DNA of 64,000 nt. Origin: Thauera terpenica 58Eu (lineage in GTDB: Bacteria; Pseudomonadota; Gammaproteobacteria; Burkholderiales; Rhodocyclaceae). Under the pieces are notes generated by a model. The model did not search any database and had not been told where the DNA came from. It worked only from the letters and a program-made list of their open reading frames with translations. Both the position numbers and the translations under genes were made by a program. Location: positions 282,330 to 346,329 of the forward strand of contig NZ_ATJV01000048.1 of the NCBI RefSeq assembly GCF_000443165.1. The letters are read 5' to 3'. Shown here in pieces: positions 1 through 64,000 of the stretch (positions are counted from its first letter, which is position 1; every line of letters begins with the position of its first letter).

Positions 1-2
1 TG

Positions 3-251
3 AAGATGGGCCGCGAAGGCGCGGCATTGTGTCTGCGTGCCGGCGCCAACGATCTGGGCGGCACGCTGATGTATGAGTCGATCACCCGCGCCGCGGGCGG
101 CAGCCATGGCGGGCTGATGGACGACGACGACATGCGCGCCATTGCCGCCAGCGCCGGTCGCCCCTTGCGCCGGCGCACCACGACCTATGCCTACCTGAGC
201 GATGATCAGCCGCGCGCTGCAAACCCGGCCCCGGCGCTGCTCGCAAGCTGA
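3..251 (+). CDS. FbiC/CofH-type F420 precursor (FO) synthase, C-terminal end (5' partial)
   Basis: Only the last 82 codons are in the window; the gene begins upstream. The segment GANDLGGTLMYESITRAAGG, followed by SHGG and later GRPLRRRTTTYAYL, matches the conserved C-terminus of the CofH half of 7,8-didemethyl-8-hydroxy-5-deazariboflavin synthase, a radical SAM enzyme that joins a pyrimidine to tyrosine to make FO, the chromophore of coenzyme F420. The radical SAM cysteines lie outside the window, so whether this is a fused FbiC or a separate CofH cannot be seen. The next gene on the same strand, 53 bp away, is a MobA-like nucleotidyltransferase and may be co-transcribed. F420 genes occur in some proteobacteria. 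Confidence 0.8.
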   Translation, partial: KMGREGAALCLRAGANDLGGTLMYESITRAAGGSHGGLMDDDDMRAIAASAGRPLRRRTTTYAYLSDDQPRAANPAPALLAS

Positions 252-304
252 GCGGGAACCAGGGTGAAGTACGTGCGCTCACCCTCTCTACCGGCAGCGT
301 CCTG

Positions 305-961
305 ATGAGCGCGGACACCCTGGCCCCGGACACCACGACCCCGAGCGCGATCATCCTCGCCGCCGGTGAAGGTCGCCGGCTGGGTGGCCGCGCGAAGGCG
401 AGCCTGCGCATTGACGGCTCCAGCCTGCTGCAGCGACTCGGCAGCGCCTTGCGCGGCGCCGGCATCCACGAGCTCGGCGTCGTCATCGGCCCCTACCGCG
501 ATCAGCTCCTGCCCCTGGCACGCACGTGCGGTGCCCAGGTTCTCCAACACCCGCGGGCGGGTGCCACACTGATCGACTCACAGCGCCTCGCGCTCGACCA
601 TCACCTGGCTCAACAAGGCGAAACCGACCTCTTGCTGGTGCTGGCCGACCTGCCCTTTCTCACCGCGGCGCACATCCAGGCGCTGCTCGAACGCTGGCGC
701 CAGCGTGCCCCCAGCGTGGATGCGCAGATGCCCGTGGTCGCAGGCGTTCGCGGCCACCCCTTGATCCTGTCACGGCGCGCGGCCGAGGCCATTGCGGCGA
801 CGCCGCGCGAGCTGGGCATTCGCGACTGGCTTGCACGCCACCCGGAGCGCGTGCTGGCGGTGAATGCCTCGCAGCCGGCCTATGTGAGCGACATTGACAC
901 CGAGGCCGATGTCGAGGCCCTGAGGGCAGCGCTGGCGCCGCACATCGTGAGCTGGCCATAG
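305..961 (+). CDS. MobA-like NTP transferase family protein
   Basis: A 218-residue protein. Near residue 17 it has the nucleotide-binding signature IILAAGEGRRLGG followed by a lysine (AKASL), and it has a metal-binding region LLLVLADLPFLT at about residues 102-113. These are typical of the NTP_transf_3 fold (MobA molybdenum cofactor guanylyltransferase, MocA cytidylyltransferase, CofC guanylyltransferase). The usual second conserved patch, GHPLILSRRAAEAI, is also present. It lies 53 bp after an F420-synthase gene, so a role in F420 assembly (CofC-like) is possible, but the signature is closer to MobA/MocA and a molybdenum cofactor role is equally plausible. The ATG at 305 is the only good in-frame start. 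Family assignment is solid; the substrate is unknown. Confidence 0.75.
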   Translation: MSADTLAPDTTTPSAIILAAGEGRRLGGRAKASLRIDGSSLLQRLGSALRGAGIHELGVVIGPYRDQLLPLARTCGAQVLQHPRAGATLIDSQRLALDHHLAQQGETDLLLVLADLPFLTAAHIQALLERWRQRAPSVDAQMPVVAGVRGHPLILSRRAAEAIAATPRELGIRDWLARHPERVLAVNASQPAYVSDIDTEADVEALRAALAPHIVSWP

Positions 962-1156
962 CTCCAGGCCCGGCACCTCGTCCTGAGCCCTGATGCACAC
1001 GCTGGTGCTCAAGGCCGGGGGCAGGACATGACATCAGCGTGAAACCCGTTCGCCGTCAAGGCATTGGCGGAATTCGCAGGATTTATGGCCTAAGCGACAC
1101 TGTGCTTGAAGCCCCGGCTTGGCTACGATGGCTTACCTTACATTGCGAGGACCGTC

Positions 1157-1618
1157 ATGAAAGCCTTCCAGGACTACTACCCCGAGAACGTGGCGCATTG
1201 CTACGGCTGCGGCGCACTCAATGAACTGGGTCATCAGATCAAGACCTACTGGGACGGCGACGATACGCTGACGAAATACAATCCGCGTGCGGAGCACACC
1301 GCGATTCCCGGCTTCGTCTACGGTGGCCTGATCGCGTCACTGATCGACTGCCACTGCACCGGCACCGCTGCCGCGGCAATGTACCGCTCGGAAAACCGCC
1401 CCATGGACAGCGAGCCGCCGTTCCGCTTCGTCACCGGCTCCCTGCATGTGGATTACCTGAAGCCGACGCCGATGGGCGTGGAACTCGAGATCCGCGGCCG
1501 GGTGAAGGAAATCCGTGGCCGCAAGGTCATCGTTGAAGCCGAAGTGTCGGCCAATGGCGTGATCACCGCGCGCGGCGAGCTGGTGGCGGTGCAGATGCCG
1601 GACACGTTCAAGGCCTGA
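1157..1618 (+). CDS. PaaI/YdiI-type hotdog thioesterase family protein
   Basis: A 153-residue single hotdog-domain protein. The central segment IPGFVYGGLIASLIDCHCTG has the hotdog signature, with the long helix carrying the catalytic acidic residue, and is followed by the strand SLHVDYLKPTPMG typical of acyl-CoA thioesterases of the PaaI (4HBT) superfamily. The N-terminal HCYGCGALNELGHQIK motif is common in this subgroup. The start is set at ATG 1157, preceded by GCGAGG at 1145-1150; an in-frame ATG at 1106 has no such site. It stands alone between the MobA-like gene and the alcohol dehydrogenase. The acyl substrate cannot be inferred. Confidence 0.8.
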   Translation: MKAFQDYYPENVAHCYGCGALNELGHQIKTYWDGDDTLTKYNPRAEHTAIPGFVYGGLIASLIDCHCTGTAAAAMYRSENRPMDSEPPFRFVTGSLHVDYLKPTPMGVELEIRGRVKEIRGRKVIVEAEVSANGVITARGELVAVQMPDTFKA

Positions 1619-1806
1619 ACGGCCAATACTGTTCAGCGCCTGATCACAGGCCGCAGCTCCACGCCTTCCTGCGAGAGGCTACTCGGGCAGGGCGGAAATC
1701 GGCACAATCGGCCATTTCCAGCCCTGCGCGCCGCGCACACAGGCGCTCAGACTCCCAGTCTGGCGCCTACTCGCGGTGACGGAAAATTGCGCACTAAGGA
1801 GCTCGC

Positions 1807-2964
1807 ATGCTGAATTTCACCTACTACAATCCGACCCGAATCGTCTTTGGCGCGGGCAGTATCGCGCGCCTGGACGTGCTCGTCCCCGCCGACGCGCGCA
1901 TCCTCATCCTCTACGGCGGCGGCAGTGCTGAGCGCAACGGCACGCTGGCCGAGGTCGAAGCAGCGCTGGGCGCACGCACGGTGCAGCGTTTTGGCGGTAT
2001 CGAACCCAACCCGAGCTACGAAACCTTGATGAAGGCGGTGGAGCTCGTGCGTCGCGAGAAGCTGGATTTTCTGCTCGCGGTGGGCGGCGGCTCGGTGATC
2101 GATGGCAGCAAGTTCGTCGCCGCAGCGGTCGACTACGACGGCGAGCCCTGGCACATCCTGGAAACCTACGGCAAGCACATCACCCGCGCCGTGGCGCTGG
2201 GCTGTGTGCTCACCCTGCCCGCCACCGGCTCGGAAGCGAATTGCGCCGGTGTGGTCACGCGCAAATCGATCAAGGCCAAGCTCGGCTTTGGCAGCAGCCA
2301 CGTATATCCCCGCTTCGCGGTGCTTGATCCGGAAAAGACTTACTCCCTGCCGCCACGTCAGATTGCCAACGGCGTGGTCGACGCCTTCGTGCATGTCATG
2401 GAGCAGTACGTGACTTATCCGGTGCACGCCGCCGTGCAGGATCGCTACGCCGAGAGCCTGCTGCAGGTCCTGATCGAAGTCGGTCCACAGGCCCTGGCGA
2501 CACCACAGGACTACGAGGTGCGCGCCAACCTGATGTGGGCCGCCACTCAGGCCTTGCACGGGGTCGTTGGCGCTGGCGTGCCGCAGGACTGGGCCACGCA
2601 CAAGATCGGTCATGAGCTCACCGCCTTGCACGGCCTGGACCACGCCCAGACGCTCGCCATCGTGCTGCCCAACCTGCTGCAGCTGCGCCGCGACGTGAAG
2701 CACGACAAACTGCTGCAATACGCCAGCCGGGTGTGGAAGCTTGACAGCGGCACAGCAGAGGCACGCATCGACGCCGCAATCGCACGAACCCGCGCCTTCT
2801 TCGAGTCGCTCGGGGTGAGGACGCGCCTGAGCGACTACGGCATCGGCGCCGACGCCATCGACGAGGTCGTCACCCAGCTGGCGGCCCATGGCATGACTGC
2901 CATCGGAGAAGACAAAGGGATGGACCTTGAATTCAGTCGTCGCATCCTGCACGCCTGCCTGTGA
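1807..2964 (+). CDS. Iron-containing alcohol/aldehyde dehydrogenase, YqhD/BDH type
   Basis: A 385-residue protein that starts MLNFTYYNPTRIVFGAGSI, as in YqhD and butanol dehydrogenases. Residues about 93-103 (LLAVGGGSVID) form the NAD(P)-binding glycine-rich region. The metal ligands fit the family: Asp and His in NGVVDAFVHVMEQ, and two His in the patch IGHELTALHGLDHAQ. YqhD-type enzymes are usually NADPH-dependent and reduce short and medium aldehydes, including lipid-peroxidation products; this is family knowledge, not shown here. Good SD (AAGGAG) just before the ATG. Monocistronic; the next gene on this strand is 452 bp away. Confidence 0.92.
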   Translation: MLNFTYYNPTRIVFGAGSIARLDVLVPADARILILYGGGSAERNGTLAEVEAALGARTVQRFGGIEPNPSYETLMKAVELVRREKLDFLLAVGGGSVIDGSKFVAAAVDYDGEPWHILETYGKHITRAVALGCVLTLPATGSEANCAGVVTRKSIKAKLGFGSSHVYPRFAVLDPEKTYSLPPRQIANGVVDAFVHVMEQYVTYPVHAAVQDRYAESLLQVLIEVGPQALATPQDYEVRANLMWAATQALHGVVGAGVPQDWATHKIGHELTALHGLDHAQTLAIVLPNLLQLRRDVKHDKLLQYASRVWKLDSGTAEARIDAAIARTRAFFESLGVRTRLSDYGIGADAIDEVVTQLAAHGMTAIGEDKGMDLEFSRRILHACL

Positions 2965-3416
2965 ACAAGCCCTTGATGCAGACGGAAGTGAAGCCTCTGC
3001 AAAGCAAGAATCAGCTACAGCGTCGACGTCATCAGGGACAGGACAAGAATTACTTTTAACCGGATAAAATAATTTGCTCTGTGGAATTATTGCATTGCAC
3101 AAACCGATTCACTATCATTCATTTGTCTCCTCCACCCTCCTCCTTTGGTGTGGATTTAAGCCCGGACACGCAAGTGTTCGGGCTTTTTCTTGCGCGTGTG
3201 AACGCCCTCGCAACAGACGCCGATGCACGCACTTCGCCACGGACATTCATTGATCGAAGAGTGTCAGCACACACCGCATGTGGTGAGCGTTTCGCGCGCC
3301 GAACGCGCCCTTCAAGTCACATCGAGCACACCCGAGCGCGCACTACGGCTTGCCGTAAAGCAGCGACTCTGCTATTAAGACGCCTCTATCATCCACCAAA
3401 CTACGGAAGTTGATTA
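2965..3416. other. Intergenic region between adh and dksA; possible sRNA and dksA promoter
   Basis: No convincing protein gene. An AT-rich stretch at 3050-3077 could hold a promoter. It is followed by a pyrimidine-rich segment at 3126-3145 with repeated CCTCC motifs, then a factor-independent terminator at 3158-3188. This arrangement (promoter-like, anti-Shine-Dalgarno-like, terminator) suggests a short non-coding transcript of roughly 100 nt; see findings. The remaining 220 bp up to dksA should hold its promoter, but no clear boxes are visible. Confidence 0.4.
3158..3188 (+). terminator. Rho-independent terminator
   Basis: Stem AAGCCCGGACAC with GTGTTCGGGCTT around the loop GCAA, with one G-T pair, followed by TTTTTCTT. 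It lies 190 bp beyond the alcohol dehydrogenase stop, which is far for that gene, and directly after the pyrimidine-rich candidate sRNA. Confidence 0.8.
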
Positions 3417-3842
3417 ATGGCTGACGATACCCTGCACAAGCAGTTCCTGCCCTATGCTCCCGCCGCCGGCGAGGAATACATGAGCGAGAAGCAGATCGCC
3501 CACTTCCGCGAGATCCTGAGCTCGCTGAAGGGTGAGTTGATGGAGGACATCGAGCGTACTGTGCACACCATGCAGGACGAGGCGACGGCTTTCGCCGACC
3601 CCAATGACCGCGCCAGTCAGGAGTCTGATATCGCGCTCGAACTGCGCAACCGTGACCGCGAGCGCAAGCTGATCAAGAAGATAGACGAAGCGCTGGGTAG
3701 GCTGGAAGCCGGTGAATATGGCTATTGCGACAGCTGCGGCGTCGAGATCGGCCTCAAGCGCCTGGAGGCCCGCCCCACGGCCACGATGTGCATCGACTGC
3801 AAGACGCTCGAAGAGATACGCGAGCGCCAGATCGCGCGCTGA
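3417..3842 (+). CDS. dksA: RNA polymerase-binding transcription factor DksA
   Basis: A 141-residue protein of normal DksA length. It has a long coiled-coil N-terminal region with the tip motif DPNDRA (D61, D64, A66), needed to act through the RNA polymerase secondary channel. A C4 zinc finger follows: C104, C107, C125 and C128 (CDSC ... CIDC). With ppGpp, DksA represses rRNA promoters and activates amino acid promoters in the stringent response. Start ATG at 3417 with weak upstream SD. Followed by two terminators at 3883-3905 and 3941-3972. Confidence 0.97.
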   Translation: MADDTLHKQFLPYAPAAGEEYMSEKQIAHFREILSSLKGELMEDIERTVHTMQDEATAFADPNDRASQESDIALELRNRDRERKLIKKIDEALGRLEAGEYGYCDSCGVEIGLKRLEARPTATMCIDCKTLEEIRERQIAR

Positions 3843-3882
3843 ACTTGTTCCAGCTCTCCGCCCTCAGGGGCAGCCATTGCGA

Positions 3883-3905
3883 GGGACGCCGCGGCGTCCC
3901 TTTTT
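3883..3905 (+). terminator. Terminator of dksA
   Basis: Perfect 8 bp stem GGGACGCC/GGCGTCCC with a two-base loop, followed by TTTTTG. It lies 40 bp after the dksA stop codon. Confidence 0.85.
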
Positions 3906-3940
3906 GTTGGGGAGCGCACGCCAACGCCGTCTGACACGCC

Positions 3941-3972
3941 ACAAAAAAGGACGCCGTGGCGTCCTTTTTTGT
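3941..3972. terminator. Bidirectional terminator between dksA and pnp
   Basis: A perfect 15 bp inverted repeat (ACAAAAAAGGACGCC and its complement, GT centre) gives U-runs on both strands. It ends the long minus-strand rpsO-pnp transcript and backs up dksA termination. Its core GGACGCC is the same as in the neighbouring terminator, suggesting local duplication. Confidence 0.85.
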
Positions 3973-4009
3973 CATTGCACATGCAGCGGACCAAGGCCCG
4001 CCACACTCA

Positions 4010-6109
4010 TCAGCTGGCGTTTTCGCTCAACAAAGCCTTCATGCTCAAGCGAATCTTGCCGCGTTCGTCGGTCTCGAGCACCTTGACGCGTACCACCTGG
4101 CCTTCCTTGACGTAGTCGGCGACGTTATTGACGCGCTCGTTGGCGATCTGCGACACATGCAGCAAGCCATCACGGCCCGGCATGATGTTCACGATGGCAC
4201 CAAAGTCGAGCAGACGCACGACCGGGCCTTCGTAGATCTTGCCCACTTCCACTTCGGCGGTGATCGCTTCGATCCTGGCCTTTGCCGCCTGGGCACCCTC
4301 AGCACTCACCGAGGAGATCGTGATCTGGCCATCGTCCTCGATCTCGATGATGGTGCCGGTTTCTTCCTGCAGCGCGCGAATCACCGCGCCACCCTTGCCG
4401 ATCACGTCGCGGATCTTCTCCGGATTGATCTTGATGTTGATCATGCGCGGAGCGTACTCGGACACTTCGCCGCGCGAGGTGTTGAGCGACTCCTTCATGA
4501 TGCCGAGGATGTGCAGACGCCCGGTCCTGGCCTGATCCAGCGCAGCCTGCATGATGTCCCTGGTGATGCCCTGGATCTTGATGTCCATCTGCAGACCGGT
4601 GACGCCGTTCTCGGTGCCCGCGACCTTGAAGTCCATGTCGCCGAGGTGGTCCTCGTCGCCCAGGATGTCGGACAGAACGGCGAAGCGGCCACCGTCCTTG
4701 ATCAGACCCATCGCGATACCGGCGACGTGGTCCTTGAGCGGCACGCCCGCGTCCATCATCGCCAGCGAGCCGCCACACACCGAAGCCATCGACGAGGAAC
4801 CGTTGGACTCGGTGATCTCGGACACCACGCGCACGGTGTAGGAGAAGTCCTCGGCCTTCGGCAGCACGGCAATCAGCGAACGCTTGGCAAGGCGGCCATG
4901 GCCCACTTCGCGACGCTTGGTGATGCCGAAGCGGCCGGTCTCACCGGTGCAGAAGGGCGGGAAGTTGTAATGGAGCAGGAAGCGCTCCTTGTACTCACCG
5001 GCGATGGCGTCGATCATCTGCTCGTCACGGCCTGTGCCCAGCGTGGCCACGACCAGCGCCTGGGTTTCACCGCGCGTGAACAATGCCGAACCATGGGTGC
5101 GCGGCAGCACGCCGGTGCGGATCGTGATCGGGCGCACGGTGCGGGTGTCGCGGCCATCGATGCGTGGCTCGCCGTTGAGGATGCGGCTGCGGACGATGCC
5201 CGACTCGATGTTGAAGAAGATGTCCTTCAGCTCGGTGGCCGAGGGCGGCACTTCGGAAGTTTCGCTCAGGGTGGTCGACACGCGGCGACGAATCTCACCC
5301 AGACGGGCCGAGCGTTCCTGCTTGCTGGTGATGCTGAAGGCCGCTTCCATGTCGGCCTTGGCGAGCTCGGTGACACGGGCGATGAGCGCGTCGTTGGCCG
5401 GCGCAGGCTGCCAGTCCCACTCGGGCTTGCCCGCCACTTCGACCAGGCTGTTGATGGCGTTGATCGCCACCTGCATCTGCTCGTGACCGAACATCACTGC
5501 GCCCAGCATGACCTGCTCGGACAGCTCCTTCGCTTCGGATTCGACCATCAGCACGGCCGCCTGGGTGCCGGCAACGACCAGGTTCATGTCGCTGGTCTGG
5601 AGCTGGGAAACGGTCGGGTTGACGATGTACTGGCCATCGACGTAAGCGACGCGCGCAGCACCGATCGGGCCGTCAAACGGAATGCCGGAGATGGCCAGCG
5701 CGGCAGACGCGCCGATCAGCGCCGGGATGTCGGCATCGACTTCCGGATTGAGCGACAGCACGGTGACGATGACCTGGACTTCATTCATGAAGCCTTCGGG
5801 GAAGAGCGGGCGGATGGGACGATCGATCAGCCGGGAGGTGAGGATTTCCTTTTCCGACGGACGGCCTTCGCGCTTGAAGAAGCCACCCGGGATACGACCG
5901 GCAGCGTAGAACTTCTCGACATAATCAACCGTGAGCGGGAAGAAGTCCTGCCCCGGACGGGCTTCCTTGGCGGCGACCACAGTCGCCAGCACCACGGTTT
6001 CTTCCATGTTCACGATGACGGCGCCGCCGGCCTGGCGAGCAATCTCACCGGTTTCGAGCGTGACGGAATGAGCACCGTAAGTAAAAGTTGTCTTGTTAGC
6101 GTTCAGCAA
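4010..6109 (-). CDS. pnp: Polyribonucleotide nucleotidyltransferase (PNPase)
   Basis: 3'-to-5' phosphorolytic exoribonuclease of the RNA degradosome. The 699-residue protein has two RNase PH domains joined by an all-helical linker, then a KH domain ([19 protein letters not shown], about residues 555-612) and an S1 domain ([18 protein letters not shown], from about residue 622). The start is taken as TTG at 6109: the family start (short leader, then KTTFTYG) fits, and AAAGGA sits 6 bases upstream. The frame stays open further upstream to 6250, but that stretch runs through the rpsO-pnp leader hairpins and is not PNPase-like. An extensive open frame on the opposite strand is a codon-bias shadow. 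Confidence 0.96.
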
Positions 6110-6160
6110 GGGAATTCCTTTAAGAATGAATGCAGCGAACCACAACTGCGCTTGGCCCGA

Positions 6161-6258
6161 GGGTCGAGCGACCCCGGACCACAAACCGACAAACCCGCCA
6201 TCCGCGGGGCTGAAACGGCACAAAGCCGGCCGTGCCGCAGGGGCACGCACCGGCTTTG
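6161..6258 (-). promoter_or_regulatory. rpsO-pnp intercistronic hairpins
   Basis: Two strong hairpins in the pnp leader. At 6222-6257 a stem of about 15 pairs (arms starting AAAGCCGG and ending CCGGCTTT, with GTGCC/GGCAC inside) lies 50 bp after rpsO. At 6161-6174 there is a perfect GGGTCG-AG-CGACCC. In Escherichia coli this interval holds the rpsO terminator and the RNase III site through which PNPase controls its own mRNA; a similar role here is inference. Confidence 0.55.
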
Positions 6259-6307
6259 ATCACCTACTTCGCCCTGATCGGCGCGGTCGGGCTGGTCACG
6301 GACGCAA

Positions 6308-6577
6308 TTACTTGCGCAAGCCCAGACGCTCGATGAGTTTGCGATAGCTATCGGCATTGCTGCCCTTCAGGTAGTCCAGCAGCTTGCGGCGCTGGCTGAC
6401 CATCTTCAGCAAACCACGGCGCGAGTGGTGATCCTTGCCGTTAGCCTTGAAGTGAGGAGCGAGCCCGTTGATGCGGGCGGTCAGAAGCGCAACCTGGACT
6501 TCCGGCGAACCGGTGTCGCCTTGGGCGCGCTGGAAGTCGGAGACGATCTGCGACTTGGATGCGGTGTCAAGAGCCAT
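6308..6577 (-). CDS. rpsO: 30S ribosomal protein S15
   Basis: An 89-residue protein, [15 protein letters not shown] then [17 protein letters not shown] and [19 protein letters not shown], matching S15 throughout. It binds the 16S rRNA central-domain three-way junction. ATG at 6577 is the family start; an open frame upstream to 6649 is not used. It sits between truB (79 bp upstream on this strand) and pnp, the classic infB-rbfA-truB-rpsO-pnp order. Confidence 0.97.
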
Positions 6578-6655
6578 GTATGTCTTTACTCGTGTTTTTC
6601 TGCCAATCAGAAGCGGTGGATTATACCCAAAGCCGCACCAAAAACTCAATCTATA

Positions 6656-7633
6656 TCATGCGGATGCGTCGAGCACACCCCCATCGGTGGCAATCAACCG
6701 GCGTGCAGCCAGCTTGTCACCGTCCTGCCACTGCCCCAGACCAAGAAAACCCTTGGGTCCATAGACACGCACCAGTCCTTCCCCACCGGCCCCTGCCAGA
6801 CTCAGCACACGGCCCTGCAACAAGCCCTGCGCCTGTTCGCCGTCAAGCACAATGCGCGCATGGACTGCAAGCAGCGCATCGACCGGAGCCAGCATGGCGG
6901 CGCGTGCCTCGAACTCACAAGCTTCGAGTGCCGCCAGTGTAACCGCCGCGTCAAGCTCGAACGCACCTATGCGGGTACGCCTCAGCCCACACAGATGGGC
7001 ACCGCAACCCAGGGCGGCACCGATGTCCATCGCCAGGCTGCGCACGTAGGTGCCCTTGCTGCAGGACACACGTAGCGTGAAACGGTCGCCGCTGAAATCG
7101 AGCAGCTCGAGCGCGTGAATCGTGACCTTGCGCGCTTCGCGCTCGACCTCGATACCCGCGCGCGCGTATTCATAGAGCGGCTTGCCGTCGCGCTTGAGCG
7201 CCGAATACATCGGCGGCACCTGCTCGATCTCGCCACGGAAACCTTCGAGCACGGCTTCAAGCTGGCGCCGATCGACCACAACCGGATGCGTGGCCAGCAC
7301 CGCGCCGTCCGCATCACCACTATCGGTTTCCACACCCAGCTGCACGACCGCTTCGTAACACTTGTCGGCATCGAGCAGGACCTGCGAAAACTTGGTCGCT
7401 TCGCCGAAGGTCAGCGGCAACAAACCGCTTGCCATCGGGTCCAGCGTGCCGGTGTGTCCGCCCTTGGCGGCATTGAGCAGATGGCGTGCGCCCTGCAGGG
7501 CGGCGTTGGACGTCATGCCCTGCGGTTTGTCCAGGAACAGCACGCCATCGATGATCCGACGCACGATCTTGCGCTGTGGCCGCTTCGCCCGCCGTGGGCG
7601 CGCCTCAAGCTCAGCCCTTGCTGCGGCCGTCAT
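6656..7633 (-). CDS. truB: tRNA pseudouridine(55) synthase TruB
   Basis: Makes pseudouridine at position 55 in the T-loop of tRNAs. About 325 residues. The catalytic aspartate lies in GGHTGTLDPMASGLLPLTFG. DGVLFLDKPQGMTSN near the N-terminus and the C-terminal PUA-like region (VHARIVLDGEQAQGLLQG) are typical. The start is placed at ATG 7633, which gives a basic 27-residue lead-in before IIDGVLFLDKP and overlaps the rbfA end by 23 bases; earlier ATGs at 7687 or 7726 would overlap rbfA much more. The start is moderately sure, identity very sure. Confidence 0.93.
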   Translation of the reverse strand: MTAAARAELEARPRRAKRPQRKIVRRIIDGVLFLDKPQGMTSNAALQGARHLLNAAKGGHTGTLDPMASGLLPLTFGEATKFSQVLLDADKCYEAVVQLGVETDSGDADGAVLATHPVVVDRRQLEAVLEGFRGEIEQVPPMYSALKRDGKPLYEYARAGIEVEREARKVTIHALELLDFSGDRFTLRVSCSKGTYVRSLAMDIGAALGCGAHLCGLRRTRIGAFELDAAVTLAALEACEFEARAAMLAPVDALLAVHARIVLDGEQAQGLLQGRVLSLAGAGGEGLVRVYGPKGFLGLGQWQDGDKLAARRLIATDGGVLDASA

Positions 7634-8057
7634 CGTCTGCCGGACTGTTGTCCTCGCCTTCGCCGTGCTCGCGTTCCGCTTCGGCATCGTTGCCTTGCCG
7701 CGCCGCGTCGTCGCGCACCACGTCATCGATCAGACGCGAAAGACGTGCGCCCTCCTCGACCGAGCGGTCGTAGTGGAAATGCAGCTCCGGAATGGTGTGG
7801 ATGCGCATCCGACGGCCCAGTTCGCGCCGCAGGAAGCCGCCCGCGCGGCGCAGCCCCTGCAGGATCTCAGGCACCTCAGCCTCGCCGGTCATCGAGGTGA
7901 AGAACACCTTCGCGTGTGCGTAGTCGGGGGTGATCTCAACACCGGAAATGGTGATGAAGCCGACGCGAGGATCTTTCACCTCGAGCCGGATCATCTCCGC
8001 CAACTCGCGGTGGATCTGCTCCACCACGCGCTGGCTGCGGGAATACTCCTTTGGCAT
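7611..8057 (-). CDS. rbfA: Ribosome-binding factor A
   Basis: 148 residues with the KH-like RbfA fold: RVVEQIHRELAEMI, KDPRVGFITISGVEIT, DYAHAKVFF and RMRIHTIPELHFHYDRSVEEG are all family blocks. It helps mature the 16S rRNA 5' end during 30S assembly and cold adaptation. The acidic, low-complexity C-terminal tail (GEGEDNSPADDD) is common in betaproteobacteria. It starts 3 bp after infB ends and overlaps truB. Confidence 0.96.
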   Translation of the reverse strand: MPKEYSRSQRVVEQIHRELAEMIRLEVKDPRVGFITISGVEITPDYAHAKVFFTSMTGEAEVPEILQGLRRAGGFLRRELGRRMRIHTIPELHFHYDRSVEEGARLSRLIDDVVRDDAARQGNDAEAEREHGEGEDNSPADDDGRSKG

Positions 8058-8060
8058 CGC

Positions 8061-10955
8061 TTACAGGGTCCTCGCCACTTCCTTGATCTCGAACACCTCG
8101 AGCTGGTCACCTTCCTGGATGTCGTTGTAGTTACGCAACTGCAGACCGCACTCGTAACCGAACTTGACTTCCTTGACGTCGTCCTTGAAGCGCTTGAGCG
8201 ATTCGAGCTCTCCCGTCCACACCACGGTGTGGTTGCGCAGCAGGCGCACATGCGAGCCGCGCTTGACCACGCCTTCGAGCACATAGCAACCCGCAATCGA
8301 ACCCACCCTCGAGACCGTGAATACCTGACGAATCTCCACCAGGCCGATGATCTCTTCACGCTTCTCGGGCGCCAGCATGCCGGACAGCGCTGCCCTCACC
8401 TCATCGACTGCGTCGTAGATGATGTTGTAGTAGCGGATATCGACGCCGAAGGTCTCGGCCAACTTGCGCGCACCGGCATCGGCACGCGTGTTGAAGCCAA
8501 TGACCACCGCGCTCGAAGCCTGCGCCAGGTTGATGTCGGATTCGGAAATCGCGCCAACCGCAGAGTGGATGACGTTGACCCTGACCTCGTCGGTGGAGAG
8601 CTTCTGCAGCGACTGCACCAGCGCTTCCTGCGAACCCTGTACGTCCGCCTTGATGATCAGCGCCAGGGTCTTGACCTCGCCCTCGGACATCTGATCCATC
8701 AGGGTCTCGAGCTTGGCGGCCTGCTGCTTGGCAAGCTTGACGTCGCGGTACTTGCCCTGACGGAATTGCGCGATCTCACGTGCCTTCTTCTCGTCGGCGA
8801 GCGCGATGGCTTCGTCTCCGGCAGCCGGAACGTCCGAAAGGCCAAGAATCTCGACCGGAATCGAAGGCCCGGCAACATCGATCTGCTTGCCGTTCTCGTC
8901 GAGCATGGCGCGGATGCGGCCAAAGGTGGCGCCCGCCAGCAGGACATCGCCCTTGCGCAACGTACCCGACAGCACCAGCAAGGAGGCAACCGGACCGCGA
9001 CCCTTGTCGAGACGGGCTTCGATGATCAGGCCTTTGGCTGGGGCTTCGACCGGAGCGGTGAGCTCCAGCACTTCGGCCTGCAGCAGCACTGCCTCGAGCA
9101 GTTCATCGATGCCCGTACCCTTCTTCGCCGATACCGGAACGAACATGACGTCACCGCCATACTCTTCAGGAATGACGCTCTCGGCGATCAACTCCTGCTT
9201 GACGCGATCGGGGTTGGCCTCGGGCTTGTCGATCTTGTTGATCGCCACCACCAGCGGCACGCCGGCGGCCTTGGCGTGGTGAATGGCTTCCCGCGTCTGC
9301 GGCATCACGCCGTCGTCCGCAGCCACCACCAGGATGACGATGTCGGTCGCCCTCGCACCACGCGCACGCATGGCCGTGAAGGCCTCGTGACCCGGGGTGT
9401 CGAGAAAGGTCACCATGCCGCGTGAGGTCTTCACGCTATAGGCGCCGATGTGCTGCGTAATGCCGCCGAACTCACCCGAAGCCACCTTGGCAAGACGGAT
9501 GTAGTCAAGCAGCGAGGTCTTGCCGTGGTCGACGTGGCCCATGACGGTGACCACCGGCGCACGCGGCAGGACTTCCACGTCCTTGTGCTCGTCGTGCTCG
9601 ACGAGGAAGGCATCGGGATCATCCAGCTTCGCCGCAACCGCGACGTGGCCCATTTCCTCGACGATGATCATCGCCGTGTCCTGGTCCAGCACCTGGTTGA
9701 TGGTGACCATCGTGCCCATCTTCATCAGGACCTTGATCACCTCGGCCGCCTTGACCGCCATCTTGTGGGCGAGATCAGCCACGGTGATGGTTTCGGGCAC
9801 GTGCACCTCGCGCACGATCGGCTCACTGGGCGCCTGGAAATTGGTGCGATCGTCCTGCTGGTGGCGGCCATGACGACCGCCGCCCCTGCCCGCACCACGC
9901 CAGTTGCTGCTGGTCGTGGCACCGACCTCGCCGCGGGTCTTCAAGCCGCCCCGGCGCTTGGCGCCATCGGCCTCGCGTGCGGGCGCCGCAGCGCCGCGCT
10001 TGGCCTCTTTCGCCGCCGGCTTGGCATCCTTCGCCGCCGGCTTGTCGGCGGCCTTCGCTGGCCTATGCAGCGTACCGGTGACGGGCTTGGCTGCCGCCGG
10101 CTTCGCCGGCTCTTCCTTCTTCTTCAACTCTGCCGCAACCCGCGCCTCTTCATCGGCGCGGCGATTGTCGGCAGCGGCACGGGCCGCCGCCTCGCGCTCA
10201 TTGCGTGCGCGCAGATCCGCAGCCTGGCGGTCCCTGAGCGCGCGCAGACGCTCTTCGTCACGCTTGCGCGCAGCAATCTCTTCATCGCTCAGAAGTTCGC
10301 TGATCGCCAGCGGCTTGGAGTGCACGAGCGTGGTCGTCGTCTTCGCCGGCGCGGGCCTGGCTGCGGCGGCTGGAGCGGGCTCAGGCTTGGCTGTGGCGGA
10401 CGCGACTGCTTCCACCGCGGCATCAGGCTTTGGCTCGACCGCCTTCACAGGCTCGGGTTCGGGCTCGGACTTGGGCTCGGGCGCAGCAACGGCTGCTGGC
10501 TCGCTCACCACGGGCTCGGCCGCCACAGGCGGCTCGATCACTTCCGGCGCAGAGGGGGTGATGGAGGCAATCGCCTCGGCTGCAACAGGCGCCTCGAGCG
10601 CCACTGCGTCCTCGGCAGGCTCCACCACGTCGGAGCTGGCGGCCTCGGCAAGCACTTCATCACGCTTGACGAAAGTGCGCTTCTTGCGCACTTCGACCTG
10701 CACGGTGCGCGCACGCCCGGTGGAGTCGGTCGCGCGGATCTCGCTCGTCTGCTTGCGCGTCAGGGTGATCTTGCCCTTGGGCTCGGTATCGCCATGGGCA
10801 CGTCGCAAGTAATCGAGCAAACGCGCCTTGTCCTGTTCGGTGAGCAGATCGGCGGCGCCGGATTTTTCCACGCCCGCACGCTTCAACTGCTCGAGCAGCA
10901 ACGCCGCCGGCATTTTCAGTTCGCCGGCAAACTGGGTCACGCTCATGTTTTCCAT
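8061..10955 (-). CDS. infB: Translation initiation factor IF-2
   Basis: A 964-residue GTPase that places initiator fMet-tRNA on the 30S subunit. It has an N-terminal IF2_N domain ([20 protein letters not shown]), a long Ala/Pro/Glu and Lys-rich linker (about residues 100-370), a second IF2_N-like module ([20 protein letters not shown]), then the G domain with [16 protein letters not shown] and NKID, and the C-terminal beta-barrel domains. Start ATG 10955 is 6 bases after GGGAGG; a second ATG three codons later is also possible, and the frame upstream to 10997 overlaps nusA. It follows nusA by 13 bp. Confidence 0.97.
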
Positions 10956-10968
10956 TACTGCCCTCCCA

Positions 10969-12444
10969 TCATTCTTCGAACCAATGGGCGCGCGCAACGG
11001 AAATCAGCGCCTTGGCTCTTTCTTCGTCGATCCCGGCCAGTTCAACCAATTCGTCGACCGCAAGGTCGGCGAGGTCTTCACGGGTGCGCACACCCTGCTG
11101 GGCCAGTTTGGCGGCAAGGGACTTCTCCATGCCGTCGAGATTGAGCAGATCGTCGGAGACATTCTCCAGCTGCTCTTCGGTCACGATCGCCTCGGTCAGC
11201 AACACATTGCGTGCGCGATTGCGCAGCTCGTTGACCGTATCCTCGTCGAATGCCTCGATTTCGAGCATCTCGGTCAAGGGCACATAGGCGACTTCTTCCA
11301 GGGAGGAGAACCCCTCCTCGATCAGGATGTCGGCGATTTCTTCGTCGACATCCAGTTTTTCCATGAACAGCCCACGCAGGCCTTGCTGCTCCTCGGCGTT
11401 CTTCTCGGCCGACTCCTGCTCGCTCATCAGGTTGATCGCCCAGCCCGCCAGCTCTGATGCGAGCTTGACGTTCTGGCCATTGCGACCGATGGCAATGGCG
11501 AGGTTGTTTTCATCAACCACCACTTCCATGGCGTGCGAGTCTTCGTCCACCACGATGGAAACCACTTCGGCGGGCTGCAGCGCCGCGACCACGAACTGCG
11601 CCGGATCGGCCGCCCACACGATGATGTCGATCTGCTCGCCACCGATCTCATTGCGCACGGCAGTGACGCGCGAGCCGCGCAGGCCGACACAGGTGCCGAT
11701 CGGATCGATGCGGGGGTCGTTGGACTTCACCGCGATCTTTGCGCGCAAGCCGGGATCACGGGCGCAAGCCTTGATCTCCAGCAGCCCGTCCTCGATCTCG
11801 GGCACCTCGAGCTCGAACAGCTTCATCAGGAATTCCGGCGCAGTACGCGACAGAATCAGCTGCGGGCCACGCACGCCGCGATCAACCCGCAGCAGGTAGG
11901 CCTTGATGCGATCACCGACGCGCAGGTTCTCGCGCGGGATCTGCTGATCACGCGGCACCACCGCCTCCATGCGCCCCACCTCGATGATCGCGTTGCCGCG
12001 CTCCATACGCTTGATGGCGCCGGAGACGAGGAAGTCCTTGCGCTCGAGAAAGTCGTTGAGCACCTGCTCGCGCTCGGCGTCGCGAATCTTCTGCAGGATG
12101 ACCTGCTTCGCAGCCTGGGCGCCGATGCGACCAAAATCAATCGGCTCCAGCTCCTCGGTGATGTACTCACCAAGCTGAATGCCGGCCTCGAGCTCACGCG
12201 CGTCGATGATGCCCATCTCCGCTTCGTCGTTCGTCACCTCCTCATCGAGCATGACGATCCAGCGCCGGCACGAAGTGTAGTCGCCGGTCTCACGATCGAT
12301 CACAACCGACACGTCGGCATCATCATGGATACGCTTTTTGGTTGCGGAGGCCAGCGCGGACTCCAGCGCGGCAAAAACGATGTCCTTGGCGACGTTTTTT
12401 TCACGCGCCAATGCATCAACAAGCAGCAGAATCTCGCGGCTCAT
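10969..12444 (-). CDS. nusA: Transcription termination/antitermination protein NusA
   Basis: 491 residues, full length for the proteobacterial form: N-terminal RNAP-binding domain ([18 protein letters not shown]), S1 domain ([24 protein letters not shown]), two KH domains ([20 protein letters not shown] and [21 protein letters not shown]), and two C-terminal acidic repeats (EDVDEEIA-like helix-hairpin-helix units). It modulates pausing, Rho-independent termination and rRNA antitermination. Start ATG 12444 lies 27 bp after rimP. Confidence 0.97.
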
Positions 12445-12471
12445 TTCAGGAAAACCTCCACATCCAAAGTC

Positions 12472-12906
12472 TTAGAATTTAGGTACAAGGCGCGCCTTTT
12501 CAATGTCCTGGAAAGGCAGCAAGTGCTCGCCCTTCTCGGTTTCGAGCACCACGGCGCCATCGCGCACACCGCCCAGCACCCCGACAAAATTTCGTTGATT
12601 ACCGATCGGCAATGACAGCCGAAGCTGGGCATTTTCGCCCACGAAGCGCTCGAAATCGGCCAATTTCTTGAGCGGCCTGTCGAGGCCCGGAGAAGAAATC
12701 TCGAGGCGATCGTAGTCGACGTTCTCGACCTCGAACACACGCTGCAGCTGGTTGCTCACCGTGGCGCAGTCATCAACGGTGATGCCGCGCTCGATGTCGA
12801 GAAACACGCGCAGCAAGCGCCCACGCGGCGAAAACTCGATATCCACGAGTTCATAGCCGAGGCCGCTCACCACCTGTTCAATCAGATTCTCGATGCCTGC
12901 TCGCAT
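12472..12906 (-). CDS. rimP: Ribosome maturation factor RimP
   Basis: 144 residues. N-terminal RimP domain has LGYELVDIEFSPRGRLLRVF and DYDRLEISSPGLDRPL; the C-terminal SH3-like domain is short. It is needed for 30S maturation. Start ATG 12906 has GGAAGAGA upstream; an alternative in-frame ATG at 12924 adds six residues. It heads the rimP-nusA-infB-rbfA-truB-rpsO-pnp series, behind a leader with tandem hairpins. Confidence 0.95.
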   Translation of the reverse strand: MRAGIENLIEQVVSGLGYELVDIEFSPRGRLLRVFLDIERGITVDDCATVSNQLQRVFEVENVDYDRLEISSPGLDRPLKKLADFERFVGENAQLRLSLPIGNQRNFVGVLGGVRDGAVVLETEKGEHLLPFQDIEKARLVPKF

Positions 12907-12943
12907 GCTTCTCTTCCACCACACGCAAAATCGTCGCGCACAA

Positions 12944-12990
12944 ATAAAAAATGGGCCTAATGCCCATCATCCATGGGCCTGATGCCCACC
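12944..12990 (-). terminator. Tandem hairpins with T-run upstream of rimP (terminator or attenuator)
   Basis: Read on the minus strand, TGGGC-ATCAG-GCCCA (12974-12988) is followed by ATGGGC-ATTAG-GCCCAT (12951-12967) and then TTTTTTAT. The two hairpins are near copies. They lie about 200 bp beyond rluB and 45 bp before rimP, so they may end the rluB transcript or act as an attenuator in a rimP-nusA leader. A third hairpin (GCCCGGC ... GCCGGGC, 13045-13076) lies just upstream. Confidence 0.65.
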
Positions 12991-13190
12991 ATTCACTCGC
13001 CCTCTCAGAAGCACGCTGCGGGCCACAACCGAAGGACGGAAAAGCCCGGCGCATGCACTGAAGCTGCCGCCGGGCAGAAGCCATCTACCAAAGCCTTGAG
13101 ATTATAGCGTCAAAAACAACGGCGGGGCAAACTGCTGCCATTGAGCAATTGCCCCCCGTGGCTCGCCAAAGGGGGCGACCGAGAGTGCAC

Positions 13191-14333
13191 TCAGCGCGTT
13201 GTCGGCGTCGTCCGATGCATCTTTGGCGGACGCTTGGCGCGCTCGTCCTTGGGCACCTCGCGCACGGGCGCGGGCAGGCCGGCGAGCTGGCAGGCCTCGG
13301 CCTCGGGCATCTCCATCCACATGCCGCGCTTCAGGCGTGCCGGCAACTCGACCGTACCGTAGCGCACGCGCATCAGCCGACTGACGGTCAGACCGATGGC
13401 CTCGAACATGCGCCGCACCTCGCGGTTGCGGCCTTCGGAGATCGTCACCCGATACCAATGATTGACGCCCTCTCCACCCTCGTTACGCAAGCTGTTGAAG
13501 CGGGCCGGGCCGTCAGCGAGCTGCAAGCCCTCGACCAGCGACTTCGCCTGCTCCTCGTTGAGCTCACCGAGCACGCGCACCGCGTACTCACGCTCCATTT
13601 CATAGCGTGGGTGCATGAGGCGATTGGCAAGATCACCATCGTTGGTAAACAAGAGCAGGCCTGAAGTGTTGAAGTCCAGACGCCCCACCGCAAGCCAGCG
13701 CCCCTTGCGCAAGATGGGCAAGCGTTCGAAGACCGTGGGGCGGCCGTCCGGATCGTCCCGTGACACGATCTCGCCTTCAGGCTTGTGATAGATCAGCACG
13801 CGCGGCGAACGCTGAGAGAACCTGAGCGGCACGAGCTTACCGTTGACCTTGACCCGGTCTCCCGGACCGATCTTCTGACCGAGCGCGGCCGGCAAGCCGT
13901 TGACCGAGATGCGGCCTGCAAGCACCCACTCCTCGATTTCACGGCGCGAACCCACGCCGGCCTGTGCCAGCACCTTCTGCAGGCGCTCGGGCTCGGAGAG
14001 CGCGCCCGCGGCATTGCGTCTGCCACCCTGGCCCTGTGCAGTGCGCGCACGCGCGCCGCGCTCACTGCCGTCGGGCTGACCCAGCGCCGATTTGTGGGCG
14101 TCGGGCCGACGCGCGGGATCACCACCTTGACGCACACCCGCTTGCCCACCCCGTGGCGAGCGCACCCCGCGCGGGTCGGCATTGAGATGGGCGTTCGGAT
14201 CCTTGGGCTGCGCATCATCAGCGTGCACATCCTCGCGCCGGGCGCGCGGCGCGCGGCCGAATCGATCGGAATTGTCGACCGGATCAGACTTCTTCTGGGG
14301 GGGCCGCAGCGGGCTGTTCGGTTTGCGAGACAT
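13191..14333 (-). CDS. rluB: 23S rRNA pseudouridine synthase RluB/RsuA family
   Basis: 380 residues. After a basic, low-complexity N-terminal extension of about 110 residues there is an S4 RNA-binding domain ([20 protein letters not shown]) and the pseudouridine synthase domain with the catalytic aspartate in [20 protein letters not shown] and the late block [15 protein letters not shown]. RluB makes pseudouridine 2605 in 23S rRNA. Start ATG 14333 overlaps the end of scpB by 50 bases; the scpB-rluB order is conserved in betaproteobacteria. The exact start within the low-complexity region is uncertain. Confidence 0.9.
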
Positions 14334-14883
14334 CAACGAGGTCCATGATTTTTTCGATTTCAATGAGCGCCGGCAGTTCACTCAGACTGCGCAGGCTCAT
14401 GTCATCGAGAAAGCGCCGGGTAGTGGCGAAAAGTTCCGGGCGGCCTGGAGTATCGCGGTGACCGACAACATCAATCCAGCCGCGCGACTCCAGCGTTTTC
14501 AATATATTGGGTGACACCGTGACGCCGCGCACATCCTCGATGTCACCACGCGTCACCGGCTGCCGGTAGGCGATGATTGCCAGTGTCTCCATCACCGCCC
14601 GCGAATAGCGCGGCGGCTTCTCCTCCTTGAGCCGGTCCAGATAACACTGGTACTCGGCGCGGGTCTGAAAGCGCCAGCCGCTGGCGAGTTGCACGAGTTC
14701 GACGCCACGCTCAGCTGCAGACCATTGCGCGCGCAACTCTTCGAGCAGCTTGCGAACCAGATCGTTTCCGGGGTCCTCGTCGAACAGGCGACGCAGCTCC
14801 ATCACCGTCAAGGGCGCCTGGGTGGCCAGCAAGGCCGCCTCGATGACACGCAACCAGGCTTCAGGTGTGGTCGCGGGATGCAT
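14284..14883 (-). CDS. scpB: Segregation and condensation protein B
   Basis: 199 residues. The winged-helix protein has the family core [29 protein letters not shown] and [23 protein letters not shown] (each shown in part elsewhere as conserved ScpB text). With ScpA and SMC it forms the condensin that organises the chromosome. ATG 14883 overlaps the end of scpA by 23 bases, implying coupling. Confidence 0.94.
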
Positions 14884-15691
14884 CGGCCAGCCTGACGTAG
14901 ATCGGCGCAAAGGCCTCGTTCTGGCTCACTTCCACCAATCTTTCCTTCACCAGTTCCAGCACGGCGAGAAAACTCACCACCAGTCCCGCCGCCCCGAGCT
15001 TCACATCGAACAGCGCGTCGAACACCACGAAATCACCGTCTCCGAGCTTGCGCAGGATGGCGGTCATGTGCTCACGCACCGAGAGCTGCTCACGCCCGAC
15101 CCGGTGGCTCTGCGTCAGACGGGCATGTTTCATGATGCGCAGCCAGGCGAGCTGGAGGTCGTGCAGGCTGAGCTCAGGCAGGCGCGCGCTCACTTTCTCG
15201 GCGACAAACACGCCCGCCCACTCAAAATCACGTTCGACACGCGGCAGCATGTCCAGCCTCGCGGCGGCCAGCTTCATGCGCTCATATTCAAGCAAACGCC
15301 GCACCAACTCTGCGCGCGGGTCGTCTTCGATCACACTCTCGCGCGCCGGCCGTGGCAGCAGCATGCGTGACTTGATCTCGAGCAACATCGCCGCCATCAA
15401 CAGATACTCGGCCGCGAGCTCGAGGTTCGTCTCCCGCATCGCTTCGACGTAAGCCAGATACTGCGCCGTGAGCGGCGCCATCGGCACGTCCAGCACGTCA
15501 AGATTGGCCTTGCGGATCAGGTACAACAGCAGATCGAGCGGCCCTTCGAAGGCGTCGAGGAACACTTCCAGCGCGTCGGGCGGAATATACAGGTCTTTCG
15601 GCAGTTCGAGCAGCGGTTCGCCATAGATACGCGCCACATGCTCAAGCACCATGGGCGCATCCATCGGCGCCAGGTCAAGCGGCAGACTCAT
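14861..15691 (-). CDS. scpA: Segregation and condensation protein A
   Basis: 276 residues, kleisin subunit of the SMC condensin. The N-terminal signature [20 protein letters not shown] and the block [20 protein letters not shown] are diagnostic; the C-terminal winged helix that binds the SMC head follows. It starts 12 bp after the M50 peptidase gene and overlaps scpB. Confidence 0.95.
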
Positions 15692-15703
15692 GTGCGCATC
15701 GCC

Positions 15704-16363
15704 TCAGATGCCGATCAGGGCACCGAGCACAAAGCGGAAGCCGGCAATCAGCGGCCACAGGATGGCGCCAAGCACGCCGGTAAACAAGAGCACGAGCAGA
15801 ATCGGAAAACCATAGGGTTCGAGGCGGGCGAATCTCCACGCCAGATGGTGTGGCAGCAAGCTGACGGCAATGCGCCCACCATCCAGCGGCGGCAGGGGCA
15901 GCAGGTTGAGCACCATCAGCACGGCATTGATCTGCATGCCGGCATCGGCCATCTTCAGCAGCGGCAGGGTATAGGCGCCGGGCTCACCGACCAGCGCGAT
16001 GCGGAACAGGATCGCCCAGCCCAGCGCCATGATCAGGTTTGTGAACGGTCCCGCTGCGGCGACCCACAACATGTCGGCCTTGGGGTTGCGCAGACGACTG
16101 AAATTGACCGGCACCGGCTTCGCCCAGCCAAACAAGATGCCGCCCGCCCCGAACAGCGAGCTCAAAGCGAGGATGCTCGCCGGCACCAGCAAGGTACCCA
16201 CCGGATCGATGTGGCGCAGCGGGTTGAGCGTTATGCGCCCGGCCAGGTCGGCGGTGGGGTCGCCAAAGTGCCTTGCCACATAGCCGTGCGCGGCCTCGTG
16301 CAGGGTGATGGCGAGCAACACAGGCAAAGCCCAGATTGCCAGCGCCGAGATCAATGAGTCCAT
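15704..16363 (-). CDS. Site-2 protease family protein (M50 metallopeptidase)
   Basis: 219 residues, strongly hydrophobic with five or six membrane segments. The zinc motif HEAAH lies in the first third (ITLHEAAHGYVARHFGDPTA), and the second metal-binding block NLLPLPPLDGGRI lies near residue 150. This is the short M50B (YwhC/rseP-like without PDZ) group found beside scpA in many bacteria. The substrate is unknown. Confidence 0.9.
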   Translation of the reverse strand: MDSLISALAIWALPVLLAITLHEAAHGYVARHFGDPTADLAGRITLNPLRHIDPVGTLLVPASILALSSLFGAGGILFGWAKPVPVNFSRLRNPKADMLWVAAAGPFTNLIMALGWAILFRIALVGEPGAYTLPLLKMADAGMQINAVLMVLNLLPLPPLDGGRIAVSLLPHHLAWRFARLEPYGFPILLVLLFTGVLGAILWPLIAGFRFVLGALIGI

Positions 16364-16411
16364 GGACGCGTCAACGATAAAGGCTGCATTCTAACAGAGC
16401 GCCAATGGGCC

Positions 16412-17038
16412 TCAGCCGAGGCCGAAGGGCGCGAGTGCGCCGCGCCCTTCGCGCACGAGCTGTGGCGTGCCCGAGCTCAGATCGATCACCGTGGTCGCCT
16501 GCGCACCGCAGGGGCCGGCCTCGATCACGAGATCCACCAACTTCTCCATGCGTTCGCGGATCTCCTCGGGGTCGGTCAACGGCAGCTCTTCTCCGGGCAA
16601 GAGCAGCGTCGAGGTCAGCAAGGGTCCTTCCAGCTCGGCGAGCAACGCCAGGACGACCGCATGCTCAGGCACGCGCAGGCCAATGGTCTTGCGCTTGGGG
16701 TGGAGCAGACGTCGCGGCAACTCCTTCGTGCCCTCAAGGATGAAGGTGTAAGGACCCGGCGTGGTGGCCTTGAGCAGACGGTACTGGCTGTTGTCCACCC
16801 GCGCGTAGGTGCCGATTTCGGACAGATCGCGACACATCAGGGTGAAATGATGACGATCATCGACGCCACGAATCTTGCGGATGCGATCAAGCAGACTGGC
16901 GTCGCCGGTGGAGCACACCAGGGCGTAAGCCGAATCGGTGGGCAGCACCACCAACCCGCCAGTACGGATGATCTCGGCAGCCTGGCGAACGAGCCGCGGC
17001 TGGGGCTGCTCAGGGTGTAGGGAAAAGAATTGGGCCAT
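16412..17038 (-). CDS. YciO/Sua5/YrdC family protein (threonylcarbamoyl-AMP synthase-like)
   Basis: 208 residues with the YrdC fold: GLVVLPTDSAYALVCSTGD, KIRGVDDRHHFTLMCRDLSE, TPGPYTFILEGTKELP and TIGLRVPEH. These blocks match the YciO branch, related to the Sua5/TsaC enzymes that make threonylcarbamoyl-AMP for tRNA t6A37. YciO itself may not be the main t6A enzyme, so the label is by family. Start ATG 17038 is the family start; the frame upstream is occupied by the PHP gene, which ends at 17052. Confidence 0.85.
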   Translation of the reverse strand: MAQFFSLHPEQPQPRLVRQAAEIIRTGGLVVLPTDSAYALVCSTGDASLLDRIRKIRGVDDRHHFTLMCRDLSEIGTYARVDNSQYRLLKATTPGPYTFILEGTKELPRRLLHPKRKTIGLRVPEHAVVLALLAELEGPLLTSTLLLPGEELPLTDPEEIRERMEKLVDLVIEAGPCGAQATTVIDLSSGTPQLVREGRGALAPFGLG

Positions 17039-17051
17039 GATCGGTTTGTTC

Positions 17052-17945
17052 TCAAATGAAGCGTGACCACACTGGCATGAGGTCAGGCGGAAGGGGTTTG
17101 CAACGTCCGAGGTCGGTCGGACTCTCTTGTTCGCCGTGAAAGTCGGAGGCGCGCGAGGCGAGCAGGCCGCGCTGACGGGCAACCGTGGCGAAGCGGCGCA
17201 TCTCGTCCTCACTGTGCGCACCTGAAACCACCTCGATGGCATCGCCACCTGCAGCGACGAAACGGTCAAGCAGTTGGGTCATGCCGGCCGCCGACAGGCG
17301 GTAACGCGCTGGATGCGCAAGCACCGCAACACCGCCCGCGGCCACGATCCAGCCCACGGCGTCCTCCAGCGATGCCCAGGTATGCTCGACGAAACCGGGC
17401 TTGCCGCGTACCAGGTAATGATCGAACACCGTTTTCACGTCCGGCATGATGCCACTGGCAACGAGATGGCGGGCAAAGTGGGCGCGGCTGACGAGTGCAG
17501 GATTGCGCGCAAATTGATGGGCGCCTTCGAGTGCACCCTGGATGCCGACCTCGGCCAGCGCCGCTGCGATGCGCTGCGCGCGGGCCTCACGCCCGGCCCT
17601 GAGCTGTTGCAGGCCGGTGACGATCGCGGGCGCGCAGGGGTCGATGGCCAAGCCCACGATATGCACGCTGTCATTGGCGAAGGACACCGAAATCTCCACC
17701 CCGGGCACGAACCCGACCCCCAACTCGGCCGCCGTCCGCGCGGCGACGTCGAGCCCACTCAACTCATCGTGATCGGTGAGCGCAAGCAGTTCCACGCCGT
17801 TCGCCTGCGCACGCCGCACCACGTCGGCTGGATCGAGCCAGCCGTCGGACACGGTGGAGTGGCAGTGAAGGTCGGCGTTGAGCAAGTGCATGCGGGCAAG
17901 TTCCTGCAAAGAAGTGGTAAAACGAGCAGTCATACGAGTTGTCAT
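17052..17945 (-). CDS. PHP-domain phosphatase (RNase AM/3',5'-nucleoside bisphosphate phosphatase type)
   Basis: 297 residues. PHP metal-binding motifs: NADLHCHSTVSDG near the N-terminus, ALTDHDELSGL, PGVEISV, VLAHPARY and a C-terminal ASDFHGE. Homologues (YciV/TrpH) act on 3',5'-bisphosphate nucleotides and trim rRNA 5' ends. The annotated ATG overlaps the hydrolase stop as ATGA (17942-17945); a second start, MHLLNADLHCHS, 18 codons in, is also plausible. It is conserved next to the YciO gene in betaproteobacteria. Confidence 0.88.
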   Translation of the reverse strand: MTTRMTARFTTSLQELARMHLLNADLHCHSTVSDGWLDPADVVRRAQANGVELLALTDHDELSGLDVAARTAAELGVGFVPGVEISVSFANDSVHIVGLAIDPCAPAIVTGLQQLRAGREARAQRIAAALAEVGIQGALEGAHQFARNPALVSRAHFARHLVASGIMPDVKTVFDHYLVRGKPGFVEHTWASLEDAVGWIVAAGGVAVLAHPARYRLSAAGMTQLLDRFVAAGGDAIEVVSGAHSEDEMRRFATVARQRGLLASRASDFHGEQESPTDLGRCKPLPPDLMPVWSRFI

Positions 17946-18835
17946 GGACCGTCTGACAAGAAGAACGCTTCAATGATCCCGGCAATCTGCTCGGGCTGAT
18001 CGTGATGCAGGTTGTGTCCGGCATCGGCGAGCGTGAGCAAGCGCAGCGCGCCAAAGCAGGCCAGAGCCGCAGCGTGATCGGCGTCGCTGATACCGATCCG
18101 CGCACGCAAATGATCTGTCCCGGGCTCCGCGCCGGGCTCGACCACCAGCACCGGAGCGGTGATTCGCTGCCAGCAGGCTTGCGCCTCGGCGCGTCGGTAA
18201 AGCACCGGATTGACGCGACGGTGCGCGGGATCGCCCGCGATGCGCCAGCCTTCGCCTTCAGCCTCGGCCAGGGCGTGCGCCAGCCAGGTCGCACGCGCCG
18301 AACTCAGGCGCGGATTGTCCTGCCGCAGACGTGCGGCGATCGCATCGTGGCTGGGGTAGGCACGCGGTCGCGGCCTTACGGTCAAGCTCGCCAACCATTT
18401 CTGGTAACGCCCGGGCGCCTCGGCTGCAGGCCGATCCGGCAAACCAAAGGCGTCGAGCGCAAGCACACCCGCCACACGCGCAGGACGAATGCCGGCATAC
18501 ATGAGCGCGACATTGCCGCCCATGCTGTGGCCGACGAGACGCACAGGGGCATCGTCATTGCCCTCGCAAAGTCGCAGGATCGCATCGAGGTCGGCAAAAT
18601 AGTCCGGAAACCAGTACCCATCCCCGCCGCACCATGCGCTGCGACCAAAGCCACGCCAGTCCGGGGCGATCACATGCCAGTCGTGGGCAAGCGCATCGAC
18701 GACGAACTGGAAGGACGGCGACGCGTCCATCCAGCCATGCAGCAGGTAGAGCCGTGGCAAGCCTTCCTCGCCCCATTCGCGCAGATGGAGGCGCAAACCG
18801 CGGACGTCAGCAAAGCGGGAACGGGAAATTTCCAT
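17942..18835 (-). CDS. Alpha/beta-fold hydrolase
   Basis: 297 residues. Oxyanion/HG motif LYLLHGWMDASPSF, nucleophile elbow VRLVGHSMGGNVAL (Ser), acidic residue near VVEPGAEPG, and the catalytic His in LADAGHNLHHDQPEQ. Typical of soluble serine hydrolases (esterase or C-C hydrolase type); the substrate is unknown. ATG 18835 is chosen because the conserved region begins directly after it; two earlier ATGs (18868, 18928) only add a low-complexity lead. First gene of the minus-strand series, with ATGA coupling to the PHP gene. Confidence 0.87.
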   Translation of the reverse strand: MEISRSRFADVRGLRLHLREWGEEGLPRLYLLHGWMDASPSFQFVVDALAHDWHVIAPDWRGFGRSAWCGGDGYWFPDYFADLDAILRLCEGNDDAPVRLVGHSMGGNVALMYAGIRPARVAGVLALDAFGLPDRPAAEAPGRYQKWLASLTVRPRPRAYPSHDAIAARLRQDNPRLSSARATWLAHALAEAEGEGWRIAGDPAHRRVNPVLYRRAEAQACWQRITAPVLVVEPGAEPGTDHLRARIGISDADHAAALACFGALRLLTLADAGHNLHHDQPEQIAGIIEAFFLSDGP

Positions 18836-19057
18836 CGCCGCATCATAACAAAGCACCCGCGCCGCCATGCCGCCGCCTGAGCGCTCGAAGACCTCGCCTA
18901 CGCCGCCCGCAAAAGCTCGACATGACACACGGAGCGTCCCGCCCGACCGACCATGAAGCGGCTTCGATCAGCGTTTGAAAGCGCTCGAACCCTCTCGAAC
19001 CCCATGCGCGGCCCTACGGACACCACACCACGCATGCACAAGTCCGCAAAAGCAAAA

Positions 19058-19079
19058 CGCCAACCCCGAAGGATTGGCG
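19058..19079 (-). terminator. Original terminator of the tRNA-Thr gene, separated from it by the island
   Basis: Minus-strand hairpin CGCCAA/TTGGCG followed by GTTTTGCTTTT. A diverged copy sits at 31382-31402, just 3' of the intact tRNA, so the island brought its own version. Confidence 0.6.
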
Positions 19080-19095
19080 TAAGTGCTTGATTCTA

Positions 19096-19141
19096 TGGTG
19101 CCGGCAATAGGAATCGAACCCACGACCTTCTGATTACAAAT
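19096..19141 (-). repeat. attL: 3' fragment of tRNA-Thr
   Basis: 46 bp identical to the 3' part of the intact tRNA-Thr gene at 31420-31465. It stops in the anticodon loop and lacks the 5' half, so it is not a functional tRNA. Confidence 0.9.
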
Positions 19142-19260
19142 TTGCAAAAGACGGTGTTTTTCGGGGTTGAACTACATGCACAAAAACGCTCAAGGCCATT
19201 GAAAAACAAAGGCAAGTTTATTTTTCGCATTGCTCGGCGTTGAGCCGGATTGCTAGAATA

Positions 19261-19297
19261 TGGCTACATGGTGGCTACATGGAATCGCCGTGTAGCC
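19261..19297. repeat. Putative integrase arm-type sites, left
   Basis: GGCTAC at 19262 and 19273 (11 bp apart, in TGGCTACATGG units) and an inverted copy GTAGCC at 19292. A 21 bp stretch here (19261-19281) is identical to 31344-31364 near the other end. Confidence 0.6.
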
Positions 19298-19319
19298 AAC
19301 CCAAGCTGGAGCCGACACC

Positions 19320-20708
19320 ATGCAACGCGAGCGACTGACCCCTGACCGCATCCGCCGCTTCACCATCCCGACCGACAAGACCCAAGCCTTCCTGTGGGAC
19401 ACTGAAGCGCCCCGCCTTGCCGTGCGCGCGACCGCTGGCGCGAAGGCGTACATCTTCGAGTCCAAGCTGAACCGCCGCACCCTGCGCGTGACCATCGGGG
19501 ATGTGCGCGCCTGGAACCTTGATGACGCCCGCGCCGAGGCTCGCCGCCTGCAAACACTTGTCGACCAGGGCATCGACCCCCGCGAACAGAAAGCCGAGCG
19601 CATCGCCGCATCCGAAGCCAAGCGCGAGGAAGCCCGCCGCATCGAAGCGCCCGCCCTGGACGCCTGGAACGCCTACATCGAGGCCCGCGCCGCCCGGTGG
19701 AGTCCGCGCACCCTGCTGGAGCATCAGCGCGCCATCGCCCCCGGCGGAAAGCCCAAGACTCGAGGCCGCAAGAAAGGCGAAGGCGACACGACGCAGCCCG
19801 GCATCCTGCTGGCCCTGCTCGAGCGCCCCCTATCGGAGATTGACGCCGCCGCCGTTCGCGCCATCCTGAGGGACGAAAGCGAGCGCCGGGCGACCATGGC
19901 CCGCAACGCCTTCGCCTACCTGCGCGCCTTCCTGAACTGGTGCGCCGACCGCCCCGAGTACCAGGGGCAGATTCACGCCGACGCCTGCGCCGGCCGCATC
20001 GCCCGCGACGAACTGCCCAAGCGCCAAGCGAAGGACGACTGTTTGCAGCGCGAGATGCTGCGCCCGTGGTTCGAGCAGGTGCGCGCCATCACCAATCCGG
20101 TGCAGTCCGCTTACCTGCAAGTGGCCCTGCTGACCGGAGCCCGCCGGGAAGAAGTGGCCGGCCTGCGGTGGGAGGACGTGGATTTCAAGTGGAAGGCCCT
20201 GACCATCCGGGACAAGGTGGAAGGAGAGCGCACCATCCCGTTGACGCCCTATGTAGCCGGCCTGCTGCACGACCTGAAGCGCCGCAACGACACGCCGCCG
20301 CCCGAGTACCGCATCCTGCACGGCAAGCGCATCAAGAACGACCTCGAAGCTTGGGAGCCTTCGCCGTGGGTATTCAGCAGCCCGAGCGCCGCATCCGGCC
20401 GCCTGCAAGAACCGCGCATCGCGCACAAGCGTGCCATCACCGCCGCCGGCCTGCCGGATGACCTGACGATTCACGGCCTGCGCCGGAGCTTCGGCACCTT
20501 GGCCGAGTGGTGCGAAGTGCCCGCCGGAGTGGTGGCGCAGATTCAGGGGCACGCACCGAGCGCCATTGCTGAAAAGCACTACCGCCGCCGCCCCCTCGAC
20601 CTGCTGCGCATGTGGCACGAGCGCATCGAGGCGTGGATTCTGGCCGAGGCCGGCATCGAGCCGCCGACCGAGCAAGAGGCCGCCCCCGCCCTGCGCGCGG
20701 TGGCCTGA
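19320..20708 (+). CDS. Tyrosine-type site-specific integrase (island integrase)
   Basis: 462 residues. N-terminal DUF4102-like domain (LAVRATAGAKAYIFESKLN, residues 33-51), a core-binding SAM-like domain, and the C-terminal catalytic domain. Catalytic residues visible: R275 (LLTGARREEVAGLRW), H385 and R388 (IHGLRRSFGTL), H411 (QIQGHAPS) and Y421 (EKHYRRR). This is the P4/CP4-type family that integrates at tRNA 3' ends, in line with the tRNA-Thr att repeats. The repeated GGCTAC motifs just upstream are likely its arm sites and may let it repress its own promoter. Confidence 0.93.
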   Translation: MQRERLTPDRIRRFTIPTDKTQAFLWDTEAPRLAVRATAGAKAYIFESKLNRRTLRVTIGDVRAWNLDDARAEARRLQTLVDQGIDPREQKAERIAASEAKREEARRIEAPALDAWNAYIEARAARWSPRTLLEHQRAIAPGGKPKTRGRKKGEGDTTQPGILLALLERPLSEIDAAAVRAILRDESERRATMARNAFAYLRAFLNWCADRPEYQGQIHADACAGRIARDELPKRQAKDDCLQREMLRPWFEQVRAITNPVQSAYLQVALLTGARREEVAGLRWEDVDFKWKALTIRDKVEGERTIPLTPYVAGLLHDLKRRNDTPPPEYRILHGKRIKNDLEAWEPSPWVFSSPSAASGRLQEPRIAHKRAITAAGLPDDLTIHGLRRSFGTLAEWCEVPAGVVAQIQGHAPSAIAEKHYRRRPLDLLRMWHERIEAWILAEAGIEPPTEQEAAPALRAVA

Positions 20709-20807
20709 CCGAGCAATGCCGCCCCTACCTCGACGGAGGGAAAAGCCGGACACCTTCACCCGGCTGGCGCGGCACCCAAACGAAGGAGCGTATCGAAGGA
20801 GCACGCA

Positions 20808-21500
20808 ATGCACGACGACGACATTCCGACCGCCGAGGCCGCCGAGTTCGCGAGGGCGTTTGATTTGTATGTGAAGCTCGACGAGGTGAAAGCGACCGCC
20901 GGGCGCCTGCGAGCCGCCGCAGACCGCACGACCGGCTTGGAGTTCGAGGCCAACATCCGGCAGGCCAAAGAGGCCGAGGTGGAGGTGGCACGCGTTGAAG
21001 CCGCATTGCGTGGTGAGGAACTGACCGAAGCGATTCCGAGCGCCGCCGGCTTGCCGGGTGGGCTGCGCGAAGGCGACGTGGCCCGGGAGCAGCCGATACC
21101 GGAGTCACAAACCGACGAAGGGCACCGCAAGCGCCGCATCGAGCTTATCGAGGAGGGGGAACGTGCCCGCCTCCGCGTGCGCGATGAATGGCAGCGGGAA
21201 CGGCAGGGAACGGTGGGCGAGGCGGACCAGGACAGCCGGCCCGAGCTGACCCCCATGAAGCGCAAGGCCATCATCGAGCGCCTGGGGCGCAGATACCCCG
21301 CGTTGGCGTCTGCCGTGGACCGGCCCGAAGAGTGGGCGAAGGCATGCCGCGTGCCGAAGGAAGCAAGCCCTGACGGCAAGCAAGGCTGGTACTACCTGGA
21401 GCGCATCGAGGCCGAATGCCGCACCCGGTATGGCGGAGCCGCGCCAACGCCCGCCGCCGACCTGAGCCTCGCCGGGCAATTGCACGACATCAACCGGTAA
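20808..21500 (+). CDS. Hypothetical protein, island
   Basis: 230 residues, not recognised. Highly charged, with likely coiled-coil segments (residues 15-65 and 100-130, rich in E, R, A and K). The C-terminal part, ELTPMKRKAIIERLGRRYP then WAKACRVP and GWYYLERIEAECRTRY, looks like a small folded domain. A good SD (AAGGAGC) precedes ATG 20808. First gene after the integrase; position suggests a regulatory or replication accessory role, but nothing in the sequence proves it. Confidence 0.65.
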   Translation: MHDDDIPTAEAAEFARAFDLYVKLDEVKATAGRLRAAADRTTGLEFEANIRQAKEAEVEVARVEAALRGEELTEAIPSAAGLPGGLREGDVAREQPIPESQTDEGHRKRRIELIEEGERARLRVRDEWQRERQGTVGEADQDSRPELTPMKRKAIIERLGRRYPALASAVDRPEEWAKACRVPKEASPDGKQGWYYLERIEAECRTRYGGAAPTPAADLSLAGQLHDINR

Positions 21501-21560
21501 ACCCCCAATTCCCCCAGAAATCCCCCGGAAATTCCCCGGATTTTCCCGCTTTTCCCCATC
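21501..21560. repeat. Phased C-tract region
   Basis: Runs of three to five C at 21502, 21511, 21522, 21533, 21545 and 21554, spaced 9-12 bp, separated by short A/T or GG blocks. It lies between the hypothetical gene and the excisionase-like gene, just before the replication module; it may be an origin or binding-site array. Confidence 0.4.
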
Positions 21561-21613
21561 TCGTTGAACTGCATCCCATGCCGCGCAAGCGGAGTGATTG
21601 AGGTTCAACGAAA

Positions 21614-21808
21614 ATGCAATCCAACACCCAGACCAAATACAGCACCGAGCAGGCCGCCGCCGCGCTGGGTATTCGCCCGCAAACGCTGCGCGCCGCCCTT
21701 TGCCGCGATGGGCATTACTTCGGCATCCGCCCGGTAAAGCTGCCGAATCGCATGCTGCGCTGGCCCGGCGAGGCCATCGACCGCCTACTGACCGGCGAGG
21801 TGGCCTAA
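21614..21808 (+). CDS. Small helix-turn-helix protein, excisionase/AlpA-like
   Basis: 64 residues. YSTEQAAAALGIRPQTLRAALCRDG is a winged-helix or MerR-type HTH, followed by a wing-like RMLRWPGEAIDRLL ending as in AlpA/Xis proteins that bind att DNA or activate integrase genes. It directly abuts the next gene (stop ends 21808, next ATG 21809). Likely the island's directionality factor or a regulator; this is inferred from fold and context. Confidence 0.65.
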   Translation: MQSNTQTKYSTEQAAAALGIRPQTLRAALCRDGHYFGIRPVKLPNRMLRWPGEAIDRLLTGEVA

Positions 21809-21994
21809 ATGGACATCACGCTCTATAGCCACATCGACGGCGACGGCTGCATCGAATACGAGCGCGGCACTATCCTCGTAACGAACGAGGTTGATGTGAC
21901 CGCCGCGAAGGTTGTCATCGGCACCGCCGGACTTCGCAGCCTGGGCAAGAAATTGGTCGCTCTTGCGGATCTGTTGGAAGGGGGCGCGCAATGA
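21809..21994 (+). CDS. Hypothetical small protein, island
   Basis: 61 residues, not recognised. Beta-rich N-terminus (MDITLYSHIDGDGCIEYERG) and an amphipathic C-terminal helix (LRSLGKKLVALADLLEGG). It is packed between the HTH gene and the next gene (ATGA overlap at 21991), which supports it being a real gene of this operon. Confidence 0.55.
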   Translation: MDITLYSHIDGDGCIEYERGTILVTNEVDVTAAKVVIGTAGLRSLGKKLVALADLLEGGAQ

Positions 21995-22383
21995 AAAACG
22001 CCCCCGACCGCAAAGCAGCCGAGAGCGCCATTGAGCAGCGCGGATTCTACACCGACAACCCCCGCCACCAGCGTGCTCTAGCCCTGCTGCTTCAACGCCC
22101 CGCCCGACGCGAGGAAATCGACCGCGCCGCTGGATGTAGCAATGCGCCCGACTTGATTGGCGAGCTTCGTCGGCGTGGCCTGGAACTTCCCTGTGAGCGC
22201 GTGGAAGCACTGGACCGCGACGGTCGCCCTTGTCGTCCTGGCGTGTATCACGCCACCGCGGCCGACCGCCGCAAGGTGTCTGCATGGTTGCGCCACCGTG
22301 GTGCTGGCTTCATCGCGCCTGAGCTGTTGGGCTGGGTCGCCCTGGCTGCGGTCGTCGGCCTGATGCTTGCGGGAGGTGTCTGA
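21991..22383 (+). CDS. Hypothetical protein with winged-helix-like part and C-terminal membrane segment
   Basis: 130 residues. The first 80 residues (HQRALALLLQRPARREEIDR, then APDLIGELRRRGLELPCERV) look like a winged-helix domain that reads a helix-DNA switch, as in phage HTH proteins that end in GVYHAT. Residues about 108-128 (LLGWVALAAVVGLMLAGGV) form a transmembrane helix. Such a combination is unusual and could tether DNA to the membrane. Overlaps the genes on both sides by four or one bases. Confidence 0.6.
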   Translation: MKNAPDRKAAESAIEQRGFYTDNPRHQRALALLLQRPARREEIDRAAGCSNAPDLIGELRRRGLELPCERVEALDRDGRPCRPGVYHATAADRRKVSAWLRHRGAGFIAPELLGWVALAAVVGLMLAGGV

Positions 22384-22964
22384 TGCGCCGCTACGCGCCC
22401 CGCACGCCCTACCGATTCACTATCGAGCTTCCCGCGCACATCGCGGACACGGTGCACCTGAGCGCCGAGGAACACGGCTGCTACATGCGCCTGCTGTTCA
22501 GCTACTGGCGCTCCGGCCCACCGAAAGACGATGACCGCGTGCTGGCCCGCATCGTCGGCTCGTCGGTCGAAGAGTGGGCTGAGGTCCGGCCGATGGTGGA
22601 GCCGTTTTTCGAGGTCTTGCATGGGCAGTGGCTGCACTGGCGGACCGATGACGAGTTGCAGGCCGCCTATGAGTCCATCGAGAAGTCATCGCGCGCCGGC
22701 AAGGCCGCTGCAAAAGCCCGGTGGGACAAGGAGAAAGGCCGCACCGCCGACAATGACAAATGCGAAGCCGATGCGGTCGCAATGCGGTCGCAGTGCGGTC
22801 GCAATACGAATCGCAGTTCCAATAGAAATATAGCGAGCGAGCACCAAGCGAAGGAGCCAACCCCAACCCAAACCCCCCGAGCCAAGGCGAAGCAGCCTTT
22901 GGGCGACTTCGATGAGGACGTGGCCCTTGCAGAGCGCGACCTGGGCATCGGGAGGCCGGCATGA
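22383..22964 (+). CDS. DUF1376 (YdaU-like) replication-associated protein
   Basis: 193 residues. The N-terminal 75 residues (LSAEEHGCYMRLLFSYWRSG, then DDDRVLARIVGSSVEEW and EPFFEVLHGQWLHWRTDDEL) match the DUF1376/YdaU domain of phage replication initiators, which replaces a dnaT- or O-like protein. The rest is a low-complexity, lysine- and asparagine-containing linker. It is followed by a helicase (ATGA overlap) and a primase, giving a complete-looking replication set. Confidence 0.8.
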   Translation: MRRYAPRTPYRFTIELPAHIADTVHLSAEEHGCYMRLLFSYWRSGPPKDDDRVLARIVGSSVEEWAEVRPMVEPFFEVLHGQWLHWRTDDELQAAYESIEKSSRAGKAAAKARWDKEKGRTADNDKCEADAVAMRSQCGRNTNRSSNRNIASEHQAKEPTPTQTPRAKAKQPLGDFDEDVALAERDLGIGRPA

Positions 22965-24514
22965 CGACGAATCATTCCGCCCTGGCTGGGGAAATCATCA
23001 GCCTGCGCCCGTACCAGTCGAATGTCGTCGACGCCACCCGCGCCGCCCTGCGCGCCGGTAAGCGCCGCGTGCTGACCTACCTGCCCACAGGGGGGGGCAA
23101 GACCCGCGTGGCGACCGCCATCACGCAAATGACGCTCGCCAAGTCATCCGGCCGCGTCATCGTCCTGGCGAATCGCAAGCAACTCGTCCACCAGTTCGCC
23201 GCCGCCTTGCGCGCTGCTGGTCTTGATGTGGGCATCGCCCAAGGCGAGAACACAGCCGGCCTGCATCATCGCGTGGTCGTGTGCAGCATCGACACCATTC
23301 ACGCCCGGAACTACACGTTCGACGACGTGGCGCTGTTCATCATCGACGAGGCGCACGCGGTCGCCGGCAGCGAGAAGTACCGCCGCCTGCTGTTCCGCTT
23401 CAACAAGGTTCCGGTTATCGGACTGAGCGCGACGCCGTTTGCCCGTGGTCTGGGCAAGCACTACGACGAGCTGCATGGTGCGCTGTTCGAGGAACTTGTC
23501 GTCGGTGCAACGGTGCAGCAGTTGGTCGACGACGGGTTCCTGACGGACCTGGAAATCTACGCGCCCAGCAAGCCCGACATGGCGGGCGCGAAGCTGACCC
23601 GCACGCCCGAGGGGGAACAGGACTACCGGCAAGCCGACATCGACGAGGCCACCGACCGGCCCGAGCTGGTGGGCGACATCATCCGGCACTGGCTGAAGCT
23701 GGCAGCAGGCCGCAAGACCATCGTATTCGCGTCGAGCATCGCGCACAGCAAGCACATCGTCGGGCAGTTCCAGGCCGCCGGGGTGACGGCCGAGCACCTT
23801 GACTGCTACATGGACGACGACACCCGCGCCGACATTCTCGGGAAGTTCGAGCGTGGCGACTTCACGGTGCTGTCGAACGTGGCGCTGCTGTCCGAGGGCT
23901 TCGACCTGCCGAACACTTTCTGCATGATTCTGGCGAGGCCCACAAGGTCGCTGACGAGGTTCCTGCAAATGGTGGGCAGGATCTTGAGGCCGGCCCCCGG
24001 CAAGACTCACGCCCTGCTGCTGGACCACTCGGGCAGTGTGCAGCGCATCGGCCATCCGTTCGATGACTTGCCGCTGGATCTGGACGACGGCAGCCCGAAC
24101 AAGTCAGGCTGCCAAGAGCGCGAGAAGCCCGAGCCCAAGCCCTGCCCGAGCTGCAAGTTCGTCAAGCCGGCCGGCACCCGCAAGTGTCCGAAATGCAGCT
24201 TCGAGCCCGAGCGCCAGAACGACATCGAGGTCATCGACGGTGAGCTGGAGCGATTCGACCGCAAGGCCAAGAAGCCGGCGACGCCCGACCGCAAGCAGCA
24301 CGTCTATTCGCAGTTGCTTCAGGTCGCGCGCAACAAGGGCTATTCACCCGGTTGGGTGGCGCACAAGTACCGCGCCATGTTCGACGTGTGGCCGCGCAAC
24401 ATGCGTGACGTGACGGCCACACCGACCGGCGAACTGCTGTCCTGGCTGAAGTCGCAAGAGATTCGCTTCGCCAAAGGCCGCGAGAAGCATCAGGAGGGCC
24501 GTAGCCATGTCTGA
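22961..24514 (+). CDS. SF2 DEAD/DEAH-box helicase, island replication module
   Basis: 517 residues. Motif Q/I region LRPYQSNVVDATRAALRAG and Walker A TYLPTGGGKTRVA (about residues 40-52), motif II FIIDEAHAV (about 126-134), motif III GLSATPFARG, and helicase domain 2 with VLSNVALLSEGFDLP and FLQMVGRILRPAPGK. A C4 zinc ribbon (CPSCKFVKPAGTRKCPKC) follows. Such helicases occur beside DUF1376 and TOPRIM-primase genes in phages and satellites. It overlaps the next gene by 8 bases. Confidence 0.88.
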   Translation: MTTNHSALAGEIISLRPYQSNVVDATRAALRAGKRRVLTYLPTGGGKTRVATAITQMTLAKSSGRVIVLANRKQLVHQFAAALRAAGLDVGIAQGENTAGLHHRVVVCSIDTIHARNYTFDDVALFIIDEAHAVAGSEKYRRLLFRFNKVPVIGLSATPFARGLGKHYDELHGALFEELVVGATVQQLVDDGFLTDLEIYAPSKPDMAGAKLTRTPEGEQDYRQADIDEATDRPELVGDIIRHWLKLAAGRKTIVFASSIAHSKHIVGQFQAAGVTAEHLDCYMDDDTRADILGKFERGDFTVLSNVALLSEGFDLPNTFCMILARPTRSLTRFLQMVGRILRPAPGKTHALLLDHSGSVQRIGHPFDDLPLDLDDGSPNKSGCQEREKPEPKPCPSCKFVKPAGTRKCPKCSFEPERQNDIEVIDGELERFDRKAKKPATPDRKQHVYSQLLQVARNKGYSPGWVAHKYRAMFDVWPRNMRDVTATPTGELLSWLKSQEIRFAKGREKHQEGRSHV

Positions 24515-25442
24515 TCGCCTGGATGTTCGCCACATCGCACAAGGCCGCTGGCGGTCGATTCTGACGGTCCTAGGCATGGATGAGCGCGCCCTGTCCGGCA
24601 AGCACGGCCCCTGTCCGATGTGCGGAGGCCGCGACCGCTTCCGGTTCGATGACAAGGACGGACGCGGGACCTACTTCTGTTCCGGCTGTGGCGCAGGCGA
24701 CGGTGTGCAGCTGGCAATGGGCATCACCGGCCTGTCGTTCCGCGATGTGGCCGCCGAGGTCGAGCGCATTGCCGGCAAGATCAAGCCGACCGCCACCAGG
24801 ACCGAGCGCACCGACGACGACAAGCTGCATGCATTGCGCCGCGCCTTCAAGGAGTCCAGGCCGATTCAGCGCGAGGACGAGGCATATCGCTACTTGGCTG
24901 GGCGAGGGCTGCGCCTGCACGACCTGCCCGAGAGCATCCGCACGCACCCCGGCATGGCGTACCTGGACGACGGCAAGATGCTGGGCACGCTCCCGGCGAT
25001 GCTGGCGACCGTGACCGATGCGACAGGCCGCGCGGTATCGATGCACAGGACCTATGTCGAGGACGGTCAAAAGGCGGCTGTACCAGCCCCGAGAAAGATG
25101 ATGCAGGGATTGCCCCTTGCTGGCGCTGCAATTCGCCTGACGCCGGTTTCGAGAAGCCTGGGGATGGCCGAGGGCATCGAGACCGCCCTTGCCGCCGCCG
25201 AGCTGTTCGAGGTGCCGACCTGGAGTTGCATCAGCACCAGTGGGATCGAGTCATTCGAGCCGCCGGCCGGCGTGGGGCACGTCATCATCTTCGCGGACAA
25301 CGACGCCAACTTCGCCGGGCAGGCCGCAGCCTACCGAGCAGCGCACCGGCTGGCGCTGCGCAGCATTGAGGCTGAAGTCGTGATCCCTCCCCAAGTTGGG
25401 GACTGGCTCGATGAACTGAATCGACGGCGACCGCCGACTTGA
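24507..25442 (+). CDS. Zinc-finger/TOPRIM primase-like protein (P4 alpha N-terminal type)
   Basis: 311 residues. N-terminal CHC2/P4-type zinc finger: CPMCGGRDRFRFDD and YFCSGCGAGDGVQLAMG. Then a linker and a C-terminal TOPRIM domain: MAEGIETALAA (motif Glu) and HVIIFADNDANFAGQAAA (DxD). There is no helicase domain; the separate SF2 helicase upstream may supply it. This makes primers for island DNA replication in related phages and satellites. It ends the rightward operon; nothing clear follows for 130 bp. Confidence 0.87.
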   Translation: MSDRLDVRHIAQGRWRSILTVLGMDERALSGKHGPCPMCGGRDRFRFDDKDGRGTYFCSGCGAGDGVQLAMGITGLSFRDVAAEVERIAGKIKPTATRTERTDDDKLHALRRAFKESRPIQREDEAYRYLAGRGLRLHDLPESIRTHPGMAYLDDGKMLGTLPAMLATVTDATGRAVSMHRTYVEDGQKAAVPAPRKMMQGLPLAGAAIRLTPVSRSLGMAEGIETALAAAELFEVPTWSCISTSGIESFEPPAGVGHVIIFADNDANFAGQAAAYRAAHRLALRSIEAEVVIPPQVGDWLDELNRRRPPT

Positions 25443-25570
25443 CCGCCACCCACCCGGCCCCGAGCCGGGTTTCTTACGAACGACGTTACGAGCGACGCAA
25501 TGCGTAATCGGCGCTCCACCTCAACGAAATGTCCGCATCAAGCATCTCTGATCATGACTTAAGCCTCACC

Positions 25571-25786
25571 TTAAGCGAGCGCGGCCAAGGTGATAACGCC
25601 CAAGGTAAGTGCGACATTTCCTTTGAGCTTTCCAGCATTGCGTTCCCGGTCCGCGAAATCGGCAGCATCGCCTGATAGCCCTCGGTGTAGGGCACTCATG
25701 TAATGGCTATCAGCCTTGGCCCGCACCCAAAAGCCTGAGGCGATGAGGGCGCCACCGATGAACGCAACGAGAATATCTTCATTCAT
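25571..25786 (-). CDS. Small membrane protein, island
   Basis: 71 residues with two hydrophobic segments (ILVAFIGGALIASGFWV at 5-21, and NVALTLGVITLAALA at the C-terminus) and a short charged loop. Not recognised. It starts 9 bp after the lipoprotein gene on the same strand and is probably co-transcribed. The size and the lipoprotein neighbour recall accessory envelope genes of phages, but no spanin, holin or exclusion signature is visible. Confidence 0.5.
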   Translation of the reverse strand: MNEDILVAFIGGALIASGFWVRAKADSHYMSALHRGLSGDAADFADRERNAGKLKGNVALTLGVITLAALA

Positions 25787-25795
25787 TTCGCGATG

Positions 25796-26170
25796 TCAGT
25801 ATTGCGTGCACTGCACGTCATCACCGAGTCGAGTGCAGTGAGTGCGCTTCGGGGGTGGTGGGGGCTGTATTACCGGTGCTTGGCGCTGACTGTTCGTCAT
25901 CATGGACATGCCTGCGTTGAACTGGGCCTGCTTTCGGGTTTCCGCGGCGGCGATATGCGGCCCGCAGTCTATGCCTCGGCGCGCAATTTCCTCGTCCATC
26001 ATTCGGTTCGAATACATCGAAGCAGATGCGCGGCAGAGGTTGTAGTTGCTCTGCTGTGTAAGTTCATCTGCACTCGCAAAGCCTAGCCTAGCCGGTGACC
26101 CTGCGCAGCCCACAAGCAGCAGGCTCGCCAAGCAGGCGCTTACTGAGATCACCGTACGCTGCGGAGACAT
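25796..26170 (-). CDS. Putative lipoprotein, island
   Basis: 124 residues. A signal peptide with lipobox (ACLASLLLVGC, Cys at about residue 22) predicts export and lipidation. The mature part is short, with three cysteines outside the lipobox and a proline stretch (IQPPPPPKRTHC). Function is unknown. It is divergent from the repressor gene at 26341; the palindrome at 26269-26288 lies between the two. Confidence 0.7.
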   Translation of the reverse strand: MSPQRTVISVSACLASLLLVGCAGSPARLGFASADELTQQSNYNLCRASASMYSNRMMDEEIARRGIDCGPHIAAAETRKQAQFNAGMSMMTNSQRQAPVIQPPPPPKRTHCTRLGDDVQCTQY

Positions 26171-26268
26171 TTGAAACCTCTTCGTAATGAATTGATAAGA
26201 CGGGGATCGAGAGCCCGCATACTTGCATCTGTGACGACCGCAACGTGATGCCGGGTAACTTGCTCAGA

Positions 26269-26288
26269 AGTTACGTTATCACGTAACT
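26269..26288. promoter_or_regulatory. Perfect palindromic operator
   Basis: AGTTACGT-TATC-ACGTAACT: 8 bp arms, 4 bp centre. A half-site GTAACT is nearby at 26255-26260. It lies between the divergent lipoprotein and HTH-repressor genes, as expected for an autoregulated phage-type control region. Confidence 0.65.
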
Positions 26289-26340
26289 ATGCTTATGAGG
26301 TAGTCAAACTGCGATCCTGTGGCTGCACTACGTTCCTGGA

Positions 26341-26748
26341 ATGGAAAATGCGAAACGTCACTTCGCCACCCGATTGCGTGAAGCGATGCAACTGGCGGGG
26401 TATGACCCGAAGCCCGCCGTCTTGGAGCGCGAGTTCAATTTGCGCTGGCACGGAAAGCCGATGACGCTCCACGGCGTGAGGCGCTGGCTTCTCGGCGAAG
26501 CGATCCCTGGGCAGGACAAAATCGTCACTCTGGCCGAGTGGCTCGGGGTCTCGCCTCAGAGCCTGCGGTACGGAGGCGAGGCGGAGCGGCGCGTCGAGGA
26601 GCGAACAAGCTGGTGGGATGAAGTGTTTCGGAGCCAGGAGCGCGATGTAGTGGCTGCCTACTTGGAGCTTCCGCAGGAGCAGCGTCAGGCGCTCAGAAAA
26701 ATCATCCTGGCGCTCGCAGATAGGAAGGAAGAGGAGGTTGGTGCGTAG
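26341..26748 (+). CDS. HTH transcriptional regulator, phage-repressor type
   Basis: 135 residues. The first 75 residues (RLREAMQLAGYDPKPAVLER, then GVRRWLLGEAIPGQDKIVTL and AEWLGVSPQSLRYG) form an XRE-like DNA-binding domain seen in short phage regulators. The rest is acidic with predicted helices. It likely controls the divergent lipoprotein genes and/or itself through the palindrome 53 bp upstream of its start. Confidence 0.78.
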   Translation: MENAKRHFATRLREAMQLAGYDPKPAVLEREFNLRWHGKPMTLHGVRRWLLGEAIPGQDKIVTLAEWLGVSPQSLRYGGEAERRVEERTSWWDEVFRSQERDVVAAYLELPQEQRQALRKIILALADRKEEEVGA

Positions 26749-27048
26749 GTATCGAATCCGTTTCAGGATGCAGTTCAGCACCGGATCGCAAGGGCTTATC
26801 GTGCTCACTGAAGGGGTTTCGGCGAGTGAACGCCATAGCGGGAGCCAGGAAATCAGTCGCTATCCATCGGATGCGCTCCTTTGCGAATCGGCGGTCAATC
26901 GGCGCTCCGGCCGGCGGCACATAGAGGCGGAATCCGCACGCCAAAGCGCACAACAAAGCGCACGTCAAAAGCCGGATTTCCGGCTATGCAGGTAAGGCAT
27001 CGCGTGATCAGCGCGGGAATCCGCACGGAATCCGCGCAGGCTGAGGCC
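26749..27048. other. Island stretch without a supported gene
   Basis: Only a perfect hairpin, AGCCGGA-TT-TCCGGCT (26970-26985), stands out; on the minus strand it is followed by weak T content and could end the small minus-strand operon at 27049-27499. No gene is supported. Confidence 0.5.
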
Positions 27049-27288
27049 CTAGTCCTCACCCGCGTAGCTGATGGCCAAGCGCAGCCACAACTCGCTGCCA
27101 CGCCTCTTTTCCTTCTCCGCGTAGAAGGGTATTGACGAGAGCCGCGCGCGCAAGCGTCGAGCTTCCGCCACGATGGCTCGCACCCTGTCTGGCGGGAAGC
27201 CCTTGAGATACGTCACGGCGACATCATCTAGGTCGTCGCCTTGGTCCTGCATGCTTGGCTCTGTTGGATTCATCGCGGCGTCAGTCAT
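27049..27288 (-). CDS. Hypothetical small protein, island
   Basis: 79 residues, not recognised; hydrophilic, with an acidic N-terminal third (QDQGDDLDDVAVTYLKGFP) and a basic helix (RAIVAEARRLRARLSS). The start ATG 27288 has GGGAAG upstream and overlaps the end of the preceding gene by 8 bases, which supports a two-gene operon. A longer open frame exists upstream but overlaps the neighbouring gene fully. Confidence 0.5.
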   Translation of the reverse strand: MTDAAMNPTEPSMQDQGDDLDDVAVTYLKGFPPDRVRAIVAEARRLRARLSSIPFYAEKEKRRGSELWLRLAISYAGED

Positions 27289-27499
27289 CGCTTCCCGCGA
27301 TGTGTCGCGGCAAGGGATGGACTTCCGTCCAACTTCCCTTGAAACGGCAGTCGGTGTCAGTGCCGGGGTCTGCCGTGCCACGCAGAAACGGTGGAATCTC
27401 AATCTCCGGCTTGCGCCGACGTTTCCTAAGTCGATACAGGACGACGAGCGCGATGACCGCCGCCGCCACGACCAGCGCAAAGTCAATCTCGGGGATCAT
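27281..27499 (-). CDS. Small single-pass membrane protein, island
   Basis: 72 residues. Residues about 6-22 (DFALVVAAAVIALVVLY) form a transmembrane helix followed by a strongly basic stretch (RLRKRRRKPE), giving a cytoplasmic C-terminus. Unknown function; coupled with the next small gene. Confidence 0.5.
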   Translation of the reverse strand: MIPEIDFALVVAAAVIALVVLYRLRKRRRKPEIEIPPFLRGTADPGTDTDCRFKGSWTEVHPLPRHIAGSDD

Positions 27500-27756
27500 G
27501 GGTGCGTTCCTAGCCGGTGATGGTGACCGGGATTGTGCGGGCTCTTGTTGCCTTTGTCATCCCGGGCGTCGTCGGAATCGGCCAGTGGAATCATCCTGGT
27601 AATCGGCCACAAAAACCCGCCACGCACCGGGTCTGGCGGTTGGCGTTGCGTGTGCCGCAGGTGGCCGGCAGCCTTTGGGGCGAGGATCTGTTCTGCGCGC
27701 GAGACTGCTATGCTCATGCGTTGCCCCTACCCAGCATCGCTGCAAGCAACGCGCCC

Positions 27757-30609
27757 ATGACCCCAGCCCAGCTCATCGCCAAGTGGAAGAACAACCCGCT
27801 CTCCGAGCGCGCCGGCTCTCAGCCCTTCTTCCTCGACCTCTGCAGCATGCTCGGCGTGGATCCGCCGAACGATCCGGACAGCTACTGTTTCGAGCGCGGC
27901 GCCACCCGCACCGGCGCCGGCCACGGCTGGGCCGACGTGTGGAAGCGCAGCCACTTCGGCTGGGAGAACAAAGGCCCCGGCGGTGACCTGTCGGGGGCCC
28001 TGCGCCAGCTTATGACTTACGCGCTCGCGCTGGACAACCCGCCGCTGCTTGTTGTCAGCAATCGCGAGATCACCCAGATCCACACCCACTTCACCGGCAC
28101 CCCGAGCGAGACCTATACGATCCGCCTCGAGGACGTCGGCACGCCGGAGAACCTGCAGCGCCTGCGCTGGCTGTTCACCGATCCCGAGAAGTTCCGGCCC
28201 GGCCGCACGGTGCTCGACATCACTAAGGATGCCGCCGGCCGCTTCGCCGACATCGCGCAGTCCATGACCGAGCGTGGCCACGATCCCGCGAAGGTGGCGC
28301 ACTTCCTAATCCAGTCCTTGTTCTGCATGTTCGCCGAGGACATCGGTCTGCTTCCGAAGAAGCTTTTCGAGCGCGTCATCGCCAAGCGCCAGGGCGACCC
28401 AGCCAAGCTCGCAGTGTCGCTGGCGGAGATGTTCCAGGCGATGCGCACCGGTGGCGACTTTCTCCTCGAGGACATCGCCTACTTCAACGGCGGGCTGTTC
28501 GAGCACGTGGAAGTCCTCGAGCTGATCCCCGGCGAGATAGAAGCCCTGCTGGCTGCCAGCCGCATGGACTGGAGCGCAATCGAACCGTCGATCCTCGGCA
28601 CCCTGTTCGAACGTGGCCTGGATCCGAAGATCCGCGCCCCGCTCGGTGCGAACTACACCGACCCCGGCACGATCATGAAGCTGGTCCGCCCAGTCGTCGT
28701 CGAGCCGCTTGAGCGCGAATGGGAGGCTGCCAAGGGCAGGATCGCCCCGTTGGTCGAGAAGTACCATGCTGGTGGGAAGGGCTCCCAGAAGGCCGGCCAG
28801 GATGCGCAAGCCCTGTTCCTGGGCTACCTCGAGCGCCTCAAGAACTTCCGCGTCCTCGACCCCGCATGCGGCTCCGGCAACTTCCTGTACCTTGCCCTGC
28901 GCGCGCTGAAGGACCTCGAGCACCGCGCGAACCTGGATGCCGAAGCGCTCGGCCTGCATCGCCAGCTCACAATTGAGACCAGCCCTGACAACGTGCGCGG
29001 AATCGAGATCAACGCCTACGCTGCCGAGCTCGCCCGGGTGACGGTCTGGATCGGCGAGATTCAGTGGATGCTCAAGCACGGCTACGACTGCCGGCGAAAC
29101 CCTATCCTCGCGCGCCTCGACCACATCGAGAACCGGGATGCGCTGCTGAACGCGGACTGCACCGAGGCGGAATGGCCGGTGGTCGACGTGATCGTAGGCA
29201 ACCCCCCGTTCCTTGGCGACAAGCGCATGCGCAGCGAGCTCGGCGCCGAGATGACCGCCAAGATCCGCGCCTGCTACGAGGGCCGGGTCCCTGGCGGCGC
29301 AGACCTCGTGCTCTACTGGTTCGAGAAGGCTCGAGATCAAATCAAGGCCAAGCGCTGTGAGGCAGCCGGCCTCGTCGCGACAAACTCGATCCGCGGTGGA
29401 GCAAACCGAAAGGTGCTGGACCGCATCGTCGAGAGCACCCGCATCTTCGAGGCGTGGAGCGACGAGCCGTGGGTCAACGAAGGCGCTGCCGTGCGCGTGT
29501 CGCTCGTGTGCTTTGGAGGGCGCGCCGGCGCAGCGCTCGACGGGCGCTGTGTGCGGGAGGTTCATGCGGACCTAACAGCAGCCGATGGCGGGCAACCCTC
29601 GTCTGGAGACCTAACCACCGCCAAAGCTCTCACCGAGAATGAAGGTACAGCGTTCCTCGGGATCCAGAAAACAGGGCCGTTTGACATCCCAGGTGAGCTG
29701 GCGCGCCAATGGCTCCGATTTCCAAACCCGCATGGCAGGTCGAACTCGGAAGTGGTGAAGCCATGGTTCAACGGGCTGGACATCACGCGGCGCAACCGAG
29801 ACTTCTGGATTATCGACTTCGGCGTCGACATGAAGCAGGACGAGGCTGCACTCTACGAGGCGCCGTTCGGATACGCGAAGGAGTACGTGCAGCCCACCCG
29901 CGTCGGAAAGCGCGAGGCGAGGACCAACGAACAGTGGTGGATCTTCCAGTGGGCGCGCCCCAAGATGCGAGCGGCCGTCAGAGAAATACCCCGCTTCATC
30001 GTGACGCCCGAGGTGTCGAAGCATCGCGTGTTCGCATGGGTGCACCACCCAATCGTGCCGGACAAGAACCTGACGGTCATCGCGCGCCAAGACGACACCA
30101 CTTTCGGAGTCCTGCACTCGCGCGTCCATGAGCTGTGGGCCCTGCGTCTCGGCACCAGCCTCGAGGACCGGCCGCGCTACACCCCCACGACGACCTTCGA
30201 GACCTTCCCCTTCCCCGCCGGCATGACGCCCGCCGACACGGCCGCAGGCGCGCCGACAAGCCCCCAATCCGAGGCTATCGCCGCCGCCGCCCGCCGGCTC
30301 AACGCGCTGCGAGAGAACTGGCTTAACCCGACCGAGTGGGTGGAGCGCATCCTGGAAGTGGTACCGGGCTTCCCCGACCGGATCATCCCCAAGTCAGGCC
30401 ACGAGGCCGAGCTGAAGAAGCGCACGCTGACGAACCTCTACAACCTGCGCCCGGCGTGGCTCGACAGCGCACACAAGGCGCTCGACGCTGCGGTAGCCGC
30501 AGCCTACGGCTGGACCGACTACACGCCCGACATGCCCGACGACGAGATCCTGCGCCGACTGCTGGCGCTGAACCTGGAGAGGACAAACGCCAGCCCGCGC
30601 ACTACCTAA
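27757..30609 (+). CDS. MmeI-like type IIL restriction-modification enzyme (single-chain endonuclease and N6-adenine methyltransferase)
   Basis: 950 residues. The N-terminal PD-(D/E)XK nuclease has D60 and E70-x-K72 with the same D-x9-E-x-K spacing as MmeI (GWADVWKRSHFGWENKGPGG). The middle helical connector leads to a gamma-class N6-adenine methyltransferase: motif I VLDPACGSGNFLYLALRAL (about residue 365) and motif IV VIVGNPPFLGD (about 481). The C-terminal target-recognition domain and the family end motif TFETFPFP follow. In this family one protein cuts and one strand is methylated, and specificity comes from the recognition domain. ATG 27757 is the family start; the open frame before it is not similar. 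No separate R, S or helicase gene is nearby. Confidence 0.9.
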   Translation: MTPAQLIAKWKNNPLSERAGSQPFFLDLCSMLGVDPPNDPDSYCFERGATRTGAGHGWADVWKRSHFGWENKGPGGDLSGALRQLMTYALALDNPPLLVVSNREITQIHTHFTGTPSETYTIRLEDVGTPENLQRLRWLFTDPEKFRPGRTVLDITKDAAGRFADIAQSMTERGHDPAKVAHFLIQSLFCMFAEDIGLLPKKLFERVIAKRQGDPAKLAVSLAEMFQAMRTGGDFLLEDIAYFNGGLFEHVEVLELIPGEIEALLAASRMDWSAIEPSILGTLFERGLDPKIRAPLGANYTDPGTIMKLVRPVVVEPLEREWEAAKGRIAPLVEKYHAGGKGSQKAGQDAQALFLGYLERLKNFRVLDPACGSGNFLYLALRALKDLEHRANLDAEALGLHRQLTIETSPDNVRGIEINAYAAELARVTVWIGEIQWMLKHGYDCRRNPILARLDHIENRDALLNADCTEAEWPVVDVIVGNPPFLGDKRMRSELGAEMTAKIRACYEGRVPGGADLVLYWFEKARDQIKAKRCEAAGLVATNSIRGGANRKVLDRIVESTRIFEAWSDEPWVNEGAAVRVSLVCFGGRAGAALDGRCVREVHADLTAADGGQPSSGDLTTAKALTENEGTAFLGIQKTGPFDIPGELARQWLRFPNPHGRSNSEVVKPWFNGLDITRRNRDFWIIDFGVDMKQDEAALYEAPFGYAKEYVQPTRVGKREARTNEQWWIFQWARPKMRAAVREIPRFIVTPEVSKHRVFAWVHHPIVPDKNLTVIARQDDTTFGVLHSRVHELWALRLGTSLEDRPRYTPTTTFETFPFPAGMTPADTAAGAPTSPQSEAIAAAARRLNALRENWLNPTEWVERILEVVPGFPDRIIPKSGHEAELKKRTLTNLYNLRPAWLDSAHKALDAAVAAAYGWTDYTPDMPDDEILRRLLALNLERTNASPRTT

Positions 30610-30645
30610 GCGGTATCGTGACACGATGGACCGCTCGCGTTCGCG

Positions 30646-30665
30646 ACAGGACAGGACAGGACAGG
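30646..30665. repeat. Pentanucleotide tandem repeat (ACAGG)4
   Basis: Four exact copies of ACAGG 37 bp after the restriction-methylation gene. Non-coding here; could vary in copy number between isolates. Confidence 0.7.
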
Positions 30666-31313
30666 AATGATGGACGAGGTTGCCGGCCCGCACGAAGCGC
30701 CTCGCCTTGCCGCTGCTGACTCGACACCTGCAGCAGGCCGGAGAGGCTGACACATCCGCCCGACAAGGCCAGAGCACCACACCGACCGTCTGCGCGTCCT
30801 GTGCGCTGTCCTGGAGCGCCTGAAGATCCGGCTGACCTAGTCCGCTTCGCAGGAAGCGCGGGATCTCGTACTTCCCTGCTGCAGGATCACGCTGGCGCTA
30901 TTGATGGCGACGGCTGCGCGAGGCGAGGCGCGCGAACACGGTGCAGTGCGACGGCCGCGCGGCGCGCGCTGGCCGCGACTTGCGATCCAGTTCTTCCACT
31001 ACAGGCGACGGGCGACGCACAGGCCGCAGGGCGACCACCAGGGCGACGGCCAAGCCAAGGGCGAGCAGCAGATAGGTTATCGCGTTCGTCGCCAGCAGGG
31101 CCGCAGGTTGGCAGGTGTCGTTCCTGGCGGTGCTATCCGGCCTGACCGAAGCAGGAAAGCAGGAGACTGCATTCCTTGGCTTGGGACCATCTGAGTCCGC
31201 GCACTGCGCCGGTTACGCTGTAACCGCAGGCCGACCGCGACCACCACCAGGATGCCGCGCGGCGACCGAGCGCCCGAGGATGCGGCCCGCACCAGCGAGA
31301 CCGGCCGCGTGCG

Positions 31314-31364
31314 TGGCTACACGGCGGCTACATCGCCCGGAATTGGCTACATGGTGGCTACATG
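31314..31364. repeat. Putative integrase arm-type sites, right
   Basis: GGCTAC at 31315, 31326, 31345 and 31356: two pairs with 11 bp spacing. 31344-31364 equals 19261-19281. The motif matches the left-hand set. Confidence 0.6.
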
Positions 31365-31419
31365 AACCCGAAAAGCAAAAGACCAACCCCGAAGAATTGG
31401 CGTAAGTGCTTGAATTTAT

Positions 31420-31495
31420 TGGTGCCGGCAATAGGAATCGAACCCACGACCTTCTGATTACAAATCAGCTGCTCTACCAACTGAGCTATGCCGGC
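31420..31495 (-). tRNA. tRNA-Thr (anticodon UGU), intact copy and attR
   Basis: 76 nt. Acceptor stem GCCGGCA/TGCCGGC, D-arm GCTC-AGTTGGTA-GAGC, anticodon loop TTTGTAA (UGU), T-arm with TTCGATT, and encoded CCA. It closely resembles the threonine tRNA of gammaproteobacteria. The 3' 46 nt were supplied by the island; the 5' half and promoter are from the chromosome. Confidence 0.95.
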
Positions 31496-31550
31496 GCTGG
31501 CTGCGGATTATAGCGCAAGCGGGCGCGAGAGGTTGCATCAGGCGCTTGCG

Positions 31551-31580
31551 TCGATAACTGTACATCTATACAGTTATCGA
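31551..31580. promoter_or_regulatory. LexA-box (SOS) dyad
   Basis: CTGT at 31558 and ACAG at 31570 with 8 bp between (CTGTACATCTATACAG), which fits the CTGT-N8-ACAG SOS consensus. Perfect 12 bp arms (TCGATAACTGTA and complement) flank a 6 bp centre, extending beyond the usual LexA site. A possible promoter (TTGCGT, 17 bp, TACAGT) overlaps it. It lies 23 bp before the ATG of the next gene. Confidence 0.85.
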
Positions 31581-31602
31581 ACCCCCGCTGCCGGAGACGA
31601 CC

Positions 31603-31764
31603 ATGACCCAGACCCTGCTCACCCGCCTGCTCCTTGTCAGCGGCCTGCTTGCCGGTTTGATGTTCGGCACCGGAAACACTGCAGCCGGGATTACCGTGGC
31701 CGTGCTTGCGGGCACTGCAAGCTGGCTGCTGCGCTCGCAGAACCTGCTCAGACACCAACGCTAA
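31603..31764 (+). CDS. SOS-regulated small membrane protein
   Basis: 53 residues. GGAG 7 bases before ATG 31603. It is almost entirely two hydrophobic helices: LLTRLLLVSGLLAGLMFG (residues 5-22) and AAGITVAVLAGTASWLL (residues 27-43), with a short basic C-terminus (RSQNLLRHQR). No homologue is recognised. The upstream LexA box and small hydrophobic nature recall SOS-induced division inhibitors or membrane peptides (SidA, TisB); that link is inference only. It is convergent with proQ (17 bp between stops). Confidence 0.7.
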   Translation: MTQTLLTRLLLVSGLLAGLMFGTGNTAAGITVAVLAGTASWLLRSQNLLRHQR

Positions 31765-31781
31765 AGCGCGCACAAACGGCT

Positions 31782-32288
31782 TCAGCGGCCAAACTTGGTC
31801 ATGAGCTGCTGCAGCTTTTCGGTGCGGCGCTTTTCCGCGGCCTCGGCTTCACGCTTGTCCTTTTGCTGCTTGGCGACGGCTGCAAAGCGCTCCTTCAAGG
31901 TGGTCGATGCGTGCGTGCGCTGCTCTTCGGTGACCTCGCCGACGGGCTGCCCCTCAAGGTCAAAGCGCTGCTGAGCGCGCTCGACCGCCTTGAGGTAACG
32001 AGTGGAGGCGGTGTGCATGCGCATCGCGGCACGCAGGCTCTTGCGATCGAGATCGGGCATGCGCTCGGCGATGCTGGCGTCGATCTTCAGTGCCAGCGGC
32101 TTGCAGTCCCGAAAGGCGGAAAACTCTTTTTGCAAACGCTGCAACAGGGCGCGCGGTTCGATGCGCTTACGCGGCGCCGTGCCCTCAACGGCTCCAACAG
32201 ATTCAATGGCTTCTGAAGACTCAGGAGCGATTGAATCTGGAACTGAAGCAGGTGCTGCGGCGGCAATGCTGTCTTTTTCGGTGGTCAT
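31782..32288 (-). CDS. proQ: ProQ/FinO-family RNA chaperone
   Basis: 168 residues. ProQ/FinO domain at about residues 45-140: LLQRLQKEFSAFRDCKPLAL, KIDASIAERMPDLDRKSLRA and AMRMHTASTRYLKAVERAQQ are typical. The tail is rich in charged residues (KQQKDKREAEAAEKRRTE) and likely helical. ProQ binds structured RNAs and sRNAs and controls their stability. A low-complexity N-terminus (Ala/Ser/Pro) precedes the domain. Start ATG 32288 with weak SD. Confidence 0.9.
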   Translation of the reverse strand: MTTEKDSIAAAAPASVPDSIAPESSEAIESVGAVEGTAPRKRIEPRALLQRLQKEFSAFRDCKPLALKIDASIAERMPDLDRKSLRAAMRMHTASTRYLKAVERAQQRFDLEGQPVGEVTEEQRTHASTTLKERFAAVAKQQKDKREAEAAEKRRTEKLQQLMTKFGR

Positions 32289-32446
32289 CAGGAACGAGAA
32301 CTCTTGCAGGCGGGGCGCGGTCGATCTCGCCCCCGGGTAGTCAGGCCCCGTATTCTACCCGCCACGGCCGCGGCTCAGGCGTTCAAGGGGCAGCACAGCC
32401 TCATTCAGGTCGGCGCAGGGCAGATGGGCCCGTGCCACACGCCCTG

Positions 32447-32491
32447 AAAAGACAAGGCCCCGCTGAGATTTCCTGCGGGGCCTTGTCTTTT
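32447..32491. terminator. Bidirectional terminator after the cytochrome b gene
   Basis: 17 bp stem (AAAAGACAAGGCCCCGC and complement) with an 11-base loop and T/A runs on both strands. It closes the cytochrome operon on the minus strand. Confidence 0.85.
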
Positions 32492-32502
32492 CTTCCGGCC
32501 GG

Positions 32503-33156
32503 TCAGTTACGCGAAGCCGGAGACTTCACTCGCACTGCGGGCGCAGCAGGGTCCTCGTCAACGTCCTCCCATCCGGTGATCATCGCCTTGATGTGCGCGA
32601 ACACGGTGTGACCGGTGGTCGTCAGGTACACATGAATGAAGAAGAACGCGGTGATCATGAACGCGCCCAGAGTATGGACAAGCGCCACAACCTCGAGCGA
32701 CAGGTACTGATCCAGCCCCAGGCGCGCCCAGTCGGCGTAGAAGAGATAGAGCAGCCCGGAACCCCAGATCATCGGCGAGATGAATGCCAGCAAGGCCAGA
32801 TAAGCCAGACGCTGCAAGGGATTATGCTTCTGCACCACGGTCTTGCGGAAGGGGTGTGGCATCTCCTTGAAGATACCCACCGTGTAATACAAGGCCATCG
32901 CCGTGACGTTTTTCAGCGACGGAATGTATTGCCTCCACTCACCCGTGGTGAATTGCCAGAAGATCGTGAATGCCCAGATCACCACCAGCGTCCATGCTGT
33001 CAGGGTATGCAGATCCACCGCGTCCTCGAATCCCATCAGACTGTAGACGCCATGGATCTCGAAGCCGGTGAGCATCAGCACGATGATCAAGGCCGCTTGC
33101 GACCAGTGCCAGAAACGCTCATAACGCTTGTAGATGTAAATGCGATGCCCTGTCAT
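32503..33156 (-). CDS. Cytochrome b/b6-type membrane subunit (partner of octaheme cytochrome)
   Basis: 217 residues with four membrane helices. His residues for two haems are seen in FWHWSQAALIIVLMLTGFEIH, VDLHTLTAWTLVVIW, VALVHTLGAFMITA and FFFIHVYLTTTGHTVFAHI. This is the thiosulfate-reductase/formate-dehydrogenase gamma-like cytochrome b family, which passes quinol electrons to a periplasmic partner. ATG 33156 (SD AAGGGG) is preferred to a TTG two codons earlier. It follows the octaheme cytochrome stop by 2 bases. Confidence 0.88.
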   Translation of the reverse strand: MTGHRIYIYKRYERFWHWSQAALIIVLMLTGFEIHGVYSLMGFEDAVDLHTLTAWTLVVIWAFTIFWQFTTGEWRQYIPSLKNVTAMALYYTVGIFKEMPHPFRKTVVQKHNPLQRLAYLALLAFISPMIWGSGLLYLFYADWARLGLDQYLSLEVVALVHTLGAFMITAFFFIHVYLTTTGHTVFAHIKAMITGWEDVDEDPAAPAVRVKSPASRN

Positions 33157-33158
33157 TT

Positions 33159-34802
33159 TCAATGCCCCTTGCGACGCGTCAGGATACGCGCAATGCCGTG
33201 CACCGCTCCGGCGCCGATTGCACCCACGATTGCCAGCCCGCCGAACAGATCCACCCAGCCGTTGCGGTCACGCCCGGGCAGGTAGATGTCGGTGATCTCG
33301 GCCAGACGCCCTGTTTCAGCGCGAGTGTGGCATTCCTGGCAGGCCACAGCCTTCTCCTTAGGGGCCACCATGTGGGTGATGAACCAGTTCATCCGCGTCT
33401 CGATGAAGTCGAACTGCCCGCTGTACGGAAAACCGGCATAGTCCATGCCCGCCTTGATCGATTTCTCGTAGTTGAAGTTGCTCCAGAACGAGGTGTCATC
33501 GTTGCCATACACATGGTTTACGACCAAGGTCTTGTTCACCGGATCGTAGGGCTGCTTGCCAACCATGACCTTGAACGGCCAGATGCGCGCATTGGGGTCC
33601 TTGGCCGAGCCCTCGACACGGTTCAGCTCGAGGATTTTCGTGTCGTCGATCTTGTCCATGATCGAGATCTGATGCACCACGCCGTTGTACCACTTGTAGG
33701 TCGGGCGCACGTTCTCGCCGTAGGCAAAGTCACCCTTCTCCGCCGAATAGCTCAGGTGACCATGCTCGTCCTTGATATACAGCGGCTTGCCATCCGGCCC
33801 GCGCTTGCCCGCCGTCGACCAATCCCACAGCGTCTTGGTCGCGATGCCGCCGCGCGCGAATTCGGGAATGTGACAGGTCGGACAGGCCAGCTTGTTGGCA
33901 TGGCTGTTCAGCCTCTCCTCCTTGTGCGGCGCCACGGTATGACACGACTCACAGGTCGCCCGCTCGTGGGTGACGTGACGCATGTCGACACCCTTCGTAT
34001 CCTTGGCGGTGGCGGCGTAGCGGCTGCCGGACGGCTGGTGGGCATTGAAGGTGTGGCAGTCCGCACACACCATGTTGCCTCCGTCCGCCGCCATGTGCAC
34101 ATCCAGCTCCCGCGAGGGCTTGATCAGCGAGGTGTCGAGGTCACCGTGCTTGACCGCGTCGCCTCCTCCACCATTGAAGTGACAGGCGCCGCAGTTCTCC
34201 CGCCCCGGTTTGCCGACATGCTGCGCAATCCTGGCCAGGTCAGGCGGTTGCACGATCTTGCCGCTGCCCTTGGGCATCTCACGCGGTTCATACAAGGGGT
34301 GACCGGCGTCAGTGGCCACCTTCTTGTAGGTGGAGGTGGTGTCGTGACAGGCCAGACAGTCGACGTTCTCCTGCTTGGTGAAGTCGTAGTTCTTGTCAGT
34401 CCAGCCGTATCCCGCATGGCAGCTGGTACAGCGCGGTTCGTTCGAGAGCATCGAGCCACAGAAGTTGTTCGCCGCAAACTGCTTGCCCAGCTTGGCACCT
34501 GTCGTCGGGCTGATGGTCTCCCAAGTCCAGTGGATACTCTTCATCACCTGATGGGAAGCCTCGTTGTGGCAGGCGAGGCAGGCCTTGGTCACTTCCGGGC
34601 CTGAACTGAAAGGGCCCTGCAGCTCCTTGAACTTGCTGTGATCCGCAGTGCTCTTGCTGGCGCCACCTGCGACCAGAGAGCTCATGCCCAACGCAGTCGT
34701 CGTGGTCACGCTGGATTCGGTTGAGGCCGTCACAAAGGCAGTCGCCACCATCATCAGAACGCCACTCAATACGTGACGCCAACCTGGGCTCCAGTTTTTC
34801 AT
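33159..34802 (-). CDS. Octaheme c-type cytochrome, tetrathionate reductase (OTR) family
   Basis: 547 residues. N-terminal signal sequence (HVLSGVLMMVATAFVTAS), eight CXXCH motifs (CLACH, CTSCH, CLACH, CGACH, CADCH, CESCH, CPTCH, CQECH) and a C-terminal membrane helix (DLFGGLAIVGAIGAGAVHGI). Heme count and spacing fit the octaheme tetrathionate reductase family, whose natural role is unclear (tetrathionate, nitrite or hydroxylamine reduction shown in vitro). With the cytochrome b it would form a quinol-linked periplasmic reductase. Start ATG 34802 after GGAGGAGA. An FNR-like box lies 70 bp upstream. Confidence 0.9.
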   Translation of the reverse strand: MKNWSPGWRHVLSGVLMMVATAFVTASTESSVTTTTALGMSSLVAGGASKSTADHSKFKELQGPFSSGPEVTKACLACHNEASHQVMKSIHWTWETISPTTGAKLGKQFAANNFCGSMLSNEPRCTSCHAGYGWTDKNYDFTKQENVDCLACHDTTSTYKKVATDAGHPLYEPREMPKGSGKIVQPPDLARIAQHVGKPGRENCGACHFNGGGGDAVKHGDLDTSLIKPSRELDVHMAADGGNMVCADCHTFNAHQPSGSRYAATAKDTKGVDMRHVTHERATCESCHTVAPHKEERLNSHANKLACPTCHIPEFARGGIATKTLWDWSTAGKRGPDGKPLYIKDEHGHLSYSAEKGDFAYGENVRPTYKWYNGVVHQISIMDKIDDTKILELNRVEGSAKDPNARIWPFKVMVGKQPYDPVNKTLVVNHVYGNDDTSFWSNFNYEKSIKAGMDYAGFPYSGQFDFIETRMNWFITHMVAPKEKAVACQECHTRAETGRLAEITDIYLPGRDRNGWVDLFGGLAIVGAIGAGAVHGIARILTRRKGH

Positions 34803-34864
34803 TTCGTCTCCTCCGATCACTCGAGTGTCGACCCACATCCTACTGCGCGCCCTCATATCATTTA

Positions 34865-34878
34865 TTGATAATTGTCTA
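34865..34878 (-). promoter_or_regulatory. FNR-like box upstream of the octaheme cytochrome gene
   Basis: TTGAT-AATT-GTCTA agrees with TTGAT-N4-ATCAA at 8 of 10 positions. Its centre is 41.5 bases from a start point predicted from a TAGGAT -10 (34837-34842, minus strand), the class II activation spacing. It is close to a second dyad, TATCA-TTTAT-TGATA (34856-34870). Confidence 0.5.
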
Positions 34879-35031
34879 ATACGATCGAAATCGAGCCATG
34901 CAAGTCGGCCTTGAGCCCAAAGCTGGGGATCAACCCGGACCGCCCTGCCCTATCCATGCTTGTTGTCCTTATAATTTCGCCTGCCTCGGCCTAACTTATC
35001 TGCGCCAAACACTCTCATAGGCGTTTTTTCC

Positions 35032-36858
35032 ATGGCCACCCTCAGCAACCCATCAGAAATCGCCCGTGAAGCGCTGCGTCAGCTCGCCTTGCGCCGTGTG
35101 GCGCCAACACCGGACAATTATCGCAAGCTCTATGCCGAGATTGCCGGAACGCGGATTGATGACGACACGCCGTCCGAAGCCTTCCTGCGCAAGCTGGCAC
35201 GGCGCCTGCCGCGTGACATGGCTGAACGCCAGCGCCTCGGCCGCGAATTCGATCAGGCCCTCAGCTCGGGCCAGCTCAAAGCAGCAGAAGACGCCCTGGG
35301 ACGCTATCTGGACGGCTTGAAAGCCGTCGAGCAGCCGGCATGGAACGAACTCATCATCAACCTGCTGCGTGCCTGGGAGGCTCGCCAGCAAGGCTGGACC
35401 ACGGCCCGCAAGCGCGAAGCCCTCGAGCGCGTGCTCAACGCCGCCGAGCCTGCGGCGCTATACAGCCGCCTACAAGGTTTGCTGCGGGGCTGGAACAACC
35501 AGACTCCCGTTGAAGACGGCCCCGACTCCAGCGAGCACACGAGCCCAGCCGCAAGCCCTGAACCGACAAGGGCATCGGCAACACCCCATCCGGCACACAG
35601 CCCGGTAGTTGCCGCACCCGCGGCAGGCGAGGGTCAGGAGCTGATCGAAGGTTTGCGCAAGCTCCTGCTCTCCGCCCTGCGCGATGTCGTTCCCGCTGTG
35701 CTCGGCGACCATCCCGAGCTGGCAGACGAGGCCAGCCAACTCGCAAACGAGATCGCTCAAACCCTCAAACCGGCACAGCTCGAGCCGATCGGGGGGCGCA
35801 TCCGCCGCCTCGCCCATCGCCTGGAGATGATCACCGCAGACGACGCCGAGGTGCGTGCCGGGCTGCTCGAGTTGCTCCGTCTCCTGCTGCGCAACATCGA
35901 TGAGCTGGTGCTGGACGACAACTGGCTTGCAGGCCAGATCGAGATGCTGCGCGAACTCGTCGACGCTCCACCCAATCCACGCATGATCGACGACGCCGGG
36001 CGCCGCCTGAAGGATCTGATCTACAAGCAAAGCCAGTTGAAGCACAACCTCGTCGAGACACAACGCCATCTGCGCACCATGCTCGCTGGCTTCGTGGATC
36101 AGCTCGCGCGTTTCTCCGAGAGCACTGGTACCTATCATGACCGCATTGGCGCCTGCGCTCAGCGCATTGCCGAAGCCAGCGACATAGGCGCGATCGGCCC
36201 CTTGCTTGACGAAGTGATGCTGGAAACTCGCAGCATCCAGGACAAGGCCAAGCGTTCGCGCGACGAACTGATCGCCGCGCGCGAGCAGGCACGTGCAGCC
36301 GAAGAACGCATCGCCAAGCTCCAGGAAGACCTCGACGAGGCCAGCCGCCTCATGCGTCACGACCAGCTCACAGGCGCCCTCAATCGGCGCGGGCTGGAGG
36401 AAATGTTCGAGGCCGAGTCAGCACGCGCGCAACGACGTGGCAGCTCGCTCGCGGTCGCGCTGCTCGACATCGACAACTTCAAGAGACTCAACGACAATTT
36501 CGGCCACAAGGTCGGGGACGAAGCGCTCATCCACCTCGCCCGCGTGGTGCGGCAGCACCTGCGCCCGCAAGATGTTCTGGCGCGTTACGGTGGCGAAGAA
36601 TTCGTCATCCTGCTGCCGGAAACGACCCCCGCCGAGGCCTACAACGCCCTCACCCGCCTGCAGCGCGAGCTGACCCGTGAGTTCTTCATGACCGACCAGC
36701 AAAAGGTGATCATCACCTTCAGCGCAGGCTTGACCCTGATGCGCAGGGAAGAGTCCATGCAGCCCGCGTTGGCACGCGCTGACGCCGCCATGTACCAGGC
36801 CAAGCAGGCCGGTCGAAACCGCGTCGTGATCGCCGACGACAAGGCGTCGTCGGCGTAA
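35032..36858 (+). CDS. Diguanylate cyclase with N-terminal helical region
   Basis: 608 residues. The GGDEF domain is at the C-terminus (about residues 440-600), with an intact active site GGEEF (about 520-524) and an RxxD inhibitory site five residues before it (RPQDVLARYGGEEF). The first 400 residues are not a recognised sensor: helical, with a Ser/Pro/Ala linker at about 165-205 and a coiled coil before GGDEF. No transmembrane segment is predicted, so it is likely cytoplasmic. TATAAT (34969-34974) is a candidate -10. It is convergent with the GST gene. Confidence 0.92.
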   Translation: MATLSNPSEIAREALRQLALRRVAPTPDNYRKLYAEIAGTRIDDDTPSEAFLRKLARRLPRDMAERQRLGREFDQALSSGQLKAAEDALGRYLDGLKAVEQPAWNELIINLLRAWEARQQGWTTARKREALERVLNAAEPAALYSRLQGLLRGWNNQTPVEDGPDSSEHTSPAASPEPTRASATPHPAHSPVVAAPAAGEGQELIEGLRKLLLSALRDVVPAVLGDHPELADEASQLANEIAQTLKPAQLEPIGGRIRRLAHRLEMITADDAEVRAGLLELLRLLLRNIDELVLDDNWLAGQIEMLRELVDAPPNPRMIDDAGRRLKDLIYKQSQLKHNLVETQRHLRTMLAGFVDQLARFSESTGTYHDRIGACAQRIAEASDIGAIGPLLDEVMLETRSIQDKAKRSRDELIAAREQARAAEERIAKLQEDLDEASRLMRHDQLTGALNRRGLEEMFEAESARAQRRGSSLAVALLDIDNFKRLNDNFGHKVGDEALIHLARVVRQHLRPQDVLARYGGEEFVILLPETTPAEAYNALTRLQRELTREFFMTDQQKVIITFSAGLTLMRREESMQPALARADAAMYQAKQAGRNRVVIADDKASSA

Positions 36859-36867
36859 GCCACTGGA

Positions 36868-37473
36868 TCAGGCCGCTCGCTCCTTCCTCAGCGCCGCCTG
36901 CACCGCTGGACGTGCAGACACGCGCAGGAGAAAACCCTCCACATTCGGAAAGCGCGAAATGTCAAAGTGGATGAAACCCATCCACTTCAGCGTGGTGAAC
37001 AGGTAGGCATCCGCCACGCTGAACTCGTCGCCCATCAGATAGACCTTTCCTTCCAGCTCAGCGTTCACATAGGCAAGCCGGCGCTGGAGGTTCTCCGTCG
37101 CCGCCGCCCGCCAGGTGTCGCCCGAAGCCGGGTTGAAGAAGGGGCTGCAGGACTTGTGCAGCTCGGTACCGATGAAGTTCAACCACTCCTGCACGTGATA
37201 ACGCGCAAGCGTGCCATTGGCCGGCACGAGGTTTTTCTCCGGCACCTGGTCCGCCACATACTGGACGATGGCCGGGCCTTCGGTGAGCAACTCACCGTTG
37301 TCGAGGATCAGCGCAGGCACATAGCCCTTCGGGCTGATCTTGCCATAGTCGGCACCGCTGGCCGTCAGCTTGGTCTTCAGATCCACCGCCTCTGCCTCAT
37401 AGGGCAAGCCGGCCTCTTCGAGGACGATGCGCGGTGACAGCGAGCAGGCGCCCGACGTGTAATAGAGCTTCAT
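36868..37473 (-). CDS. Glutathione S-transferase, beta-class type
   Basis: 201 residues. N-terminal thioredoxin-like domain MKLYYTSGACSLSPRIVLEE with the beta-class Cys10 and the cis-Pro loop KGYVPALILDNGELLTEGPAI; C-terminal helical domain with GDEFSVADAYLFTTLKW. Detoxifies electrophiles with glutathione. ATG 37473 is the family start. Confidence 0.94.
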   Translation of the reverse strand: MKLYYTSGACSLSPRIVLEEAGLPYEAEAVDLKTKLTASGADYGKISPKGYVPALILDNGELLTEGPAIVQYVADQVPEKNLVPANGTLARYHVQEWLNFIGTELHKSCSPFFNPASGDTWRAAATENLQRRLAYVNAELEGKVYLMGDEFSVADAYLFTTLKWMGFIHFDISRFPNVEGFLLRVSARPAVQAALRKERAA

Positions 37474-37797
37474 GGGAAACACTCCGCAGGTAGGGAGTGA
37501 AAGTATGCCCCAGAGTCCAGGCTCACACCGCAGGGGCAATGCTTGGCGCGTCACGTGGACTGCGCATGCGACAAGCACACGGCACGCCAGTTTTCGCTGC
37601 CCTCCACGGCTGCCATTTCATCTCCATGCTGGCAAATTAATAAACCAAGGCTATGGAAGCTATCCCGCAAAACAAATTGAAGGTAATATTAGCGATAGCT
37701 AATGAATATCTCAAACTGCAAGCCCTCTCTCTGGCTGTGCAGAAGCTTATTGAAGACGCACAACACTCAAGGTGAGGGCACCGCTCAGGAGGACAGG
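37474..37797. other. Intergenic region upstream of the sulfur/redox gene set
   Basis: 324 bp without a gene. It holds the inverted repeat at 37688-37703, AT-rich promoter-like sequence around 37640-37700, and the SD of the oxidoreductase. The divergent GST promoter should lie near 37480-37560. Confidence 0.6.
37688..37703. promoter_or_regulatory. Inverted repeat upstream of the disulfide oxidoreductase gene
   Basis: ATTAGC-GATA-GCTAAT, perfect arms, with AT-rich flanks (AATATT and GAATAT). It lies 95 bp before the ATG. ArsR- or MarR-type operators look like this; the regulator is unknown. Confidence 0.5.
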
Positions 37798-39234
37798 ATG
37801 AAGAAAACGATCGACACGGACGTGCTCATCATCGGCGCCGGCAGCGCCGGACTCTACGCCTTGCGCGAAGTGCGGCGTGCGGGGCGCGACTTTGTACTCG
37901 TCGACCGCGGCCCTCTGGGCACGACCTGCGCCCGCGTGGGCTGCATGCCTTCCAAGGTGGCCCTTCATGCCGGCGCCGAATGGGCAACACGCAGAGCCCT
38001 GAGTGGGATCGGCGTCAGCGGCATTGATGGGCTGTCGATCGACCTGCGCAGCACCTGGGCGGCCCTGCGGCGCCAGCGTGATGTATTTGCCAACAACGGC
38101 GCCGGCGCGGCGCGCGCGGCGGCCGGTGACAAGCTCATCGAAGCCGAGGCGCGTTTCATCGAACCGAACCTCGTCGAGCTCAAATCAGCCGATGGCAGCC
38201 GTCAGGTCCGTGCGCGTGCCGTGATCATCGCCACCGGCTCACGTCCGGTCATGCCGGGCTTTCTCGAACCCGTGCGTGATCGCACGATCAACACCGACAC
38301 CCTCTTCGAGCAGGACACGCTGCCGCGCTCCATCGGCATCCTCGGCCTCGGCGCCATCGGGCTGGAGATGGGGCTCGCCCTGTCGCGCCTTGGCGTGCGC
38401 GTCGTGGGCGCCGATCTTGCATCTGAACTGGGTGGCATCAAGGACCCCGTCATCGGCCAGCGCGCGCGCGCATGCTTCGGGCGTGAAATGGCGCTGTGGC
38501 TGGGGGCTGAAACACGGCTTGCACGAAGCCATGGCGGCGTCGTGCTCAGCGCGGGTGAACACGAGGCCGAAGTCGAGCTGCTGCTCGCCGCGCTCGGGCG
38601 CCGCCCCAACACCGACGAACTCGGCCTGCAAGCCGCGGGCTTTCCGCTCGATGAACGCGGCAGCCCGCGCTTTGACCCTGCAACGATGCAGATCGGCGCC
38701 CTGCCCGTGTTCATTGCCGGTGACGCCAACGCCGACCGCCCGCTGATGCACGAAGCCGCGGACGAAGGTGCAATCGCCGGCTACAACGCCGCACGCGACA
38801 CCGTGACGCGCTTTGCGCGCAAGGCCAGCATCGGCATCGCCTTCACAAACCCCGACGTCGTCACCGTCGGCACCCATTTCGACAAGCTCGATGCGGACAG
38901 GATCGTGATCGGCAGCGCCAGTGGCGACAGGAACGGCCGCGCACAGATTCTCGGCGCCGGTGACAGCCTGTTGCGCGTCTACGCCGATGCGACCGACGGC
39001 CGCCTGCTGGGCGCCTCCATGGTGGCGACAGGCGGCGAACACCTCGCCCACCTGCTCGCCTGGGCCATCCAGCGTGGCGAAACCGCGGCCGACCTGCTGC
39101 GCCTGCCCTTCTATCACCCCACCATCGAAGAAATGCTGCAAAGCGCCGTGCAGGACATCGTCACGCAATTGCCTGCATCCACCCCCTTGCCGTTCGGACT
39201 TGTTCCGGCAGACACCCCACCCTCATCATCGTGA
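37798..39234 (+). CDS. FAD-dependent pyridine nucleotide-disulfide oxidoreductase (dihydrolipoamide dehydrogenase-like)
   Basis: 478 residues. FAD-binding VLIIGAGSAGLYALREVRRAG, the redox cysteine pair C-x4-C in GTTCARVGCMPSK, the NAD(P)-binding GILGLGAIGLEMGLALSRLG, an ATG-like FIAGDANADRPLMHEAADEG block, and the C-terminal dimerisation domain with the catalytic His in LPFYHPTIEEML. In sulfur bacteria such enzymes sit next to sulfur-handling genes and may reduce persulfides or lipoyl-carried sulfur. SD AGGAGGACAGG. The substrate is not known. Overlaps the next gene (GTGA). Confidence 0.88.
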   Translation: MKKTIDTDVLIIGAGSAGLYALREVRRAGRDFVLVDRGPLGTTCARVGCMPSKVALHAGAEWATRRALSGIGVSGIDGLSIDLRSTWAALRRQRDVFANNGAGAARAAAGDKLIEAEARFIEPNLVELKSADGSRQVRARAVIIATGSRPVMPGFLEPVRDRTINTDTLFEQDTLPRSIGILGLGAIGLEMGLALSRLGVRVVGADLASELGGIKDPVIGQRARACFGREMALWLGAETRLARSHGGVVLSAGEHEAEVELLLAALGRRPNTDELGLQAAGFPLDERGSPRFDPATMQIGALPVFIAGDANADRPLMHEAADEGAIAGYNAARDTVTRFARKASIGIAFTNPDVVTVGTHFDKLDADRIVIGSASGDRNGRAQILGAGDSLLRVYADATDGRLLGASMVATGGEHLAHLLAWAIQRGETAADLLRLPFYHPTIEEMLQSAVQDIVTQLPASTPLPFGLVPADTPPSSS

Positions 39235-39542
39235 TCACTGTGCATACCCACCGCAAGATTCTCTACTGGCTCGCCTTCTCGGACGGCATCGCCCTGCTGG
39301 CGCTGGCCTTCGTCGCAGTGCCGATCAAATACATGCTGGATCAACCCCTCGGGGTGAAGATCCTCGGCCCGGTGCATGGTGCGCTGTTCCTGTCGCTCAC
39401 CGCCACCACGCTGAGCGCGCTGGCACGTGGAGCCCTCAGGCCCGGTCTGGCGCTCTTGCTGCTGGTCGGTGCCCTGTTGCCGCTCGGTGCATTCCTTGCC
39501 GATTACCGCCTGCGCCTGGCCTACCCCGAACTACAACGCTGA
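39231..39542 (+). CDS. DUF3817 family membrane protein
   Basis: 103 residues with three hydrophobic helices: the first, LYWLAFSDGIALLALAFVAV, then KILGPVHGALFLSLTATTLSA and ALLLLVGALLPLGAFLADY. The conserved Gly-His segment GPVHGALF is the DUF3817 signature. Function unknown. GTG start overlapping the previous stop implies translational coupling. Confidence 0.8.
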   Translation: MITVHTHRKILYWLAFSDGIALLALAFVAVPIKYMLDQPLGVKILGPVHGALFLSLTATTLSALARGALRPGLALLLLVGALLPLGAFLADYRLRLAYPELQR

Positions 39543-39614
39543 ATTCCGCCTTGCCCACGGCGGACTTGCACACGCTGGTTTTTCACCGCAGCACCTCACC
39601 CTCAGGAGATCTCC

Positions 39615-40031
39615 ATGAAGAAGACCCTCGTCGCCCTCGCCATCGCGCTCGCCTCGACCGCAGCGCTTGCCGACAAGCAGCCCGTCACCGTGGTGCTCAA
39701 CGCTGCCAGCCCGATGACTCAGGGCATGGCCATGGTGCTGGCCAACCAGATGCAGGAGCAAGGCGCCCAGGTGGACATCCTGCTGTGCGACCAGGCCGGT
39801 GATCTGGCGCTCAAGGATGGCGCAGGCGAAGCCCTGAAGCCGAACAACGTGACCCCGGCACAGCTGCTTGACGGCGCCCTCAAGAAAGGCGCCACCGCCT
39901 CGGTGTGCGCCCTCTACCTGCCCAACACCGGCAAGAAACCCGAAGACCTGAAGGACGGCATCAAGCCCGCCAAGCCTGCCGACATGGGCGCGGCCCTGCT
40001 CGAGCCCGCACGCAAGGTGATCGGCTTCTGA
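39615..40031 (+). CDS. DsrE-family protein with signal peptide
   Basis: 138 residues. Signal peptide MKKTLVALAIALASTAALA then a periplasmic domain of the DsrE/DsrF-like type (NAASPMTQGMAMVLANQMQE, then GAQVDILLCDQAGDLAL, ending LEPARKVIGF). One conserved Cys in LLCDQAG and one in ASVCALYLP could carry persulfide, as in DsrE/TusD. The exported form fits a role in handling zero-valent sulfur outside the cytoplasm. SD AGGAGATCTCC. Confidence 0.8.
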   Translation: MKKTLVALAIALASTAALADKQPVTVVLNAASPMTQGMAMVLANQMQEQGAQVDILLCDQAGDLALKDGAGEALKPNNVTPAQLLDGALKKGATASVCALYLPNTGKKPEDLKDGIKPAKPADMGAALLEPARKVIGF

Positions 40032-40214
40032 TGGTCAGCGGCCTTTGAAGTCGGCGACGACTTGCGCCGCCAGCGCAGGCCGTCGCCATGCAGCAGCTCG
40101 CAGCACCACCCGCCCGCTTTCGCAGACAGCGTGTTTGAAATCTGCGCAGAGGCGGCGCCCGCAAACGAGATCAACATCGACATCCGCTACTGAGCACCCC
40201 GCCAAGGACGCATC

Positions 40215-41207
40215 ATGAACGTTCCCGCTCCCGCCGCTGCAAGCACACACGAGGCGCCGTCGGTGTGGCTCGCGCACTTTCCCGTGGCGCTATTCACCAT
40301 CGTGATGGGCCTCGCCGGGCTGACCATCGCCTGGCTGAAAGCCCATCATGCAGGCGTGGTGCCGATCGAGGTCGGGCTCAGCCTGCGCTGGCTGACGAGC
40401 GCGCTGTACGTATTTCTGGTGCTGATTTACCTCGCCAAGCTCGTGCGCCACCCCGAGGCGGTGAAGGCCGATTACACCCACCCGGTGCGCCTCAACTTCT
40501 TTCCCGCCATCTCCATCGGCCTGCTCCTGCTGTCGGTGTGCTGGGCGCAGGATGCACCCGCTGCAGCACAATGGATGTGGGGCGTGAGTGCCGCGGCGCA
40601 CCTGCTGTTCACCCTGTTCGCGATGAATAGCTGGATCCACCACACCCATTACGACATCAAGCACGCCAATCCGGCGTGGTTCATTCCGGTGGTGGGCAAC
40701 ATCATCGTGCCGATCGTTGGGGTGCGCTTCGCGCCGGCCGACATCAGCTGGTTCTTCTTCAGTATCGGCCTGGTCTTCTGGCTGGTGCTGATGGCGATCG
40801 TGATGTATCGACTTTTCTTTCACGAGCCCCTGCCGATCCGCCTCACACCGACACTGTTCATCCTCATTGCGCCGCCGGCGGTGGGTTTCAGCGCCTATGT
40901 GGCCCTGAGCGACCAGGTCGACGCCTTCGCGCGCGTGCTGTATTTCACTGCCTTGTTCCTGACCCTGCTGCTGGCAAGCAATGCGGCGCGATTTATCCGC
41001 CTGCCCTTCTTCCTCTCGGCCTGGGCCTATTCCTTCCCGCTGGCGGCAATGACGATCGCCACCTTCGAGATGCATGCCCGCAGCGGCCTGGCCTTCTACG
41101 CTGGCCTGTCGTGGCTGATGCTGACAGCAGTCAGCGCCATGATCGCCCTGCTTGCGTTCAAGACCCTGGTGGCGGCGCGGCGCGGAAAGATCTGCGTACC
41201 CGAGTGA
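40215..41207 (+). CDS. SLAC1/TDT-family anion channel or exporter
   Basis: 330 residues with ten predicted membrane helices. WLAHFPVALFTIVMGLAGL at the N-terminus and WFIPVVGNIIVPIVGVRFAP are typical of the TehA/SLAC1 family (TDT). Bacterial members export tellurite, sulfite or malate, or act as anion channels. In this gene set sulfite or related sulfur oxyanions are the natural guess, but the substrate is not shown. The gene is 183 bp after the DsrE gene. Confidence 0.85.
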   Translation: MNVPAPAAASTHEAPSVWLAHFPVALFTIVMGLAGLTIAWLKAHHAGVVPIEVGLSLRWLTSALYVFLVLIYLAKLVRHPEAVKADYTHPVRLNFFPAISIGLLLLSVCWAQDAPAAAQWMWGVSAAAHLLFTLFAMNSWIHHTHYDIKHANPAWFIPVVGNIIVPIVGVRFAPADISWFFFSIGLVFWLVLMAIVMYRLFFHEPLPIRLTPTLFILIAPPAVGFSAYVALSDQVDAFARVLYFTALFLTLLLASNAARFIRLPFFLSAWAYSFPLAAMTIATFEMHARSGLAFYAGLSWLMLTAVSAMIALLAFKTLVAARRGKICVPE

Positions 41208-41307
41208 GTGCTTCGGTCATTAAGGCAGAGCGCATGGCGCCAGGCTGCAGCGTCGCGCGCTTGCGCCTGGCCGTGGTGCACGAAAGCCTTTGAGCGGACA
41301 GGGGCTG

Positions 41308-41323
41308 TGTGACGCAGGTCACA
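41308..41323. promoter_or_regulatory. CRP-like site upstream of the SQR gene
   Basis: TGTGA-CGCAGG-TCACA, a perfect CRP/Vfr consensus palindrome. The centre is about 58-61 bp from a start point expected from TATATT at 41361-41366, a class I position. Confidence 0.6.
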
Positions 41324-41344
41324 AAACCCTTTCTCCAGGCTGGA

Positions 41345-41370
41345 TATTTGAGCAAATGCTTATATTATTG
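41345..41370. promoter_or_regulatory. Possible operator overlapping the SQR promoter
   Basis: AGCA-AA-TGCT (41351-41360) inside AT-rich flanks, overlapping the candidate -10 TATATT. A related string (AGCAAACGCTTAT, followed by ATTGATG) occurs at 48089-48110 upstream of the CopD-like gene. The regulator is unknown. Confidence 0.4.
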
Positions 41371-41440
41371 ATGAGCCAAGAAACAGAATGGATTGGCGCC
41401 TCCGCATCTGGACGTGACCGCTATCGGCAAGGAGAGAGAC

Positions 41441-42805
41441 ATGTCGCACAAGCCTGACGAACCCGCTGTAGCGGGCACTGTCGACACGCAGCGTCGCCGT
41501 TTCATGCTGGGCGCATCGGCCTTGCCGGTGGTGGCCGGCGCGGGCCTATCCACCACTCTGGCCCTGGGCAGCGCGCCCGCGCGCGCGGCGCTGCAGACTT
41601 CCGCGCGCATCGTCATCGCGGGCAGCGGCCTCGGTGGACTGGCCATCGCCAACCGCCTGGCGCGCGAACTCGACGGCGCCAGAATCACCGTCATTGACCG
41701 CAAGGAAATCCACAATTACCAGCCCGGCTACACCCTGGTGGCAACCGGCATCTGGCCTGTGAGCAAGGTCAGCGATCGTAACGCGGACCTGATGCCGGCC
41801 AAGGCGCAGTGGGTGCACGAAATGGTGGCGGAGTTCGATCCGGAGGCCAACGCCGTTGTCACCGACGGCGGCACGCGCATCGAATACGACTATCTCATCG
41901 TCGCCACTGGCCTGTACCCGGACTTCGACCAGATCGAGGGTATGGACCTCGCCGCCATCGGCAGCAACGGCCTCACCAGCGTCTATCCCAGCCCTGCCGC
42001 CGCCGAAGCCACCTGGCGCACCATGGACAGCTTCCGCCAAAAAGGTGGCCAGGCCCTGATGACCCTGCCGGCCACCGCACTCAAGTGCGCTGGCGCCCCG
42101 CTGAAGATGACCTTCATGCTGGCCGATCGCCTGACCCAGGCAGGTACGCGCGACGCATCGAAGATCGACTTCCACTCCGCGCTGGGCAACATCTTCAGCG
42201 TCCCGGTCATCAACGAAGAAGTGCTACGGCGCTGGGTCAAGCTCAACATCCCGGTCAGCTTCAACAGCAAGCTGGTGGCGGTTGATATCGGCGCCCGTCG
42301 GGCCACCTTCACCAGCCCAGAAGGCGAGCGCAGCGAGCTCGACTACGACTTCATTCACGTCGTGCCCCCGATGCGCGCACCCGACGCCGTCAAGAACAGC
42401 CCTCTGGCCTGGCAGGCGGGCGGTTTTGCGGCCGGCGGCTGGCTTGAGGTCGACCCCAAGACCCTGCGCCACCGCCGCTTCCCCAACGTGTTCGGCCTGG
42501 GCGACATCAACGGCACACCCAAAGGCAAGACCGCCGCGACCATCAAGAAGAGCGCACCGCTGGTGGCGCAGAACCTGATCGACGTCATCGCCGGGCGTGA
42601 GCCCTCGCAGGTGTTCGACGGCTACACCTCCTGCCCCTTGCTGCTGCGTGAAGGCTCGGCCTTGCTGGTCGAGTTCGACTACGAGAACAACCTGACGCCT
42701 TCACTGCCCATGATCGACCCGCTGCAGGACAGCTACTTCGCCTGGGTCATGAAATACCGCCTGCTCAAGCCCGCCTACATGGCGGTCGTGAAAGGTCGGG
42801 TCTGA
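41441..42805 (+). CDS. Sulfide:quinone oxidoreductase-type flavoprotein with Tat signal
   Basis: 454 residues. Twin-arginine signal RRRFMLGASALP at residues 18-29, then FAD-binding RIVIAGSGLGGLAIANRLAR. The redox Cys pair of SQOR enzymes is present: ALKCAGAPLK and GYTSCPLLL. The C-terminus EFDYENNLTPSLP is as in eukaryote-like SQOR. It oxidises sulfide to persulfide or sulfane sulfur and passes electrons to quinone; a periplasmic location is unusual for SQR, while flavocytochrome c sulfide dehydrogenase is exported this way. SD AAGGAGAGAGAC. Confidence 0.88.
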   Translation: MSHKPDEPAVAGTVDTQRRRFMLGASALPVVAGAGLSTTLALGSAPARAALQTSARIVIAGSGLGGLAIANRLARELDGARITVIDRKEIHNYQPGYTLVATGIWPVSKVSDRNADLMPAKAQWVHEMVAEFDPEANAVVTDGGTRIEYDYLIVATGLYPDFDQIEGMDLAAIGSNGLTSVYPSPAAAEATWRTMDSFRQKGGQALMTLPATALKCAGAPLKMTFMLADRLTQAGTRDASKIDFHSALGNIFSVPVINEEVLRRWVKLNIPVSFNSKLVAVDIGARRATFTSPEGERSELDYDFIHVVPPMRAPDAVKNSPLAWQAGGFAAGGWLEVDPKTLRHRRFPNVFGLGDINGTPKGKTAATIKKSAPLVAQNLIDVIAGREPSQVFDGYTSCPLLLREGSALLVEFDYENNLTPSLPMIDPLQDSYFAWVMKYRLLKPAYMAVVKGRV

Positions 42806-42819
42806 GCGGGAGAAAAGAC

Positions 42820-43158
42820 ATGTACGAAATCTGGCTGACCCTGAACATCCTGTTCGAACTCGGACTGCAATACCTCCCCACCGTCATCGGCACCGTGCTG
42901 CTATGGCTGATGCTGATGATCTTCGCAATTACACGTGGCGGCGCAGGCTGGAAGAAGGCCCTGCGCCCGGCCATCATCGTGGGGCTCATCGCAACCGCCT
43001 TCACATTTTTCATCACCCCCTCCATGACCCTGTCGTCGTTTGCCAACATGGGTTACTGGGTGGACTGGATGAATCTGTTTTTCTACGCCGCGGCCTTCGG
43101 TGGCGTGGCGGCAGCGCTCGCCTGGCCCATCGTTGCCGTGATGCGCCGACGCGCTTGA
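42820..43158 (+). CDS. DUF5368-like small membrane protein
   Basis: 112 residues with three membrane helices (LPTVIGTVLLWLMLMIFAI, AIIVGLIATAFTFFI, NLFFYAAAFGGVAAALAWPI). The gene follows the SQR gene by 14 bp, so it is co-transcribed and may be a membrane anchor or quinone-interacting partner of the exported flavoprotein. Function is not established. Confidence 0.7.
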   Translation: MYEIWLTLNILFELGLQYLPTVIGTVLLWLMLMIFAITRGGAGWKKALRPAIIVGLIATAFTFFITPSMTLSSFANMGYWVDWMNLFFYAAAFGGVAAALAWPIVAVMRRRA

Positions 43159-43224
43159 CTCTTTCAGCCCCGGCGCCTGGCGGGCCGGGGCTAGCCTACA
43201 ATCACCCAAGGGAGCACCCGCACC

Positions 43225-43773
43225 ATGAAACGCCTTCTGATTGCAGCCGCCATCGGCTTTGCCAGTCTCACCGCGCACGCAGTCGACATGCCGATCTCGG
43301 CCGAGGAGGCCTACGCCAAGATCCAGCTCGCCGACAAGGACGTACTCCTGGTCGATGTGCGTGACCCGGTCGAAATCATGTTCGTCGGCTTCACCGACGC
43401 GGTGCATGTAAACGTGCCCTATCTGATGGTCGATCGCACGCAGTGGAATGCCGAGCGTGGCGTATTCCGGCTCTACCAAAACCCCGACTTCGCGGCCCAG
43501 ATCAAGGCCGAACTGGACAAGCGCGGCATGAGCGCCGACGCCGAAGTGATCACCATGTGCCGCTCCGGCAGTGAGCGTGGCGAGCCCAGCGCCGCTTTTC
43601 TGCGTGCCAACGGCTTCCCCAATGCGCGCTTCGTGGTGAACGGCTTCCAGGGCTCCGCCATCAAGGACGGTCCGCAAGCCGGCTTCCGCACTCAGAACGG
43701 CTGGCAGAACAGCGGCCTGCCGTGGTCGCCGAAGATGAACCCGGAGAAGATGTACCGTCTCGACAAGCGCTGA
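43225..43773 (+). CDS. Exported rhodanese-like sulfurtransferase
   Basis: 182 residues. Signal peptide MKRLLIAAAIGFASLTAHA, then a single rhodanese domain: VLLVDVRDPVEIMFVG and the active-site loop MCRSGSERG with the catalytic Cys. The six-residue loop CRSGSE suits sulfur substrates. In the periplasm it could transfer sulfane sulfur made by the SQR-like enzyme. 66 bp after DUF5368. A hairpin terminator follows at 43807-43828. Confidence 0.88.
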   Translation: MKRLLIAAAIGFASLTAHAVDMPISAEEAYAKIQLADKDVLLVDVRDPVEIMFVGFTDAVHVNVPYLMVDRTQWNAERGVFRLYQNPDFAAQIKAELDKRGMSADAEVITMCRSGSERGEPSAAFLRANGFPNARFVVNGFQGSAIKDGPQAGFRTQNGWQNSGLPWSPKMNPEKMYRLDKR

Positions 43774-43806
43774 ACACCTACGGCCCGTCACAGCGATTTG
43801 TCACAC

Positions 43807-43828
43807 AGGCCCGGCCCACGCCGGGCCT
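43807..43828. terminator. Terminator hairpin between rhodanese and VF530 genes
   Basis: AGGCCCGGC-CCAC-GCCGGGCCT, a perfect 9 bp stem between convergent genes; it lacks a long T-run, so it may depend on Rho. Confidence 0.6.
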
Positions 43829-43830
43829 GG

Positions 43831-44076
43831 TCATTTCTGCCGCATCAAGAGGTAGAGCAACTCCACCTGCTCGCGCGCCCACGGCGTGCGGCGCAGGAAC
43901 TTGAGGCTGGATGAGACGCTGGGCTCATGCGTGAAGCAACGCACCTCGATCCGCTTTGCAAGCCCGATCCAGCCGTAGTGCGCCACCAGCTCATTGAGCA
44001 AGGCCTCGAGCGTGACGCCGTGGAGGGGGTTGCGCGGCTGCTCGGGCTTGGGGAGCGAAAGCTTGGAGTCCTTCAT
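43831..44076 (-). CDS. VF530-family DNA-binding protein
   Basis: 81 residues. [40 protein letters not shown] and [11 protein letters not shown] match the small VF530/DUF2132 family, which has a DNA-binding fold in its founding structure. Role unknown. Confidence 0.9.
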
Positions 44077-44257
44077 GTGGATGGCGTCCTGATGATGAGT
44101 GCGCCGATTGTAGCGACATCGGGTTCGTGGAGCCGCACACTCAAATGCAGACCCGCGGAAGGCCTGGTTGCGCGTTCAGCCCGCGCCGCAAGCCCATCAT
44201 TGCACGCCCTCTACTATCATGAGGTGATCCATCCACCTTCGAGTTCGAGGCCAACAC

Positions 44258-45133
44258 ATGAGCGACACGAGCGACTACACCCCGCCCAAAGTATGGACCT
44301 GGGACAAGGCCAGCGGCGGCCGCTTTGCCAACATCAACCGCCCCATCGCCGGCCCCACCCACACTCAGGCACTGCCGCGCGGCAAACACCCGCTACAGCT
44401 CTACTCCCTGGCCACCCCGAATGGGGTGAAGGTCACGGTGATGCTCGAAGAGTTGCTCGCGCTCGGGCACGAGGGCGCGGAATACGATGCGTGGCCGATC
44501 CGCATCGGCGACGGAGATCAGTTCGGCAGTGGCTTTGTGGAAATCAACCCCAACTCAAAGATCCCCGCCCTGCTCGATTGCAGCGCCGCGGAGCCGATCA
44601 GGGTGTTCGAATCCGGCGCCATCCTGGTCTACCTGGCGGAGAAGTTCGGCGCCCTGTTACCGACCGAGCCCGCCCGACGCGCACAGTGCCTGTCCTGGCT
44701 GTTCTGGCAGGTGGGCAGCGCGCCCTATCTGGGGGGTGGTCTGGGGCATTTCTATGCCTATGCGCCAATCAAGATCGAGTACGCCATTGAGCGTTTCGCG
44801 ATGGAGGTGAAACGCCAGCTGGATGTGCTCAACCGCCGCCTGGCCGAAAGCCCTTATGTCGCCGGCGATGAATACACCATCGCCGACATCGCCATCTGGC
44901 CATGGTACGGCGGCATGGCCAAGGGACTCTTGTACGACGCCGGTGAATTCCTGCAAGTGCATGAATACACCCACGTCGTGCGCTGGGCCGACGAGATCGC
45001 CGCGCGTCCTGCTGTGATGCGCGGACGCATGGTCAACCGCCTGGTGGGTCCACTGGAAACCCAGCTTCACGAACGCCACGACGCCAGCGACTTCGACACC
45101 CGCACCCAGGACAAACTGCAAGCCGACACCTGA
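44258..45133 (+). CDS. yghU: YghU-type glutathione S-transferase (disulfide-bond oxidoreductase)
   Basis: 291 residues. N-terminal extension typical of YghU (YTPPKVWTWDKASGGRFANI), thioredoxin-like GST domain (LQLYSLATPNGVKVTVMLEE, NSKIPALLD, FESGAILVYLAEKFG) and C-terminal helical domain (GDEYTIADIAIWPWYGG). YghU binds two glutathiones and reduces disulfide bonds and organic peroxides. The methyltransferase follows 72 bp downstream. Confidence 0.93.
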   Translation: MSDTSDYTPPKVWTWDKASGGRFANINRPIAGPTHTQALPRGKHPLQLYSLATPNGVKVTVMLEELLALGHEGAEYDAWPIRIGDGDQFGSGFVEINPNSKIPALLDCSAAEPIRVFESGAILVYLAEKFGALLPTEPARRAQCLSWLFWQVGSAPYLGGGLGHFYAYAPIKIEYAIERFAMEVKRQLDVLNRRLAESPYVAGDEYTIADIAIWPWYGGMAKGLLYDAGEFLQVHEYTHVVRWADEIAARPAVMRGRMVNRLVGPLETQLHERHDASDFDTRTQDKLQADT

Positions 45134-45205
45134 GGACCAGAAAACCGGGCAACACGAGACCCACACACCGCAGCAAGGCCCAACCCTCACCCAGGAGTGA
45201 ATCGA

Positions 45206-45835
45206 ATGGACCAGAAAGACATCTGGAACAAGCGCTATAGCGACGCCGGCAAAGCCTATCTGTTCGGCACCGAGCCCAACCGCTTTCTCGCCCGCCGTGA
45301 GGCCTTGCTGCAAGGCGGGCACAGCGCGGTATCGATCGCCGACGGCGAAGGCCGCAACTCGGTGTGGCTGGCAGAGCTGGGCCTGGAGGTGACGGCGATC
45401 GAGATCTCCTCGGTCGCCATCGAGAAGGCCAGACACCTCGCCGCTGCGCGCAAGGCCGCCGTCCGTTTCCTGCAGATGGACATGCTCGCGCCCGGCTGGC
45501 CTCCACCAGCGCTGCACAATGCCTTCGACTGGGTGATCGGCATCTTCATCCAGTTTGTCGGGCCGGAATGGCGCGAACGCCAGTTTGAAGTCATGCAGCA
45601 GCTCACCCGCCCAGGGGGCTGCATCCTGCTGCAGGGCTACACGCCAAAACAGCTCCAATTCGGCACCGGCGGCCCGTCTGCCGTCGAAAACCTCTACAGC
45701 GAAGACATCCTGCGCAACGCTTTCGCTGACTGGGACATCGAGGAGCTGGTCGAATACGAGGATGACATCAACGAAGGCACGGGCCACATGGGACGCTCGG
45801 CGCTGATCGGGATGGTCGCACGCAAGCCAGCCTAG
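45206..45835 (+). CDS. Class I SAM-dependent methyltransferase
   Basis: 209 residues. The start DQKDIWNKRYSD and SAM-binding SIADGEGRNSVWLAELG, then VTAIEISSVAIEKA, IGIFIQFVGP and GGCILLQGYTPKQL, are typical of the TehB/UbiE-like small methyltransferase group. The substrate is unknown. ATG 45206 (SD AGGAG eight bases away) is preferred to GTG at 45197, which abuts the SD. Confidence 0.85.
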   Translation: MDQKDIWNKRYSDAGKAYLFGTEPNRFLARREALLQGGHSAVSIADGEGRNSVWLAELGLEVTAIEISSVAIEKARHLAAARKAAVRFLQMDMLAPGWPPPALHNAFDWVIGIFIQFVGPEWRERQFEVMQQLTRPGGCILLQGYTPKQLQFGTGGPSAVENLYSEDILRNAFADWDIEELVEYEDDINEGTGHMGRSALIGMVARKPA

Positions 45836-45990
45836 CCGCCCAGGTTGCTCTTCACTCCGGAAGCTGCAATGCTTCCTGAGCAGGTGTTCCCTTACGCGGG
45901 CCGGCAATCCTGACGCCTACTGCGCAGCCTCCTGACGCGGAAGGCGGATGGCTCACCAGCAGATCAGCACAATCCAGCAAAGGAGATGAC

Positions 45991-47454
45991 ATGACTGATA
46001 AAAAGCACACCTTGACCACGACCAATGGCTGCCCGGTCGCTGATAACCAGAACTCCATGACCGCCGGGCCGCGCGGCCCGATGCTCTTGCAGGACTTCTG
46101 GTTCCTCGAGAAGCTGGCTCACTTCGACCGCGAGGTCATTCCCGAGCGGCGCATGCACGCCAAAGGCTCCGGCGCCTACGGCACCTTCACCGTGACCCAC
46201 GACATCACCCAGTACACCAAGGCCAAGCTCTTTTCTGAGGTCGGCAAGAAAACCGAGCTGTTCGCGCGCTTCTCCACCGTCGCGGGTGAGCGCGGCGCCG
46301 CCGACGCCGAGCGCGACATTCGCGGATTCGCGCTCAAGTTCTACACCGAAGAAGGCAACTGGGACATGGTGGGCAACAACACCCCGGTCTTCTTCATGCG
46401 CGATCCGCTCAAATTCCCGGATCTCAACCACGCGGTGAAGCGCGACCCGCGCACCAATATGCGCAGCGCGCAGAACAACTGGGACTTCTGGACGCTGCTG
46501 CCCGAAGCATTGCACCAGATCACCGTGCTGATGAGCGAGCGCGGCCTCCCCCGCAGCTATCGCCACATGCACGGTTTCGGCAGCCACACTTTCAGCTTCA
46601 TCAACGCCGACAACGAGCGCTTCTGGGTCAAGTTCCATTTCAAGACCCAGCAAGGCATCGAAAACCTGAGCAACGCCGAAGCGGAGGCCATTGTCGGCAA
46701 GGATCGCGAAAGCCATCAGCGCGATCTTTACGAAGCCATCGAACGCGGCGACTTCCCGCGCTGGGACTTCAAGGTGCAGATCATGCCGGAGAAGGATGCC
46801 GCCACTTACCGCTTCCACCCCTTCGATCTGTCCAAGGTATGGCCACACGGGGACTATCCGCTCATCGATGTCGGTACCTTCGAGCTCAACCGCAACCCGG
46901 AAAACTACTTTGCCGAGGTCGAGCAAGCCGCATTCAATCCCGCAAGCATCGTGCCCGGCATCGGGTTCTCGCCCGACAAGATGCTGCAGGGGCGCCTGTT
47001 CTCCTACGGCGACACCCAACGCTATCGGCTCGGGGTCAACCACTCCCAGATCCCCGTCAACCAGCCGCGCTGCCCGGTGTCCAGCTATCACCGCGATGGC
47101 GCGATGCGTGTTGATGGCAACTACGGCAGCACCAAGCACTACGAACCCAACAGCCTGGGCCTGTGGCAGGAATGTCCTGAAGCCAAGGAGCCGCCCCTGG
47201 CGCTTTCTGGCGCAGCCTACAACTGGAACTTCCGCGACGACGACGAGGACTACTACACCCAGCCCGGCAACCTGTTCCGCCTCATGTCCGCGCAGCAGCA
47301 GCAGGTGCTGTTCGACAACACCGCCGCCGAGTTGGCAAGTGTCGATGACCAGGTCAGGAAGCGTCACATTGGCAACTGCCTGAAGGCCGATCCGGCTTAT
47401 GGTGCGGGTGTGGCGAAGGCGCTGGGCATCGCGCTCGATGAAGTATCGGCGTAA
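45991..47454 (+). CDS. katA: Monofunctional heme catalase
   Basis: 487 residues, clade 3 size. Active-site His in [14 protein letters not shown], distal Asn in [13 protein letters not shown], and the proximal heme Tyr in [20 protein letters not shown]-binding type residues are also of the usual kind. Decomposes hydrogen peroxide. SD AAAGGAG 7 bases before ATG 45991. No oxyR is nearby. A strong hairpin follows. Confidence 0.96.
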
Positions 47455-47475
47455 TCCGCTGCAGATTGCGTAATC

Positions 47476-47503
47476 CTCAGCTGGCCGCAGGCGGCCAGCT
47501 GAG
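47476..47503. terminator. Hairpin between katA and the CopD-like gene
   Basis: Perfect 13 bp stem CTCAGCTGGCCGC/GCGGCCAGCTGAG with a two-base centre, between convergent genes. No T-run follows on either strand. Confidence 0.6.
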
Positions 47504-47535
47504 CTCGGCAGACTCATCAAGCGGGAGGCTGCGGG

Positions 47536-48039
47536 TCAGAGCACGAACATCAGCTTGGCGACAATGACGATACCGACACCAAGCCCCATGGCGAGGTAAT
47601 GCACGGTCTCGAAACGGTCGACACGAAAGTCTTCCGGGCCACCGGTGACGACGAAAAAGTGCTTGATGTGGCCGCCCATGCTGCGCGTACGCTGGCGCAT
47701 GAAGACAAAGGGAGAACTGGCAAAGATGGTGAGCAGGCCCAGCGCCAGGCTCATCTTCAGCGTCAGCAACTGCCCGAAGCGCGTATCGATGAAGGACTCG
47801 AAGCCGCCCAGGTTGTCAACATAACCAAAGTACATATAAAAACCGGTGATGTAGAGCGGAATCACGGCGAGCGGGTAAGTGCGACGAATACGGCGGAACA
47901 GATAGAACTCGACGCGCTGGAAGGTCTCATCGCCGATGAACTTGCGCACCGGTTCGAGAATCAGCACCTCCATCGCCACCGCACCCACGAAGAGCACCGC
48001 GCACAACAAGTGGAACAGGACAATCAGGTAGTGGTCCAT
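47536..48039 (-). CDS. CopD-like integral membrane protein
   Basis: 167 residues, four membrane helices: LIVLFHLLCAVLFVGAVAME, LAVIPLYITGFYMYFGYV, LTLKMSLALGLLTIFASSPF and LAMGLGVGIVIVAKLMFVL. Conserved His in the first helix and near HYLAMG suggest heme or metal binding as in the CopD/PcoD and YkoA-like families. Function unknown. An FNR box upstream points to low-oxygen expression. Confidence 0.75.
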   Translation of the reverse strand: MDHYLIVLFHLLCAVLFVGAVAMEVLILEPVRKFIGDETFQRVEFYLFRRIRRTYPLAVIPLYITGFYMYFGYVDNLGGFESFIDTRFGQLLTLKMSLALGLLTIFASSPFVFMRQRTRSMGGHIKHFFVVTGGPEDFRVDRFETVHYLAMGLGVGIVIVAKLMFVL

Positions 48040-48104
48040 GGCGCGCCTGCCTTTTTGCGAATGAGAATGCTTCGCATCTTAGTGCATCAGCAAACGCTTA
48101 TGAA

Positions 48105-48118
48105 TTGATGCATGTCAA
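48105..48118 (-). promoter_or_regulatory. FNR/ANR box upstream of the CopD-like gene
   Basis: TTGAT-GCAT-GTCAA differs from the consensus TTGAT-N4-ATCAA at one position. Its centre is 41.5 bases from a start near 48070 predicted from TAAGAT (48076-48081, minus strand), giving a 31 base leader to the ATG. Confidence 0.7.
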
Positions 48119-48152
48119 TTCAAGATCTTCACCACCTCGGCGCCGGATTGGG

Positions 48153-48923
48153 TCACTGCGTGAGCTTTTGCGCTTCGCCCCAATGAAGGCGGCGGTAGTC
48201 GAACCCACTTTCCAGGCTCGGCTTCACGATCTCGAAATACGGCGACACATCGAAATCACGCGGGGTGAACAGGCTGTAGTTGCGGACGTGCAGGATCTCG
48301 TCCACGCACGCAGGGCACTGCGAACCGCCTGCTGCCTGCCTGGAGATGGCTGGCAGGATCGGGTAATGGACCGACTGGAAGGCCTGCGCGATCAAGGTCG
48401 AGCAGATCGCCCGCGTGGGGTCGCCGCTGCCGAGCGCGATCAGCCGTCGCCGAAAGCGCTGCGGCACGGGCGGAGTCGGCAACAGGTAGCGCGCCAGATC
48501 AAGCACATTGCGCAGGTCGTACTGCAGGCCGATGCGCTCAATGGCAAACGCCAGCACGCGCTCACGGTCGGTATCGGTCAGCCCGCTCGGGCGGCAGATG
48601 CGGGTGAGCAACCCCTCGAACCGGGCCACCCCGACGCTGCGCACGCCATCGACGATATCCGCCTCGATGAAGCAGTGCCCGTCGGGCGCGCGCCCGGCGA
48701 GTGCATCGCCGACGAACAGCGCCGCATGCGACCAGGTCGACTGGGTGAGATACTTGATCGCGCTGCTGATGCGCGAGTGGCCTTCCGCCAGCAGCACGTC
48801 TCCCGGGCGCAGGCAGGCCAGGAGCAGCTCAGGCGGCGTGGGCGCCGCGCTGCCATGCACATGGACCGGGCGGCTGAGCATGCGCCCGAGCCAGTTTCCG
48901 AGCCGATCGAGTACGAGCCCCAT
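48153..48923 (-). CDS. YiiX/YebB-like N1pC/P60-family cysteine hydrolase
   Basis: 256 residues. Permuted papain fold: LRPGDVLLAEGHSRISSAIK and STWSHAALFVG (His), catalytic Cys in TRAICSTLIAQAFQS. Such proteins act as amidases or lipid-acyl hydrolases and are common in proteobacteria. No signal peptide is seen. ATG 48923 is the best start; 202 bp of gene-free sequence lies between it and ddh. Confidence 0.82.
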   Translation of the reverse strand: MGLVLDRLGNWLGRMLSRPVHVHGSAAPTPPELLLACLRPGDVLLAEGHSRISSAIKYLTQSTWSHAALFVGDALAGRAPDGHCFIEADIVDGVRSVGVARFEGLLTRICRPSGLTDTDRERVLAFAIERIGLQYDLRNVLDLARYLLPTPPVPQRFRRRLIALGSGDPTRAICSTLIAQAFQSVHYPILPAISRQAAGGSQCPACVDEILHVRNYSLFTPRDFDVSPYFEIVKPSLESGFDYRRLHWGEAQKLTQ

Positions 48924-49124
48924 GGCGGATCTCCCTCACTCCCGGTGCACAGCCCCAGCCTGCGAGCGAGCGCATTCAGCCTCATTGGCCACGAAGCGAA
49001 ACTGCGCAAGGCCTGCACTCGCCGCGCTTCGGGTGTTGTCGGTAGCAGAAGCCAGGGCCGGACCGACGTGCATCACTGGTAGATCGCCAAACGCACGCCG
49101 GAAGTCCTCCAGGCCATCAAGCTC

Positions 49125-50111
49125 TCAGAGCAATTCCTTGCGCAGATCCGCCGCACTCTTCGGTGACAGCAGACCCGGCGCGACATCGAATGCCGTCTTC
49201 GCCCCGATGTCACCCATGCGCCTCATACGCATCACCGCGCGCGCATACGCGACGAGCACGCTTGAAGTGAACTCCGGATTGCTGCCCAACGCCAGCCGGA
49301 ACTCCAGCGTCTGCTTCACCTCGCTGCCGCTGACGCCACTGCGGATCACGAAGCCACCGTGCGGCATCGCCGAATGCTGAGTCTTCAATTCGTCTTCGGA
49401 GACGAAGTCCACCTCAGTGTCGTAGTCCGCAAAATAGTCTGGCATGGTGACGATGGCACGCCTGACCGCCTCGGCATCCGCGCCTTCGGCCAGCACCACA
49501 TAACATTCACGGCGATGCTTCTCACGAGTCGTCAATTGCGGACGGCTACCACTGCGCGCGAGTTCCATCGCCTTTTCAAGCGGCACCGTATATTGCACCG
49601 CGCTCTTAACTCCGGGCACGCGACGCAGCGCATCCGAATGTCCCTGGCTGACGCCTGCCCCCCAGAATGAATAGGTTTCGCCTACGGGCAGCACCGCCTC
49701 GCCATACAGACGGTTGATCGAGAACAGCCCCGGATCCCAGCCGATTGCGATCATCGCCGTGTTATTGCCGGCCTTTGCCGCTGCGTCCACCGCTTCGAAG
49801 TAGCCTGGAATCTTGGCGTGCGTATCGAAACTGTCCACCGTATTGAACAACGCAGCGAGCGCCGGCCCCTGTTCAGGCAGATCACTTTTCGATCCCCCAC
49901 ACAGGATCATGACGTCGATGCCATCGCGGAATTTTTCAACATCGGCCAGGGCATGAACGGGAACACCGGCCGTCAAGGGCTGGATGTGCGCGGGGTCGCG
50001 GCGCGTGAATATGCCAATCAGCTCCATGTCGAGGTTTTGCGTGATGGCCTTTTCGACGCCACGCCCCAGATTGCCGTGACCTGCGATTCCGATTCTGATC
50101 TTGTCGTTCAT
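49125..50111 (-). CDS. ddh: Meso-diaminopimelate D-dehydrogenase
   Basis: 328 residues. Start RIGIAGHGNLGRGVEKAI with the NADPH-binding Gly motif; MILCGGSKSDLPEQGP, VDSFDTHAKIPGYFEAVD, IGWDPGLFSINRLYGEAVLP and FWGAGVSQGHSDALRRVPGV match meso-DAP dehydrogenase. It aminates tetrahydrodipicolinate directly to meso-DAP, a short route for lysine and peptidoglycan. The enzyme is rare outside some Gram-positives and scattered Gram-negatives. Confidence 0.94.
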   Translation of the reverse strand: MNDKIRIGIAGHGNLGRGVEKAITQNLDMELIGIFTRRDPAHIQPLTAGVPVHALADVEKFRDGIDVMILCGGSKSDLPEQGPALAALFNTVDSFDTHAKIPGYFEAVDAAAKAGNNTAMIAIGWDPGLFSINRLYGEAVLPVGETYSFWGAGVSQGHSDALRRVPGVKSAVQYTVPLEKAMELARSGSRPQLTTREKHRRECYVVLAEGADAEAVRRAIVTMPDYFADYDTEVDFVSEDELKTQHSAMPHGGFVIRSGVSGSEVKQTLEFRLALGSNPEFTSSVLVAYARAVMRMRRMGDIGAKTAFDVAPGLLSPKSAADLRKELL

Positions 50112-50318
50112 TTGATGGGCTTTGTTGGTTGAGAGGGCTTTGATACAGCTCCATTTTATTAGAGCACTCCTTCATTGAGGGCGCCAGCGGCGTCATGAAC
50201 CTTGCCCGCGACGCGCTGATGTGGAAGTCAGCACCAAACGTATCTGCTTCGCGGACTCGAGCAGGACGAACAGCGCAACACCGATGCCAGCGACGACCTC
50301 GTCGGGACATTTTTTGCA

Positions 50319-50348
50319 GTAGAAATAAATACTTTGTATTCTTTCTAC
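50319..50348. promoter_or_regulatory. Nested inverted-repeat operator of the Xre/RES operon
   Basis: Outer arms GTAGAAA and TTTCTAC with inner AATAC-TTT-GTATT, directly upstream of the SD of the Xre gene (GAAGGAG). Such dyads bind the Xre antitoxin for autoregulation. Confidence 0.6.
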
Positions 50349-50364
50349 AGGAAGGAGAAATACC

Positions 50365-50754
50365 ATGCCTGCAACGACCAATGCCCCCCTCAAGACTGCC
50401 AACACCGCCAACGCGGCCGCGGTGCTGTCGACGGCGGTGGCCCGCGCCGCGGAGCGCTTGCATGTCTCGCGCTCGCTCCTGGCCAAGATCCTGGGAGTCA
50501 GTCCCGCGACCGTCACACGCCTCTACGCGGGCGCCTACCAACTGGAGCCGCAGCGCAAGGAATGGGAGTTCGGGCTACTGTTCGTTCGCCTGTTTCGCTC
50601 CCTCGACTCCATCGTCGGCGAGGAAAGCAGCGCGCGCAAATGGCTGGATAGCGACAACCGGGCGCTCAACGGCCGCCCGATTGAACTCATCAGCAATACA
50701 GAAGGACTCGTGCGTGTCGTGCACTACCTGGACGCCTCTCGCGGTCTCGTCTGA
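50365..50754 (+). CDS. Xre-family antitoxin with MbcA/ParS-type toxin-binding domain
   Basis: 129 residues. N-terminal HTH (LHVSRSLLAKILGVSPATVT) then a DUF2384 toxin-binding region (LDSIVGEESSARKWLDSDNR, ALNGRPIELISNTEGLVRVV). This antitoxin covers the RES toxin and represses the operon. SD GAAGGAG. It overlaps the RES gene by 41 bases. Confidence 0.9.
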   Translation: MPATTNAPLKTANTANAAAVLSTAVARAAERLHVSRSLLAKILGVSPATVTRLYAGAYQLEPQRKEWEFGLLFVRLFRSLDSIVGEESSARKWLDSDNRALNGRPIELISNTEGLVRVVHYLDASRGLV

Positions 50755-51433
50755 GGCTCGCTCATGGTCAGCATCCGCCTGGCGCATGGTCGAAGCTCAA
50801 CACCTGGCCTCGACCATGAAGCTCGTGGACGATGCAGCCCAACAGGATGTGCTGGAAATGCTGCTCGAAGGCAGCAAGCCGCCCCTGCCTTCCAGCGCTT
50901 CCCGACTTCACTACCTGCTGGCCACGCCGTTTCGCTATCACCCACTGCGCAGCGGTTCGCGCTTCAGGGGTCCCACTGATGCGGGCGTGTTCTACGGTGG
51001 CGAGTGTGCCCGCACGACGTGCGCGGAACTCGGCTACTGGCGTTGGAAATTTCTGCAGGACGCCGTTGATCTGCAACGACTGGAACCCATCGCGCACACC
51101 GCATTCAGGGTCAAGCTCGCCACTTCAATGGTCGATCTGCGCCAGCCGCCCTTTGCCGCAAACCTCAGCGCATGGCGCCATCCCGCCGACTACAGTGCTA
51201 CTCAGGCGTTTGCCCGGATAGCGCGTGATGCCAAGGTCGGCGCAATCCTCTACTCGTCGGTACGGGATCCGGAGCCGAGCTGGTGCGTGGCCGTGCTTGA
51301 TCCCGCCGCGTTCGCGACCCCCAGGCCCGAGCCAAGGACGCCGACCTGGTGGCTGGCCGTGCAGCAAGACGGTGTTGTATGGCGGCGAGACAGTGAACGC
51401 CTGGAGTTTTCTGCGACGCCTTGGCTGCCGTGA
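50714..51433 (+). CDS. RES-domain toxin (NAD+ phosphorylase type)
   Basis: 239 residues from GTG 50714, which has AGAAGG eight bases upstream; ATG 50786 is an alternative. The family block WRMVEAQHL would lie between them, supporting the earlier start. RES residues visible: RY in TPFRYHPLRSGSRF, Tyr in GVFYGGE, Glu in TTCAELGYWR, Ser in LYSSVRDPEPSW. RES toxins deplete NAD+ and arrest growth; the upstream Xre protein is the antitoxin. Confidence 0.85.
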   Translation: MSCTTWTPLAVSSEARSWSASAWRMVEAQHLASTMKLVDDAAQQDVLEMLLEGSKPPLPSSASRLHYLLATPFRYHPLRSGSRFRGPTDAGVFYGGECARTTCAELGYWRWKFLQDAVDLQRLEPIAHTAFRVKLATSMVDLRQPPFAANLSAWRHPADYSATQAFARIARDAKVGAILYSSVRDPEPSWCVAVLDPAAFATPRPEPRTPTWWLAVQQDGVVWRRDSERLEFSATPWLP

Positions 51434-51490
51434 AGCCACGGCTGCGCGGCAAGTGCGTGAGTGATGAGCACTGGCGCGGACTGCTGCGGG

Positions 51491-51640
51491 TCAAGCGCCC
51501 AGCAGGCGGCGAGCAAGCACGGTTTGCATATCACGGCGTCCATCCGCAACCAGGTAAATGATGACCTGGCTGCCTGTGACACGGTAGATCACGCGGTAAG
51601 GTTTGAAGAAGGTCTGGCGGTACTCTTTGATCCCAAGGCC
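51491..51640 (-). pseudogene. ParE/RelE-family toxin, 3' fragment (split by IS66)
   Basis: About 50 codons ending at 51491. IKEYRQTFFKPYRVIYRVTG, VIIYLVADGRRDMQTVLARR and LLGA match ParE C-termini. The frame reads straight from the N-terminal fragment at 54066-54265 when the IS and one TSD copy are removed (KELVGLG then IKEYRQ). Confidence 0.9.
51633..51640. repeat. 8 bp target-site duplication (left) of the IS66 element
   Basis: CCAAGGCC, repeated at 54066-54073 on the other side of the element. Confidence 0.9.
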
Positions 51641-51724
51641 GTAACCGCTCACTGAGCGGCGTCCTTCTCCCGCCCCCGTCCGCGCGAAACAATCCCTCCG
51701 ACGTTCATCACGGAGGAGTCGGCA

Positions 51725-52033
51725 GTGACCAGGGCGACAGCGACCAACAACAAGTGGCGGCGGCGTAGCCGTCAGGAATGGCAAGCAGTCATCGCGCGGT
51801 TTGCCGAGAGTGGGCTGGGGGTCGAGCCGTTCTGCACCCGCGAGGGGCTCAGCGAGTCGACCTTCCGGCGCTGGCGTAGCGCGCTGGGCGAGCCGACTAC
51901 GCAGTCCGCCGCGCCGGCAATGGAGCGCATCGGCTTCGTCGATGCCGGCACGCTCAAACTCGGCGGCGGAGGCCGCCTCGAGCTGCGGCTCGATCTGGGC
52001 GACGGCGTGATCCTTCACCTGTCGCGCGGCTGA
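51725..52033 (+). CDS. tnpA: IS66 transposase accessory protein TnpA
   Basis: 102 residues. HTH-type protein of the IS66 Orf1/IS3-like kind: WRRRSRQEWQAVIARFAESG and LSESTFRRWRSALG. GTG start with GGAGG upstream. Its stop overlaps the tnpB start as TGATG. Confidence 0.88.
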   Translation: MTRATATNNKWRRRSRQEWQAVIARFAESGLGVEPFCTREGLSESTFRRWRSALGEPTTQSAAPAMERIGFVDAGTLKLGGGGRLELRLDLGDGVILHLSRG

Positions 52034-52392
52034 TGTTCTTCCCCGAAGGGGCCGTGCGGGTCCATGTGTATGGCCAGCCGGTCGACATGCGCAAATCCTT
52101 CGACGGCCTGTACGCGCTCACCCGCCAGGCGCTCGGCTGCGATCCGCTGTCGGGCGAGTTGTTCGTGTTCATCAATCGGCGCGGCACGCAGATGAAGGTG
52201 CTGTACTGGGATCGCACCGGATTCTGCGTGTGGGCCAAGCGCCTCGAGCAGGGGCGCTTCGTGTCGAACTGGGCGCATGTCAGCACGCGCCAGATGGACT
52301 GGACCGGGCTCAAGCTGCTGCTCGAAGGCATCGAGCCGGCACGCTACAAGCGCCGTTTCAGACTGTCCGCAAACGCCGCGAAACCCGCATGA
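52033..52392 (+). CDS. tnpB: IS66 accessory protein TnpB
   Basis: 119 residues. DMRKSFDGLYALTRQALGCD, FVFINRRGTQMKVLYWDRTG and VWAKRLEQGRF are diagnostic for IS66 Orf2. Required for transposition in IS66 elements. Coupled to tnpA. Confidence 0.95.
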   Translation: MFFPEGAVRVHVYGQPVDMRKSFDGLYALTRQALGCDPLSGELFVFINRRGTQMKVLYWDRTGFCVWAKRLEQGRFVSNWAHVSTRQMDWTGLKLLLEGIEPARYKRRFRLSANAAKPA

Positions 52393-52421
52393 ATGCTGGG
52401 TTATACGGTAAAATACGCGTC

Positions 52422-54038
52422 ATGTCCGCACCGTCTTCCGCCCCCGTTCCGACCCTTGCCGAGGCCGCCCAGTGGGCGCCCGAGCGCATCGTCGAACTGG
52501 CGCAGGCGAACGTCGCCCTGCAGCGCGACATCGATGCGATGCGGCTCGAATTTGCGGCGCTCAAGCATCAGCTCGAGTGGTTCCGCCGCCAGCTCTTCGG
52601 CCAGAAGAGCGAGAAGCGCGTGGTTTCACCAGACCCGGCGCAGATGCATCTGGGCGAGTTGCCGATCCCCGACACACAGCCCGAACTCGCCGGCAAGACC
52701 GTGGCGGGACACACCCGTCGTGTGTCGCGTACCGACTTCGCCCAGGACAAGGATGAATCGGCGCTGTTCTTCGACGAGACCCGCGTGCCGGTCGAGACCA
52801 TCACGCTCGCCAACCCCGAGACCGAGGGCCTCACCGCCGACCAGTTCGAGGTGATCGGCGAGAAGGTCAGCCATCGCCTGGCGCAGCGCCCGGGCAGCTA
52901 CGTGATCCTCAAGTACGTGCGCCCGGTCATCAAGCGCCGTGACACGCAGACGATCCACTGCCCGGCGGCACCCGCCGGCGTGATCGAGGGCAGCCGCGCC
53001 GACGTGAGCTTCCTGGTCGGGCTGCTGCTCGACAAGTTCGCCTGGCACCTGCCGCTCTACCGCCAGCATCAGCGCCTGGCCGATGCCGGCATCACGGTCA
53101 GCCGCGCCTGGCTCACGCAACTGGCTGCGCAGGCGGCCGCGCTGCTCGTGCCGATCTATGAGGCGCAGCTCGCGTCCATCCGCACCAGCCGCGTCAAGGC
53201 CATGGACGAGACGCCGATCAAGGCCGGCCGTGCCGGCCCCGGCAAGATGAAGGCCTGCTACTTCTGGCCGGTCTATGGCGAGTTGCACGAGATCTGCTTC
53301 CCGTTCTTCGAGAGCCGCGCGCACAGCAACGTCGAGAAGGTGCTCGGGCTCAAACCCACCGAAGGGGGTGTGCTGCTCTCGGACGGCTATGGCGCCTACG
53401 AGACCTACGCGAGCAAGACCGGGCTCACGCACGCGCAGTGCTGGACGCACTGCCGACGCGAGTTCATCAACGCCGAAGCGGTCGAACCCGAGTTGGCGGC
53501 CCGTGCGCTCGAATTCATCGGCGCACTCTACGCGGTCGAAGCGAAGATCCGCGACGACAAGCTCAAGGGCGAGGCCAAGCGCGAGTACCGGCTCGATCAC
53601 GCGCGGCCGATCGTGGCGGCCTTCTTCACGTGGGTACAGGAACGCCTGGACGCGCAAGGGCTGCTGCCGAGCAACCCGCTGACCAAGGCGCTGATCTACG
53701 CGCACAAGCGACGGGCGGCACTGGAAGTGTTCCTGGCCGACCCGGATGTGCCGATCGATACCAACCATCTCGAACGGGCGCTACGGCCAATTCCGTTGGG
53801 TCGAAAAAATTGGATGTTCAGCTGGACCGAGCTCGGCGCCCAGCATGTCGGCGTCGTCCAGAGCCTGATTGCGACCTGTCGACTGCATGAACTCGATCCG
53901 TACGACTATCTCGTCGACGTGCTCCAGCGTGTCGGCCAGCACCCCGCCGCCGACGTCGCACAGCTCACGCCCAGACTGTGGAAGCAGAACTTCGGGAAGA
54001 CGCCGCTACGGTCCGATATCTCAAAACGGACCTCGTAG
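52422..54038 (+). CDS. tnpC: IS66 transposase TnpC
   Basis: 538 residues, apparently full length. N-terminal leucine-zipper-like region (LKHQLEWFRRQLFGQKSEKR), zinc-binding part, and DDE domain: VKAMDETPIK, VLLSDGYGAYETYA and NHLERALRPIPLGRKNWMF. ATG 52422 is the family start. Confidence 0.95.
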   Translation: MSAPSSAPVPTLAEAAQWAPERIVELAQANVALQRDIDAMRLEFAALKHQLEWFRRQLFGQKSEKRVVSPDPAQMHLGELPIPDTQPELAGKTVAGHTRRVSRTDFAQDKDESALFFDETRVPVETITLANPETEGLTADQFEVIGEKVSHRLAQRPGSYVILKYVRPVIKRRDTQTIHCPAAPAGVIEGSRADVSFLVGLLLDKFAWHLPLYRQHQRLADAGITVSRAWLTQLAAQAAALLVPIYEAQLASIRTSRVKAMDETPIKAGRAGPGKMKACYFWPVYGELHEICFPFFESRAHSNVEKVLGLKPTEGGVLLSDGYGAYETYASKTGLTHAQCWTHCRREFINAEAVEPELAARALEFIGALYAVEAKIRDDKLKGEAKREYRLDHARPIVAAFFTWVQERLDAQGLLPSNPLTKALIYAHKRRAALEVFLADPDVPIDTNHLERALRPIPLGRKNWMFSWTELGAQHVGVVQSLIATCRLHELDPYDYLVDVLQRVGQHPAADVAQLTPRLWKQNFGKTPLRSDISKRTS

Positions 54039-54065
54039 GACCAACTCCGCTGGCTGACCGCTTAC

Positions 54066-54265
54066 CCAAGGCCGACCAGTTCCTTCGGATAGCGACCGCG
54101 TTCCTGGAATTTCGTCAGACTCTCCACAACATCCATCAACTCATCCAATACGTAGTTGGCGTTGGCCACGCAGTCGAACTCGGAGATGTAGTCGTGGATG
54201 GCCTCCCAGTCCTGCTCCGCACCCTCGGTGAGAAGGACCTCGAACTTGGCAGATGTGTCTGCCAT
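54066..54265 (-). pseudogene. ParE/RelE-family toxin, 5' fragment (split by IS66)
   Basis: The first 67 codons of a ParE-type toxin (FEVLLTEGAEQDWEAIHDYI, then LDELMDVVESLTKFQERGRY, ending PKELVGLG). The ATG overlaps the antitoxin stop (TGATG). The catalytic C-terminal part is at 51491-51640. Confidence 0.92.
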
Positions 54266-54540
54266 CAGACCGAGGCGCGCTTGGCACGCAGGCGGGCAAC
54301 GACATCAGCCACAGGCTTGACCTTGTCAGCGGCCACATCCTGATTGCCCAGCGCAAGGATTTTCAGCAAGGCCAGTGTTTCCTGCGTCTCTTCAAACGAA
54401 GCGACGTCCTGCAGAACAGCCTTGGCTTCGCCGTTCTGGGTGATGATCATCGGTTCACGCTGCTCCGCGAGGCGCGCCAGAACCTCGGCTGCGTTGGCTT
54501 TGAGATAGCTGATGGGCTTGACTTGTGATGAGTAGCGCAT
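54265..54540 (-). CDS. Phd/YefM-family antitoxin
   Basis: 91 residues. KPISYLKANAAEVLARLAEQ, EPMIITQNGEAKAVLQDVAS and FEETQETLALLKILALG are typical. It neutralises the cognate ParE/RelE toxin and represses its own operon. It remains intact while its toxin is split, so it now acts only as an orphan repressor or cross-protects. A hexamer array (54552-54590) lies just upstream. Confidence 0.9.
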   Translation of the reverse strand: MRYSSQVKPISYLKANAAEVLARLAEQREPMIITQNGEAKAVLQDVASFEETQETLALLKILALGNQDVAADKVKPVADVVARLRAKRASV

Positions 54541-54551
54541 GGCGGTGCTCC

Positions 54552-54590
54552 AGACTTGAACAAGACTTAATACAGTCTTTTCATAGTCTT
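54552..54590. promoter_or_regulatory. Operator array of the Phd/YefM-ParE operon
   Basis: AGACTT at 54552 and 54563, AGTCTT at 54574 and 54585: four hexamers at exact 11 bp steps, one helical turn each. The central pair forms the perfect dyad AAGACT-TAATAC-AGTCTT (54562-54579). Confidence 0.65.
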
Positions 54591-54699
54591 ATGACGAAGC
54601 GTAGAGATGGCCTCAGGAGAATTCGTCATCATTCCACAGGCACTGGCCGGGCGCTCGCGAGGTCAGGCCCGGAACCCTCGCCAACACTGGGGGAGCGGG

Positions 54700-54732
54700 C
54701 AAAAAAATCCCAACCGATAAGGGTTGGGATTT
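54700..54732. terminator. Bidirectional hairpin terminator
   Basis: 10 bp stem AATCCCAACC/GGTTGGGATT, loop GATAAG, four T on the plus strand and seven on the minus strand. It has no obvious upstream gene, so it may be left from a lost gene or tRNA. Confidence 0.55.
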
Positions 54733-55036
54733 TGGTGACTGGTGGTGGGATGGTACCCCGCATCAAACGACTATTGAAAGTACGGAATCGAAGCGGTGCG
54801 GGCTGCTGCGAACCGGTGCGAACCGGATCGAAAAGCCTGCCGGTACGGCCATCGGCCATGGACGATCAAGCTGGTTTTTCGCTCTGATTGGTCGCCGATA
54901 TGCGGCCTCAACCTCGTTCGCTTTCTGGGGCCAGTTCAATTCCCGGTTCGGGAATCGAACCCGAGTCCGGCGCCCCGGCCAAAAGCACACCCATTTACAC
55001 CCATTCGAGCCGGGTGTCCCTGGAGACAATGCAACT

Positions 55037-55068
55037 GCATTGACAAGACAATGCGGCTGCATTACCAT
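55037..55068 (+). promoter_or_regulatory. Promoter and operator of prlF-yhaV
   Basis: -35 TTGACA (55040-55045), 17 bp, -10 TACCAT (55063-55068). A perfect dyad GCATTG-ACAAGA-CAATGC (55037-55054) overlaps the -35 box, fitting repression by PrlF or the PrlF-YhaV complex. Confidence 0.65.
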
Positions 55069-55101
55069 TCAAGCGTCAACCCAGATCCGCAGGAGACTGC
55101 C

Positions 55102-55431
55102 ATGGCCGCGACCTTCGAAGTCGAATCCACACTCACCGATCGCTACCAGACCACGGTGCCGGAAACCGTGCGTCGTGCCCTCAAGCTGGGCAAGCGCGAC
55201 AAGATCCACTACACCATTCGCCCCAGCGGCGAGGTGGTGCTGACGCGCGTCGAAGCATCCGACGGTGACGACCCGGTACTCGGCCAGTTCCTCGGCTTCC
55301 TGGCTGCCGACATCACTCGCCATCCCGAGCGGCTGCAAGCTGTGGATGCCGGCCTCGTCCAACGCATCCAGTCGCTGGTCGGCGGCGTCGATGTCGACCT
55401 CGATGCCGCTCTGTCGGCAGACGATGAATGA
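55102..55431 (+). CDS. PrlF-family antitoxin
   Basis: 109 residues. AbrB/SpoVT-like swapped-hairpin domain: FEVESTLTDRYQTTVPETVR, RALKLGKRDKIHYTIRPSGE and VVLTRVE, followed by an acidic C-terminus for toxin binding. ATG 55102 with SD AGGAGA. Stop overlaps the yhaV start (ATGA). Confidence 0.9.
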   Translation: MAATFEVESTLTDRYQTTVPETVRRALKLGKRDKIHYTIRPSGEVVLTRVEASDGDDPVLGQFLGFLAADITRHPERLQAVDAGLVQRIQSLVGGVDVDLDAALSADDE

Positions 55432-55943
55432 GCGCAGGGAAGCCCGAGCCTCTGGTCATTCATGGCTGGACGGTCTTTGCCCATCCACTGTTCCTCGCAC
55501 AGATTGAAGCGCTGGTGCGGCAGGTCGAGAGCCTGAAGCAGAAGGACCCTGTCGGGTACGTGAAAAAGAACGCCAGCAAACGACTGGCCGCGATCACCAA
55601 GCTGGCGTTCGATGTCATCCCGCAAGATCCGACGCTACCAGAGTACCGCCAGGGTGGGACGCTCGGTGACGATCACAAGCACTGGTTCCGGGCCAAGTTC
55701 TTCCAGCAGTACCGACTATTCTTCCGCTACCACGCCCCGAGCAAGGTGATCGTCTACGCCTGGGTGAATGACGAAGACACCAAACGCGCCTACGAAAGCA
55801 GCGACGACGCCTACCGGGTGTTCCGCAAGATGCTGGAAAGCGGGCATCCGCCCGATGACTGGAATCAGCTCCTGGCTGAGGCGCAGAAGGAATCGCAGCG
55901 GATGCAGGAATCATTGGCCAGGGCAACAGCGGCGCAGCGATAA
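55428..55943 (+). CDS. YhaV-type toxin (RelE-fold ribonuclease)
   Basis: 171 residues. IHGWTVFAHPLFLAQIEALV, YVKKNASKRLAAITKLAFDV, HKHWFRAKFFQQYRLFFRYH and IVYAWVNDEDTKRAYES match YhaV, an mRNA-cleaving toxin active with ribosomes. Reading frame intact; it should be functional. Confidence 0.93.
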   Translation: MSAGKPEPLVIHGWTVFAHPLFLAQIEALVRQVESLKQKDPVGYVKKNASKRLAAITKLAFDVIPQDPTLPEYRQGGTLGDDHKHWFRAKFFQQYRLFFRYHAPSKVIVYAWVNDEDTKRAYESSDDAYRVFRKMLESGHPPDDWNQLLAEAQKESQRMQESLARATAAQR

Positions 55944-56089
55944 CAGCACACGGCATTCTGCTTGCGGCGAATCCGCTATCCAATCTCCGCAAAAACTGCG
56001 GTGAATAGTCAGCGTCTCGATATCGCTTGGCTCGCGGGCGGAACAGCGCCTTCATGGACTCCTGCCAACTCATTCGGAAGGAGACCAAG

Positions 56090-56350
56090 ATGGAAGTCGC
56101 TCACCTCAACCAAAAACAACTGGCCGCCCGCTGGAGCATTAGCGAGGCCACCCTGGAACGCTGGCGCAGCGAAGGACTCGGGCCCAAGTTCCTTAAGCTC
56201 TGCGGCCGGGTGCTCTACCGGCAGGTGGACATCGAGGCCTACGAGGAGTCGTGTCTGGCAACGTCGATCAGGACGGTCGCGACGCAGGCCAGTGTGAGCA
56301 TGGTCACTTCTGCTGATGGCTATTGCCGGCGGAATGATCAATCAGCGTGA
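56090..56350 (+). CDS. MerR/excisionase-type HTH protein
   Basis: 86 residues. LNQKQLAARWSISEATLERW, RSEGLGPKFLKLCGRVLYRQ and VDIEAYEES are the AlpA/Xis-like HTH pattern, as in small proteins of mobile elements and integrated TA regions. SD AAGGAG upstream; ATG 56090 chosen over an earlier ATG at 56027. Downstream is the transposon. Confidence 0.75.
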   Translation: MEVAHLNQKQLAARWSISEATLERWRSEGLGPKFLKLCGRVLYRQVDIEAYEESCLATSIRTVATQASVSMVTSADGYCRRNDQSA

Positions 56351-56436
56351 TGGCGTAGGGGGGATCCCCCTCAGGGAACTTGAACAAACGAACCCTTCGG
56401 GGGAGTCTCCGGTTACCAAGCCAAGAGACCGTTCAA

Positions 56437-57006
56437 GTGTGCCATGTTCAACTGCAGACGCGCCCGTTTTTCCTCTTTCTGATTCGCCTTGATGAAGCGC
56501 TCGCAGCCCAGGCGCAGGGCGCGGGATGTTCATGCGGCGGTGTGCTCCATCGTGCCAACTATCCCCGCAAGCCCCGTGGCTGCCCGACCCTCGCGATCCG
56601 CGAGGCGTTCTCGTCCCGGCTGAGTTTTTGCTGCAGCCGCTGTCGCCGACGCACGACCTCGGCGTCGGTGCGTTTCCTGGGCCGGCGCGTGTATCTGGGC
56701 CTGGTGGTGGTGCTGTGTTCTGCCCGGCATGCCGGGCAGAACACAGCGGCGGCCACGCTATGCGAGGCGCTCGAGGTGCCGCTGCGCACCCTGCAGCGCT
56801 GGCGACGGTGGTGGCGTGAGGACTTCATGCACACGCCGCTGTGGCAGGCGATGTGCGCCCGCTTCATGCCCCCGGTGTCGGCCCAGGGGCTGCCGGGCGA
56901 TCTGCTCGCACGCTTTGCTGGCGACGGGGGGCAGGCGTTGCACCGTTTGCTGCGCTTTCTGGCGCCGCTCACGGTGGGCGCGGCCACGCTGCCCGAGGGG
57001 CGTTGA
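56437..57006 (+). CDS. Transposon-associated zinc-binding protein
   Basis: 189 residues from a GTG at 56437; an alternative TTG start is at 56380. Cys pairs (GAGCSCGGVLHRA and FCCSRCRRRT) suggest zinc ribbons, then a segment like SVRFLGRRVYLGLVVVLCSA and an HTH-like EALEVPLRTLQRWRRWW. It resembles the first protein of transposons that pair a DDE transposase with an ExeA-like ATPase. It likely binds DNA ends; function unproven. Confidence 0.65.
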   Translation: MCHVQLQTRPFFLFLIRLDEALAAQAQGAGCSCGGVLHRANYPRKPRGCPTLAIREAFSSRLSFCCSRCRRRTTSASVRFLGRRVYLGLVVVLCSARHAGQNTAAATLCEALEVPLRTLQRWRRWWREDFMHTPLWQAMCARFMPPVSAQGLPGDLLARFAGDGGQALHRLLRFLAPLTVGAATLPEGR

Positions 57007-57104
57007 GTTCGCGCAGAGGATGCAGATCGCCACCGAGCCCGAGGCTTCGTAGCCTGCACTCCCCGTGGCGCCACCCCCTGTTGCGCCCGAACCGGGAGAA
57101 ACTC

Positions 57105-58565
57105 TTGAGCACACCGACCGATCCCCCGCAACGCGATCGCTGGGCGCGACTGCGCTTCTCGATCATCGGCCCCTTGCTGGCCGCACCGCCCACGCCGGGC
57201 GAGGTGCACGATGCGCTGGCCACGCTCGCCGCCCGCACCTGGCGCCATCCCATCAGCGGCCAGGACGTACGCTTCGGGCTGTCGACGATCGAGCGCTGGT
57301 ACTACGCCGCGCGCAGCGCCGCCGACCCGATCGCGGCGCTGCGCGACCGGCCACGCCCCCGGGGCCGCTTCGCGAGCCTGGCGCCGGGCGTCATCGACGC
57401 CCTGGTGCAGCAGTATCGCGAACACCCGGGCTGGACCGCGCAACTGCACGTGGACAATCTGCGCGTCGCACTCACGGACAGCGGGCTGAGCGTGCCGTCC
57501 TACCCGACCGTGCGCCGCTACCTCAAGGCCCAGGGGATGTTCCGCCAGGCGGCCCCGAAGCGCACGAGCGCGGGCGCGGTGCTCGCGCGCGACCGGCTCG
57601 AGCACCGCGAGGTGCGCAGCTTCGAGCTCGATCACGTATCGGCGCTGTGGCACCTGGACTTCCACCACGGTGCGCGCCGCGTGCTCACCCGCGCGGGCAC
57701 CTGGGAGAAACCGTTCCTGCTGGGCATCCTGGACGACCGCTCGCGCCTGGTCTGCCACCTGCAGTGGTACCTGGACGAGACCGCGCAGAGCCTGGTCCAT
57801 GGTCTCTCCCAGGCCTTCATGAAGCGCGGGCTACCGCGCGCGCTGATGACCGACAACGGCGCGGCCATGCTCGCCGACGAGACGGTGTCAGGCCTGAACC
57901 GCCTGGGGGTGCTGCATCAGACGACGCTGCCGTACTCGCCCTACCAGAACGCCAAGCAAGAGTCCTTCTGGGGTCGCGTCGAGGGGCGGCTGATGCCCAT
58001 GCTCGAGGGCGAGCCCGCGCTCACGCTGGAGCTGCTCAACCAGGCGACCCAGGCCTGGGTCGAGCAGGAGTATCACCGTACCGAGCACAGCGAGATCGGC
58101 GCCACACCGCTCGCGCGCTATCTGGCCGGCCCCAACGTGCGCCGCGACTGTCCCGCACTCACGGCGCTCGCCGACGCGTTCCGCATCGAGGTGCCACGGC
58201 GCCAGCGGCGCGCCGACGGCACCGTGACCCTGCACGGGCAACGCTTCGAGATCCCCTCGCGCTACCACGCGCTGGCCGTGGTGCACCTGCGCTACGCGCG
58301 CTGGGACCTGACCCGGGTCGATCTCGTCGATCCTCACACCGGCGCCGTGCTGTGCCCGATCACCCCGCTCGACAAGTCCGCCAACGCCGAGCGCGCGCGC
58401 CGGCCGCGCGCACTGAGCACGGTCGATCTGTCGCCGCTACCGCCTGCGGGCATGGCGCCGCTGCTCACCCACCTGCTCGCCGACTACGCCACCACCGGCT
58501 TGCCGCCGGCCTATCTGCCCGCCCCCCATTCCAACGCTTCCACTGCCGAACAGGACCTCGCATGA
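57105..58565 (+). CDS. DDE transposase (rve, Tn552/TniA type)
   Basis: 486 residues. TTG start with GGGAGA upstream. N-terminal HTH domains, then the integrase core: LWHLDFHHGARRV (first D), ALMTDNGAAMLADE (second D) and YQNAKQESFWGRVEGRL (E), followed by a C-terminal beta-barrel domain. Overlaps the ATPase gene (ATGA). Confidence 0.88.
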   Translation: MSTPTDPPQRDRWARLRFSIIGPLLAAPPTPGEVHDALATLAARTWRHPISGQDVRFGLSTIERWYYAARSAADPIAALRDRPRPRGRFASLAPGVIDALVQQYREHPGWTAQLHVDNLRVALTDSGLSVPSYPTVRRYLKAQGMFRQAAPKRTSAGAVLARDRLEHREVRSFELDHVSALWHLDFHHGARRVLTRAGTWEKPFLLGILDDRSRLVCHLQWYLDETAQSLVHGLSQAFMKRGLPRALMTDNGAAMLADETVSGLNRLGVLHQTTLPYSPYQNAKQESFWGRVEGRLMPMLEGEPALTLELLNQATQAWVEQEYHRTEHSEIGATPLARYLAGPNVRRDCPALTALADAFRIEVPRRQRRADGTVTLHGQRFEIPSRYHALAVVHLRYARWDLTRVDLVDPHTGAVLCPITPLDKSANAERARRPRALSTVDLSPLPPAGMAPLLTHLLADYATTGLPPAYLPAPHSNASTAEQDLA

Positions 58566-59407
58566 ACACCAAACTGCTCGCCCTCTACGGGCTCAAGTGG
58601 CATCCCTTCACCACCGAGGTACCCACCGAGGCGATCCATGTGCCGGCGCGCCTCGAGCACTTCTGCTGGCGCATCGAGCAGGGGCTGATCGGCGAGGGCG
58701 GCTTCGCCATGATCCACGGCGACCCGGGCACGGGCAAAAGCGTGGCGCTGCGCCTGCTGGCCGAGCGCCTGGCGCGCATCCCCGATGTCACGGTCGGGGC
58801 GATCACCCATCCGCAGAGCAACCTCGCGGACTTCTATCGCGAGATGGGGGATCTCTTTGGCGTGCCGCTGCGCCCGCACAACCGCTGGGGCGGCTTCAAA
58901 GCCTTGCGAGAGGTGTGGTTCGCCCATCTGGAATCGACACGCCGCCGCCCGGTGCTGCTCATCGATGAGGCCCAGGAGATGAGCCCGGCGGTGCTCTCGG
59001 AGTTGCGCTTGATGGGCAGCGCGAAGTTCGACTCGCAGTCGCTGCTGTGCGTGGTACTCGCGGGCGACGCGCGCCTGCCCGAGAAGCTGCGCCGCGAGGA
59101 GCTCATCCCGCTGGGCTCGCGCATCCGCACCCGGCTCGCCACCGAGGCGGCCAGTCGCGAGGAGCTGCTCGCCTGCCTGCAGCATCTGGTGAGCGAAGCC
59201 GGTAATGCCAGCCTGATGAGCACCGCCCTCATGCACACCCTGTGCGATCACGCGGTCGGCAACTACCGCATCCTCACCACGATGGCGGCCGAATTGCTCG
59301 CCGTGGCCGCCCACCGCGACCTGCCTCAGCTCGACGAGAAGCTCTACCTCGAAGTCTTTGCCCCACCCGAGACCATCGCTCCACGCCGTACATCGGACCG
59401 GCGCTGA
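58562..59407 (+). CDS. AAA ATPase, ExeA/TniB-like transposition protein
   Basis: 281 residues. Walker A HGDPGTGKSVALRLLAERL (about residues 52-70), Walker B RPVLLIDEAQEMS, sensor region CVVLAGDARLPEK and arginine-rich SRIRTRLATEAASREEL. In Tn552/Tn5053/Mu systems such ATPases choose target DNA and activate the transposase. Confidence 0.88.
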   Translation: MNTKLLALYGLKWHPFTTEVPTEAIHVPARLEHFCWRIEQGLIGEGGFAMIHGDPGTGKSVALRLLAERLARIPDVTVGAITHPQSNLADFYREMGDLFGVPLRPHNRWGGFKALREVWFAHLESTRRRPVLLIDEAQEMSPAVLSELRLMGSAKFDSQSLLCVVLAGDARLPEKLRREELIPLGSRIRTRLATEAASREELLACLQHLVSEAGNASLMSTALMHTLCDHAVGNYRILTTMAAELLAVAAHRDLPQLDEKLYLEVFAPPETIAPRRTSDRR

Positions 59408-59424
59408 GCACACAGGAGCCCATC

Positions 59425-59667
59425 ATGCACAACCCCTCCCCGAACCCACCGCTGTCGTGGCCCGAACTGCCCGATGAAGCGGTCGTCGCGCTGCAGTACG
59501 CCCTCCACGACTTTGTGATGTTCTTCGAGGCCCACTACCTCGGCCAGATCGAGCGCCACAACCACGAGCGATCGCGCGAGACCCTCGTCCAACCCGACTT
59601 CGTCCAGCCCGACTTCGTCCAGCCCGACCTGTTCCGCTCGGCCGACCCGGACGCTCCGCCGTTCTGA
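59425..59667 (+). CDS. Small transposon protein with pentapeptide tandem repeat
   Basis: 80 residues. DEAVVALQYALHDFVMFFEA, then HYLGQIERHNHE and near the end three copies of a VQPDF-like unit encoded by a 15 bp tandem repeat. SD AGGAG. It follows the ATPase gene by 17 bp. Function unknown. Confidence 0.65.
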   Translation: MHNPSPNPPLSWPELPDEAVVALQYALHDFVMFFEAHYLGQIERHNHERSRETLVQPDFVQPDFVQPDLFRSADPDAPPF

Positions 59668-59680
59668 GCCGCCATCAAGC

Positions 59681-59718
59681 GCAAACGCCGCCCCTGAGCA
59701 TCACCGGGCGGCGTTTGC
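59681..59718. terminator. Hairpin terminator at the transposon right end
   Basis: 13 bp stem GCAAACGCCGCCC/GGGCGGCGTTTGC around a 12-base loop, 14 bp after the last transposon gene. Confidence 0.7.
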
Positions 59719-59719
59719 A

Positions 59720-59905
59720 TTCGATGGCCTGCACCACTCGACGGTCAACGAACTGCTCCGATTGACGCTGCTGGAGCCTGCCATCATCCAGAGCATCCTG
59801 GCCGGGCAGCAGCCCAAGTGCATGAGCCTGCTGTGGTTCCAGCGGAATCCGCTGCCGACCGACTGGGTGGCGCAGCGGGAGGTGGTGGCGAGGTTTGATG
59901 CTTGA
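59720..59905 (+). pseudogene. Site-specific recombinase, C-terminal fragment
   Basis: An open frame without a start: VNELLRLTLLEPAIIQSILA, GQQPKCMSL, NPLPTDWVAQRE. This matches the C-terminal tail of large serine recombinase/phage integrase proteins found in mobile regions (pattern LAPDIVEAIL ... W..QR). The remaining gene is absent, probably lost on transposon insertion. Confidence 0.55.
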
Positions 59906-59910
59906 CCGGG

Positions 59911-60141
59911 TTACGAGCCCTCGATCACCCGTGCCACATCACCGTGGCATTCGGCGCACTTGCCCACCAGCAGCAAGTCGCCACCCTTGATGGCGCCGCT
60001 GAAATTGGTAATCGTTGTTTCGTGACGGCACTGGCCGCACCAGACGTTGGACAGCAGCCGCTGGCGAATGTCGGCAGGGATGGTTTCCCAGCGCTGACGG
60101 GCGGGTTTGGTGAAAGTGGGCAGTGATTCGATGGTCATCAT
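59911..60141 (-). CDS. Small zinc-ribbon protein
   Basis: 76 residues. Two CXXC pairs, CGQCRHETT and GKCAECHGDV, in a C-terminal zinc ribbon; the N-terminus contains ARQRWETIPADIRQRLLSNV. Function unknown. It ends the minus-strand TacA/TacT-like operon, starting right after the acetyltransferase stop. Confidence 0.75.
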   Translation of the reverse strand: MMTIESLPTFTKPARQRWETIPADIRQRLLSNVWCGQCRHETTITNFSGAIKGGDLLLVGKCAECHGDVARVIEGS

Positions 60142-60642
60142 TCAGCGTACCCAGCGACGGGCGTCCTTCAAGAGCAGCAGCAATTGCTGTTCGCGCAGCG
60201 GTGACGCGATGAACCCGAACCGGGTGTAGAACTGCGCCGCTTCTTCATCGATGGGGTGGGTCAGCATGGCACGGATGCCGGCCTGCTCGGCAATCAGCAT
60301 CGTGCGACGAATCGCGTCCTGCAGCAGGCCAAAGCCTATACCTCGCCCCTGATCGTGAATTGATACTGCCAGCCTCGCCAGGATCACCACTGGCAAAGGG
60401 TACTGCCCCATCCCCTTGCGGATGCGCTCCGGCGCCTCCAGCGTGTCGACCTGCCCCACGGTCAGACTGAAGTAGCCTGCCACTCGGCCATCGTCTTCGG
60501 CAACGACGAAGGTCTTGGCCGAGCCACTGCCCTGCGCCTGGCGGGCGTGGCGCAACAGCCAGTCATTCAGCGCGGGCTTGCCGCAATCAAAACCCTCCAG
60601 CCGATGCTGCGCGGCCAGAGGCTCCGGTGCGCGCAACGTCAC
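60142..60642 (-). CDS. GNAT-family acetyltransferase toxin (TacT-like)
   Basis: 166 residues. The N-terminus EGFDCGKPALNDWLLRHARQ, then VILARLAVSIHDQGRGIGFG with the acetyl-CoA loop (Q/RGxGxG/A-like) and YTRFGFIASP, are typical of TacT/AtaT toxins that acetylate aminoacyl-tRNA. Overlaps the antitoxin gene (ATGA). Confidence 0.88.
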   Translation of the reverse strand: MTLRAPEPLAAQHRLEGFDCGKPALNDWLLRHARQAQGSGSAKTFVVAEDDGRVAGYFSLTVGQVDTLEAPERIRKGMGQYPLPVVILARLAVSIHDQGRGIGFGLLQDAIRRTMLIAEQAGIRAMLTHPIDEEAAQFYTRFGFIASPLREQQLLLLLKDARRWVR

Positions 60643-60932
60643 TTCGTGTCCCAGGGTGCCTTGCGGGCAAACAGGTCGCGCAAACCCTCGTTAGTCTGTT
60701 CGGGGCGCTCAAGCAGATCCATCAGCGCCTGATACTGGCTACCCGAGACCATGAACAATCGTTGATCGAGCAGGGTCTGCTCGGCGGCCAGGCAAGCGCT
60801 GTCAAGAATGAAGTCGGTCAGCGACTTGTGGGCCACCTCGGCGGCACGGCGCAGCACCACCTCTTGTTCGGGGGTGGCGCGCAGCCCAAGTCGGGCGGAG
60901 CGGGCGGAAGGCGACGATGCAACGGCAGTCAT
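60639..60932 (-). CDS. DUF1778 antitoxin (TacA-like)
   Basis: 97 residues. Ribbon-helix-helix start ARLGLRATPEQEVVLRRAAE, KSLTDFILDSACLAAEQTLL, and a toxin-binding tail (MVSGSQYQALMDLLERPEQT). Represses its own operon and blocks the acetyltransferase. Confidence 0.9.
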   Translation of the reverse strand: MTAVASSPSARSARLGLRATPEQEVVLRRAAEVAHKSLTDFILDSACLAAEQTLLDQRLFMVSGSQYQALMDLLERPEQTNEGLRDLFARKAPWDTK

Positions 60933-61321
60933 GGCAGCACCTCTTTTGTTAGATCAACTGCCGCAATGTTAGTACAAGTGACGCACATCGTCTAGTTGCA
61001 CTGGTGACCGGCGGCCTTGGTTGACAACGAACCGGCGCACGTAAGTTGTTGATTTTTCTAGACCGACATCTGCGCCTACCCGCAGGCCAAACGGAGAACA
61101 GAGACGGCTCTGGCCGATTTCAGGCGTTTTGGCTGGTGGTCACCCGCAGCACGGATGGCCAGAACCCCGCGTGGCGCGGGGATTTCAGGCAAGAAAAAGG
61201 GCCCGGAGATTGTCCGAGCCCTTCAATTTGGTGGCGGACGGTTGACCATGTGCTGACTGGCCTCCCGAGCTTATGAGCAGTCCTGCGGTTTGCTGCAGGA
61301 TTGAGAGGGAATTTGCGACCG
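60933..61321. other. Intergenic region between the TacA/TacT-like operon and the TOTE gene
   Basis: 389 bp. Contains the TacA promoter region (near 60950-61000), the dyad CCCCGCG-TGG-CGCGGGG (61165-61181) and a terminator facing the TOTE gene (61192-61223). No gene supported. Confidence 0.6.
61192..61223 (-). terminator. Terminator of the TOTE primase-helicase gene
   Basis: On the minus strand AAGGGC-T-CGGA ... TCCG-G-GCCCTT is followed by TTTCTT, about 100 bp after the gene stop at 61322. Confidence 0.65.
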
Positions 61322-63490
61322 TCATTCGGTCACAGCCACATTACCACCCAATCGGTATCCCATCGCCTTGTAACCAGCCTGCCGCTTGTCCCACATCCTC
61401 AGAAGCGCCGGGTGGCCGGTGTCCACGAAGTCAATGATCCGCACGTCGGCCTTGCAGGCGTGCTCACGGTGCAGGCGCCCGGCGTACTGCTGGAGGGTGC
61501 CTTTCCAGGAAACCGGCATGGCCAGGACCAGCGTGTCCAACGGCGGGTGATCGAAGCCCTCGCCAACCAGCTTCCCGGTCGAAAGTAGAACGCGCGGCGC
61601 ATCGGGCGGCAGTGCATCAAGGTCTGCCACCAGCGCCGATCGCTGCTTCTTTGACATTCGACCGTGCAAAACGAACGGTACCGGTAGCAGGCCGTCGAGC
61701 TCGGTCTTGATGGCATCGAGGTGTTCCGTGCGCTCGGTCAGAACCAGCACCTTGCGTCCCTGACCGACTGCATCACGAACCTCGGAGGCGATGGACTCCG
61801 TTCTTGCCTGGTCATTGGCGAGATATCGAAACACGTCTTGGATACCAGCATCGGTGGGCAGGTCGATACACGTAAAGCGTGAACGAGGCAGCACTTCCAA
61901 GTCGTGTGGCGCGCCAGCGGGGCTGGCCGCCGTGTATCGGATCGGCCCGCACTGCATAAAGATGATGGGCTGTTGCCCGTCGCGGCGAATCGGCGTTGCC
62001 GTCAGGCCCAGCCGGTACTTGGCCTTGGTCCGCTTCAGAATGGCATCAAACGACACAGCGCCAACGTGGTGGCACTCGTCCACAATCACCTGACCATAGT
62101 TTTCTACCAACGGGTTCACTTCGCCCTGTCGGGAGACGGACTGCATCACGGCAATGTCGATCTTGCCCGTAGGTTTGGCTTTGCCACCCCCGATGGTGCC
62201 GACCACGCCCTTTCCGACACCCAGAAAAGCCTGCAGACGTTCCTGCCATTGCTTGAGCAGTTCCGTTCGATGCACAAGCACCAGTGTGTTTACACCCCGG
62301 CGCGCGATCATTGCGGCGGCAGTGACCGTTTTGCCAAAGGCCGTTGGGGCGCACAACACGCCGGTGTCGTGATGCAGCATTCCGGCAACTGCGGACTCCT
62401 GGTCCAGACGCAAAGAGCCGACGAAGGAGATGTCGATGGATTCCCCGCCAAAACGCTCATCGCGCAGGTCACAGGCGATCCCGTTGTCACGCAAAAGATC
62501 CAGCGCAGCATCGAGGCAACCGCGAGGCAAGGCGATGTGCTGCGGGTAGTTCTCCGCACTGCCGATGACACGAGGCTTGTCCCAGACCGACATGCGCATG
62601 GCCTGGGCTTTGTAGAACTCGGGGTTCTGGAAGGCTGCCAGACGGATCAGGCGGTTGGCCAGTGCCTGCGGCAGTTGGGCCTTCTCAAAATAAACCAGAT
62701 TGGCCAGCGTCACGGTCAGCGACTTGGGCATCTGCACAGCCAGCTTATTGGTCGCCGTGCTCTTCCGCTTCCAGGGTGTGGCCAGGTCCTCATCATCGAT
62801 GAAGGTGACGTCAAGTGGATGGACGCCACCTGTGGCACGCAGGATGGTCGGCTCGATGGCGTGTACCGGCATGGGCTGGATAGACGCCAGGAATCCCCAC
62901 TGATTTGGATAAGGTTGCAGGTCAGCGTCGACGAACACGCTGCAGCCACTCTCGCGAGGTGACTTTTGCAGCGGCAAAGCGATCAGGTTGCCGAAGCCGC
63001 CTTTGGGCATCGTGTCCTGGTTCGGGAACAGACGGTCGTAGGACTCCAGATTCAGTTGCCGGGTGCGAGAGCAGGTGTGGCTGATGATGGCGGTGGCAAG
63101 GCGCCGGGCGTCACGTGCAGAAACACGGCTGGCGAAGAAAACCCACGCGTGGGCGCCATTCCCAGACCGAGAGATTTCCAGCGCTGCTGGAACACCCAGT
63201 TCCTCACAGGACTGCATGAAGGCTCGTGCGTCGTCACGCCAGTCGGCCTCGTCAAAGTCTGCGGCGAGGAAGTAACAGGTGTCATCTTCCAGCAGCGGAT
63301 AGACACCAATGGTGTGCTCGCCAGCCAGATGGTCGTAGATCACCGCATCGGACAGTGGGATCAACAGGCGATTGCTGCAATCGCCACACTTGATGCGCGG
63401 CTTTTCGCAGACACCGGCGCGCCATTCGTTGGCGCAGGCCGGTGCATAGCCCGACTTGCCAGAGGTCTTGCTTTCCCATCGGACCGGAAA
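61322..63490 (-). pseudogene. TOTE-system primase-helicase, 5' end removed by IS66
   Basis: 722 codons, open from 63490 to the stop. From the new N-terminus FPVRWESKTSGKSGYAPACA it has a Cys cluster (C in APACANEW, GVCEKP, IKCGDC), then the archaeo-eukaryotic primase domain (CYFLAADFDEADWRDDA, LEISRSGNGAHAWVFF) and an SF2 helicase (CAPTAFGKTVTAAAMI, VIVDECHHV, GLTATPIRRDG, YAGRLHREHACKADV). The start codon and the first part are missing; the frame enters the IS at 63491. An internal TTG at 63364 is not the native start. Confidence 0.85.
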
Positions 63491-63572
63491 GTAAGCGCTC
63501 CACGAACCCCATCCTTACATAGCCGCGGGTGAGGCGGCATGCTCAGGCTTCCGTTTCTCAGGGAGCACGAAC

Positions 63573-63890
63573 ATGTCGGAGCGCAGCGAGTTCTGGTTGT
63601 CGCACCTGTCGGCGATTGAAGCCGAGGGCATCACCACCAAGGCGTATGCCCAGCGTGAGGGGTTGTCGCCGCAAGCGCTCTATCAGTGGCGCAAGCGCCT
63701 GGTGGCCGATGCTCGCCCCCGTCGCACCCAGCGCGGGGGATTCGCTGCGATCCAGATCGAGCCCGCGATCGCAGCCCGCACTGACTGCACGGTGGTGATC
63801 GATTCCGAGCTGCGGCTCGAGTGTGCCGCGCTGCCCAGCGTCGCCTGGCTGGTCGCCTTGTCGGCAGCGCTCTCCGAGCGGGGGCGCTGA
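63573..63890 (+). CDS. tnpA: IS66 TnpA-like HTH protein (second element)
   Basis: 105 residues. SEFWLSHLSAIEAEGITTKA, YAQREGLSPQALYQWRKRLV. SD AGGGAGC. TGATG overlap with tnpB. Confidence 0.9.
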   Translation: MSERSEFWLSHLSAIEAEGITTKAYAQREGLSPQALYQWRKRLVADARPRRTQRGGFAAIQIEPAIAARTDCTVVIDSELRLECAALPSVAWLVALSAALSERGR

Positions 63891-64000
63891 TGCACCCCGG
63901 GCACCGCATCGGCGCGGTGTATCTGTACCGCTCGGTGGTGGATTTCCGCAAATCCATCGGCGGGCTGTCGGCGCTGGTCGAGCAGGAATTGGGTCTGAAC
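63890..64000 (+). CDS. tnpB: IS66 TnpB, N-terminal part (3' partial)
   Basis: First 37 codons: VYLYRSVVDFRKSIGGLSAL is the TnpB signature. Continues beyond the window. Confidence 0.9.
   Translation, partial: MHPGHRIGAVYLYRSVVDFRKSIGGLSALVEQELGLN

Follow-up and report, generated by a model that had tools for sequence, protein, structure and literature searches.

SOS effectors beyond the well-studied bacteria are poorly known. Among those described, TisB of E. coli is a short membrane peptide under SOS control. DinQ is likewise an SOS-controlled short membrane peptide, overexpression of which is described as depolarizing the membrane and lowering ATP (PMC3567139). According to published accounts, a division inhibitor is a usual member of SOS regulons, SulA is not conserved widely, and several bacteria respond to DNA damage with small integral membrane proteins that target FtsW or FtsN (PMC13396833, PMC4211646). 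SidA of Caulobacter crescentus is described as an SOS-induced, very small inner-membrane protein that acts on FtsW (PMC4211646), and YneA, SosA and ChiZ as small membrane proteins, induced in the SOS response, that inhibit division at a late step (PMC13396833); YneA, ChiZ and DidA are each described with one transmembrane helix (PMC13396833, PMC4211646). Here we analyze a 53-residue ORF from a 64-kb stretch of Thauera DNA (the window, i.e. the whole stretch that was analyzed), the predicted product of which resembles SidA, YneA, SosA, ChiZ and DinQ in being a small membrane protein with a putative SOS operator in front of its gene.

Results

Organization of the locus

The original prediction had placed a LexA box within a perfect 12-bp dyad, followed by a Shine-Dalgarno element and the ATG of a 53-residue frame, next to a tRNA-Thr gene, and all of these elements were found at the places proposed (Table 1). 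The spacing of 23 bp given there is close to the 22 nt that separate the dyad end from the ATG; from the end of the box there are 19 nt to the GGAG and 29 nt to the ATG. GGAG-like elements precede most of the orthologues, as judged by eye from the upstream sequences, and a scan for consensus promoters at the ORF found none.

Table 1. Features of the locus in window coordinates
Feature	Position	Strand	Remarks
Perfect dyad, 12 pairs with a 6-bp center	31551..31580 (31551-31562 pairs with 31569-31580)		encloses the LexA box
LexA-type box CTGTACATCTATACAG	31558..31573		14/16 against an E. coli-type consensus
Shine-Dalgarno GGAG	31593..31596	+	6 nt upstream of the ATG
53-residue ORF, predicted two-helix glycine-zipper membrane protein	31603..31764 (ATG at 31603; stop ends at 31764)	+	
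Helix 1, residues 2-23	31606..31671	+	zipper G14/G18/G22, plus G24; AlphaFold2, alignment of 38
Helix 2, residues 26-52 in the model	31678..31758	+	W41 and R44; membrane part probably about residues 27-43
tRNA-Thr(TGT)	31420..31495	-	divergent neighbor of the ORF
TATAAT	31507..31512	-	likely -10 element of tRNA-Thr
ProQ/FinO-family gene	31782..32288	-	convergent neighbor of the ORF; family search
3' part of tRNA-Thr and its exact repeat of about 46 bases	31420-31465; 19096-19141		
MmeI-like restriction-methylation gene	27517-30609	+	Pfam MmeI_Mtase, 111 bits

Some features of the surroundings may be recorded in their own right. Further similar sequence lies to the left of the distant repeat of the tRNA-Thr 3' part, and the two copies probably mark the borders of a genomic island of 12.3 kb that was inserted at tRNA-Thr and that contains the MmeI-like gene. 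In 15 of the 28 Thauera loci a tRNA-Met gene lies past tRNA-Thr, at a distance of approximately 70-545 bp; this gene is absent from the window, as would be expected if islands separate tRNA-Met and tRNA-Thr. A contig filed as viral, L100 (IMGVR_UViG_2791355018_000001), ends in an apparent bacterial flank with tRNA-Met, tRNA-Thr and the small gene, and may represent a prophage or island near the same site in another Thauera.

The predicted protein

AlphaFold2 models place helices at residues 2-23 and 26-52 (pLDDT 77.6, pTM 0.40) or, with a wider alignment, at residues 3-23 and 26-52 (pLDDT 69.3, pTM 0.34), confidence for the ORF being moderate; together with hydropathy they support the two hydrophobic helices that had been proposed for the product. 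Among 38 members of the family, Gly14 and Gly18 are invariant and position 22 is Gly or Ala, with Gly at all three positions in 31, whereas Gly24 and Arg44 are each present in 37 and Trp41 in 29. Charged residues at positions 9-23 and 29-40 occur in none of the 38. The GxxxGxxxG pattern is a classic small-residue helix-packing motif. The product is predicted to be an inner-membrane two-helix hairpin with a strict small-residue zipper at positions 14, 18 and 22, and the positive residues Arg8 and Arg44 suggest a topology with both ends in the cytoplasm. Clustering of conservation on one helical face, evaluated at 100 degrees per residue, was not significant (permutation fraction 0.23 for the first transmembrane helix and 0.60 for the second).

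Selection on the protein was evaluated with 26 Thauera loci, after omission of two of the 28 (L008 and L011) for length. The value of pN was below that of pS in 130/130 pairs, with mean ratios of 0.30, 0.46 and 0.28 in the three length groups; the mean ratios for the two shifted frames were 0.92-2.88.

Orthologues and distribution

With the single protein as query against 61 genomes, matches at E ≤ 1.7e-4 were found in 28 of the 29 Thauera genomes, including that of the window; the Thauera genome without a match (G011) is 68% complete, and the best match in the other 32 genomes (E 0.018) lies within a long frame. Two chance matches from this search (L029, L030) and five second copies of included loci (L031-L035) were removed before the counts. 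The protein of one locus (L002) is identical to one listed under Thauera linaloolentis. A profile search of 199 genomes of the bacterial family gave 30 places at E ≤ 0.0011, six in Thauera and 24 outside it. Twenty-two of the latter, distributed over nine other genera, are short, similarly built frames that are preceded by a LexA-type box, and two (L057, L059), which lie within longer frames and have no box, were dropped; the next weaker full-length match (in G222, E 0.0084, box 12/16) was fetched after the set had been fixed. Credible copies are present in 29 of the 199 genomes, a count from which weaker relatives may be missing.

Among 399 genomes of the order, with the best 16 or fewer candidates per genome scored, at least two matches were obtained, both within the same family. 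The names among the matches listed for profiles run against 5.8 billion proteins were Thauera, Azoarcus, Aromatoleum, Pseudothauera, Cognatazoarcus, Rhodocyclaceae and an unspecified proteobacterium, with no named relative from outside the family among these matches. A scan of a genome contig collection returned no relatives with the single protein as query and six with A2.

The original prediction had put at stake whether the frame is conserved in relatives, and had proposed to look for homologues behind LexA boxes; in the relatives found the frame is conserved, in the Thauera loci compared it is under purifying selection, and the boxed homologues are those counted above. Its remark that the gene is too short for most annotation pipelines is correct in part, as some relatives are annotated, albeit as 'hypothetical protein'. 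The ORF belongs to a real family of LexA-boxed small membrane proteins that spans ten genera and has no name.

Searches of Pfam, NCBIfam, PHROGs and PADLOC with the window protein gave nothing at E ≤ 1, in agreement with the earlier failure to recognize a family. Its relatives gave scattered weak matches, the best having E values of 0.0022 (Pfam), 5.1e-5 (NCBIfam), 0.024 (PHROGs) and 0.012 (PADLOC). Foldseek detected no similar PDB structure at E ≤ 0.001, and a profile search of PDB sequences gave partial matches, the best of which (E 0.0029) was to a photosynthetic reaction center L chain, in two pieces (i-Evalue 1.4 and 30). A search of open-licence PMC full text found neither a description of this protein family nor a report of an SOS effector in Rhodocyclales.

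Some of the weak matches bear on alternative identities for the protein. Holin models are matched weakly by two members in each of Pfam and PHROGs (best E 0.023 and 0.092, respectively), and SOS control of a short two-helix hairpin would suit a holin-like or prophage-derived SOS lysis factor that was captured by the chromosome. We regard this origin as very improbable, given that the window protein has no match in 50,697 phage and 72,556 plasmid records and that the only IMG/VR match carries tRNA-Met and tRNA-Thr beside the gene at the contig end, which reads as host flank; on this evidence a phage origin was rejected. The other matches of interest are to the model of V-type ATP synthase subunit K, which 13 of the 38 members match weakly (best E 5.1e-5). 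They would fit a regulatory hairpin subunit that modulates another membrane complex, i.e. a transporter, a respiratory enzyme or ATP synthase, during DNA repair, as would the strict conservation in helix 1 and the turn, which is indicative of a specific partner. Among eight members scanned singly, however, the highest score was 23.4 of the 101 bits required by the subunit K model, over 35 of its 102 positions, so that the similarity is likely compositional, and none of the 38 members has a carboxylate at positions 29-44. An identity as an ATP synthase c/K subunit was rejected on these grounds, and we consider the broader proposal of a regulatory subunit to be somewhat unlikely.

The LexA-type box

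Within a single genome the CTGT-N8-ACAG pattern carries no weight. It is expected by chance 0.67 times per window, and the whole genome contains 21 such sites versus 15 for a reversed control pattern; this near-chance rate makes comparison with relatives necessary, and it is conservation that makes the case. The best upstream match to the E. coli-type consensus scores at least 13/16 in 43 of 49 orthologous loci, at least 12/16 in 48 and at least 11/16 in all 49, so that an operator-like sequence lies close upstream of the start codon throughout. These counts cover loci with at least 60 nt of upstream sequence, L015 (27 nt upstream) being omitted from the box counts only. Resampled upstream sequence equalled the box score of a locus in at most 2 of 300 trials, whichever the locus. 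As background, 11 of 1784 random 150-bp stretches from the same loci reach 12/16; these stretches were scored on both strands, compared with one strand for the upstream stretches, and the 11 are unmasked and may include a few true boxes of short loci. The distance from box to start is 15-54 nt in 45 of the 49 loci, and two boxes are present in some (L004, L005, L011, L055).

In Thauera, the box is found in a constant setting: tRNA-Thr(TGT) adjoins the gene in 27 of 28 loci, the remaining contig (L015) beginning 27 nt before the gene, and the ProQ/FinO gene is present in 28/28. In the window the box also lies upstream of the divergent tRNA-Thr, and it could in principle serve that gene, or be a leftover operator, with the ORF a chance frame. 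The loci in other settings decide against this. No tRNA-Thr is found within approximately 1.5 kb in 13 of 48 orthologous loci, and proQ was seen in none of these 13, the settings of which include tRNA-Ser with a sugar-transferase-like gene, a dihydrolipoyl-dehydrogenase-like gene and a D-aminoacyl-tRNA-deacylase-like gene (neighbors named by eye); the box is kept in all 13. When sliding 16-base pieces taken from the intergenic region of the window were compared with the relatives, two peaks of at least 12/16 appeared in Thauera, one in the region of the tRNA-Thr TATAAT (25/26 loci) and one at the box (25/26). The window box was matched at 11/16 or better in 9/9 further loci with tRNA-Thr nearby, in one of which (L050) the tRNA stands on the other side of the gene, and in 13/13 loci without it, compared with 0/13 for the tRNA promoter core and 0 to 5 of 13 for pieces that do not overlap the box. 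The surroundings of the TATAAT are conserved where tRNA-Thr is present and not where it is absent.

Because the box precedes all 49 loci, including all 13 that lack tRNA-Thr or proQ nearby, we assign it to the 53-residue gene; its role as a tRNA-Thr element was rejected on the 13/13 versus 0/13 comparison, and a chance frame was rejected by the coding selection in 130/130 pairs, which leaves this combined alternative scarcely credible. Judged from these sequence comparisons, the tRNA-Thr neighborhood is incidental and is not required for the box.

Probable SOS operators in the genome and in relatives

The genome encodes LexA (TIGR00498, 226 bits against a cut-off of 110.95), and boxes of the same operator type stand at known targets: lexA is preceded directly by CTGTTTAAAATTACAG and followed by imuA and a Y-family polymerase-like gene, and the recA box, CTGTATTTATATTCAG, starts 100 bp upstream of the first codon. 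Two further sites were noted in this genome. An integron integrase (L083, G000:C53:4683; TIGR02249, 465 bits) carries the LexA-type sequence CTGTATTTATGTACAG at its probable start or immediately upstream, and an AT-rich LexA-type box, CTGTAAAAAAATACAG, lies near a gene that by eye is ABC-transporter-like (L084, G000:C92:131524) and may be due to chance.

In 17 family genomes without the small gene, nine boxes of the form CTGTATATNNNNACAG were found, in six genomes; five of the nine precede frames that, by eye, read as lexA (two), dinB, intI and uvrD, and inspection behind all nine revealed no comparable two-helix ORF. In a relative without the small gene (L093, G033:C1:1016566), a box, CTGTATATATCCACAG, lies 28 nt upstream of a frame that resembles MraZ, the gene for which opens the division cluster. 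Since like boxes precede lexA, recA and the integrase gene here and lexA, dinB, intI and uvrD in relatives, the motif is very likely the SOS operator of the Thauera lineage. Since, in addition, the box stays with the 53-residue gene in relatives across several genera, it is very probable that LexA represses the gene and that DNA damage induces it; the SOS control that had been proposed from one locus thus gains comparative support.

SOS control also raises the possibility of a depolarizing peptide of the TisB/DinQ kind, i.e. one that is made after damage, lets protons leak through the inner membrane, lowers ATP and slows growth. The small size and hydrophobicity of the protein and its SOS box are as in DinQ. 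However, the lack of charge inside the helices in all 38 members and the strict glycine pattern suggest packing rather than leakage; the leader is short, as the box-to-start distances imply, and the occluded-start arrangement of type I systems was not seen; the leaders of three loci that were folded are not specially structured (z +0.74 to +1.37); and no Rfam antitoxin RNA was detected in 31300-32400, although an antisense RNA of another family may exist. No toxin family occurs among the nine Pfam families (28 members) or the 22 NCBIfam families (38 members) matched at E ≤ 1. A depolarizing peptide is, in our assessment, unlikely.

SulA and ImuA in the family

SulA, as defined by NF007892, scores over the cut-off in none of the 199 family genomes, the E. 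coli positive control scoring as it should. The broader Pfam SulA model (PF03846) is over its cut-off in 46 of the 199, including this genome; the frames listed have at least 214 residues, which suits ImuA, and in this genome the SulA-like match was identified as ImuA, with 221 bits where the cut-off is 150. The remaining PF03846 frames are probably ImuA as well. The 53-residue ORF is not recognizable as SulA, no NCBIfam model matching it at E ≤ 1. Most family genomes show neither SulA over the cut-off nor, with credible copies in 29/199, the small gene.

Discussion

Our preferred reading, held tentatively and at a little short of an even chance, is that the protein acts from within the membrane as an SOS division brake, by binding a component of the divisome, for example FtsW. 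Division arrest and loss of membrane potential had both been named as possible effects in the original prediction. In the mechanism preferred here, DNA damage would relieve repression by LexA, so that the 53-residue protein is made; the product would form a glycine-zipper hairpin of two helices within the inner membrane; the hairpin would likely bind a division protein, of which FtsW is a candidate; and septum formation would be held up until LexA is restored. Binding to a membrane partner fits the predicted structure because of the two-helix zipper with its strictly kept residues in helix 1. The absence of SulA over the NF007892 cut-off from the 199 family genomes, and the published cases of small membrane proteins that target FtsW or FtsN, also favor the reading. 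Against a division brake, YneA, ChiZ and DidA are described as single-helix proteins whereas two helices are predicted here, and many relatives manage without both SulA and this gene. The PF03846 matches in 46 of the 199 genomes, the lack of conservation clustered on one helical face, the moderate AlphaFold2 confidence and the negative promoter scan likewise count against it.

A wider form of the division-brake proposal concerns the lineage as a whole. In Thauera and Azoarcus, which have no recognized SulA, the SOS checkpoint may be exerted by a new family of two-helix glycine-zipper proteins of about 50 residues that jam septal wall synthesis in the membrane part of the divisome, the gene and its LexA operator having moved jointly to at least four chromosomal places; we consider this possible, but on balance doubtful. 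A LexA-boxed family that is present in at least 10 genera and has no domain model offers a direct candidate for the division checkpoint that is missing from this lineage, and if the division-brake reading is true, evolution has reached the same end by way of a two-helix zipper.

Comparison with the described systems places the protein near, and apart from, each of them. As with SidA, YneA and SosA, a small membrane protein under SOS control is indicated by the sequence, the box and the helix prediction; the single helix of that group is not found. SidA is described as having 29 residues (PMC4211646), compared with 53 residues and two predicted helices here, and is set apart by that description. 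YneA and ChiZ are described with a LysM domain and SosA with an extended extramembrane helix (PMC13396833), for either of which the 53-residue protein is too short. DinQ has one helix and is a type I toxin paired with an antisense RNA, in contrast with the two predicted helices, the glycine zipper and the lack of a detected antisense RNA here. SulA of E. coli, described as acting on FtsZ (PMC13396833), fills the division-stopping role that is proposed for the present protein. By its sequence, the protein represents a new family, the functional kind of which, that of SOS-controlled small membrane proteins, is already known, and which is set apart from SidA, YneA and DinQ by their published descriptions.
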